Virus record (IMG/VR): IMGVR_UViG_3300033146_000869
Coordinates: 1 to 31,907 of that record
DNA length: 31,907 nt
Origin: a virus
Strand: one strand, 5' to 3'
Of this stretch, positions 1 through 31,907 are shown in pieces. Under the pieces are notes generated by a model. That model did no database searches, was not told the DNA's origin, and saw only the letters and a program-made list of their open reading frames with translations. A program made the position numbers and the translations under genes. Positions within the stretch are counted from its first letter, which is position 1; the number at the start of each line of letters is the position of its first letter.

Positions 1-79
1 GTGCGTCCCGACTCGGCATCCTGTGGCCCACCGTAACCATCGGGCTATGGCCCACGAACAACGCCGAGTCGGGACGCAC
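1..79. repeat. 17-bp perfect inverted repeat at the window start, probably a fold-back artefact
   Basis: Bases 1-17 (GTGCGTCCCGACTCGGC) are the exact reverse complement of bases 63-79. Bases 14-122 continue, in frame, the gene that runs off the right end of the window, so only bases 1-13 have no place in that reading. The simplest explanation is a chimeric fold-back at a read or contig end. A genuine terminal hairpin is possible but would not explain the 18-bp overlap with the right end. Confidence 0.75.
14..31. repeat. 18-bp terminal direct repeat, left copy
   Basis: CGGCATCCTGTGGCCCAC at 14-31 is identical to 31890-31907. Merging the two copies keeps the codon phase of the gene starting at 30955 and carries it to a stop that overlaps the next ATG. 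This supports a circular or circularly permuted genome of about 31,876 bp. Confidence 0.85.
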
Positions 80-122
80 CACCGCTGACGTGCGCGCACT
101 GTCGATCGTGAGTTCAGTATGA
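32..122 (+). CDS. 3' end of the tail protein gene that begins at 30955
   Basis: After the 18-base overlap is merged, codon phase continues across the junction. The two last bases at the right end plus C32 form an ACC codon, followed by GTA ACC ATC GGG and so on to TGA at 120-122. This adds about 30 residues, giving a protein of about 347 residues. The tail contains two similar LWPT segments on either side of VTIG. The TGA overlaps the ATG at 119 (ATGA), the usual coupling in this genome. Function as for the entry at 30955. Confidence 0.8.
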
Positions 123-739
123 CCATCATCGCACCGTCCTTGCCTCGCTTGCCGAGCGTCGAAGAGGCAACCGTCGGACGCAACTTTCAGGGCGCCACAT
201 GGGGCGGGCTCGCCGCAGCGGTCAATCACCTCGCAGGATGGCGGCTGCGCATGGCGGGCACCACGCTCATGTATGCCGACGCGACAGCGGCTGAACTCGA
301 CACGCAGACGCCGACAGGATTCAGCGCCAACAATGCCTGGCACATTTGGCAGTCTTCGCCGATGGCGTCGCATGTTTGGACGTTCGCAGATGTGTACGCC
401 GGCACCGCAGCATGGGACAAGCCGACGACGGCGCCGCAGGTGACGCTCATCCTTGAGTCGCATCCTGCCGCCGCGACGCTCGATGCTATCCAGTTTAAGC
501 AGAGCGACGGCACCCTATTGCAAGCCTATGAAGGCGTCCAGGGTGGCGAGCGATGGCGTCAAATCATGCTCTGCTCGGGCGATGGTCGTGACGATGCGTC
601 TACGCCGCCGACAGGACCGCGCGCAATGTTCATCCCTTTGGTTAACCGAGGGCAGGTGCTCAGGGTGCGCGCGTCGAACATTGCCGACGTGCGCATCATG
701 GGCATTACGGTCATTGAAGCATTCGAAGAGGTGGCCTAA
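119..739 (+). CDS. Probable minor tail protein, 206 residues
   Basis: The gene lies directly after the wrapped tail gene and upstream of the tRNA and the large tail hub gene, inside the distal-tail block. The ATG at 119 overlaps the previous stop (ATGA), so it is probably translationally coupled; there is no strong Shine-Dalgarno site of its own. The protein has no signal peptide, membrane segment or coiled coil. It looks like a beta-rich structural protein, with many short alternating hydrophobic stretches such as QVTLILES and GQVLRVRASN. No enzymatic motif is visible. Placement with tail genes is an inference from position, and the exact role (tip, fibre or baseplate component) is unknown. 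Confidence 0.7.
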   Translation: MTIIAPSLPRLPSVEEATVGRNFQGATWGGLAAAVNHLAGWRLRMAGTTLMYADATAAELDTQTPTGFSANNAWHIWQSSPMASHVWTFADVYAGTAAWDKPTTAPQVTLILESHPAAATLDAIQFKQSDGTLLQAYEGVQGGERWRQIMLCSGDGRDDASTPPTGPRAMFIPLVNRGQVLRVRASNIADVRIMGITVIEAFEEVA

Positions 740-786
740 TGCACATTGACCGGCCGTCACCTCAGTTGTATAGTTGGCGCACATGT

Positions 787-868
787 GGAACGGCTGAGCG
801 TTTGGTGAGCTTCGCTGCCTGTAAAGCAGCCGCCGATGGCTGCGTTGGTTCGAGTCCAACCCGTTCCA
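787..868 (+). tRNA. tRNA-Tyr (anticodon GTA), class II with long variable arm
   Basis: The acceptor stem is GGAACGG (787-793) pairing with CCGTTCC (861-867), with discriminator A868. The D stem is 796-799/809-812, with GG at 804-805 in the loop. The anticodon stem GCTGC/GCAGC (814-818/826-830) encloses CTGTAAA, placing anticodon GTA at 821-823. The 13-base variable arm (831-843) has a GCC/GGC stem, as in bacterial tRNA-Tyr. The T arm is GTTGG-TTCGAGT-CCAAC (844-860). All helices are intact. Oddities are C at positions 8 and 26, where U and a purine are usual, and no encoded CCA. It should decode UAC/UAU. The anticodon is not a UAG suppressor. Confidence 0.92.
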
Positions 869-873
869 CATCG

Positions 874-907
874 CCCGCCCGGCGTAAGTCGCGGCGGGTT
901 TTCTTTT
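874..907 (+). terminator. Rho-independent terminator after tRNA-Tyr
   Basis: CCCGCC (874-879) pairs with GGCGGG (893-898) around a 13-base loop and is followed by TTTTCTTTT (899-907). It lies just 3' of the tRNA and 17 bases before the next ATG. It may end the tRNA transcript or partly attenuate the tail hub gene. Confidence 0.75.
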
Positions 908-923
908 GCATTGAGGTCGTCTA

Positions 924-3917
924 ATGGCTGGTCCTTCTGACTTCGCGAGCGGCGGCGCTCGTGCCTTCGTGCTTGAGATTGCCGGATTGTCGGTGCGCTG
1001 GTGGTCAGGGACTGCGCCTCCGTCTGCCAATGTGCCAGTACTCGGCACACCCTACGACGATGTGGAGGCGGTCGTTGGCGTGTCCGGCATTCGCGCCTCG
1101 CTCCATCTTGCGGGCGGCGTCGCAGATTACGACGCTGTGCAGGTGACGCTCGCAGGCAATGCTCGGCGCACGCTGACGCCTGACACTGATCCGGTCGTGG
1201 TGCTCGGTCGCTGCGGCATCAAGTCATCGCGCGCGCTGTCCTATCTCGACGTTGACGTGTCGCAGTCAGGCGCAGTCGGCACGCTGACGCTCATCGACAA
1301 CGCGGCGCTCGCCGGCTTCACCTCGGGGCTCGTGCACGTAGATGCCGAGTCGTTTGTCTACGCCGGCACGTCCGGCTATGACCTCACGGGCGTAACCCGC
1401 GCTGCGGCGTCATCGCGACAGCAGGCACACCTCATTGACAAGAGTACAGGCTCTGCGCCGCAGGTTACAGCCGACGTTGTGGCATGGCGCGGAAGGCGCG
1501 CGGTGCTCAAGATGGCGCCCATTCGCAACGGCGCTGTCGGCGACTATTCCGAGGTGATGCGGGGCTTCATCGAGTCGACGCCGACGGTTTCCGATGACAG
1601 CCTGCGCGTTACTGTGTCGTTGGCACCGCTGACCGCGCTGCTCGATGTGGAGATTCAGGCGCCGACCGGCGCGACCGCAACGAGGCTGCTTGAAGGATGG
1701 CACTGGTTCGACGAGGGTTACGCCGACACTATCGAGGTGGTTCAGGAGATTCCGCACAACGCATGGCGCGAGTTGTCGACCGCTGCGTCTGCGGTGGGCT
1801 CAGGCTCCATCGGCGTAAACAACGCTGAGCACAAGGCGCTGTTTGACCCTGCCGGGCTTGCAACTCCGAACCACCCGCGCAATGGCGCGTTCGTGATTTC
1901 GAGCATCATCCCAAGCGCGTCCCCGTGTGACCCGAGTGGCTATGGTGGCGGTGCTATTCTCGTTCGCAATGGCGCACCCTATACGGCAGTCTCAGCAGGT
2001 GACCTAGTAGCCTCGACAGGGACGCGCGAGGCGAAGCGTGCACAGATTGCCGAGGGTCTGCACCGATGGCCAGATGCGGCCGTTGACGCGATGGCGACGA
2101 ACTTCAACCCGCCTGACCATCTTGGTCTCGGCGGCGCATGGGCATCTGTCAACCTCGCACTCACAGGCGTCGATGGCGCTGCGCTGCGGATTCGACCAGT
2201 GCCAAACGCTGAGGGTTGCACCGTCGACCTGCGCGGTCCTGGCACTCGACAGTTTTCTGGTGTCAACTACTTTGGTGGCGTGTCCGGTGTTACGCCATAC
2301 GACCGCGAGCCTATGCTTGACGACGTTGGCGCGTTATGGTTTGGCTTGGACCTCGCGCAGCAAGCGCAGACGGTATACCCGCGCACCGACAGCACAGCGA
2401 CGCAGGCGCAGCGACAAGCCCGTTGGACGCATACTCAGCGTGACATTCCGGTGACCGGGCGCACGGTGCCAATTCGTGGCGTTGCTGACGCCTGGTATCA
2501 GACGGGTGAGTTATCAATTCTCGCCGACGGCGACGTGCCTATCTACTCGGGCGCGCAGACCTCGCTCGAGATTGAGTACTTCGACCGCGCGCTTGGTGAG
2601 ATGGCCAAGACCACGGCACGTATCGCATCGACGACCGCACGCACGCACCCTGTTTCGGGCGCAGTCGTTGGCTACTCGCTGCACTTGCTCGATGAAGACG
2701 TGGGCGCGGTGCCTTCGTTCGGCGTGTGGGGCGGCAACCCTGTGACGCTGCACCCGCTCGTCACCTTCGACTCGAACACGGCATCCGAGGTGCTGCTTCA
2801 GATCTTAATGAGCGGCGGCGGTGAGGGCGTCAACGGCTCCTATGATGTGCAGCCGAGCGGCGCCAATCTAGACGCAACGGACGTTGACGTTGACTCTGTG
2901 CTCTCCATCGCGTCACCTCCTGGGCTCGCGTCGTGGTCATTCAGGGCGCCCGATGGCTCAAAGCTGCGTGAACTCATCGACCCCATCTTGATTGCAACGC
3001 AGTCGGCGCTTGTGCTCCGCATGGATGACGCGGGCGTGATGAAGCTCAGTCGCACGCGCATCGGGCCAGAGGTGCCTGGCGAGTATGTCGAGACCATCGA
3101 GGCTGGCGACTGGCGTGTCGACGATGTGCCGACGTGGGGCGTTGACGACGACTTCAAGAACCGTGTCGAAATCTCACTGGACTACGACCCTATCACCGAC
3201 GAGCCATTCAGTACGGTGCAGGTGCCTGAGTGGCGCAGCATCCGAGCACACAACGGCGAGACTGCCACGCTTGAGCTCGAACTTCGAGGCGCTGCCTTGC
3301 CTGCACGCTCCATTGCGACGGCTGCGGAAGTGCTTCGACCTGTCTATTCGATGATTTTCGCCACAATGGCCAACGAGCGACGCACCTTTTCTGGTGGCGT
3401 CACCTCCGGTGCTGCGCTGCTCGCGCAGCTCGGTGCAGTCTACCGCGTGTCGTCACCGCACCTACGAGGCTACGGCGACGCGATGGGCGTTGTCGAGGCT
3501 GCCGGCCGCGTGGTTGAGGCTGAATGCGGGCTATGGACCGCTGATGGTCGCGTGACGCTGACGCACTACGACGCGGCGTCGACAGGCTGGAACGCATCGG
3601 CGCTCATCACTGCCCGCGCTGCTGCTGTGGTGACGGTCGCTGCTGCTGAGTACAGTTCAGACGATGTGTCATGGTTCGCGGTCGGCGACAGCGTGCGCGT
3701 TGTTCCGCTCGGCGATGAAGATGGCGCGACGACTCACACCGTCACCGCCATCGCGGGTCATAATCTGACGCTTGCTCCTGCTCCGACCGTGGCCGCTCCA
3801 TGGGGTGACCTGGTCGCTGATGTGGCTGCGAGCGCGTCGACAGTGCACCGCGCGCTGGTCTTCGCTGGCGATATTGCGGGGCAGGTTGACGGCGTCGATG
3901 GGTTTGAATTCGGCTAG
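924..3917 (+). CDS. Probable tail hub/tip protein, 997 residues
   Basis: This is the largest gene in the window and the last of the tail block. The ATG at 924 follows GAGG. The central part contains a stretch of the form LLQILMSGGG..GVNGSYDV, which I recall from large phage tail hub/assembly proteins, followed by a region around RELIDPILIATQSALV. The C-terminal 150 residues are rich in short beta strands and alanine. There is no signal peptide or obvious enzymatic motif. By size and position between the distal tail genes and the lysis genes, it is the candidate central tail hub or tip organiser. A receptor-binding role is possible but not shown. It ends at TAG 3915-3917, which overlaps the antisense stop of the small membrane gene at 3914. 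Confidence 0.7.
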   Translation: MAGPSDFASGGARAFVLEIAGLSVRWWSGTAPPSANVPVLGTPYDDVEAVVGVSGIRASLHLAGGVADYDAVQVTLAGNARRTLTPDTDPVVVLGRCGIKSSRALSYLDVDVSQSGAVGTLTLIDNAALAGFTSGLVHVDAESFVYAGTSGYDLTGVTRAAASSRQQAHLIDKSTGSAPQVTADVVAWRGRRAVLKMAPIRNGAVGDYSEVMRGFIESTPTVSDDSLRVTVSLAPLTALLDVEIQAPTGATATRLLEGWHWFDEGYADTIEVVQEIPHNAWRELSTAASAVGSGSIGVNNAEHKALFDPAGLATPNHPRNGAFVISSIIPSASPCDPSGYGGGAILVRNGAPYTAVSAGDLVASTGTREAKRAQIAEGLHRWPDAAVDAMATNFNPPDHLGLGGAWASVNLALTGVDGAALRIRPVPNAEGCTVDLRGPGTRQFSGVNYFGGVSGVTPYDREPMLDDVGALWFGLDLAQQAQTVYPRTDSTATQAQRQARWTHTQRDIPVTGRTVPIRGVADAWYQTGELSILADGDVPIYSGAQTSLEIEYFDRALGEMAKTTARIASTTARTHPVSGAVVGYSLHLLDEDVGAVPSFGVWGGNPVTLHPLVTFDSNTASEVLLQILMSGGGEGVNGSYDVQPSGANLDATDVDVDSVLSIASPPGLASWSFRAPDGSKLRELIDPILIATQSALVLRMDDAGVMKLSRTRIGPEVPGEYVETIEAGDWRVDDVPTWGVDDDFKNRVEISLDYDPITDEPFSTVQVPEWRSIRAHNGETATLELELRGAALPARSIATAAEVLRPVYSMIFATMANERRTFSGGVTSGAALLAQLGAVYRVSSPHLRGYGDAMGVVEAAGRVVEAECGLWTADGRVTLTHYDAASTGWNASALITARAAAVVTVAAAEYSSDDVSWFAVGDSVRVVPLGDEDGATTHTVTAIAGHNLTLAPAPTVAAPWGDLVADVAASASTVHRALVFAGDIAGQVDGVDGFEFG

Positions 3918-4009
3918 AGTGCGGCGCGAATCTCGCGCACTGCGTCGATAACGATTGCAGACCAGCCGATGATGATGATGGCTGCACCGATGACGTGAAA
4001 GATACTCAC
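3914..4009 (-). CDS. 31-residue single-pass membrane protein, antisense to the surrounding module
   Basis: A GTG at 4009 is preceded by AAGGAG (4023-4018 on the minus strand) at a spacing of 8 bases, a strong ribosome site. The 31 codons end at TAG 3916-3914, sharing two bases with the stop of the opposing tail hub gene. The peptide starts MSIFHVIGAAIIIIGW, continues SAIVIDAV, and ends with the charged tail REIRAAL, so it is one membrane helix with a short positive end. A sigma70-like promoter on the same strand (4063-4035) fits. A GCGCGA/TCGCGC hairpin (3924-3938) lies in its 3' end. It could be a small holin, antiholin or superinfection factor; none of these is proven. Confidence rests on the ribosome site, promoter and hydrophobic profile. 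Confidence 0.6.
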   Translation of the reverse strand: MSIFHVIGAAIIIIGWSAIVIDAVREIRAAL

Positions 4010-4034
4010 TTGGCCAACTCCTTGTTGCTGATTA

Positions 4035-4063
4035 ATCATGCACAATGTTGAGCATGAGGTCAA
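4035..4063 (-). promoter_or_regulatory. Minus-strand promoter for the 31-residue membrane gene
   Basis: On the minus strand TTGACC (4063-4058), 17 bases, then CATGAT (4040-4035). Transcription would start near 4028, just before the AAGGAG site. The -35 box overlaps the 11-mer ATGAGGTCAAT (4054-4064), which is repeated at 9232-9242. Confidence 0.5.
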
Positions 4064-4077
4064 TAAAAGCAGCATCA

Positions 4078-4113
4078 TGGATAGGGTCGCGTTGACCTGT
4101 TATGCTCGATGCA
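4078..4113 (+). promoter_or_regulatory. Candidate leaderless promoter for the endolysin gene
   Basis: TGGATA (4078-4083), 17 bases, then TATGCT (4101-4106), preceded by TGT (an extended -10 form). The predicted +1 falls on the A of ATG 4113, and no Shine-Dalgarno site precedes that ATG. TTGACCT (4092-4098) lies in the spacer and is inverted relative to AGGTCAA at 4057-4063, so a regulator bound there could block this promoter. Confidence 0.45.
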
Positions 4114-4493
4114 TGAGCGAACAAATCACCGAACATTTCCGCTGGACCGAGTTTGCATCGCGCGATCGCCCTGTCCCTCTCGACCTCCGCCTTAGTGTCG
4201 AGCGCGTGTGCAACGAGCTTGAGATTCTACGCGCGGAGCTTGACGCGCCTATCACTGTCATCAGCGGCTGGCGCAGCCAAGAGCACAACGACAGCGTAGG
4301 CGGCAAGTCGAAGTCACAGCACCTTGTCGGCACTGCCGCAGATATCCGCGTGAGCGGCGTAACGCCGGCCAAGGTGCACGAGACCATTGAACGGCTCATT
4401 ACGCAGGGCGTCATGCTTGAAGGCGGGCTTGGGCTCTACGATTCATTCTGCCATTACGACGTGCGTGGTCGTCGAGCGAGGTGGTACGGATGA
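4113..4493 (+). CDS. Endolysin, M15-family zinc peptidase
   Basis: The 126-residue protein has the M15 peptidase signature: SGWRSQEHN, then SQHLVGTAADIRV, which carries the zinc-ligand H and D of the family's SxHxxGxAxD motif, and a C-terminal CHYDVRG that supplies the third histidine. Proteins of this family cleave peptide bonds of the peptidoglycan cross-bridge. The length is typical for a single catalytic domain; there is no separate cell-wall binding domain and no signal peptide, so a holin is expected. I chose ATG 4113 because the conserved domain begins there and a TANNNT box lies six bases upstream; longer in-frame starts at 4038 and 4077 lack support. It is the first gene of the lysis module and its TGA overlaps the next ATG. 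Confidence 0.88.
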   Translation: MSEQITEHFRWTEFASRDRPVPLDLRLSVERVCNELEILRAELDAPITVISGWRSQEHNDSVGGKSKSQHLVGTAADIRVSGVTPAKVHETIERLITQGVMLEGGLGLYDSFCHYDVRGRRARWYG

Positions 4494-4666
4494 CGCCCCC
4501 TCGAATCGCAGGCTACCGTAGGCTCATTGTCTGCGGCGTGGTCCTTGCTGCTGCGTGGCTTGGCGGGCTTCATGGCTCAGACCTGAGCACCGTGCTGCTC
4601 TCCGTGCTTGCTGCATACTCCGGTCCTGACGCTGTGGCAAAGTTGAGCCTTCGTCGTGACCCGTAG
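4490..4666 (+). CDS. 58-residue membrane protein of the lysis module (holin candidate)
   Basis: The ATG at 4490 overlaps the endolysin stop (ATGA). The basic N-terminus (MTPPRIAGYRR) is followed by a hydrophobic helix (LIVCGVVLAAAWLGGL) and a second weaker hydrophobic stretch (LSTVLLSVLAAY), ending in a charged tail (LSLRRDP). Size, topology and direct coupling to the endolysin fit a small holin, but holins are too diverse to name from this alone. It overlaps the next gene by 11 bases. Confidence 0.7.
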   Translation: MTPPRIAGYRRLIVCGVVLAAAWLGGLHGSDLSTVLLSVLAAYSGPDAVAKLSLRRDP

Positions 4667-4961
4667 CGGTTGGGCGCTTGCGGGGCTACTGCTCGCGCTC
4701 GTACTGCTCGGGCTTGGGTGGTGGATTGGCCATGGAGTATCGACCGGAATTGGCGCTGCCTTCGCCTTGGGGTTCACCACGCTGCTCGCTGACGCCGAGG
4801 CTTCCGCGCGCCGAGCTGCTGCTTCGATGCGTGAGCCTGTTGTGACGCCGGTCGAGCTTGACGACGACGTGCGCGAGGTCGTCGCATCCACGGTTATCGA
4901 TGACTCACCACTTGAGCCGCCGTCGTCCGCATACCTCAATCGCCTTAGTGGTGGCTCTTGA
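4656..4961 (+). CDS. 101-residue membrane protein of the lysis module
   Basis: It starts at GTG 4656 within the end of the previous gene. Residues about 6-25 (WALAGLLLALVLLGLGWWIG) form a strong membrane helix and a second hydrophobic segment follows (GIGAAFALGFTTLLA). The remaining half is acidic and soluble (VELDDDVREVV). This could be a holin-like or accessory lysis protein with its tail in the cytoplasm. No family is recognised. The stop overlaps the next start (TGATG). Confidence 0.65.
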   Translation: MTRSGWALAGLLLALVLLGLGWWIGHGVSTGIGAAFALGFTTLLADAEASARRAAASMREPVVTPVELDDDVREVVASTVIDDSPLEPPSSAYLNRLSGGS

Positions 4962-5368
4962 TGCGCGCCGTGCTTGCCCTGTTGCTCGCGTCGACCGCTC
5001 ACGCTGCGCCCGTGCGTTGCTCTGTCGCTGACGACGTATCGCCGACAGCATCCGTGGTTCGCATTGACTGCGAGGTTGTGGGTATTCGTGCCGCCTACAC
5101 GATGGATGCTCACAGAGACTCGACTCGGCAAATGAAGCAGCTCGATGCGGCGGCGTTCATGCTCACCGAGCAGCGTGATGAGTGCGTCGCTGCGCGGGTG
5201 ACCGAGCGCGCCCTCGCTGTGGAATCATTGAACTTATGTGCTGATGCGCTGGAGTCGTGTAGGGTCGCAGTCACACAAGCGGCACCGGAGGGCAACCGCG
5301 TGCTGTGGTTCATCTCTGGCGCCGTACTGTCGGCGGTCGCGACGGTCGCCATTTATGAGGTCAAGTGA
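4961..5368 (+). CDS. 135-residue exported protein with C-terminal membrane anchor (spanin-like candidate)
   Basis: The N-terminus MRAVLALLLASTAHAAP is a good signal peptide with an AHA-type cleavage site. The middle part is helical and charged with several cysteines. Residues about 114-135 (LWFISGAVLSAVATVAIYEV) form a membrane helix at the C-terminus. A long periplasmic helix tied to the inner membrane in a lysis cassette suggests a role in disrupting the outer envelope, as spanins do, but the orientation differs from a classical i-spanin and no family match is claimed. The ATG at 4961 is preferred over TTG 4958. Confidence 0.6.
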   Translation: MRAVLALLLASTAHAAPVRCSVADDVSPTASVVRIDCEVVGIRAAYTMDAHRDSTRQMKQLDAAAFMLTEQRDECVAARVTERALAVESLNLCADALESCRVAVTQAAPEGNRVLWFISGAVLSAVATVAIYEVK

Positions 5369-5730
5369 TGGTTGTCGACGCTTGGACTGCGGTTGCTGGG
5401 AGTGCTGCTATCGTGCTCGCCGGCGCAAAGATGATTCAGGGCTACGTCAGCAAGCGACTTGAAGAGGTCGTCGACAATAGCCGTGGTCTGATTCGCATCG
5501 GCGGAGAACTTGAGGCAATGCGTCGTGACCGCGAGCACGACCGACGTGACCTTGATTCGCTGACTGAGCAGGTTGGACGCATCGCCGATACGGTCGGAAA
5601 TATCAACGACAGCCTGATTGAGATGAGGGCGCGCTTGACCATGAGCACCGAGCACATGGTGCGCAGTCTAGACAAGAGTATCGGCGATATGGAGCGCAGA
5701 ATCACAGACGCCCTTCATGGAGGCTCTTAG
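5368..5730 (+). CDS. 120-residue membrane-anchored coiled-coil protein
   Basis: The ATG at 5368 overlaps the previous stop (TGATG); the GTG at 5365 is the alternative. The N-terminal helix (residues 5-22, WTAVAGSAAIVLAGAKMI) is followed by about 85 charged residues with heptad-like spacing (LDSLTEQVGRIADTVGNIND), so one membrane anchor and a long coiled coil. This layout resembles small phage hemolysin/XhlA-like or spanin-type lysis helpers. Its last 63 bases overlap the end of the convergent gene at 5668-6069. Confidence 0.65.
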   Translation: MVVDAWTAVAGSAAIVLAGAKMIQGYVSKRLEEVVDNSRGLIRIGGELEAMRRDREHDRRDLDSLTEQVGRIADTVGNINDSLIEMRARLTMSTEHMVRSLDKSIGDMERRITDALHGGS

Positions 5731-6069
5731 CTTTCGTGCGAATCGAGCATCGAGCGCGTCGTGAATGATGCGCTCTGCATCTTCGCTGGCTTGCTCGTTC
5801 AGGACCGCATCGGCGCAGATTGCATCCATGAACTCGTTCCACTTCTCGATGGTATCGGCGAGGTCGACCGCGTTCCTTAGCATTAGCCTCTTGACCTCGC
5901 TCGCACGCTCTAGGTCGAACGACACGGCGTCGATTGTCACCGCCGTTATTCGTCCGTCGCGAGCTGTGAGCGTCAGTGCGCCCGTGCATAGTGACGCCCG
6001 CGCCATGGGCAGGCTTGCCTCGGATGCCATCGACGCGAGGACCGTAACCCGCTGCGCTGCGCTGCTCAT
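5668..6069 (-). CDS. Unknown protein, 133 residues, last gene of the leftward operon
   Basis: The ATG at 6069 overlaps the stop of the nuclease gene upstream (ATGA), so it is part of the leftward recombination operon. The protein has a short N-terminal beta-like region and a helical C-terminal half with many charged residues (DTIEKWNEFMDAIC, DAERIIHDALDARF). There is no signal peptide, membrane helix or recognised motif. Its 3' end is antisense to the last 63 bases of the coiled-coil gene on the plus strand, with no terminator between the converging operons. Function is unknown; a role in DNA metabolism follows only from context. Confidence 0.65.
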   Translation of the reverse strand: MSSAAQRVTVLASMASEASLPMARASLCTGALTLTARDGRITAVTIDAVSFDLERASEVKRLMLRNAVDLADTIEKWNEFMDAICADAVLNEQASEDAERIIHDALDARFARKLRASMKGVCDSALHIADTLV

Positions 6070-6398
6070 ATCAGCCACGCGCGGCACAGGCGAATCAGGT
6101 CATCGACGGTCAGCGTCGCTATCCATACGCCATGGTCAGCGCGAGTCATGGCGATTGGCACGCCTTCGCCCGCAGCATCCACAGCCTGCCTGTGAGCTGC
6201 CATCGCATTCGGGCGCTTACCTCGCTTGCACTCGATCCACAAGCCTGGGCAGCTCACGTCTGGAGCTGCGCTAGGGTCGCCGGCTTGCATTGGCGCCGTG
6301 CGACGAATGCCGTCTGCGTGCTCGGGCAGAAGCTCACGCAGGAACGCCGCAAGCTCTCGCTCGCCCTGTGCACCTTTGCGTCGCTGCATGGCGCTCAT
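6066..6398 (-). CDS. PD-(D/E)XK nuclease, Holliday-junction-resolvase-like, 110 residues
   Basis: The fold's signature is visible: GERE (E13), PDV (D47), then W-I-ECK (E56, K58), with a basic strip KRGKRPN after it. The small size and layout match Hjc/VRR-type resolvases, which cut branched DNA. Placement after the annealing protein, SSB and a zinc ribbon supports resolving recombination or replication intermediates before packaging. The ATG at 6398 overlaps the upstream stop. A general phage nuclease with the same fold is the alternative. Confidence 0.78.
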   Translation of the reverse strand: MSAMQRRKGAQGERELAAFLRELLPEHADGIRRTAPMQAGDPSAAPDVSCPGLWIECKRGKRPNAMAAHRQAVDAAGEGVPIAMTRADHGVWIATLTVDDLIRLCRAWLI

Positions 6399-6589
6399 GG
6401 CAACACGTGTAGCGCGAGGCCGATAGCCTCGTGCGCTATCTCAGCGGTATCCTTCAGGCGCTTGAGTGTGCCTGCGCAGACCTCGACGGTGTTCCAGACG
6501 TGACCACACTCTCGGCACTCACGGCGTCTGTTGCCGCCGTCTGTCCTGGCGATTCGCGTGCTCAACGCGCTGCAATGGGGGCATTGCAT
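6395..6589 (-). CDS. 64-residue NrdR-like zinc-ribbon protein
   Basis: The ATG at 6589 is preceded by AAGGAG (6602-6597 on the minus strand) at seven bases, which decides the start over longer in-frame extensions that run into SSB. The protein begins MQCPHCSALSTRIARTD and has RRRECRECGHVWNT: two CxxC pairs in a zinc ribbon whose sequence matches the N-terminal ribbon of NrdR, the bacterial repressor of ribonucleotide reductase genes. NrdR's ATP-cone domain is missing; a short helical tail (TLKRLKDTAEIAHEA) replaces it. It may bind DNA alone or interfere with host NrdR. Both roles are inferences. Confidence 0.72.
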   Translation of the reverse strand: MQCPHCSALSTRIARTDGGNRRRECRECGHVWNTVEVCAGTLKRLKDTAEIAHEAIGLALHVLP

Positions 6590-6743
6590 CTTGAAACTCC
6601 TTGCTAGATTGTCGGGCCCATGCGCCACAAGCGCGGCACATGCCGCCGCCCCCGGGCCATCGCATGGGCATGTCATCATGGCGCTCGCCGCATGCCGTGC
6701 ATACGCCTGGCGCCCGCTTCGTTCTGCGGTCGTTCGCGTTGGG
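6590..6743 (-). other. Stretch between SSB and the zinc-ribbon gene with an open, start-less zinc-knuckle reading
   Basis: In the frame of SSB, just after its TGA, the minus strand stays open and spells CTACGERHDDMPM, then MCRACGAWA: a C-x2-C-x17-C-x2-C pattern. No ATG, GTG or TTG precedes the first CxxC. It could be a TGA-readthrough extension of SSB (the stop is followed by C, a leaky context), a gene with a non-standard start, a decayed gene, or chance. Confidence 0.3.
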
Positions 6744-7253
6744 TCAGAAGGGGATCGGGTCTTGCGCTGGCTGCTTCTGCTGTTGACCTCCGCCGTTCCA
6801 GTTGTCTCCATTGCCGCCGTTGGAGTTGCCTCCCCATTGCTTCTGCTGCTGCTGACCTCCGCGCTGACCTCCGCTGGTCCAGTTGTTTCCGCCGCTCTGC
6901 TGTCGCTGCCCGCCGCCATCCTGACGACCTCCGACGAAGATGAGCCGGTCACACGTCAACTCCCACGAACGGCGCTCGTTGCCGTCTTTGTCGTTGTACT
7001 TGCGCTCCTGCATGCGGCCGATGACCTGCACCTGCGAGCCTTTTCCGAGGTACTTCGCGGCGTTCTCTGCGGTCTTGCCCCAAAGTGTTGTGCGATACCA
7101 CGTTGTCTGGTCTTCGTAGCCGTCGCCGACCTTGCGCGATTCAGTCACCGCGATGTTTACATTTCCGACTGGCATCCCGCTTGCAGTGTGGCGCACTTCG
7201 ACATCGCTTCCGAGGTTGCCGAGGATGATTGTCTGGTGAAAGCCCTTAGCCAT
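6744..7253 (-). CDS. ssb: Single-stranded DNA-binding protein, 169 residues
   Basis: The N-terminal 105 residues are a typical OB fold: HQTIILGNLGSDVEVRHT, then NIAVTES, TTWYRTTLWGKTAENAAKYL and GSQVQVIGRM. A glycine/glutamine/asparagine-rich linker follows, and the protein ends in QDPIPF, the acidic tip that recruits other replication proteins. It coats single-stranded DNA during replication and annealing. AGGAG lies upstream of ATG 7253. Lying between the RecT-like gene and the resolvase-like gene, it probably works with both. Confidence 0.95.
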   Translation of the reverse strand: MAKGFHQTIILGNLGSDVEVRHTASGMPVGNVNIAVTESRKVGDGYEDQTTWYRTTLWGKTAENAAKYLGKGSQVQVIGRMQERKYNDKDGNERRSWELTCDRLIFVGGRQDGGGQRQQSGGNNWTSGGQRGGQQQQKQWGGNSNGGNGDNWNGGGQQQKQPAQDPIPF

Positions 7254-7375
7254 TCTGTTTGCTCTCCTGGCGCCGTGCGCCTTCGCTCTTCGTAGTCGTG
7301 GCGCGCGAGCCTTGCTCGCACCACCAACATAGTTTCGAGTGCGGCTGCTGCTCTCGCTCGCCGCATCGCTCGCAT
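7157..7375 (-). CDS. Possible small basic helical protein, 72 residues
   Basis: A reading frame starts at ATG 7375, six bases after the stop of the RecT-like gene, and fills the 128-base gap before SSB. It is rich in Arg and Ala and looks helical (RARLARHDYEERRRT). It overlaps the first 97 bases of SSB in another frame, which is long for this genome, and it has no clear ribosome site. It may be real with a short overlap-tolerant 3' end, or chance. Nothing else is seen in this gap. Confidence 0.35.
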   Translation of the reverse strand: MRAMRRARAAAALETMLVVRARLARHDYEERRRTAPGEQTEWLRAFTRQSSSATSEAMSKCATLQAGCQSEM

Positions 7376-7381
7376 CTTGGC

Positions 7382-8590
7382 CTAACGCTCATTGTCGAGC
7401 GTTATACCTTGCTCTGACACCCATTGCTCTACACGGCCAAGCACCGCGTCGTGTTTGTCGCTCGGCACGTCGCCGGGTCCGATACCGCTCGGGGCATTGA
7501 GCGAGCGCATGAACATCGACCACGCAGAGCCAAGAGCCTGAGCCCACCACCGAAGCCGGTCAACTGTGCGGTCACTGTCGATGACGCTTTCGCGCCAGTC
7601 ATCGAAGCTGCGCCAGCACGAAGCAAGCGCTGCATCGGTCATCGGCGGGTCGCTCTCCGTGTCCTCGTCGAGCATATCGGCGACATAGGCATCCCACATC
7701 GCCTGCGGAATCCCTCGCCATTTGAGCGCGTCGGTGAGCGCGGACATTGGCGGTGCGCCCTTCTCGTCGCGCGTCCAAGTCTTGCGTCCCTGCGCCGACT
7801 CTTCTGCGGCACGCATCATCGCCACGCCTTCAAGAGCCTGTGCCGTGTGGACCGTTGGCCCGGCCGGCGCAGCGCGCTCGTCGACGACCTCGGCGTCTTC
7901 GACCTGCTCAGGCTTTGGCGATTCGAGTGCAGATCGCTTCTGCTGCGCCTTCTCTTTTCTTGCCACCTTGCGCCCAGCGACCTTCGCGTCGTGCATATCT
8001 AGCCGCTCGTCACGCTCCAAGCGAAGACGGTTCTCTCGCTCGCTCGGTTCTCGCCGCGCGGGCGCAGGCTGTCGGTACTCGCCGGCAATCTCGCGCCCCT
8101 CATCCTGCTCATAGATGCCTGCGACAACATCAGGGTAGACGATGCGAGCGAGGGCTGACGCGCACCTGGCACGAAGCATGGCGCGCGGGTGTGCCTTCCA
8201 TGTGCCCTTGCCTGCGAGTCCAGCCGTGCGAGCCTCAGCAACCGTGTACTCGTATCGCGTGGGTTGCGGGTGCCCTGTGCGCTGAGTCTCATAGACGGCG
8301 CGCTCTGCCGTCGACTCGAGCATAATGAAGTACTCGCACGCAGGATGCGCCATCACGAGGCCGACCATCGCGGTGGCGTCGAGCACAGCGCGACCTTGGA
8401 CGACGTGAATGCTACGGCAGGCGCGAGCGAATCCCATCCCAAGCTCCTGCCCTGCCATGAGCAGAATCATCAGGTCGGCGGGCACCATGCCGCGCGGCAC
8501 CATGCTGCTCTCGGTCATCTTCGAGCAGAACTCGTATGCCGCATCAAGGCTACGAGGCTCAAGGCTCGTGCGTGTCAGTGCGCTGCTCAT
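7382..8590 (-). CDS. RecT-like single-strand annealing protein, 402 residues
   Basis: The N-terminal 180 residues follow the phage RecT-like pattern: SLDAAYEFCSKMTESSMVP, PADLMILLMAGQELGMGF, SIHVVQGRAVLDATAMVGLV, then PHxRAMLRAR-type ending VYPDVVAGIY. Such proteins anneal complementary single strands during recombination-dependent replication. The middle is highly charged and probably disordered (RLERDERLD, ARKEKAQQK). The C-terminal third is a separate helical domain with tryptophans. The ATG at 8590 overlaps the previous stop. Neighbours SSB and a resolvase-like nuclease support the call; no partner exonuclease was found nearby. Confidence 0.82.
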   Translation of the reverse strand: MSSALTRTSLEPRSLDAAYEFCSKMTESSMVPRGMVPADLMILLMAGQELGMGFARACRSIHVVQGRAVLDATAMVGLVMAHPACEYFIMLESTAERAVYETQRTGHPQPTRYEYTVAEARTAGLAGKGTWKAHPRAMLRARCASALARIVYPDVVAGIYEQDEGREIAGEYRQPAPARREPSERENRLRLERDERLDMHDAKVAGRKVARKEKAQQKRSALESPKPEQVEDAEVVDERAAPAGPTVHTAQALEGVAMMRAAEESAQGRKTWTRDEKGAPPMSALTDALKWRGIPQAMWDAYVADMLDEDTESDPPMTDAALASCWRSFDDWRESVIDSDRTVDRLRWWAQALGSAWSMFMRSLNAPSGIGPGDVPSDKHDAVLGRVEQWVSEQGITLDNER

Positions 8591-8976
8591 ACCTTCACCT
8601 TCGCTGCGTGGAACCGCGTCGACCAGTTCACCGCGACGTGCTTCTCAAGCTGCTTCGCCGCGACTGCCGCAACCTCCGCGCTAAGTCGCTCATCGAGCAG
8701 CGCGAGCATGGCCTTCGCGTCGACCTTGCAGACGACTCCGACCACATCGGGCAGGCTCATGCCAAGGTTGTCGGCAATGTCCTTAACGATGGAGCGCGCA
8801 TCATACTTGCGGTTCGCCACTTCAACGAGCGTGTAGCACATGCCAGCGCCATAGGCTGCGCCGTCGTCGTTGGCGACCTCGCGCAGTACGTTCTCAAGCA
8901 TTCGGCGCTCGTGCTGTAGTTCCTTCACCTCGGCGACGACCTGCTCACGGCGAGCTGCTACATCATCAATCTTCAT
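8587..8976 (-). CDS. Unknown protein, 129 residues, upstream of the annealing protein
   Basis: The ATG at 8976 follows GGGAG at about six bases and lies inside the last codons of the regulator gene. The N-terminus is a helix or short coiled coil (EVKELQHERRMLENVL). The C-terminal half is helical with a hydrophobic core (AKAMLALLDERLSAEV). No family is recognised. The conserved place in front of a RecT-like gene suggests an accessory to recombination, for example a nuclease inhibitor or loading factor; this is an inference. Confidence 0.7.
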   Translation of the reverse strand: MKIDDVAARREQVVAEVKELQHERRMLENVLREVANDDGAAYGAGMCYTLVEVANRKYDARSIVKDIADNLGMSLPDVVGVVCKVDAKAMLALLDERLSAEVAAVAAKQLEKHVAVNWSTRFHAAKVKV

Positions 8977-9166
8977 GCTGCTCTCCCATGGATGGGCAGA
9001 CCTCTGCAAGCTCCACATCGATGAGCCGTGCAATGCGCGAGGCGACAACTGGGCCTGCATTGCGATGACCGTTCAGGATGCGTGACAGGTGCTCGGTGCT
9101 GATGCGCAGAGTCTTCGCAACGTCGACGCCCTTGCCTGCTGCTCTTAGCTTTTTTTTCCAGTTCAA
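8966..9166 (-). CDS. Cro/CI-type helix-turn-helix regulator, 66 residues
   Basis: I take TTG 9166 as the start. AAGGAGG (9178-9172) lies five bases upstream, and the longer in-frame ATG at 9241 would sit upstream of the likely promoter. Nearly the whole protein is one HTH domain: GVDVAKTLRISTEHLSRIL, then NGHRNAGPVVASRIARLI. It has no oligomerisation or autocleavage domain, so it is closer to Cro or a small XRE repressor than to a full CI. As the first gene of the leftward operon beside paired GGTCAAT half-sites, it likely controls both divergent early promoters. Lysogeny cannot be concluded. Confidence 0.82.
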   Translation of the reverse strand: MNWKKKLRAAGKGVDVAKTLRISTEHLSRILNGHRNAGPVVASRIARLIDVELAEVCPSMGEQHED

Positions 9167-9190
9167 AGCCACCTCCTTTGGTGCAACTCG

Positions 9191-9219
9191 ACAATGCATG
9201 ACGTTGAACGCGTGGTCAA
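9191..9219 (-). promoter_or_regulatory. Leftward early promoter
   Basis: On the minus strand TTGACC (9219-9214), 17 bases, then CATTGT (9196-9191). The start of transcription would be near 9184, just before the AAGGAGG of the regulator gene. Confidence 0.5.
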
Positions 9220-9242
9220 TAATAATTGACGATGAGGTCAAT
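9214..9242. promoter_or_regulatory. Operator candidate: GTCAAT/ATTGAC palindrome plus a third half-site
   Basis: GTCAAT (9215-9220) and ATTGAC (9225-9230) form a 6+4+6 inverted repeat, and a further AGGTCAAT lies at 9235-9242. The sites cover the -35 of the leftward promoter and lie just before the rightward one. The same 11-mer ATGAGGTCAAT occurs at 4054-4064. The half-site also equals a good -35 box read from the other strand, so part of the similarity may reflect promoters only. Confidence 0.5.
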
Positions 9243-9248
9243 TTAATC

Positions 9249-9276
9249 TTGCATCTGATTCTGCTGTGGCTACGAT
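9249..9276 (+). promoter_or_regulatory. Rightward early promoter
   Basis: TTGCAT (9249-9254), 16 bases, then TACGAT (9271-9276), followed by AAGGAGG (9289-9295) eight bases before ATG 9304. The 11 bases AAGGAGGTGGC occur at both divergent ribosome sites. Confidence 0.45.
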
Positions 9277-9303
9277 GAAATCACCGCTAAGGAGGTGGCG
9301 CGA

Positions 9304-9705
9304 ATGTTGATTACAGCCAAGATTCTAGTCGAAGAGTATGACGCATGCAGCGAGGGGGCATCGGCGTTCGCATCCGTATTCCCTGACGGACTCGACGTGT
9401 CAGGGTGGACAGCGGCGCAGCAGCTTGGGGTTCTGATGCATGACGAACTCCGTCGGAATCTTGCGTGGATTGTTGGCGCTGGGATCGTCCCGATGTGGTC
9501 GATGCGAAAGTGTGACCTGCGCGGTGCCGACCTGAGCGGTGCCAACCTGCGCTATGCCGACCTGAGCGGTGCCAACCTGTACGGTGCCGACCTGAGCGGT
9601 GCCAACCTGTACGGTGCCGACCTGCGCGGTGCCAACCTGCGCGGTGCCGACCTGAGCGGTGCCAACCTGCGCTATGCCGACCTGCGCGGTGCTAATCGTG
9701 GATAA
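9304..9705 (+). CDS. Pentapeptide-repeat protein, 133 residues
   Basis: The first 69 residues form a phage-type N-terminal domain ([32 protein letters not shown]). From residue 70 on there are about 13 pentapeptides of the A-[DN]-L-x-x type ([15 protein letters not shown]), which fold into a right-handed square beta helix of about three coils. Longer proteins of this fold mimic DNA and block gyrase; this repeat block is short and such a role is unproven. It is the first gene of the rightward operon behind a strong ribosome site (AAGGAGG). The GTG at 9295 overlaps that site and is rejected as start. Confidence 0.85.
9511..9702 (+). repeat. 15-bp tandem repeats coding the pentapeptides
   Basis: Units such as GCCGACCTGAGCGGT and GCCAACCTGTACGGT alternate, giving a 30-bp higher-order period. 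The high nucleotide identity between units implies recent expansion or conversion, so copy number may vary between relatives and may be collapsed in assemblies. Confidence 0.85.
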
Positions 9706-10033
9706 CTACTACCGGAGACAGCACGCCAGGGACACAGCGCAGGCACGCTCTGATGCGTCGTTCAGTGCGGCTCAGGCGCGATACGAGAACATGACGCCTG
9801 ACGATGGCGAGCCCGACGTGCCTGAGTGCCCTGACTGCGGCGCGACGCTCGTGGAGTATGACGACACCGACGAGCACGGCATTGACGTGGGTTGGCGTTG
9901 TCCTAAGTGCGGAGTGTGCCAGTTCTGCGGTTCGCGGTGCATGGGCATCGACGACGCATGCGAGGACTGCGGCGGCGTGGTCGTGAGCGAGCCATGGGTG
10001 GGCGACGGCGTGAATCATTGGAGCGAGTCGTGA
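9698..10033 (+). CDS. Zinc-ribbon protein, 111 residues
   Basis: The start is GTG 9698, overlapping the end of the pentapeptide gene by 8 bases; ATG 9791 is a shorter alternative. After a charged helical N-terminus the protein has [22 protein letters not shown] and CEDCGG, so at least two zinc-binding CxxC pairs and more cysteines. The acidic body ([10 protein letters not shown]) argues against simple DNA binding. The function is unknown; it is an early gene by position. Confidence 0.68.
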
Positions 10034-10278
10034 CAGCGTGCCGTATCGCCGCCGTGCTGGCCATGACGGCGCTTGTCGTGGTCGTCGCGCATCGATGCCC
10101 ACGACAGCCTTCGAGCGTGTGTGTGTGTCCTGCACAGGTCGATGTGCGTCCAGTGCTTCGTGAGTTGGTGAGCGCGTCCGATGTTGTCGCGATCGATGTG
10201 GCTGAGATCGAGGCCCGGTGCTGGATGGCACCATCAAGGCTGACGGTGGCGCACATGCCGCCGATGAGGGGTGAGTGA
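10030..10278 (+). CDS. Small membrane protein, 82 residues
   Basis: The GTG at 10030 overlaps the previous stop (GTGA). An N-terminal helix (RIAAVLAMTALVVVVAH) is followed by a Cys-containing stretch (RCPRQPSSVCVCPAQ) and a soluble region with ELVSASDVVAID. One membrane pass with the rest probably outside the cytoplasm. No family is recognised. Confidence 0.65.
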   Translation: MTACRIAAVLAMTALVVVVAHRCPRQPSSVCVCPAQVDVRPVLRELVSASDVVAIDVAEIEARCWMAPSRLTVAHMPPMRGE

Positions 10279-10487
10279 TGAACGAGAACATGGAGATGCG
10301 TGAGACGAAGGACAGCATGAACGTCATCCTTGAGCCGTACGGGCTTTGCTGTGGGCTCGACTCTGACGGCTGGTTCATCGAGTCGGCTGGTGGACTGTGG
10401 TTCCGCGACGTGTGCAGCGGGATGACCGAGGTGCAGCTTCGTGCCTGGGTCGCTTCGCTGCCTGCGCGTATCGGTGGTGCGTCGTGA
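10278..10487 (+). CDS. Unknown small protein, 69 residues
   Basis: The ATG at 10278 overlaps the upstream stop (TGATG) and the TGA at the end overlaps the next GTG. The sequence is acidic with a compact Gly/Trp-rich core (YGLCCGLDSDGWFIE, GGLWFRDVC), probably a small soluble fold. No motif is recognised. Tight coupling on both sides is the main support for it being a gene. Confidence 0.65.
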   Translation: MNENMEMRETKDSMNVILEPYGLCCGLDSDGWFIESAGGLWFRDVCSGMTEVQLRAWVASLPARIGGAS

Positions 10488-10999
10488 GCACAAACGCCAA
10501 GGCCAACAAAGCTCGTTTTAAGGCGGGGCTCAAACTGTGTGTCCGCTGCCATAAAGATAAGTCGCATGACCTGTTCCCTGTGCAGTCATCGCGAGTGTGC
10601 TCAGAGTGTGCGAACGACACGAGCGGACGGTGGTGCTCAGGCTGTAAGCGCATTCGTGACGACGGTGACTTCGCCACGGCGACGCGCAAGACCTGCTTGC
10701 ATTGCGCCGAGATTCATAACGCCTACCGAGCACGTCGCGAGGCGGGCAAGCTCCGGGGCTACCGCTCGGCTGGTGCTCGCTCGGTCTACGGCGAGCAGAG
10801 TTCCGAGCAGGTCATCGCGCGGGTGCTTGAGGACAAGCGCACCGGAAAGCTCGACGGCGGTCGCTGGCTCGCCAGTAAAGCCAAGCCTGGCACCATCGAG
10901 ACAGGGTTGCCGGTCAGCGTCGACACGTTGCAAATGTGGCACTGGTCGCGCGGGCGCCAGGTCTCCGACGTGGTTGCCGATGCGTGGGTTGCGCGATGA
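10484..10999 (+). CDS. Multi-zinc-knuckle protein, 171 residues
   Basis: The GTG at 10484 overlaps the previous stop. Four CxxC pairs occur in the first 90 residues: CVRC, CSEC, CSGC and CLHC, suggesting two zinc sites. These are spaced like the N-terminal knuckles often found in front of phage HNH nucleases, but no HNH motif follows. The rest is basic and helical (NAYRARREAGKLRGYR) with a C-terminal part around TLQMWHWSRGRQVSDVV. It is likely a nucleic-acid-binding protein; the specific role is unknown. Confidence 0.65.
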   Translation: MSTNAKANKARFKAGLKLCVRCHKDKSHDLFPVQSSRVCSECANDTSGRWCSGCKRIRDDGDFATATRKTCLHCAEIHNAYRARREAGKLRGYRSAGARSVYGEQSSEQVIARVLEDKRTGKLDGGRWLASKAKPGTIETGLPVSVDTLQMWHWSRGRQVSDVVADAWVAR

Positions 11000-11157
11000 G
11001 CACCTACTATCACCGCACAGTCAGCGACGCAGGGCGAGTGCGCTATGTACCCGTGGCTGAGGACTATCCGACGTGCTTGCATGTGGGCTCATGGCTCGTG
11101 GTCGTGATGTCCGGCTGCACTTCGACGACGCCGCTGGCAAACCTGTGCTGTGCATGA
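10996..11157 (+). CDS. Unknown small protein, 53 residues
   Basis: The ATG at 10996 overlaps the previous stop (ATGA). The peptide (MSTYYHRTVSDAGRVRYVPV...) has a beta-like pattern ending in GSWLVVVMSGCTSTT. It resembles short phage proteins that precede replication genes. The last 67 bases are also read in another frame by the gene at 11091. Confidence 0.55.
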   Translation: MSTYYHRTVSDAGRVRYVPVAEDYPTCLHVGSWLVVVMSGCTSTTPLANLCCA

Positions 11158-11234
11158 GCCTCGATGGTCCGAGCATTCGCGACGTGGTCAACGCGGGTAT
11201 CGATGCTCTTGCTAGGCACGTTGAAGGTGCGTAA
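11091..11234 (+). CDS. Overlapping small gene, 47 residues
   Basis: In a second frame, ATG 11091 opens 47 codons ending at TAA 11232-11234: MARGRDVRLHFDDAAGKPVL, then MSLDGPSIRDVVNAGIDALA. The composition and the amphipathic C-terminal helix look like real protein, better than chance. It overlaps the previous gene by 67 bases and has no clear ribosome site, so translation may depend on upstream ribosomes. A frameshift fusion of the two frames is another option. Confidence 0.5.
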   Translation: MARGRDVRLHFDDAAGKPVLCMSLDGPSIRDVVNAGIDALARHVEGA

Positions 11235-11240
11235 AGTGAA

Positions 11241-11273
11241 GGGCGCTCAAGGATTCGCAGTCCCTGAGCGCCC
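11241..11273 (+). promoter_or_regulatory. Strong hairpin upstream of the replication gene
   Basis: GGGCGCTCAAGGA (11241-11253) pairs with TCCCTGAGCGCCC (11261-11273) with one mismatch around a 7-base loop. No T-tract follows, so it is unlikely to be a simple terminator. It lies 31 bases before the GTG at 11305 and could protect or process the RNA, bind a protein, or act in replication. Confidence 0.6.
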
Positions 11274-11304
11274 ATGTCAACAAGCCCGCGTAAGGGGCCG
11301 TCGA

Positions 11305-12249
11305 GTGACTAAGAATATACCCGTGCCGATTGCGGCTGTCTACGCTATCGGTGCATATCCAGTACCGCCTAATTCGTTCACCGTAGCACGCGCCATGCTG
11401 TGCTCGATGCGTGCTGACGCGTCGCGCTCTGCAAAGCTCGCACTGAGCGCCATCGCACTGCTGATGATGGAGTCTGGCGGCGACGAATGGGCACCGGCAG
11501 AGATGACCATGGCGCAAATTGCTGCCGACTCTGGGCTATCTGTGAGGTCTGCGACGTGCGCAGTTCATGAGCTTGAAACGTCCAGCTTGATTCGCTTCGA
11601 GCGGAGGTCCAGGCGCCCGGCTGTCGTGTCTCTCGGGCGCGATTTGCTGTGGCACATCGCTCAAAAGCACACCAAAGTTGGGGTGCAGAATCTGCATGCC
11701 AAGTCTGAGAGTTCGGGTGCAGAATCTGCACCCCCGCGCGGGCGCGTTCAGTCTTGTCCTGAAGAGAACATAACAACAAGGGGACAAAGCACCGCTTCGC
11801 GGCGAGTTGTTTTGAGCCTTGCATCCAAGAGCAAAGAAGATTCTAAGATGAGTCCGAGCGATGGAGGCTCGAACGACATGACCAAATCAAAGCTAACTCA
11901 AGACGAGGCTCATGAACTGCTCGAAGCTGTGCGGGTGCATTTGCCACGAGGTCGTCACGGTGGCAAATCCAGGCTAAGCGAACGACAGGAGGGCAACCTG
12001 CTGCGCATCTTCATTGCGGCTCATGAGCGTATATCAGTGGAGTTGATGCTCAAGGCTCTCGGCGACATTAAGGCGACGCTCGGTGCCCCTGAGCGGTACG
12101 TGGCCAAGGTCATCGATGGGGCTATCGAGGCGAACCGTGTGTCCGTGTCAGAGATGGCGCCGCATCGACCGAAGACGCTGACGCCTAGGCAGCGCGCGAG
12201 GGCGCTCAAGGCTTGGGCCGCGCTCAAGGCGGATGGTGGCGAGTCATGA
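11305..12249 (+). CDS. Winged-helix replication protein (DnaD/initiator-like), 314 residues
   Basis: The GTG at 11305 is preceded by AAGGGG at seven bases and the conserved part begins here; an upstream ATG at 11164 would cross the hairpin. Residues about 75-130 form a helix-turn-helix typical of phage replication initiators: MTMAQIAADSGLSVRSATCA, then HELETSSLIRFERRSR, including the wing. A low-complexity linker follows, then a C-terminal helical domain (SERQEGNLLRIFIAAHE). Such proteins bind the origin and load the helicase. The next gene is DnaB, coupled by ATGA, which supports this. Origin repeats were not recognised. Confidence 0.75.
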   Translation: MTKNIPVPIAAVYAIGAYPVPPNSFTVARAMLCSMRADASRSAKLALSAIALLMMESGGDEWAPAEMTMAQIAADSGLSVRSATCAVHELETSSLIRFERRSRRPAVVSLGRDLLWHIAQKHTKVGVQNLHAKSESSGAESAPPRGRVQSCPEENITTRGQSTASRRVVLSLASKSKEDSKMSPSDGGSNDMTKSKLTQDEAHELLEAVRVHLPRGRHGGKSRLSERQEGNLLRIFIAAHERISVELMLKALGDIKATLGAPERYVAKVIDGAIEANRVSVSEMAPHRPKTLTPRQRARALKAWAALKADGGES

Positions 12250-13574
12250 GTCACCACGAAGTGCAGGGCTCCGAGTCTGAGCGCAGGCTGCTAGGCTCAA
12301 TGCTGCTAGACCCGAGTATCATCGGCGAGGTGCGCGAGTTGGTCGAGGTTGGCGACTTCGCCTGTCCTATTCGCCGGTCTATCCTCAAGACTGTGCTCAA
12401 GAGCCACACTGAGGGCGTCGCGCCTGACGTGGTATCTGTGATGATGGCGCTGCTCAAGATGGGCATGGATGAGTCCACAGTCACGGCAACCATGGAGGGG
12501 CTCGTCGTGGCGACTGCACGGTCGTGGCGACCACTCGTTCGACACGTCACAAACTCATCACAACTCAGGCGCGTCATAGAGCACGGGCGTCGGGTCATTG
12601 CTATGGCGGAGGGCGCAGACCCGCTCGATGCTGCGCTGGTCATCGAGCGGGCACGTGATTCGCTCAATGCGGCGACAGGAGCGACGAGGCAAGGAGTTGT
12701 GGCCATGAGCCATGGCGAGGCTATGGATGCGGCGCTCAATGCTATCAGAACAGCCGCAGAGAGTGGTAAGGCTCCTGGTATTACGACCGGCATTGATGCG
12801 CTCGACGGGTTGTCACGGTGGGAGCCTGAAAAACTCTACATCGTCGGTGGTGCGACGAGCCATGGAAAGTCTGCGTTCTGCGTTTTCTCGTCGCTCGCCG
12901 GGGCCATCGAAAGCGGCACGCGGGCGCTCTACTTCAGCACCGAGGTGAGCGCGCCTGACTTGGCCATGCGAACCATGAGCGCAAGGTGCGACATTAACGG
13001 CGCCGAGATGCGCCGGGGCATTGTGCCTGACGGTGGAGTGCAGCGGCTCGTGAGCGAGCAGTCGAAGAATCGTGACGCCGTGTCGTGGGTCTTTGCTCCT
13101 GGGCGAATGACGACAGGGCTTATCGCTGACCGCGTGCGGATGGAAATTGAACGCCGCGATGTGGCGCCGCTCGGGTCTATATGGGTGGACTATGGCCAGC
13201 AGATTACGCCTATGGAGCGCACTAAGAGCCGCGAGCAGGATGTGGCGCGCATTGCTGACGAGTTGCTAGAGATTGCCGGCAAGTTCAAGTTGCCGGTCAT
13301 CGTCGCCGCTCAGGTGAGCCGGAAGAACGAGGGACGCACGGGTGACGCTCGGCGACCTCGGACTGATGACCTGCGAGAGTCTGCACAGCTTGGCATGAAC
13401 GCCACGGGTGTCGTCTTCATGCATCGATGGGACATGCTCGACAAGGAAGACCATCGCCCGTCTGAACTAGTTGTGACGAAGAACCGCAACGGCCAACTTG
13501 GGATTGTGCCGGTCGACTTCAACAAGACCACGGGCGCGTTCAAAGATGTGCGGGATTCTGGCGGCTGGTCTTGA
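12246..13574 (+). CDS. DnaB-type replicative helicase, 442 residues
   Basis: It starts at ATG 12246, overlapping the initiator stop. The N-terminal domain carries SERRLLGSMLLDPS. The RecA-like domain has Walker A GGATSHGKS (residues 201-209), ALYFSTEV, a Walker B strand ending IWVDYGQQ, the AAQVSRK motif and RRPRTDDLRESAQLG, matching the DnaB family in order. It unwinds DNA 5' to 3' as a hexameric ring ahead of the polymerase. No phage DNA polymerase or primase was found, so host enzymes are probably recruited. Confidence 0.93.
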   Translation: MSHHEVQGSESERRLLGSMLLDPSIIGEVRELVEVGDFACPIRRSILKTVLKSHTEGVAPDVVSVMMALLKMGMDESTVTATMEGLVVATARSWRPLVRHVTNSSQLRRVIEHGRRVIAMAEGADPLDAALVIERARDSLNAATGATRQGVVAMSHGEAMDAALNAIRTAAESGKAPGITTGIDALDGLSRWEPEKLYIVGGATSHGKSAFCVFSSLAGAIESGTRALYFSTEVSAPDLAMRTMSARCDINGAEMRRGIVPDGGVQRLVSEQSKNRDAVSWVFAPGRMTTGLIADRVRMEIERRDVAPLGSIWVDYGQQITPMERTKSREQDVARIADELLEIAGKFKLPVIVAAQVSRKNEGRTGDARRPRTDDLRESAQLGMNATGVVFMHRWDMLDKEDHRPSELVVTKNRNGQLGIVPVDFNKTTGAFKDVRDSGGWS

Positions 13575-13599
13575 CTTCTGGGTCACGCCATAGTCTAGT
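13571..13599 (+). promoter_or_regulatory. Candidate promoter after the helicase gene
   Basis: TTGACT (13571-13576), 17 bases, then TCTAGT (13594-13599). It overlaps the helicase stop and would start RNA near 13606, at the foot of the hairpin at 13603-13634. Confidence 0.45.
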
Positions 13600-13602
13600 A
13601 GA

Positions 13603-13634
13603 TGGGCACGAGGCACTAGACCGCCCCGTGCCCA
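13603..13634 (+). promoter_or_regulatory. Leader hairpin
   Basis: TGGGCACG (13603-13610) pairs perfectly with CGTGCCCA (13627-13634) around a 16-base loop. No T-run follows. It lies in the predicted 5' leader of the next genes. Confidence 0.5.
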
Positions 13635-13663
13635 AGTCAACGGCTGATGGAGGGCCGCAAACC

Positions 13664-13714
13664 ATGATGAACATCGCATTGAGCCACGTCGCAGTCAAGC
13701 CCGGAAGGTGGTAG
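13664..13714 (+). CDS. Possible 16-residue leader peptide
   Basis: ATG 13664 follows GGAGGG at about nine bases and encodes MMNIALSHVAVKPGRW. The stop TAG (13712-13714) shares bases with the -10 box of the next gene. It may be a leader peptide, a gene remnant or chance; the good ribosome site is the main support. Confidence 0.3.
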   Translation: MMNIALSHVAVKPGRW

Positions 13715-13724
13715 ACTGTGGCCA
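13712..13724 (+). promoter_or_regulatory. Extended -10 box placed for a leaderless mRNA
   Basis: TGG-TAGACT (hexamer 13712-13717) is followed by six bases and ATG 13724, so the predicted +1 is the A of the start codon. No good -35 box is visible. The layout matches those at 4113 and 19008. Confidence 0.4.
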
Positions 13725-13873
13725 TGAAGATAAAGACTGAGTGCCTGGTGACGCGAAACAAGCGCAAGAAGACCTGGGATATTGTCCGCGTGAGCGACGG
13801 CAAGGTGCTTGCACTGTGCCCGACGCAGGCTGAGGCTGTGCGCATGGTCGCCGTGCTGCGGGGTGAGCGATGA
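13724..13873 (+). CDS. Small basic protein, 49 residues
   Basis: The ATG at 13724 opens 49 codons ending at TGA 13871-13873, which overlaps the MazG-like start. The sequence begins MKIKTECLVTRNKRKKTWDI and ends in a helix (TQAEAVRMVAVLRGER). The pattern, a short beta strand pair then a helix, looks like a small soluble protein. No family is recognised. The coupled stop/start supports it. Confidence 0.6.
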   Translation: MKIKTECLVTRNKRKKTWDIVRVSDGKVLALCPTQAEAVRMVAVLRGER

Positions 13874-14358
13874 CCGCTGAAGAGTACGTCCAGATGACGC
13901 GCGAGACCGCGACATATCCGAATGACCGCGCGATGGAGTACCTGCGTATGGGGCTCATTGGCGAGCTTGGTGAGGTCGCCGAACTGCTCAAGCGCGAGGT
14001 GCGCGGCGATGGGCTCAACGATGCTCGCATGCTTAAGCTGCGGCTCACTGGAGAACTTGGCGACGTGCTTTGGTATTGCACACGGCTTGCAGATGAGGCT
14101 CCAGATTTCAGCGCGGCGGATGAGATTCGGATGCAGTTCGAAGCTGATCTTGACGGCTGTCCTTCGGTCGTCGACGCCATGACCGGCATGGCCAAGGCTG
14201 TCGGCAGGGATGACGCCGCCGAGTGGTGCATCGGTCGATGGGTGGAGATCGCCGATGCGCTTAAGATTGACGTGAACGTAGCAATGCGCGCGAATGCCCA
14301 CAAGTTGCGTGGGCGTCTTGCTCGGGGCACGCTGCATGGGCACGGTGAAGACCGATGA
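13870..14358 (+). CDS. MazG-like nucleotide pyrophosphohydrolase, 162 residues
   Basis: The MazG/dUTPase-like all-alpha signature is complete: GLIGELGEVAELLK (E32, E35) and GELGDVLWY (E62, D65), giving ExxE and ExxD that bind the magnesium for hydrolysis of NTPs to NMP and pyrophosphate. Phage MazG proteins are thought to clean or shift nucleotide pools, or alarmones, during infection. The C-terminal 70 residues are a further helical extension. The ATG at 13870 is coupled to the preceding gene. Confidence 0.88.
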   Translation: MTAEEYVQMTRETATYPNDRAMEYLRMGLIGELGEVAELLKREVRGDGLNDARMLKLRLTGELGDVLWYCTRLADEAPDFSAADEIRMQFEADLDGCPSVVDAMTGMAKAVGRDDAAEWCIGRWVEIADALKIDVNVAMRANAHKLRGRLARGTLHGHGEDR

Positions 14359-14555
14359 TGGTCCCAACATCAGGGCGATACTTCGCCATGCTGGTCAACG
14401 GCGAGCGGCGCATTGTTCAGAGCAGAGGATGGAGCGTGCCCAAGCAGGCGGTCATCCTTGGGCGTGGCGATATGGTGAGCATTGACGACGTGCTACCGCT
14501 GACTGGTGATGAGGCGGCGGCGCTTGGCGTGCCTGCGTTGGAGTGGGAGTCGTGA
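14355..14555 (+). CDS. Unknown small protein, 66 residues
   Basis: ATG 14355 (or 14358) overlaps the MazG-like stop. The sequence has a compact beta-like pattern (GRYFAMLVNGERRIVQSRGW), then a helical C-terminal part rich in Ala and acidic residues. No motif is recognised. Both ends are coupled to neighbours, the last TGA overlapping the next GTG. Confidence 0.62.
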   Translation: MMVPTSGRYFAMLVNGERRIVQSRGWSVPKQAVILGRGDMVSIDDVLPLTGDEAAALGVPALEWES

Positions 14556-14797
14556 GCGACGTATGGACCGCTGAGTATGATTACGACGCCGATGAGCTGC
14601 TCGTGTATTCTGGGCGTGTCGTCGGGCTTGGCGGCCTTCGCATCGGTTTCGCTGAGTGCATGACGCGCAACCGTGCTGCCTCGGTGCTGTCTGAGCAACT
14701 CGAGCGACGTGCTGCGAACCTGCGTTGCGAGGCGTCGAACATTGACGCTGCGGTGACGAGGCTGCGCATGTACGCGAAAAGGAGTGAGGCGCTATGA
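14552..14797 (+). CDS. Unknown small protein, 81 residues
   Basis: The GTG at 14552 overlaps the preceding stop. The first half is acidic and beta-like (WTAEYDYDADELLVYSGRVV); the second half is a long helix (EQLERRAANLRCEASNIDAA). No family is recognised. Position between MazG and a lipoprotein gives no firm hint of its role. Confidence 0.62.
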   Translation: MSDVWTAEYDYDADELLVYSGRVVGLGGLRIGFAECMTRNRAASVLSEQLERRAANLRCEASNIDAAVTRLRMYAKRSEAL

Positions 14798-15057
14798 TGG
14801 GGATTGGAATCATTCGAGGCGCAGTCCGGGGCGCTGTGACCATCGCTGCGGTGGTGGCTGTCGGCGTGCTGTCGATGCTCGCAGGCTGTGACGAAGAGAC
14901 TGTCTACGTCACCGAAGAGGGGCGAACGATGCAGGTGTGTGCGCCTGCTGATGAGGTCGGTGTGCCTGATTTTGAGCAGTGCGGGCTGTGTTGGGACCAG
15001 TACAAGGCGTACGAGATTATCCTGGCTCCGTGCCCGCGCGATGGCGGTGTGCGGTGA
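14794..15057 (+). CDS. Small lipoprotein, 87 residues
   Basis: ATG 14794 (or 14797) overlaps the previous stop. A hydrophobic N-terminal segment (VTIAAVVAVGVLSMLAGC) ends in a lipobox, so signal peptidase II cleavage before Cys is expected, with the protein lipid-anchored outside the cytoplasm. The mature part is acidic with five more cysteines (CGLCWDQYK). Phage lipoproteins can act in superinfection exclusion or lysis; which applies here is unknown. Confidence 0.72.
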   Translation: MMGIGIIRGAVRGAVTIAAVVAVGVLSMLAGCDEETVYVTEEGRTMQVCAPADEVGVPDFEQCGLCWDQYKAYEIILAPCPRDGGVR

Positions 15058-15485
15058 CTGGTCGACCGTCGAAGCTGACGCCTGATTTACAGACCGAGGT
15101 GTGTCGCATCCTGGCGCTCGGGTGTACCATCACGGCGGCTTGTGGCGTTGTTGGTATCGATGAAACGAGCTATCAGAAGTGGCGCGTTCGCGGGCGTGAG
15201 GCGCTCGAAGCTGGGCATGATGAGAGTCACGAGACAGAGGGGAAGTACGTCGGCTTTCTCGGTAAAACAACGCGGGCGCTGCAGCGATTCGAGATTGGTG
15301 CCGTCGAGAATATCCGTCGCGCAGGCAAAGCTGGCGACTGGAAAGCGGAGGCATGGATGCTTGCGCGACGCAACCCGGCGTTCCGCGACACGTCAAAGGT
15401 CGAACTTGAGGGCGAGGTGAAGGCGACCGGAGAGACGGTCGTGGCAGGTCTGCTGAAGCAACTCATCGACGGCGCGGATGGTTAG
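15054..15485 (+). CDS. Terminase small subunit, 143 residues
   Basis: The GTG at 15054 overlaps the lipoprotein stop. The N-terminus TGRPSKLTPDLQTEVCRIL and CTITAACGVVGIDETSYQKW form the helix-turn-helix seen in many small terminases, with a central coiled helix (LQRFEIGAVENIRRAGKAGD) and a WMLARRNPAFRD motif before an acidic tail. Small terminases recognise phage DNA and activate the large subunit. The large subunit gene lies just downstream, separated by one small gene. Confidence 0.82.
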   Translation: MTGRPSKLTPDLQTEVCRILALGCTITAACGVVGIDETSYQKWRVRGREALEAGHDESHETEGKYVGFLGKTTRALQRFEIGAVENIRRAGKAGDWKAEAWMLARRNPAFRDTSKVELEGEVKATGETVVAGLLKQLIDGADG

Positions 15486-15487
15486 TC

Positions 15488-15637
15488 GTGAAGGTTCCAA
15501 AGCCTGCAAGGCGAGGCTACGCAAAGATGGCCATCAAGTTCAGCAAGTGGAATGACGGGCCTGCGTGGCTGTATCGCCGGCGCCTGATGGATGCACAGCG
15601 AGCGCACCTGAGGGACGCAAAGCGCGGCGATGGCTGA
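15488..15637 (+). CDS. Small basic protein between terminase genes, 49 residues
   Basis: The GTG at 15488, three bases after the small-terminase stop, opens 49 codons ending at TGA 15635-15637. The peptide is strongly basic (KVPKPARRGYAKMA, LYRRRLMDAQRAHLRD) with aromatic residues around WNDGPAWL. The first terminase N-terminus (ATG 15630) starts inside its 3' end, which indicates that segment is the original coupled gene start. The function is unknown. Confidence 0.6.
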   Translation: MKVPKPARRGYAKMAIKFSKWNDGPAWLYRRRLMDAQRAHLRDAKRGDG

Positions 15638-15764
15638 GTTCATCACGCCGACGCTGAACATGTATCAGCGCGACGTTGTACGACACGCGGCGATAGGCAC
15701 GCGCATCGTGGCAACCCGTGGAGCCTGGGGCTGTGGCGCCGCGCGATTGACCGTGCGTGATTAA
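15630..15764 (+). pseudogene. Truncated N-terminus of the large terminase (displaced copy A)
   Basis: ATG 15630 encodes 36 residues ending NMYQRDVVRHAAIGTRIVAT, then RGAWGCG, the first half of a terminase Walker A loop. After GGC (15735-15737) homology stops; eight unrelated codons (AARLTVRD) lead to TAA 15762-15764. The segment aligns over 28 residues with copy B at 16325 with 25 identities. The start overlaps the upstream stop as normal genes here do, so I infer it is the resident 5' end, separated from its body by the inserted cassette. Unless spliced to the downstream body, it makes only a 44-residue peptide. Confidence 0.75.
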
Positions 15765-15775
15765 GGTGGTGTAAT
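15747..15775 (+). promoter_or_regulatory. Cassette promoter
   Basis: TTGACC (15747-15752), exactly 17 bases, then TGTAAT (15770-15775): five of six matches to consensus in both boxes, the best sigma70-like promoter I found. It lies at the left edge of the inserted segment and would express the HNH gene independently of the late operon. Confidence 0.6.
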
Positions 15776-15833
15776 GATGGTCGCCGAGGTGTGGAGCCTC
15801 GACGACCTGTTAACGCCAACGGAGGGCGCCAAC

Positions 15834-16328
15834 GTGACCAACCTATCTCAAGATGCGCAGCGGCTCAAGACATGCACAAAGTGCGGTAAAGAGAAGCCAG
15901 AGTCGATGTTCTATCGTAACGGTAATTCGAGGCGTCCAGACTGCAAGGTGTGCAAAGATGCGACGCGTAGAGCGCACTTTGACCGCGACCCTGAGCAGTT
16001 CATCAGGATGAGGGCACGAAGAAGAAAGTATTTACGAGCCTACGACCGTGAAAGGTACGCAGAGCACAGGGAAGCAAAGATTGCATGTGCAATAGCGTGG
16101 AACGCAGCGAACAAGAAGAAGGTCAAGGCCAAGAGACTGATTGCGGCCGCTGTGAGACATGGAGACATGCCGTCAGCGTCAGATGTGGCGTGTTCTGTTT
16201 GTGGATTGACAGGGCGACACTATCATCATGACGACTACGATATGCCAATGAGCGTCAGGTGCATGTGCTCATCGTGCCACCGAATTTGGCACCGAGACAA
16301 CATTGCTCTAAATGGAGACGACGAATGA
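15834..16328 (+). CDS. HNH homing-type endonuclease, 164 residues
   Basis: I take GTG 15834 as the start, with GGAGGG seven bases upstream; ATG 15774 overlaps the -10 box and is unlikely. The N-terminal knuckle CTKCGKEKPESMF...CKVC is common in phage HNH proteins. The C-terminal domain reads CSVCGLTGRHYHHDDYD, then CMCSSCHRIWH: the HNH beta-beta-alpha metal site with two structural CxxC pairs. A basic helical linker (RARRRKYLRAYDRERY) probably contacts DNA. Base composition is richer in A/T than the flanking genes, a sign of transfer. The TGA overlaps the ATG of terminase copy B. Confidence 0.85.
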   Translation: MTNLSQDAQRLKTCTKCGKEKPESMFYRNGNSRRPDCKVCKDATRRAHFDRDPEQFIRMRARRRKYLRAYDRERYAEHREAKIACAIAWNAANKKKVKAKRLIAAAVRHGDMPSASDVACSVCGLTGRHYHHDDYDMPMSVRCMCSSCHRIWHRDNIALNGDDE

Positions 16329-17758
16329 CGACACTGTATCAGGTCCCTGTGCTCAACTCGTATCAGCGCTCAGTCGTTCGCCATGCCGCGCGCGGGACTC
16401 GCATTGTCGCCACGCGCGGAGCTTGGGGTTGTGGATAGCAAGGTAAGACGATGAGCCTCGTCATGGTCGCGCTGACCATGAGCGAGATTCATCCGGGCGA
16501 GCATGGCCTACTCGTCGTCGACACTCAGCCGAGATACCTGCGCGTTCATCGACCAGAGCTTGAGAAGTGGCTACTTCCGCTTGGATGGGTCGAGCACCGA
16601 GCCGAGATGAGGTGGGTGGCTCCCAACGGCTCGTCGTTGACGTGCATACCGTACTTTCGCACGTCAACGCGCTCGAGCACCACTAACCCGCTTGAGGGAT
16701 TCAACGGCTCATACGGTCTCGTTGATGAGGCGCAGGCGCTACCGCTTGAGGTTGTTCACAAGCTGCTCGGACGACTCAGAGCAGGCAAGCGAGCACAGGT
16801 ATTCCTGTGGGGGCTCCCGGTGTGGGGCGCATGGTGGGAGCGGTACGCTGACGAGAATGGCGGCGTCGTTCTGCTGCCAGTGACGCGCGACAACGCCGCA
16901 AACCTAAGCGAAGACTACATGGTCAACCTCGCCACGCTGCCTGAGCGAGAGCGCTTGGCTATGGTCGAGAATAAGCCTCAGCCGCCAGAGGGGAGTGTCT
17001 TCGACCGCTTCGATCCAGTGCCGCACCCTGTCGGGAATCTCACGCCGCTTGGATGGAAGTACAACTCCGAGCATATCACGCGCCTCGCTGCTGACTTTGG
17101 ATTCAGGCACCCGGCAGCGACCATCATCGTCTACGACCCGGACCTCGACGCTGACGTGATAGTCGAGAGCATCTTCCCGGAGGACTCGACGGTGCGCGAG
17201 TTCTGCGCTGCAATCCTGACGGTGGCTTGGCCGCGTGACCTGCCGGGGCGACCGGCGTCTGCCATCTACCACCTCGACAGCGCGGTTGGAGACAAAGCGG
17301 GGCGTGCTCGCTCTGACCAGACGGGCGTCAGCACCATCGCCATGATGCAGCGGCCTCCGAGCGATGGTGGCGTGGGCCTGCACTTCCGCACCCCGACACC
17401 AGGCGTTCGCACGGACATTGCCAACGGAGTGCGACTGCTTCAGATGCGCTTCGAGCGTCGGCGCCTGCTCATCTCGGCAGACCTGTGGGAGCGAGAGATG
17501 GGCGATGGCGCGGTGAGGATGTGCCGTTCTATCGTCGGCTACCGCTACCGCGACGGCGCCAAGGATGGGGACTTGCCTTGGAAGGACGGCACCCACGACC
17601 ACGGCGTCGACCTCCTGCGCTACGACCAGGTCGTGCACCGGTGGTTGCAATTCCGCAACCCAGACGCGCCGACCGTCGACAAGCGCATCAAGCGCGCTGC
17701 CACGAGCACGAGGCGCGGTGCTGTGCCTCGAAAGCGACGACGCAGCGGCGGCAGGTAG
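16325..17758 (+). CDS. Large terminase subunit with an in-frame TAG inside the Walker A codons
   Basis: ATG 16325, coupled to the HNH stop, encodes copy B of the N-terminus up to RGAWGCG (GGA 16433-16435). Then TAG (16436-16438), CAA and GGT precede AAG ACG ATG, after which the frame is open to TAG 17756-17758. The body has Walker B GLVDEAQALP and a C-terminal RNase H-like nuclease start (AADFGFRHPA). It would pump DNA into the capsid. Without the nine bases the P-loop is GAWGCGKT; with TAG read as an amino acid it is GCGxQGKT, which still fits GxxxxGKT. Restart at ATG 16451 (after AAGGT) would give a 435-residue protein lacking the P-loop. How an active enzyme is made is unresolved. Confidence 0.82.
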
Positions 17759-17811
17759 ACCGGGCGGGCACCCCCGCGCTACTGTGGACCACACAATGCG
17801 GAGGTGCTGAC

Positions 17812-18930
17812 GTGGCGAAATACAACAACGGACCATGGCTGCTGAGCGGCGGCGAGGACGCGGAGGCTCGGGCCATACTTGCGATGGCGAACGATCCGAC
17901 CGGCTTCAACTCGCGCGACACGAAGACGCTCGGCATCATTGAGTTGTGCATCACGGCAGCCGATGAGACCTACTACCAGATCGACGAGAGCGGCGGGTGG
18001 AGCAAGCACGAGTGGATGGGTGCGTTCTTCGGCGACGGCGTGACCCCGCTCGCGGACATGACTATCTGCCACTACCCCGTGCCTGGCGAGCCGTCCTTTG
18101 ACGTGTGGCACGTCGGCGTCAAGACCGAGTTCACGACTGCGCAGACTGCTACGCTCGCAGCCACCAGCGGCACTCAAGTCCTGTGCTACAAGGCGGACGG
18201 GACTATCTTTGTCGGCGGTCCGGTAGATGTGTACGTGGCGCTTCGCGAGCACGCAATCTTTGCCGTCGCCACGATCAATATCCCGCTCGGCACACCCACC
18301 GTCTTTGCCGACGAGCGCCACGGCTACGAAATGAGCAACGCCACACACCTGCTGTTGCACTCGACCACCGGCGCGCGTATGGCCCATGGTGGCGGCATCA
18401 ACGGGCTTGCTGACGGTGCGACTACGTTCAGCACGGTGGACTTTGGCGTGTTGCTCGACGAGGACCTGAGTCACATCCTTGCGTCGGCGTCGGGGATGCC
18501 GTTCATTTACCGCGACACGTCCGGCGACTGGGCCATGAGCGACGACATGGGCTGGCCGAACAACCTGCTCGGATTCGATCAAGGCTCTGGCGTAGTCTAC
18601 AACCGCGACAACGGGGACGGCACTTGGGACCTGGTGGTCATCGGCACCACGCGCGACTACGTGACGTACTTTGTCTTCGCGACGAACAACGCGCAATACC
18701 CCTACGTGCAGGTGGTTGGCCAGAACGACCACCTTAGCCGGGGCGACGCCCGAGATATGATGGACTCCGAGGCCGCCCGCCTGCTGCTCGACGGGTTGCC
18801 CACGCCCGAGATTGTGCTGCTCTACGCCTACACGATTCGTGGTAGCACAAGCGGTGCTATCTTCAAGGGCGCTGACGATGAGATTTACTACGACTACCGG
18901 CACGGCGGATACCCTGCCAAGATGTTCTAG
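17812..18930 (+). CDS. Unknown structural-type protein between terminase and portal, 372 residues
   Basis: The start is GTG 17812, with GGAGG seven bases upstream; longer in-frame extensions run antisense-like through the terminase end and are rejected. The protein is acidic and beta-rich, with repeated short modules such as MPFIYRDTSGDWAMSDDMGW and DNGDGTWDLVVIG, like propeller or fibre proteins. There is no signal peptide or enzymatic motif. It uses more G/C-ending codons than the portal gene that follows, as the terminase body also does, so it may have entered with that segment. Candidate roles are a capsid or tail appendage, or a cargo (moron) gene. Confidence 0.65.
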   Translation: MAKYNNGPWLLSGGEDAEARAILAMANDPTGFNSRDTKTLGIIELCITAADETYYQIDESGGWSKHEWMGAFFGDGVTPLADMTICHYPVPGEPSFDVWHVGVKTEFTTAQTATLAATSGTQVLCYKADGTIFVGGPVDVYVALREHAIFAVATINIPLGTPTVFADERHGYEMSNATHLLLHSTTGARMAHGGGINGLADGATTFSTVDFGVLLDEDLSHILASASGMPFIYRDTSGDWAMSDDMGWPNNLLGFDQGSGVVYNRDNGDGTWDLVVIGTTRDYVTYFVFATNNAQYPYVQVVGQNDHLSRGDARDMMDSEAARLLLDGLPTPEIVLLYAYTIRGSTSGAIFKGADDEIYYDYRHGGYPAKMF

Positions 18931-18972
18931 GGTCTCGTCTGAATTAATGCGGGCTGCATTTATCAGATTGGG

Positions 18973-19008
18973 TTGTTCTGACCATATCCCCGCGCTACAA
19001 TTCGGCCA
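18973..19008 (+). promoter_or_regulatory. Leaderless promoter of the portal gene
   Basis: TTGTTC (18973-18978), 17 bases, TACAAT (18996-19001), then six bases to ATG 19008, so +1 falls on the start codon. No Shine-Dalgarno site is present. The -10 box has five of six consensus matches. The 77-base gap before the portal holds nothing else I recognise. Confidence 0.55.
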
Positions 19009-20363
19009 TGACCGAGCGCACTCCTGAGATGGCCGAACTCCAAGAGGCTCCGCTGCGGCCTGAGTCTGGCATTCGTGGCTCGTCTGGCACGCCTCGCTCG
19101 TCGCAATGGTCTGCTGTCGAGACAAATGGCGACCTCACCGGTACTCGTTGGGCTCACGTCGTTCGAGACATGATGCTTGACCCGTCGGTGTCCGCGTCAT
19201 GGATGGCGCTCAAGCACACGCTGCTGAGTGCGTCCTGGAGGTGGGAGTCCGGCGACGATGGCGACCCGTTCGCGGATAAGCTCGCAGAGTTTGCTGCCCA
19301 TGTGTGGTCAGAGATGGACACGCCTTGGGAGCATCAGCTGTCGTATTTGCTTGAGTACGTGCCGGTTGGCGCGAGGTACGCTGAAGAGGTCTACCGTGTC
19401 GACGGCGAGGCGGTGATGCTCAAGGGTTTCTACGACCGCGAGATGACCGCCCATAGTCAATGGGTGCGTGACGAGAATGGCGACCTCGCTGCTGTGACGC
19501 AGAGCATCTGGAGCGGTTCAAAGGCGCCGCAGCCTATCCCTGCCTCGAAGCTGCTGCTATTGACGCTCAACCTGACCGGTCAGAACTTCGCCGGAGTTGG
19601 GCTCTGCCGCCCGATGTATTTTCCGTGGAAAATGAAGGCGCAGGCTCTCGATAACACGTCGCTCATGCTGGAGCGATGGGGTGTTCCTCCTGTCGTGGTC
19701 GAGGTTGACCGTCAAGCCGGCGAGGACTCGGGCTATACGCCGGAGGACATTGACGCTCAGGTGTCGACTGCGACCGATGAGGCTGAGGCACTTGTCGCAT
19801 GCGAGCAGTCGGTAATGGTTGCGACGAACGCCGTGAAGTACTCCGCGCTTGATATGGCGCAGAGCAACAGCGCCGTGGCGTCTGCTTTGAGCGTCATCCA
19901 AGAGCTCGACAACCAGATTATGACCGCCGCCTTCGTTCAGTTCTTGCGCCTTGGCGTCAGTGACTCAGGCTCGCGCGGCGTTGCCGAGGTGCACGAGACA
20001 TTCTTTCGGCGCTTGGCTGTGGACATTCTCGACCATGTCGCAGGCGCCATCTGCGGTCGTCGTCGCCCTGGCGGTGGCACTATGGACCGGTTGATTTACT
20101 GGAATTTTGGTCACGTTGAAGCCTCGAAGCTGCCGCGCCTTGTGCACGACGGTCTCGATGTGTCGCCGCTGTCATCCGTACTGTCGACGCTGCCAGGTCT
20201 TGTGACCGCTGGCATGCTGACGCCGGACAACTCGACTGAACGCGCCATCCGTGACGCTGCCGGGCTCGATGAACTTGGCTCTGATGATGAGCGCGACACC
20301 GATGAGCGCATGGGCGTGGCTTCGCCGCTCGCCGCTGCGTTTGGGCCAAGGGGACGCCGATGA
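19008..20363 (+). CDS. Portal protein, 451 residues
   Basis: Size, position after the terminase and sequence fit a portal of the DUF935/Mu gp29-like kind: DPSVSASWMALKHTLLSASW early, an acidic loop, LLLLTLNLTGQNFAGVGLCR in the middle, and a long helical segment (ALSVIQELDNQIMTAAFVQF). Portals form the dodecameric ring at the capsid vertex through which DNA passes. The ATG at 19008 lies just after a TACAAT box. The stop overlaps the protease start. Confidence 0.85.
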   Translation: MTERTPEMAELQEAPLRPESGIRGSSGTPRSSQWSAVETNGDLTGTRWAHVVRDMMLDPSVSASWMALKHTLLSASWRWESGDDGDPFADKLAEFAAHVWSEMDTPWEHQLSYLLEYVPVGARYAEEVYRVDGEAVMLKGFYDREMTAHSQWVRDENGDLAAVTQSIWSGSKAPQPIPASKLLLLTLNLTGQNFAGVGLCRPMYFPWKMKAQALDNTSLMLERWGVPPVVVEVDRQAGEDSGYTPEDIDAQVSTATDEAEALVACEQSVMVATNAVKYSALDMAQSNSAVASALSVIQELDNQIMTAAFVQFLRLGVSDSGSRGVAEVHETFFRRLAVDILDHVAGAICGRRRPGGGTMDRLIYWNFGHVEASKLPRLVHDGLDVSPLSSVLSTLPGLVTAGMLTPDNSTERAIRDAAGLDELGSDDERDTDERMGVASPLAAAFGPRGRR

Positions 20364-21412
20364 AGATTGCTGCTGAGACTGTGACGCTGTCCGAGGTGGA
20401 ACTTGCAGAGGGTAGGTCATTTGTGACTCTGCGCTGTGGCCCCATCAACTCTCGGCGCACAGGTAAGCTTATTGTCGAGGTGACGCCCGAGCACCTTGCT
20501 GAGATGGCGCGCGTGTTCAACGCTCGCGCTGAGTCTGACCCGGTCGTCATCGACTGGCAACACGCGAGCAATGAGCAGGTTGCGCCGGAGGTGTCCGGCG
20601 CCCTTGGTCGCATCATCGCCGCCGAGGTCGTGGGCGACACGCTAGTTGTGACACCTGAGTACACCGAGCGAGGGCGCCGCATCGTCGAGGAAGCCGGCGG
20701 CGTCCTGTGGTCCTCGCCAGAACTTCACATCGGCGATGTGTTTGACCGCGCGGGCGGCGAGCGCATCGGTGGCGCGCAGCTCCTAGCTGTGACGCTGACG
20801 CCGCGACCGCAACAGACTGCGTCGACTATCGACGCTGTACGACTGAATGAATCCAACGACGCGCCCGAGGTGGCGCAGGAGGTAGCGGGTATGACGCCCG
20901 AAGAGACTATCGCCGCCTTGCGCGACGAGATTGCAGAGTTGAAGGCGGCGAGTGCTGACCTGCTCGCGCGACTTGAGGCTGCTGAGGCTGGTGACGCCGA
21001 GATGGCGGAGGACGCCGAGGCTGTCGTGGCGACGCTGACCGAGGCGCATGATGCCAAGGTCATCGCACTCACAGAGCAGGTCGAGGCGTTGACCGCCAAG
21101 GCTGTGGCGACTGAGCGTGAGGCGTGGTTCTCCGTGCTGTTGCACGAGGGTCGCGTTAGTCCTTCGATGAAGGCTGCTGCGATTGCCGGGTATGACATTC
21201 CCGCGCTGCGTGAGCACTTCGCCGGCGGCGCCGTCATTATCGACCTGAGCGAGCGCGGCTCTGACAAGGCCGGCGACGTGACGACCGAGGCTGACGCCTT
21301 GGTGCTGCTCAAGGAAGAGATGGCCAAGCACGAGGGTACCGATCACGCGAAGCTGATGGCCGTCAAGGCTACGAACCCCGAGCTGATTCAGCTCGCCGGC
21401 CTGGAGGGTTGA
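20360..21412 (+). CDS. Mu I-like prohead protease/scaffold, 350 residues
   Basis: The N-terminal half resembles Mu gpI-type capsid proteases: VVIDWQHASNEQ (candidate catalytic His), VEEAGGVLWSSPELHIGD and GGAQLLAVTLTPRPQ. The second half is a long acidic alanine-rich coiled coil (ALRDEIAELKAASADLLARL), the scaffold part, followed by a C-terminal helical tail. Such proteins assemble the procapsid and are cleaved. The start is coupled to the portal stop (ATGA). Confidence 0.82.
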   Translation: MKIAAETVTLSEVELAEGRSFVTLRCGPINSRRTGKLIVEVTPEHLAEMARVFNARAESDPVVIDWQHASNEQVAPEVSGALGRIIAAEVVGDTLVVTPEYTERGRRIVEEAGGVLWSSPELHIGDVFDRAGGERIGGAQLLAVTLTPRPQQTASTIDAVRLNESNDAPEVAQEVAGMTPEETIAALRDEIAELKAASADLLARLEAAEAGDAEMAEDAEAVVATLTEAHDAKVIALTEQVEALTAKAVATEREAWFSVLLHEGRVSPSMKAAAIAGYDIPALREHFAGGAVIIDLSERGSDKAGDVTTEADALVLLKEEMAKHEGTDHAKLMAVKATNPELIQLAGLEG

Positions 21413-21415
21413 TCG

Positions 21416-21808
21416 ATGGACCTGAACATCACGCGAGGCTTCAGCGCGAAGGAAGCCATCCTCAAGGGTCAGGCTGTGGCGCTCGACGCCAATGGCCTGG
21501 GTGTTGTCGCTGACACGCCCGCCTCTGCCTCTGAGCTTGCCTTCGGCGTCTGCATCGAGGACGTGGCGGCTGGTGGCCGTGGCGAGGCTATCGTCCGTGG
21601 CGAGGCTTTCGCCATTGTTGGCGCTGCTGGTCTTGCGGCTGGCGTCATGGACCTGATGGTCGCAGCGGGCGGCACTGTGGTGCAGTTCGCCGCAGCCGGG
21701 CCGAACCAAAAGATTGGCTACTGGCTCCGCTCTGAGACGCAGCCGACCGCCGCCGCCGGCGACCTCGTCCGCATCATCGTTAACCCCAGCTTCGAGTCCA
21801 ACTCGTAG
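21416..21808 (+). CDS. Capsid decoration protein candidate (DUF2190-like), 130 residues
   Basis: It is a small beta-rich, Ala/Gly-rich protein directly before the major capsid gene: LKGQAVALDANGLGVVADTP, RGEAIVRGEAFAIV, AAAGDLVRIIVNPS. That pattern and position fit DUF2190-like or similar head-stabilising proteins that bind the outside of the shell. Three bases separate it from the protease gene. Confidence 0.72.
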   Translation: MDLNITRGFSAKEAILKGQAVALDANGLGVVADTPASASELAFGVCIEDVAAGGRGEAIVRGEAFAIVGAAGLAAGVMDLMVAAGGTVVQFAAAGPNQKIGYWLRSETQPTAAAGDLVRIIVNPSFESNS

Positions 21809-21818
21809 GAGATAGCTC

Positions 21819-22841
21819 ATGGCTACCAACTCTAGCCGGATTGTCGAGCGTCTTCTTTCGCTTGTCACCGGCGCCTTCCACGGCGAGGAATTGTACATCT
21901 GGCCCGATGTGCTCACCATCATCAGCGGCGTCAAGGCTCGTAGCGGTCTCATCGCTGTTGAGTCGGCGCTGTCGTTCTTGGGTGACCCTGACGCGCGCAC
22001 CATTGGAGACTTGGAGCTTGCTCCGACCGGCGTGCTCGGTGACTTGACCTCGGTCGAGTACAGCACGGCGAATTACGCTCGTGGCTACCCGCTGAGCCGT
22101 TCGCAGCTCACCGAGATGAGCCGCGGCGGCCTTGACGGCATGCCCATCATCGACCGCGCGACCAGCATGACGAAGCGCGTCGTGTGGACTCAACTCGAGG
22201 TGGCGCTTGCTGCGCTGCTCATGGATTCCGCGACTACGCCGTTCACCGCGACCGCGCTCGCCGCGCTGCCTGGCTTGGGTTACGGCGGTCTCGGCACGAA
22301 GTGGAGCCTTGCTGCTGCTGAGCCGCTGACTGATCTGCGCGCCATGTATGACGTGGTTCGCGCGTCGTCGAACGGTCTGACGCCTGACACCATCGTCTTC
22401 GCCTATGATGTGTACCGCGCCGCCTCGAACAACGCTGAGATGCGCAGCTTCATCGGTTCGTCCGCTGCTGGCATCGCGTCCGGCAACCGTGCGCTGAACG
22501 AGTCCGAGTTCATCGAGGTCGTCAAGACTACGGTCGAGGTCGAGAACGTCTTCATCATGCGGGCGAAGAAGAACACCGCGAACCTCGGCCGGGCCGTGGT
22601 CAGCGGCGACATTGCCACTGACTCCATCTGGATCGGCATCCGTGGCGACGCTCAGCCAGTGGTCAGTAGCGGCGGCATCAGCGTCAACCCGACAGCGGCG
22701 GCGTTCGTTGAGTTCGAGCCCTTCAACAGCTTCAGAGAGACCTTGAGCGAGAAGCGCGGCGAGAAGGTCATTAGCCGGTTGACCGGAGACTTCAATGCCA
22801 TCAGCGTCGAGCTTGGCCACAACTTCAACACTATCCTGTAG
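21819..22841 (+). CDS. Major capsid protein, 340 residues
   Basis: AGGAG precedes ATG 21819. Length, position after the protease and decoration genes, and sequence pattern fit an HK97-fold capsid protein: N-terminal arm, GLIAVESALSFLGDPDARTI, the long helix around RVVWTQLEVALAALLMDSAT, DTIVFAYDVYRAASNNAEMR and a C-terminal beta domain. The N-terminal region lacks a long delta domain, consistent with the separate scaffold upstream. Confidence 0.85.
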   Translation: MATNSSRIVERLLSLVTGAFHGEELYIWPDVLTIISGVKARSGLIAVESALSFLGDPDARTIGDLELAPTGVLGDLTSVEYSTANYARGYPLSRSQLTEMSRGGLDGMPIIDRATSMTKRVVWTQLEVALAALLMDSATTPFTATALAALPGLGYGGLGTKWSLAAAEPLTDLRAMYDVVRASSNGLTPDTIVFAYDVYRAASNNAEMRSFIGSSAAGIASGNRALNESEFIEVVKTTVEVENVFIMRAKKNTANLGRAVVSGDIATDSIWIGIRGDAQPVVSSGGISVNPTAAAFVEFEPFNSFRETLSEKRGEKVISRLTGDFNAISVELGHNFNTIL

Positions 22842-22852
22842 GAGCTGACGAC

Positions 22853-23101
22853 ATGAAGGATGAGACCATGATGGAAGCCAAGGTGAACGCGGGCGAGCAT
22901 GCCGCGAACATCGGACTGCGCTGTTGGCGCGTTGGCCTCTCGACCGTCGGCGCCTTGGATGGCACCGTGATTGAACTTCCGCGCTTCGCCTTCGTGGCGA
23001 TGTGCGAGGCTTACCCCGGTCTGTTGACCGAGAAGCGGAAGCCCGGGCGTAAGCCCAAGGCTAAGGCTGAAGCCAAGGCTGAAGCCAAGGCTGAGGCGTA
23101 A
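22853..23101 (+). CDS. Small protein with basic AEAK tail, 82 residues
   Basis: AGGAG lies nine bases before ATG 22853. The first 60 residues look folded (NIGLRCWRVGLSTVGALDG, VIELPRFAFVAMCEAYPG), followed by KRKPGRKPKAKAEAKAEA, a lysine/alanine tail. Its place between the capsid and the Mu F-like gene suggests a head completion role or a DNA-interacting head protein. No family is recognised. Confidence 0.6.
   Translation: MKDETMMEAKVNAGEHAANIGLRCWRVGLSTVGALDGTVIELPRFAFVAMCEAYPGLLTEKRKPGRKPKAKAEAKAEAKAEA
23063..23098 (+). repeat. 12-bp tandem repeat coding the KAEA tail
   Basis: AAGGCTGAAGCC is repeated about three times at the 3' end of the 82-residue gene, each unit giving KAEA. Length variation between relatives is likely. 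Confidence 0.75.
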
Positions 23102-23104
23102 CCG

Positions 23105-24016
23105 ATGCTCTGCACCTGCTGCGGATTCGACAATAGCACCACACTCAAACTCTCTGAGTCTGAGGACCGTGCTATTGCGTCGTTGACACGGCAGGCGCGC
23201 GAGCAAGGTGGCGACCTTGGCAAGCTCCTGCGCTCCATCCGAGATCGGATGAAGGTGCAGGGGCGTGCTACTCGCGGCTTGGACCGCGCGCTTGAGCAAC
23301 TGTTCAAGCGCGTCATCGAGGACGTGATGAGCGCGGCGAATGGTGGCAACTCCACCCGCGCTGCGCTGAAGAATCTGACCCGTGAGCAGTTGGGCTCCAT
23401 GCTCGACGCTGCGGGTCTTGACGATATTATCAATGAATGGACCGAAGCTCAGTCGAGGCTCATCACTGCGGCTCAGGACTCGGCAGACCTCGCCGGCGTG
23501 CCTGCTGGTCAGGTGGCTCCACGGTCATCGGCAATTGGCGCATGGCTCGACGCTGAAGCCGACGAGCTGTGGGATGACAAGATTCGTCGCCCTGCCGTTC
23601 GCACCATACGCGAGGGTCTGCTGACCATGGGCGACACGCCTGAGGACTTGGTGCCACGGCTTCAGCGCAAGCTCGACCTCACGCGCTCACAGGCTGCGAC
23701 TGAAGCGAGGACACGCATTGCCGACTTCGATCAGTTCGTCGTTGACCAAAATTCAGACGCTCAGCTTTGGTGGTATGCGGGTCCAGATGACAACATCACG
23801 CGCCCGTTCTGCGACGAGATTGTCGGCAAGGTCTTCGACTCTGAGCAGGTCGATGCACTCGACAACTCACAGACCATCATCAGTCCGCGCATCTCGCGAG
23901 GCGGCTACAATTGCCGGCATCGGTGGGTGCCTATGAGTGAGACAACCTTCGAAGCTTCGGGCTTGCCCCGTGGCACTGACGCTGACGTGCGGTCGGCGAA
24001 TGCGGTGGCGAAGTGA
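23105..24016 (+). CDS. Mu F-like minor head protein, 303 residues
   Basis: A long helical N-terminal region precedes the domain typical of SPP1 gp7/Mu gpF head morphogenesis proteins: QLWWYAGPDDNITRPFCDEI, GKVF, then ISRGGYNCRHRWVPMSE, with paired Cys and His. An extra CTCCGFDN knuckle opens the protein. These proteins sit at the portal vertex and may enter the cell with DNA. The ribosome site is weak. Confidence 0.82.
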   Translation: MLCTCCGFDNSTTLKLSESEDRAIASLTRQAREQGGDLGKLLRSIRDRMKVQGRATRGLDRALEQLFKRVIEDVMSAANGGNSTRAALKNLTREQLGSMLDAAGLDDIINEWTEAQSRLITAAQDSADLAGVPAGQVAPRSSAIGAWLDAEADELWDDKIRRPAVRTIREGLLTMGDTPEDLVPRLQRKLDLTRSQAATEARTRIADFDQFVVDQNSDAQLWWYAGPDDNITRPFCDEIVGKVFDSEQVDALDNSQTIISPRISRGGYNCRHRWVPMSETTFEASGLPRGTDADVRSANAVAK

Positions 24017-24978
24017 AGGAAAGCAAAGCCCAGCTCGGCGCCGACCGCCTTTGGTGGTGGCTGTCACCGGCGCCTATCTCAAGCGGTACCACGCCTGCGC
24101 TCGCACTCGACCATTCCGATGTGGCGACGGTAGCGCCAATCATGGTGGCCATCGCCGACGAGGGCAACGTAAGCAGCATTGACCGTGACCGCGTGTCGCT
24201 GACGTTGAGCGCGCCTATCGCTGCAATCATCGGCTCCATCGGTGGATACGGCGAGGCGTGGTACGTCACTGCGACCGATGGCTACTTCCCGGTTCATGTG
24301 GCGCGCATCAATGGCACGGCTGTGACGCTCGCCAATCCACTGCCTCGCGGCGTTGAAGGCGCAGGAACGCTCCAATTCCGCCGCTGGCACACGACCCTGA
24401 AGGCTTCCGAGGTCACCGGAACTGCCCGCCGTAACTGGACTACTCGCGTGTCCTATGTGGCGGTGGCGGGTGCAGGGCTTCCGACTTGGGTGAGCACCGA
24501 TGAGGGCTTGCTACATGTGGTCCGTCAACCATTTGACACGGCTCTCGACACCGACGCCCTGCTTGGGTGGTTCCCTGACCTTGCGCTCTTGGCGCCCGGT
24601 CGACAGCAAGACTTCGCTGAGCAGATTGACCGCGCGTCCAGCGTGCTCGTGTCTCGGCTGCGTCTTCGCCTGCGAGAGTCGGCGAACCCTTCTGCCACTG
24701 AGGATGAATGCGATGGGTCCGCGCTTCAGCAGGCACATGCCGCGCTGACGGCTGCGGTTATCTACCAACTCCGCGACGCCGAGCTTGCTGCACAACTCCG
24801 AGAGGTGGCGCTCGACGCGCTCGACCTTGAGGTTGCAGCGATGTGGGTCGATGCTGACAAGGATGGCACCGTTGACGACGGTGAAAACCCCGCTGACACG
24901 GCGAATGCCACGACGCTCTACACGTCATCGGCGTTCGCTGGCGTGACTCGGCGCTTCAGCGCAGGTCAGGCACATTGA
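24013..24978 (+). CDS. Head-tail connector region protein, 321 residues
   Basis: The GTG at 24013 overlaps the Mu F-like stop. The N-terminal half is beta-rich (VHVARINGTAVTLANPLPRG). The C-terminal half is helical (LQQAHAALTAAVIYQLRDAE), with an acidic calcium-loop-like stretch WVDADKDGTVDDGENPAD that resembles dockerin/EF-type metal loops. Position between the minor head protein and tail genes suggests a connector or adaptor; the family is not recognised. Confidence 0.62.
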   Translation: MKESKAQLGADRLWWWLSPAPISSGTTPALALDHSDVATVAPIMVAIADEGNVSSIDRDRVSLTLSAPIAAIIGSIGGYGEAWYVTATDGYFPVHVARINGTAVTLANPLPRGVEGAGTLQFRRWHTTLKASEVTGTARRNWTTRVSYVAVAGAGLPTWVSTDEGLLHVVRQPFDTALDTDALLGWFPDLALLAPGRQQDFAEQIDRASSVLVSRLRLRLRESANPSATEDECDGSALQQAHAALTAAVIYQLRDAELAAQLREVALDALDLEVAAMWVDADKDGTVDDGENPADTANATTLYTSSAFAGVTRRFSAGQAH

Positions 24979-25499
24979 AGGCGACCGTCACAGTAGACGC
25001 GGGCGATCAGCCCGACGTGTCGTGGGGCAAGGCTGAGTCGCAGCGCGTCGGTGAGGCCATCGTTTCCGCTGTCAATCTCGGCATTGCGGCACACGAGAAC
25101 GCTGACGGCACGCCGTTTAAGGCTTACTCGAAGACGGCGATGTCTGTGAGCAATGACTCATTCCCTCGGCCTCGAGGCGGGCGTCCAAGCAAGTCAGGCA
25201 AGAGCACGTTCTATGCTGACGGGTACTCGGAGCGAAAGGCCGCACTCGGTGGCGATGGCGTCGACCTTACGTTGAGCGGCACCATGCTCCGCTCGCTCGG
25301 AGTGCGTCACGCTGACGCGACCGGCTGCGCTGTCGGCGTGTCCGACGCAATGAGGACTCGCGCCGAAGGTAACGAAGGCAATGGGCGCATCTTCTTATCG
25401 CCAGGCCCGCGCGTGCTCAAGGCTATCGACGCAGAGGTGAATGCAATCCTTGACGCGATGGGCTTCGGCGCATCTGCCACGGCGCGGACGGTGGGCTGA
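24975..25499 (+). CDS. Virion morphogenesis protein (Mu G-like), 174 residues
   Basis: The TTG at 24975 overlaps the previous stop (TTGA). The basic loop (FPRPRGGRPSKSGKSTF) and VDLTLSGTMLRSLGVRHA resemble the LTGxLxxSL motif of Mu gpG-like/phage morphogenesis proteins needed for head-tail joining. The length is typical. The next gene starts inside its stop. Confidence 0.7.
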   Translation: MKATVTVDAGDQPDVSWGKAESQRVGEAIVSAVNLGIAAHENADGTPFKAYSKTAMSVSNDSFPRPRGGRPSKSGKSTFYADGYSERKAALGGDGVDLTLSGTMLRSLGVRHADATGCAVGVSDAMRTRAEGNEGNGRIFLSPGPRVLKAIDAEVNAILDAMGFGASATARTVG

Positions 25500-25972
25500 T
25501 GGGCATCGTTGCACTGATGGACCGCATCACAGAGCTCGTCACGGCGACGGTGCCGCGTCAGCGCCCGAATGACTCGTTCCATGCCATCGACGACCATGGC
25601 AACGGCGTGCGCCTCGAAGCTGTCGCGCCTCGCACTGACCGCTGCTTTGACGTTGGCACCATCGCGCTGCCTGTCGATGACGGCGAGGCGGGTGCGCAAG
25701 ACTGCGGCACGCTGCGGGTACGTGCCGTGCTTGCTCTCCGCATCGGCTATAGGCTCGACGACGGCCAAGACCGGCGCTTGCTCGATGGGCTCGTTGCCGA
25801 GGATGTGCGACGCATCTTGACCTCGCTGCTCAAGCCTGCCGCGTGGGACGCCTCGACGACCGGCATCATTTCAATCGTTCCGCCTGAGCAGGCGCCGACA
25901 ACTGAACTACTCGATGGTGGCGGGCTCATTGTCTCGCTGCCGCTGACTGTGCTCTACCGTGAGGAGGCCTAA
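25499..25972 (+). CDS. Tail terminator/completion candidate, 157 residues
   Basis: ATG 25499 overlaps the preceding stop. The small alpha/beta protein (TLRVRAVLALRIGYRLDDGQ and SLPLTVLYREE at the end) lies directly before the tube gene, the normal place of tail terminators that cap the tail tube. The function is inferred from position and size. Confidence 0.62.
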   Translation: MGIVALMDRITELVTATVPRQRPNDSFHAIDDHGNGVRLEAVAPRTDRCFDVGTIALPVDDGEAGAQDCGTLRVRAVLALRIGYRLDDGQDRRLLDGLVAEDVRRILTSLLKPAAWDASTTGIISIVPPEQAPTTELLDGGGLIVSLPLTVLYREEA

Positions 25973-25974
25973 CG

Positions 25975-27309
25975 ATGGCCACTGAAGGCTCAACAAAGTA
26001 CACCTCCGTTGTCATTGCGACGGAGGCCACGTTCGCCTCAGTCGACCCGATGACCGGCATTCCCGACCCCGGCGGTCTCATCTTTGACGGCGTGTCTGGC
26101 TTGGCTCGACTGCCGGAGATTACGCTCGGCGAGCTTGCGACGACGTCGAACGATGACCGCGCTCGGTGCGGTGCCTATGCCACGGCTCCTGAGCCGCAGG
26201 CTGTGTGGCTTGGCGGTGCTCGAGTCCGTGTGCGTCGTGGCGACCTCGTACTGACATTCGAGGATGTGTCCCTTGTCGGCGCAGGCACAGGCGGCATCTT
26301 CAGCTACGACAACCTGCCACTGGCGATGTGCATGGCTTCTTCGCTCGGCGACGATGGCACGTTCATTACTGACGACACCGTTGCGGGCGCGGTCGACGCA
26401 AACGCCTTTATCTCGACGATGAATGCGAGCGACTACTCGACCGGTGGCATTATCTCGGCTGAGATTGACGGGCGCATGGAGTATTCGGCGATTGCTGGCA
26501 ACTCAGGCGCGGGTGCCGGCACCATCAACATTTCACCGGCGATGAGCGTCAGCCTGAGTAACGAGGCTATCCGCCTCGCGCGCACGCTCTACCCGAAGAC
26601 CGACGGTCCGTCCGGTGGCTCACTCTGCTTCAGGCTCGACGGCATCGGCGTGCGCTCGTACGCCTACGGGTGCCGGCACAAGTCCTCTGTGTGGACCGCA
26701 GTTGGAGGTCGCCTTCAGGTTGCCGTTACGATGGGTGTCGCGGGCTTCATTGACGACCACGCGAACGCCGCTCTTGAGTGCCCTGTGGTGCAGTGTGGCG
26801 CAGCTCAGCATGTGACTGGCGCCTTCGTCGTCATCGGCTCCGCAGCGAACCCCGTCGGCTGCTCGGGCACCATGGCCCCGTACGCCATCGGTCGAGAGGC
26901 TGTCGCGTTCGAGGCTGACTCTGTTACGTGGACCATCGACACGCCGCTTGCGCCTGTTGGCGGCGCCGAGGCTGACGCGATTGGCTTCAGCGAGTGGGCT
27001 GTGGTCGATACGACTTTGACGGTCGGCATGAAGCTGAGGACGCCGACGACCACGCTCGATGACGACATGCTCAACGGCGTGTACCGCTCGTTGATGATCG
27101 GCACGTCGCCGGGCGGCCAAGGTCAAGGGCTCGCGCTCTACGTGCCTTCGGCGTTCCTGACGGTCGACGGCTCGAAGCGCGACAGCAGCGGCGACACCGT
27201 GCAGATGAGTGCGACGTGGGGCGCAGGTTCGTGGGATGGCGACAAGACCGACGCTGCCGGGATTAAGGCTGCGGCCAATACTGCATTCCGCCTTGGCTTG
27301 GGGTTGTAG
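25975..27309 (+). CDS. Major tail (tube) protein, 444 residues
   Basis: A strong site (GAGGAGG) precedes ATG 25975, as expected for an abundant protein. The sequence is acidic, glycine-rich and beta-rich: RVRRGDLVLTFEDVSLVGAG near the N-terminus, RLQVAVTMGVAGF and PSAFLTVDGSKRDSS near the end. It lies between the terminator candidate and the frameshifted chaperones, the standard place of the tube gene. At 444 residues it is long for a tube protein, so an added surface domain is likely. Confidence 0.75.
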   Translation: MATEGSTKYTSVVIATEATFASVDPMTGIPDPGGLIFDGVSGLARLPEITLGELATTSNDDRARCGAYATAPEPQAVWLGGARVRVRRGDLVLTFEDVSLVGAGTGGIFSYDNLPLAMCMASSLGDDGTFITDDTVAGAVDANAFISTMNASDYSTGGIISAEIDGRMEYSAIAGNSGAGAGTINISPAMSVSLSNEAIRLARTLYPKTDGPSGGSLCFRLDGIGVRSYAYGCRHKSSVWTAVGGRLQVAVTMGVAGFIDDHANAALECPVVQCGAAQHVTGAFVVIGSAANPVGCSGTMAPYAIGREAVAFEADSVTWTIDTPLAPVGGAEADAIGFSEWAVVDTTLTVGMKLRTPTTTLDDDMLNGVYRSLMIGTSPGGQGQGLALYVPSAFLTVDGSKRDSSGDTVQMSATWGAGSWDGDKTDAAGIKAAANTAFRLGLGL

Positions 27310-27310
27310 C

Positions 27311-27817
27311 ATGGGCTTTACATGGCACCCTGACGCGAACGAGCACGTTGAACTCGTGCTCGCCTGTGATGACGACATCCAAGCAGCGAACGATGAGGTG
27401 ACGCTCGCTGCCTATCTGAACGACGGTGACGCATCGAAGCTCATCGTCCCCGCCGAAGGCCCGACACTGTTCGTGATTCGCCCGTTGACGGCGCCTCAGC
27501 TGTCATCTGCTCGTCGCATTGCCGGTCGCGTGTCCATTCTCGGCGACCGGCTGTTGGCTGAGATTCGCGAAGGTGAGCGCGATGCCGACTCGCTGACCGA
27601 TGCTGAGTACGAGTCGGTAGAGCTTGCATCTGAGCACGCTGAGGCGTTCCGGCGTGCCATCGTGACCATGGGACTCGTATCCGTGCATGGATGGCCTGAG
27701 CCCGACTTGAGCGGCATCCGGTCGCTCGTACAGCGCGTTGCTGTTGAGACTGAGCTACAGGTGCATGTCCTTCGGTTGACTATGCTCGGTGCTGAGGGAA
27801 ACGCGCCCTCCGTGTAG
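27311..27817 (+). CDS. Tail assembly chaperone, short form (gpG-like), 168 residues
   Basis: ATG 27311 lies one base after the tube stop. The protein has a beta-rich N-terminal half (NEHVELVLACDDDIQAANDE, TLFVIRPLTAPQLSSARR) and a helical C-terminal part. A GGGAAAC slip site lies five codons before its TAG, as in lambda gene G. Such proteins coat the tape measure during tail assembly and are absent from the finished virion. Confidence 0.8.
   Translation: MGFTWHPDANEHVELVLACDDDIQAANDEVTLAAYLNDGDASKLIVPAEGPTLFVIRPLTAPQLSSARRIAGRVSILGDRLLAEIREGERDADSLTDAEYESVELASEHAEAFRRAIVTMGLVSVHGWPEPDLSGIRSLVQRVAVETELQVHVLRLTMLGAEGNAPSV
27796..27802 (+). promoter_or_regulatory. Programmed -1 ribosomal frameshift site (GGGAAAC)
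   Basis: The heptamer is phased G-GGA-AAC in the short-form frame, a canonical X-XXY-YYZ slip sequence close to lambda's GGGAAAG. The -1 frame is open from here through 28173. The slip yields the long chaperone form. Confidence 0.82.
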
Positions 27818-28173
27818 CATCCTGGCTCGCGACTCCTGACCGGCGCGCAATGCCGGCTTGGAGTTGCGATGGATGCGACTCTGCGACGCGGCGCAGGCGA
27901 GGCAACTGTGGTGGCTTGATGGCCCCGACGCCGCTCTACCGCGTCATCCCTGCATGTGGTGGCGAGGCATGGTCATCTGAGATGGTGACGCGGTGCCCCA
28001 TCGCTGACGCTTCGGCGCCGTGGGTAGGCGAGGCTGTCGGTGTCTACAGCTTGCTCAAGATGGGCGTCCCTCTGTCGGAGTCAGTGGGCACGCCTTCGGC
28101 GTCGGTGCTTAATGCCGTGCGCCTGCTACAATCCGAGACAGCCGCAGTTGAAGCGGCGGCGAGGCGTGACTGA
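27796..28173 (+). CDS. -1 frame extension of the tail assembly chaperone (gpGT-like T domain)
   Basis: After the slip, decoding continues at CGC 27802 and adds 123 residues, giving a fusion of about 287 residues. The T part has no convincing start of its own: the first ATG at 27850 lacks a ribosome site and lies 54 bases inside the open frame. It contains RALRVASWLATPDRR, a cysteine-containing segment (WSCDGCDSATRRRRG) and an amphipathic C-terminal half (GVYSLLKMGVPLSESV). The T domain recruits tube subunits to the tape measure. The tape measure follows directly. Confidence 0.78.
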   Translation, partial: GKRALRVASWLATPDRRAMPAWSCDGCDSATRRRRGNCGGLMAPTPLYRVIPACGGEAWSSEMVTRCPIADASAPWVGEAVGVYSLLKMGVPLSESVGTPSASVLNAVRLLQSETAAVEAAARRD

Positions 28174-29723
28174 TGGCCATCGAGCGCAAGGTTGAGATTC
28201 AATTCCAGGTCACCGGTGCTGACCGTGCTGCGGCGCAGGTCGACCGCGTAGACACGTCGCTTGAGGGTGTAGAGGCGAGCGGTGCAAAGGCTCAACGCGG
28301 GCTCAACGCTGCTGCTTCTGGCGCCGACAAAGCCGGGACTTCGTTCGCTCAAATGGGCGAAGGTATGGAGAAGTCGCTGAAGGGCGTCGACTCCACTTTC
28401 AAAGGCTTTGACCGACTGAACGGCATCCTTGGACAACTCAAAAACGCCGCTGCGCTGCTCTCTGGTGTTGCATTTATCGACCTCGGAAAGAGCTTTATCG
28501 ACCTCGCGCGTAAGGCATCCGGTGCTGAGTCTGCGTTAAAGGGCATTGCACGAGGAATTGCACAGACCAAGAAGGAGACTGAGGCATTCAAGAGGTCGCT
28601 CGACTCGTTCACCGGCGCAGGCGGGCTCGCCGGCATCTATCAGGTTCCGCCTGAAGCCTTGAATCAGTACATCGAATTGAGCAAGGGGATTGCAGGCGTT
28701 GAAGCACAGCTCACGCTCGCGCTCAAGACCAATGCTGAGTATTCAGCAGGGTTGAAGCAACTCGAAGTTCGTCAAGCCGCCGCTGTTCAGCGCATGCAAG
28801 AGACTGCTGGCGCATCGGAGAACGCGCGTAGGCTCGCCCTTGCGTCGTTCGCTGCTGTGTCTGGCGAGTTGGCGCAGTTTAAGGCTCTTGGCTCCGCTGC
28901 GTCTGGGTCGATTATTGGGCTTGCAAGCGCACTTCAAAGGCTTGGTGCGTCGAGAGATAAGCTGACTGGTGACGCTGCAAAGGCTGCTGGCATCGGCGTT
29001 AAGGTCGGAAAGATTGACACGCCAAGCCGTGGTGACGTTGAGGCTGCGCTTGCTGGATTGTCTGCTCCATTCGCTGCTGGCTCGTTCGGGTTCGACGATG
29101 GCGGTGACCTATCAAATGCATCGAAGCAGGTTGAGGTTCTGACTAACTCGCTCGACTCTGGAATCAAGGCGACGTGGGATCAATATGACGCTCTTGTTGC
29201 GTTGAATGACGTATCGCGCAAGGTGAGCGAGGGTGCGGGCGCTGTCGGAGGCGCAGTTGGTTCGATGAGCAATGCGCTCAAAGCGGCGGGGATCGAGTCT
29301 GCTGCGCTTGAGAAGCTAATCGCTGTGAGTCGAGCCGCGCTTGCCGGTGCCGATGCTTTGAAGGAGTACGCCGCCGGAACCGCTGCCGCTGCCGCGCTGA
29401 ACCCTGTGCTCGCTGCCGCGCACTTCACCGCAGCAGCAGCCTACACTGTGGCCGCTGGCGCATATGGCGCTGTCGCTGCCGGCGCAGGTGGTGGCGGTGG
29501 CTCATCGCCGTCTGCCTCGCCCGTGTCGGCGCCACCTTCGCGCTCCGACTTCGGCTCGTCGAGCGGCGGAAGCGATGGCGATACCTACACCATTAACGTC
29601 AGCGCAGGGCAGACGCTCAGCACGTCGCAGGATATTGAGCGCGCCATCGTCGACGGTCTATCTTCGGCGCTCGGTCGTCGCGGTTCGGGCGCCCGTCGTC
29701 GCCTTAGATTGGCAGGAGCATAG
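28173..29723 (+). CDS. Tape measure protein, 516 residues
   Basis: The ATG at 28173 overlaps the chaperone stop (TGATG). Residues 1-110 are charged helices starting MAIERKVEIQFQVTGADRAA, the usual tape-measure opening. Long helical stretches with heptads follow, then an Ala/Gly-rich hydrophobic segment around residues 390-435 and a Gly/Ser linker before a short beta tail. It sets tail length; at about 0.15 nm per residue, 516 residues predict a tail near 77 nm. It is short for a siphovirus. Confidence 0.85.
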   Translation: MAIERKVEIQFQVTGADRAAAQVDRVDTSLEGVEASGAKAQRGLNAAASGADKAGTSFAQMGEGMEKSLKGVDSTFKGFDRLNGILGQLKNAAALLSGVAFIDLGKSFIDLARKASGAESALKGIARGIAQTKKETEAFKRSLDSFTGAGGLAGIYQVPPEALNQYIELSKGIAGVEAQLTLALKTNAEYSAGLKQLEVRQAAAVQRMQETAGASENARRLALASFAAVSGELAQFKALGSAASGSIIGLASALQRLGASRDKLTGDAAKAAGIGVKVGKIDTPSRGDVEAALAGLSAPFAAGSFGFDDGGDLSNASKQVEVLTNSLDSGIKATWDQYDALVALNDVSRKVSEGAGAVGGAVGSMSNALKAAGIESAALEKLIAVSRAALAGADALKEYAAGTAAAAALNPVLAAAHFTAAAAYTVAAGAYGAVAAGAGGGGGSSPSASPVSAPPSRSDFGSSSGGSDGDTYTINVSAGQTLSTSQDIERAIVDGLSSALGRRGSGARRRLRLAGA

Positions 29724-29725
29724 CA

Positions 29726-30952
29726 ATGCCTCACAACGTATCAGGACCGTGCTTCGCGCTCTCGGCTGGTTTCGACGCTCGGGCATGGGGCGTCGGCGTT
29801 GACCTCTTCACCCGTGACGGAATCACCACCGTAGGCTCAGTGGCGTTCGGCGTCATCCATGACGACATCATGGCGGCGCTCAACTCGCACGGCATGTTCT
29901 TGGGTGTCGGCGACGGCTTCAACGCGCTCTATGGCTCCGTTGAGTGGACTGCTGGCATCGACGAGTATGACCGCTTCTACATTGAGAACAGCACCACCGA
30001 CTTCGAGATTGCAGCCGAGCTCTATGCAGGCAACAATTCACGATGGCCCTACCCTGCAGGCGGCACAGGGCTTGCTGGCGGTGCTGCTCCGTTCAGGCAT
30101 ACGGGAACCGCCGATTGGGTGCGTGGTCAGACTGATTACGGCAACGCGCTGCTGAGCGTCACGCGGGCGGGCACGACAAAGCGATGGCCGCCTGAGCGCG
30201 GTCGACTCGCTAGTGTGCCTCATGCGACTCGCACGCGCGGGTCCGTCGGCGACGCTGACGACGGCACCACCGACGGGTGCCTCGAAGCTCTTGAGGATGC
30301 CGTGGCGTCGACCGGCTCATCTCAGCACACCCACATGGGTCTCACTGCCGATGGGCGAGTGTGGTGGGAAGTCACCTATACGACGTACGCGACGACCGCT
30401 GCTGCTGCTGTGACGTGGAATAACCCTGACCTGCGCGACGCACTCGGGTTTACCGGCGATGAGATTGTCACGAACGTCGACGTGTACCGCTACCGCATCG
30501 AGGGCACCAACGTACCGCCGTCGCTGATGTTGTTTGAGCGTCCGCTGACGCGCGTTGACCATGGCACGGAGCAGTCCGGCTCGTCGGCTGCGCTCATTGG
30601 CGGAGGCTCGTACCACGTTGACGTGAGCGATTATCCTACGACCGAAGTGGACTTCATCATTGGCGGTCCTGCCGATGCTGTCGACGAGTCGTGTCGGTGG
30701 CTCCGAACTATGGTGCCTCAACTCCATGACGGTGCTCCGGTGACGCTTTATCAGGACTACCCTGAGTTCAGGCGGCGTGGTTGGGCGTGCCTCGGCGACA
30801 ACTATGACAGCCTGCGCACCGTCGAGCATGATGGCTATCGCGGGCGCCTGCTGCTTTGGATGACGGGCAATGCCGGGTCGCTGCTCCGATGGGCTGGCGC
30901 ACTCCGGTCGCGTGCATCCATTGCGCTCAGAATGCGGGAACGGGAGCGATAA
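29726..30952 (+). CDS. Distal tail protein candidate, 408 residues
   Basis: AGGAG lies upstream of ATG 29726. The gene directly follows the tape measure, where distal tail and hub proteins are encoded. The protein is beta-rich with aromatic residues (YGSVEWTAGIDEYDRFYIEN, GGSYHVDVSDYPTTEVDFII) and ends in a helix (LRSRASIALRMRERER). No catalytic motif is seen. Exact identity (Dit, ring or fibre base) is not determined. Confidence 0.7.
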   Translation: MPHNVSGPCFALSAGFDARAWGVGVDLFTRDGITTVGSVAFGVIHDDIMAALNSHGMFLGVGDGFNALYGSVEWTAGIDEYDRFYIENSTTDFEIAAELYAGNNSRWPYPAGGTGLAGGAAPFRHTGTADWVRGQTDYGNALLSVTRAGTTKRWPPERGRLASVPHATRTRGSVGDADDGTTDGCLEALEDAVASTGSSQHTHMGLTADGRVWWEVTYTTYATTAAAAVTWNNPDLRDALGFTGDEIVTNVDVYRYRIEGTNVPPSLMLFERPLTRVDHGTEQSGSSAALIGGGSYHVDVSDYPTTEVDFIIGGPADAVDESCRWLRTMVPQLHDGAPVTLYQDYPEFRRRGWACLGDNYDSLRTVEHDGYRGRLLLWMTGNAGSLLRWAGALRSRASIALRMRERER

Positions 30953-30954
30953 TC

Positions 30955-31907
30955 ATGGCGAACACCTATGCATCACCGCCGACGCTGCCAAATCCTGACG
31001 TGCTAGTGGTCGGGAACAAGGTCCGCGCAGTCGACCTCAACCCTGTGCGCGACACCCACAACTTCTGCGTTGGCATCGGCGCATGGGCGCTCGGGCAGTC
31101 ATGGCCCCAGGGTGAATGCGTGCGCAATGGTGCCGCCGCTGACGTGTGCGGTTGGCGCTTGGCGCATCCGACGAATGACCATAAGACGCTCACCGTGCGC
31201 TTCCGTGCCTCGGCATCCGCGACCGGTGGCAAAGTTGTGTTCACAGGCTCGGCAGGCGGTTCGACATCGACAGCGATTGCTGTGGCCGTGACTGAGTATT
31301 CCATCAGCGTGGGCATGGGTGCCGCTGACCTGTCAGAGTTGACGATGAATATCAACGCTGTGGGCATCGACCTCACGGTTTGGGACGTGTCGGCATGGTG
31401 GGATGCTCTGCCATCGCCGCTTGCTGCTGGTCCTGTCGACGTGGGGGCGACGTGGGGCGGTCCTGGACGCGCTGACATTGTGCCCATGGGCACCGTTGAG
31501 AATGGCACCGCGGACCGTCCCATCCCGGCCTCGCGCGGGCGTCGGCTGATTGGCTCGTGCGCATCGCTGTTACGGCGACCTCGGCAGGTGATGACATGGA
31601 GCGGGCTTGCAAACACGACTGGCACGCCGGCAGGCTCGGCGCCAATGCAGACCTATCCGCACCGCGCAGTCTACGTACTGACGCCGGGTGGTGAGTTTGA
31701 GGGCGCCGGCAGGCTCAAGACCTCGTTCAAGGTCTACATTTACGCCGTCGGCGCCGCTGCTGATACCACCGTCTTTGTGCAGGTCGGCGGCTCGTTCACG
31801 TCAAGGCGCGACGGAATCACCATCCAGGCAGGCGCAGCAGGCGCGTGGTACACGCTCACGCTCACGCTCAACCCGCAGCGGCAGTACAACGGCATCCTGT
31901 GGCCCAC
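30955..31907 (+). CDS. Tail protein, 5' part; continues at 32-122 on the circular map
   Basis: GGGAGC precedes ATG 30955. The 317 full codons present run off the window end in phase with the left end. The protein is beta-rich and Gly/Ala-rich; the second half holds a jelly-roll-like region (RLKTSFKVYIYAVGAAADTT, FVQVGGSF, AGAWYTLTLTL) as in carbohydrate-binding domains of tail proteins. Host recognition is therefore possible. The next gene (119-739) is coupled to its stop. Confidence 0.72.
   Translation, partial: MANTYASPPTLPNPDVLVVGNKVRAVDLNPVRDTHNFCVGIGAWALGQSWPQGECVRNGAAADVCGWRLAHPTNDHKTLTVRFRASASATGGKVVFTGSAGGSTSTAIAVAVTEYSISVGMGAADLSELTMNINAVGIDLTVWDVSAWWDALPSPLAAGPVDVGATWGGPGRADIVPMGTVENGTADRPIPASRGRRLIGSCASLLRRPRQVMTWSGLANTTGTPAGSAPMQTYPHRAVYVLTPGGEFEGAGRLKTSFKVYIYAVGAAADTTVFVQVGGSFTSRRDGITIQAGAAGAWYTLTLTLNPQRQYNGILWP
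31890..31907. repeat. 18-bp terminal direct repeat, right copy
   Basis: Identical to 14-31; see that entry. It is the assembly overlap that closes the circle. Confidence 0.85.

Follow-up and report, generated by a model that had tools for sequence, protein, structure and literature searches.

How does a phage package its DNA when the one gene for its packaging enzyme carries a stop codon within the ATP-binding loop? The question is raised by the IMG/VR record IMGVR_UViG_3300033146_000869, an uncultivated phage contig of 31,907 bases analysed here at its full length (the window), in which the nine bases TAG CAA GGT (16436-16444) lie between the Gly and the Lys codons of the Walker A motif of the large terminase gene (TerL). 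Both terminase genes, the partial copy of TerL, the nuclease gene between them and all elements within these genes are on the + strand. The codons run TGG (16424-16426), GGT (16427-16429), TGT (16430-16432), GGA (16433-16435), TAG (16436-16438), CAA (16439-16441), GGT (16442-16444), AAG (16445-16447), ACG (16448-16450) and ATG (16451-16453). Direct reading thus confirms the nine extra bases with an in-frame TAG which the sequence-only reading had described; the first codon quoted there, TGG, lies 3 nt upstream of the start it gave (16427), and the remainder is as it stated. The frame from ATG 16325 to the TAG at 17756-17758 contains a single internal in-frame stop, the TAG at 16436. Its first part, hereafter copy B (16325-16435), comprises TerL codons 1-37 and ends at the Walker A Gly codon GGA, and the body of the gene follows from AAG ACG onward (16445-17758), with 435 codons, intact Walker B (GLVDEAQ) and nuclease motifs and no visible decay.

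The gene is a large terminase, with an ATPase and an RNase H-like nuclease part and with the genes for the small terminase subunit (TerS) and the portal adjoining it, whose Walker A motif is interrupted in the DNA. Searches with the body as a single sequence are weak, with no match in Pfam or PHROG and a Salinibacter phage TerL at E 2e-3, and the readthrough form matches the PHROG TerL family phrog_979 at E 8e-4. A profile built from the readthrough form and distant relatives finds large terminases of solved structure (5oe8/5oea, E ~1e-29; 4ife, 1e-10). A query alignment whose positions outside the motifs had been varied artificially, used to steer one search only, yielded TerLs of 22-31% identity. 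The best folds matched by an AlphaFold model are all large terminases, namely D6E, Sf6 gp2, P74-26 TerL, HK97 TerL and T4 gp17 (structure entries 5oea, 4iei, 2o0h and 6z6d), in a model with a mean pLDDT of 50 that reaches mostly 60-85 at residues 11-110 and is poor outside the ATPase domain; the closest of the predicted viral structures is A0A1B1IQ80 (34% identity). The single internal stop, the terminase fold and the retained motifs bear out the earlier description of a frame open on both sides of the TAG and of an intact body.

The contig shows the gene order of a tailed phage (TerS, TerL, portal, head proteins, tail genes) and also carries genes for a DnaB-type helicase, SSB and RecT. Its other core genes are intact, and no second large terminase is seen in the contig. 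The TerS gene (15057-15485; phrog_4102, E 8.6e-25) is nearest to TerS of archaeal viruses (Methanobacterium PhiF3; Haloferax and Halorubrum tailed viruses), in contrast to the remaining genes, which look like those of bacterial phages. An ORF at 9295-9705 is rich in pentapeptide repeats of the ADLSGANL type, and a small ORF at 10397-10999 with several CxxC pairs possibly encodes another zinc-binding nuclease-like protein. Close relatives of the TerL, HNH and portal genes were found neither in IMG/VR and GTDB contigs, where near-identical records may be hidden, nor in a search of plasmids.

The gene preceding copy B (15774-16328; phrog_2340, E 1.7e-21) encodes an HNH endonuclease, and its stop overlaps the start codon ATG 16325 of copy B as ATGA. 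An alternative start, GTG 15834, stands behind a good Shine-Dalgarno-like GGAGGG. The gene has the marks of a free-standing homing endonuclease: an HNH domain, a position outside any intron, and relatives (153 phage records) with varied neighbours, scattered over unrelated phages and sites. Duplicated gene starts were not found around these relatives in other phages. In the window, such a duplicate lies on the 5' side of the HNH gene. This copy A (15630-15764) is a TerL 5' remnant of 36 codons from ATG 15630 to the Walker A Gly codon (GGC 15735-15737), after which come eight unrelated codons, a TAA and then the HNH gene. Copies A and B are alike over 84 nt (73% identity, spacing 698 nt), with similarity ending at 15736 and 16434, and their last 26 codons include 16 synonymous differences, three non-synonymous ones and seven identical codons. 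This mostly synonymous divergence indicates two terminase lineages that separated under purifying selection rather than a recent duplication. It looks saturated at synonymous positions, which would fit two old lineages and avoidance of a nuclease site alike. The homology of copy A is lost at the same nucleotide at which copy B bears the nine bases, and a single P-loop site has therefore received both the HNH-side junction and the insert. A nuclease cut site would be expected to show such a shared breakpoint. As copy A breaks at the very nucleotide of the insert, the link to the HNH gene is stronger than the sequence-only reading had it.

Several simple ways around the TAG were considered and dropped. 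The first start codon after the TAG is ATG 16451, and a protein re-initiated there would consequently be without the Walker A GKT. A single frameshift meets immediate stops in both other frames, and recombination between copies A and B would not remove the TAG. As TAG terminates 12 of the 38 genes of this phage, the genetic code is not reassigned; the pattern by which a TAG-reassigned code is recognised (genes seldom ending in TAG, and TAG common within frames) is not the one found here. No suppressor tRNA was seen in the contig, whose sole tRNA is a tRNA-Tyr with anticodon GTA, in agreement with the earlier remark that this tRNA would not suppress UAG. It is 83 nt long (787-869) and lies near the left end of the contig. 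With a frame open on both sides of the TAG in the sole TerL, the view that the enzyme appears to need a decoding trick is supported. A candidate recoding stimulator is a stable hairpin at 16450-16493 (-25.2 kcal/mol), which begins 12 nt after the TAG and has a z-score of -3.7 to -4.0 against synonymous-codon shuffles; only two of 933 coding windows are equally low. Compared with such shuffles, unusually stable RNA folds are also seen in the coding stretches 16622-16675 and 23213-23366. A stem-loop 5' of the site or at the take-off codon, of the type known from T4, was not seen in the window, where the fold of the site itself is weak (-3.9 kcal/mol).

The comparison with related terminases which had been proposed as a check gave a divided answer: none of the relatives found has these nine bases, but inserts of another kind occur at the same codon boundary. 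The terminase of Streptomyces phage Hau3 (phiHau3) is a published bypass candidate, in which a UUA codon follows the residues KGWG (PMC5009743). Its TerL gene and those of GreenWeasel and BroPlease read TGG GGC-TTAC(T/C)CCGGT-AAG GAC; the corresponding sequence of Yosif, Alsaber, phiCAM and Nanodon is TGG GGC-AAG GAC with no insert. Exactly as in the window, the insert stands between the Walker A Gly and Lys codons, and the layout is a Gly codon, a slow codon (TTA), a spacer of 2-4 nt, a second Gly codon and the Lys codon. Hau3, GreenWeasel and BroPlease are plaque-forming isolates, and their interrupted terminases thus belong to viable phages. In GreenWeasel and BroPlease the interrupted gene is annotated as two or three separate genes; the Hau3 gene lies at 2329-3995 of L198.

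A scan of IMG/VR for inserts of 8 to 16 nt with TTA and GGN, in which lengths of 9, 12 and 15 nt were allowed, gave 23 matches. Ten of these lie in bona fide TerLs with frames open on both sides, one being Hau3 and the others nine additional genes (L231, L232, L233, L235, L241, L244, L247, L249 and L251). Since TTA and GGN were required by the scan, these two features are not independent evidence, which lies instead in the TerL context and in the out-of-frame lengths: the inserts in the ten TerLs measure 8 or 10 nt only, never 9, 12 or 15. All Hau3-type inserts being out of frame, plain translation cannot make these terminases, nor can readthrough explain them. On the tree, the distribution of the insert requires four or more gains or losses. 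The flanking codons are GGC/GGC or GGC/GGT in most members and unmatched in L235 (GGT/GGA). A second insert occurs just before Walker B, between Ser and Thr codons, in Hau3 and GreenWeasel (TCT, TTAACGGTCC, ACG; 10 nt) and in L249 (TCT, TTAGTCC, ACG; 7 nt); BroPlease and the relatives are without it. Here too the take-off codon, TCT, is followed by TTA and has a synonymous landing codon, TCC; this pattern was not built into the IMG/VR search, and synonymous codons around a TTA are what a hop would predict. The 10-nt P-loop inserts and their flank can fold as CUUAC-UCCG/CCCG-GUAAG just after the take-off codon (Hau3, L198 ~2613-2628; L231; L241; GreenWeasel, L223; L224), which recalls the small take-off stem-loop of T4; 8-nt inserts do not fold in this way. 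Other searches were negative: 395 actinobacterial genomes gave no TTA-type insert in a terminase (one chance match), GTDB contigs gave 26 matches with none in a TerL, and stop-interrupted P-loops with the spacing of the window gave 23 matches elsewhere in IMG/VR, none in a terminase context.

The reading favoured here, with a probability of roughly 0.45, is that a short ribosome hop from GGA to GGU over nine untranslated bases would restore GAWGCGKT, and that the insert would protect the gene against the HNH nuclease. Peptidyl-tRNA-Gly would pause on GGA (16433-16435), the rarest Gly codon in the genes of the window (46 of 550), while the stop codon UAG occupies the A site. It would then detach and re-pair nine bases on at GGU (16442-16444), the last codon of the insert, and decoding would resume at AAG to give a normal P-loop, GAWGCG-KT. 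The HNH homing endonuclease may have entered the terminase gene at the nucleotide of the insert, which was probably fixed because its nine bases destroy the predicted HNH cleavage site at the P-loop. A hop is favoured because the interrupted gene is the sole TerL of the contig, has an intact body with a terminase fold and stands among intact core genes. The recurrence of inserts with the same layout at the identical boundary in other phages argues in the same direction, and of the possibilities raised in the sequence-only reading a very short hop is the one best matched by these independent cases. The Hau3 TerL is moreover a listed bypass candidate, and hops in T4 gene 60 and over stops in synthetic constructs have been described (PMC5009743). 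The end of copy A homology at the nucleotide of the insert and the strong hairpin just 3' of the site also speak for the hop. Against it stands the codon pair, since under standard wobble rules no single tRNA-Gly would normally read both GGA and GGU, while most Hau3-type pairs (GGC/GGC, GGC/GGT, TCT/TCC) can share one tRNA. The slow codon of the Hau3 class, TTA, is special to Streptomyces, and the host of the phage in the window may not be a Streptomyces. Further points against a hop are the missing T4-like stem-loop, the Hau3-type loci that do without a 3' hairpin or a duplication, and the uniqueness of the nine bases among the relatives found.

The strongest competitor, although an unlikely one, is that the gene is simply broken. 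The HNH nuclease would have cut the P-loop and faulty repair would have left a nine-base scar with a stop codon, the contig then being either a defective or very recent variant that a helper complements, or one of the versions present in a mixed population. The common end point of copy A and the insert is what a cut site would give, copies A and B differ almost only synonymously, which suggests that both were functional until recently, and the insert is private to this contig among the relatives found. A chance scar, however, would hardly be expected to be exactly in frame and to end in a Gly codon beside the Lys codon, nor to sit at the boundary where other, viable phages have inserts. The absence of decay in the body and the ATGA coupling of copy B to the HNH gene, as in a gene in use, also weigh against breakage.

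Readthrough is rather improbable. UAG would be decoded at a low level, aided by the hairpin, to give GAWGCGxQGKT, and this might suffice for a packaging motor that needs few TerL molecules. Nothing but the TAG interrupts the frame, GCGxQGKT agrees with the Walker A pattern GxxxxGKT, the hairpin begins 12 nt downstream, and the AlphaFold model of the readthrough form keeps the strand, loop and helix at the P-loop. On the other hand, three residues would lengthen a loop whose length is among the most constrained known, an extension found neither in copy A up to its end nor in the distant relatives aligned. The lack of a suppressor tRNA beside the tRNA-Tyr (GTA) and the use of TAG to end almost a third of the genes are likewise unfavourable. 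The leakiness of UAG-CAA, to which the sequence-only reading had appealed, is known from a plant-virus and eukaryotic context.

An artefact of assembly or sequencing, either a join of two phage variants or a false insertion, is very improbable. The contig is an uncultivated virus record and copies A and B clearly go back to two terminase lineages, but a nine-base in-frame insertion would be an unusual sequencing error, the other long genes are intact and the ATGA junction between the HNH gene and copy B is biologically sensible. An intron containing the HNH gene and copy B, whose removal would join copy A as 5' exon to the body, is hardly credible: joining GGC TGT to GGT AAG would indeed give GAWGCGKT, but Rfam detects no group I or II intron at E<=5, only 36-96 nt separate copy A from the HNH gene and none follow it, and copy B is protein-coding sequence that diverged under purifying selection, not an intron core.

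Bypassing itself is already known, as is a published terminase P-loop candidate, Hau3. Like the Hau3 insert, that of the window stands at the Gly-Lys boundary and ends in GGT before AAG, and the parts follow in the same order with TAG in the place of TTA. The Hau3 insert is however 10 nt long and out of frame whereas that of the window has 9 nt and is in frame, so that the boundary and the terminal Gly codon are shared with the Hau3 type and the length of 8 or 10 nt with TTA is not. The flanking codons GGC/GGT of Hau3 are readable by one tRNA and GGA/GGT of the window are not under standard wobble rules, which may not be those of the host. The window further has an HNH gene, a duplicated N-terminus and a 3' hairpin; as neither the hairpin nor the duplication is present at the Hau3-type loci, it is not a clean member of that class. 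What is new is the recurrence of such inserts in many terminases at a single codon boundary: interruptions of 8-10 nt are found there in at least 12 TerL genes, three from cultivable Streptomyces phages, and three of these genes have the second insert near Walker B. Hopping over the P-loop inserts is directly testable in the plaque-forming isolates.

To our knowledge, T4 gene 60 is the one well-proven natural case of ribosome bypassing in phages. The parallel drawn to it in the sequence-only reading holds for GGA followed by UAG and for an interrupted essential gene preceded by that of a homing-type endonuclease, but fails for the landing codon, which is a matched GGA in T4 and GGU here, and for the take-off stem-loop. 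The T4 gap is moreover 50 nt and out of frame as against 9 nt, a nascent-peptide signal known from T4 is not seen in the window, and bypass in T4 was established by experiment where the present case is read from DNA. In T4 too the UAG follows a take-off GGA, the homing endonuclease lies 5' and the insert is proposed to protect the nuclease target of MobA (PMC5009743), as it plausibly does here. We tentatively suggest, with less confidence than is placed in the hop, that the locus may be a natural in-frame stop hop that moves as one unit with the HNH gene in the terminase P-loop; it would then be a minimal, convergently evolved counterpart of T4 gene 60/MobA and the stop-codon form of the recurrent P-loop insert class. 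If so, a terminase in which an in-frame stop hop occurs naturally and is linked to a homing endonuclease would be new, and would provide a second and far smaller natural case of bypassing beside T4 gene 60, both of them with a homing endonuclease as neighbour. Hopping in constructs and in T4 is described with like codons on either side of a slow codon or a stop, and no natural in-frame stop hop was known as of a 2016 review (PMC5009743). The in-frame stop hops engineered in E. coli (Weiss et al. 1987, cited in PMC5009743) resemble the window in a short hop over a stop between like codons that restores the frame, and differ in being constructs; the in-frame stop hop predicted from them would then have its natural counterpart.
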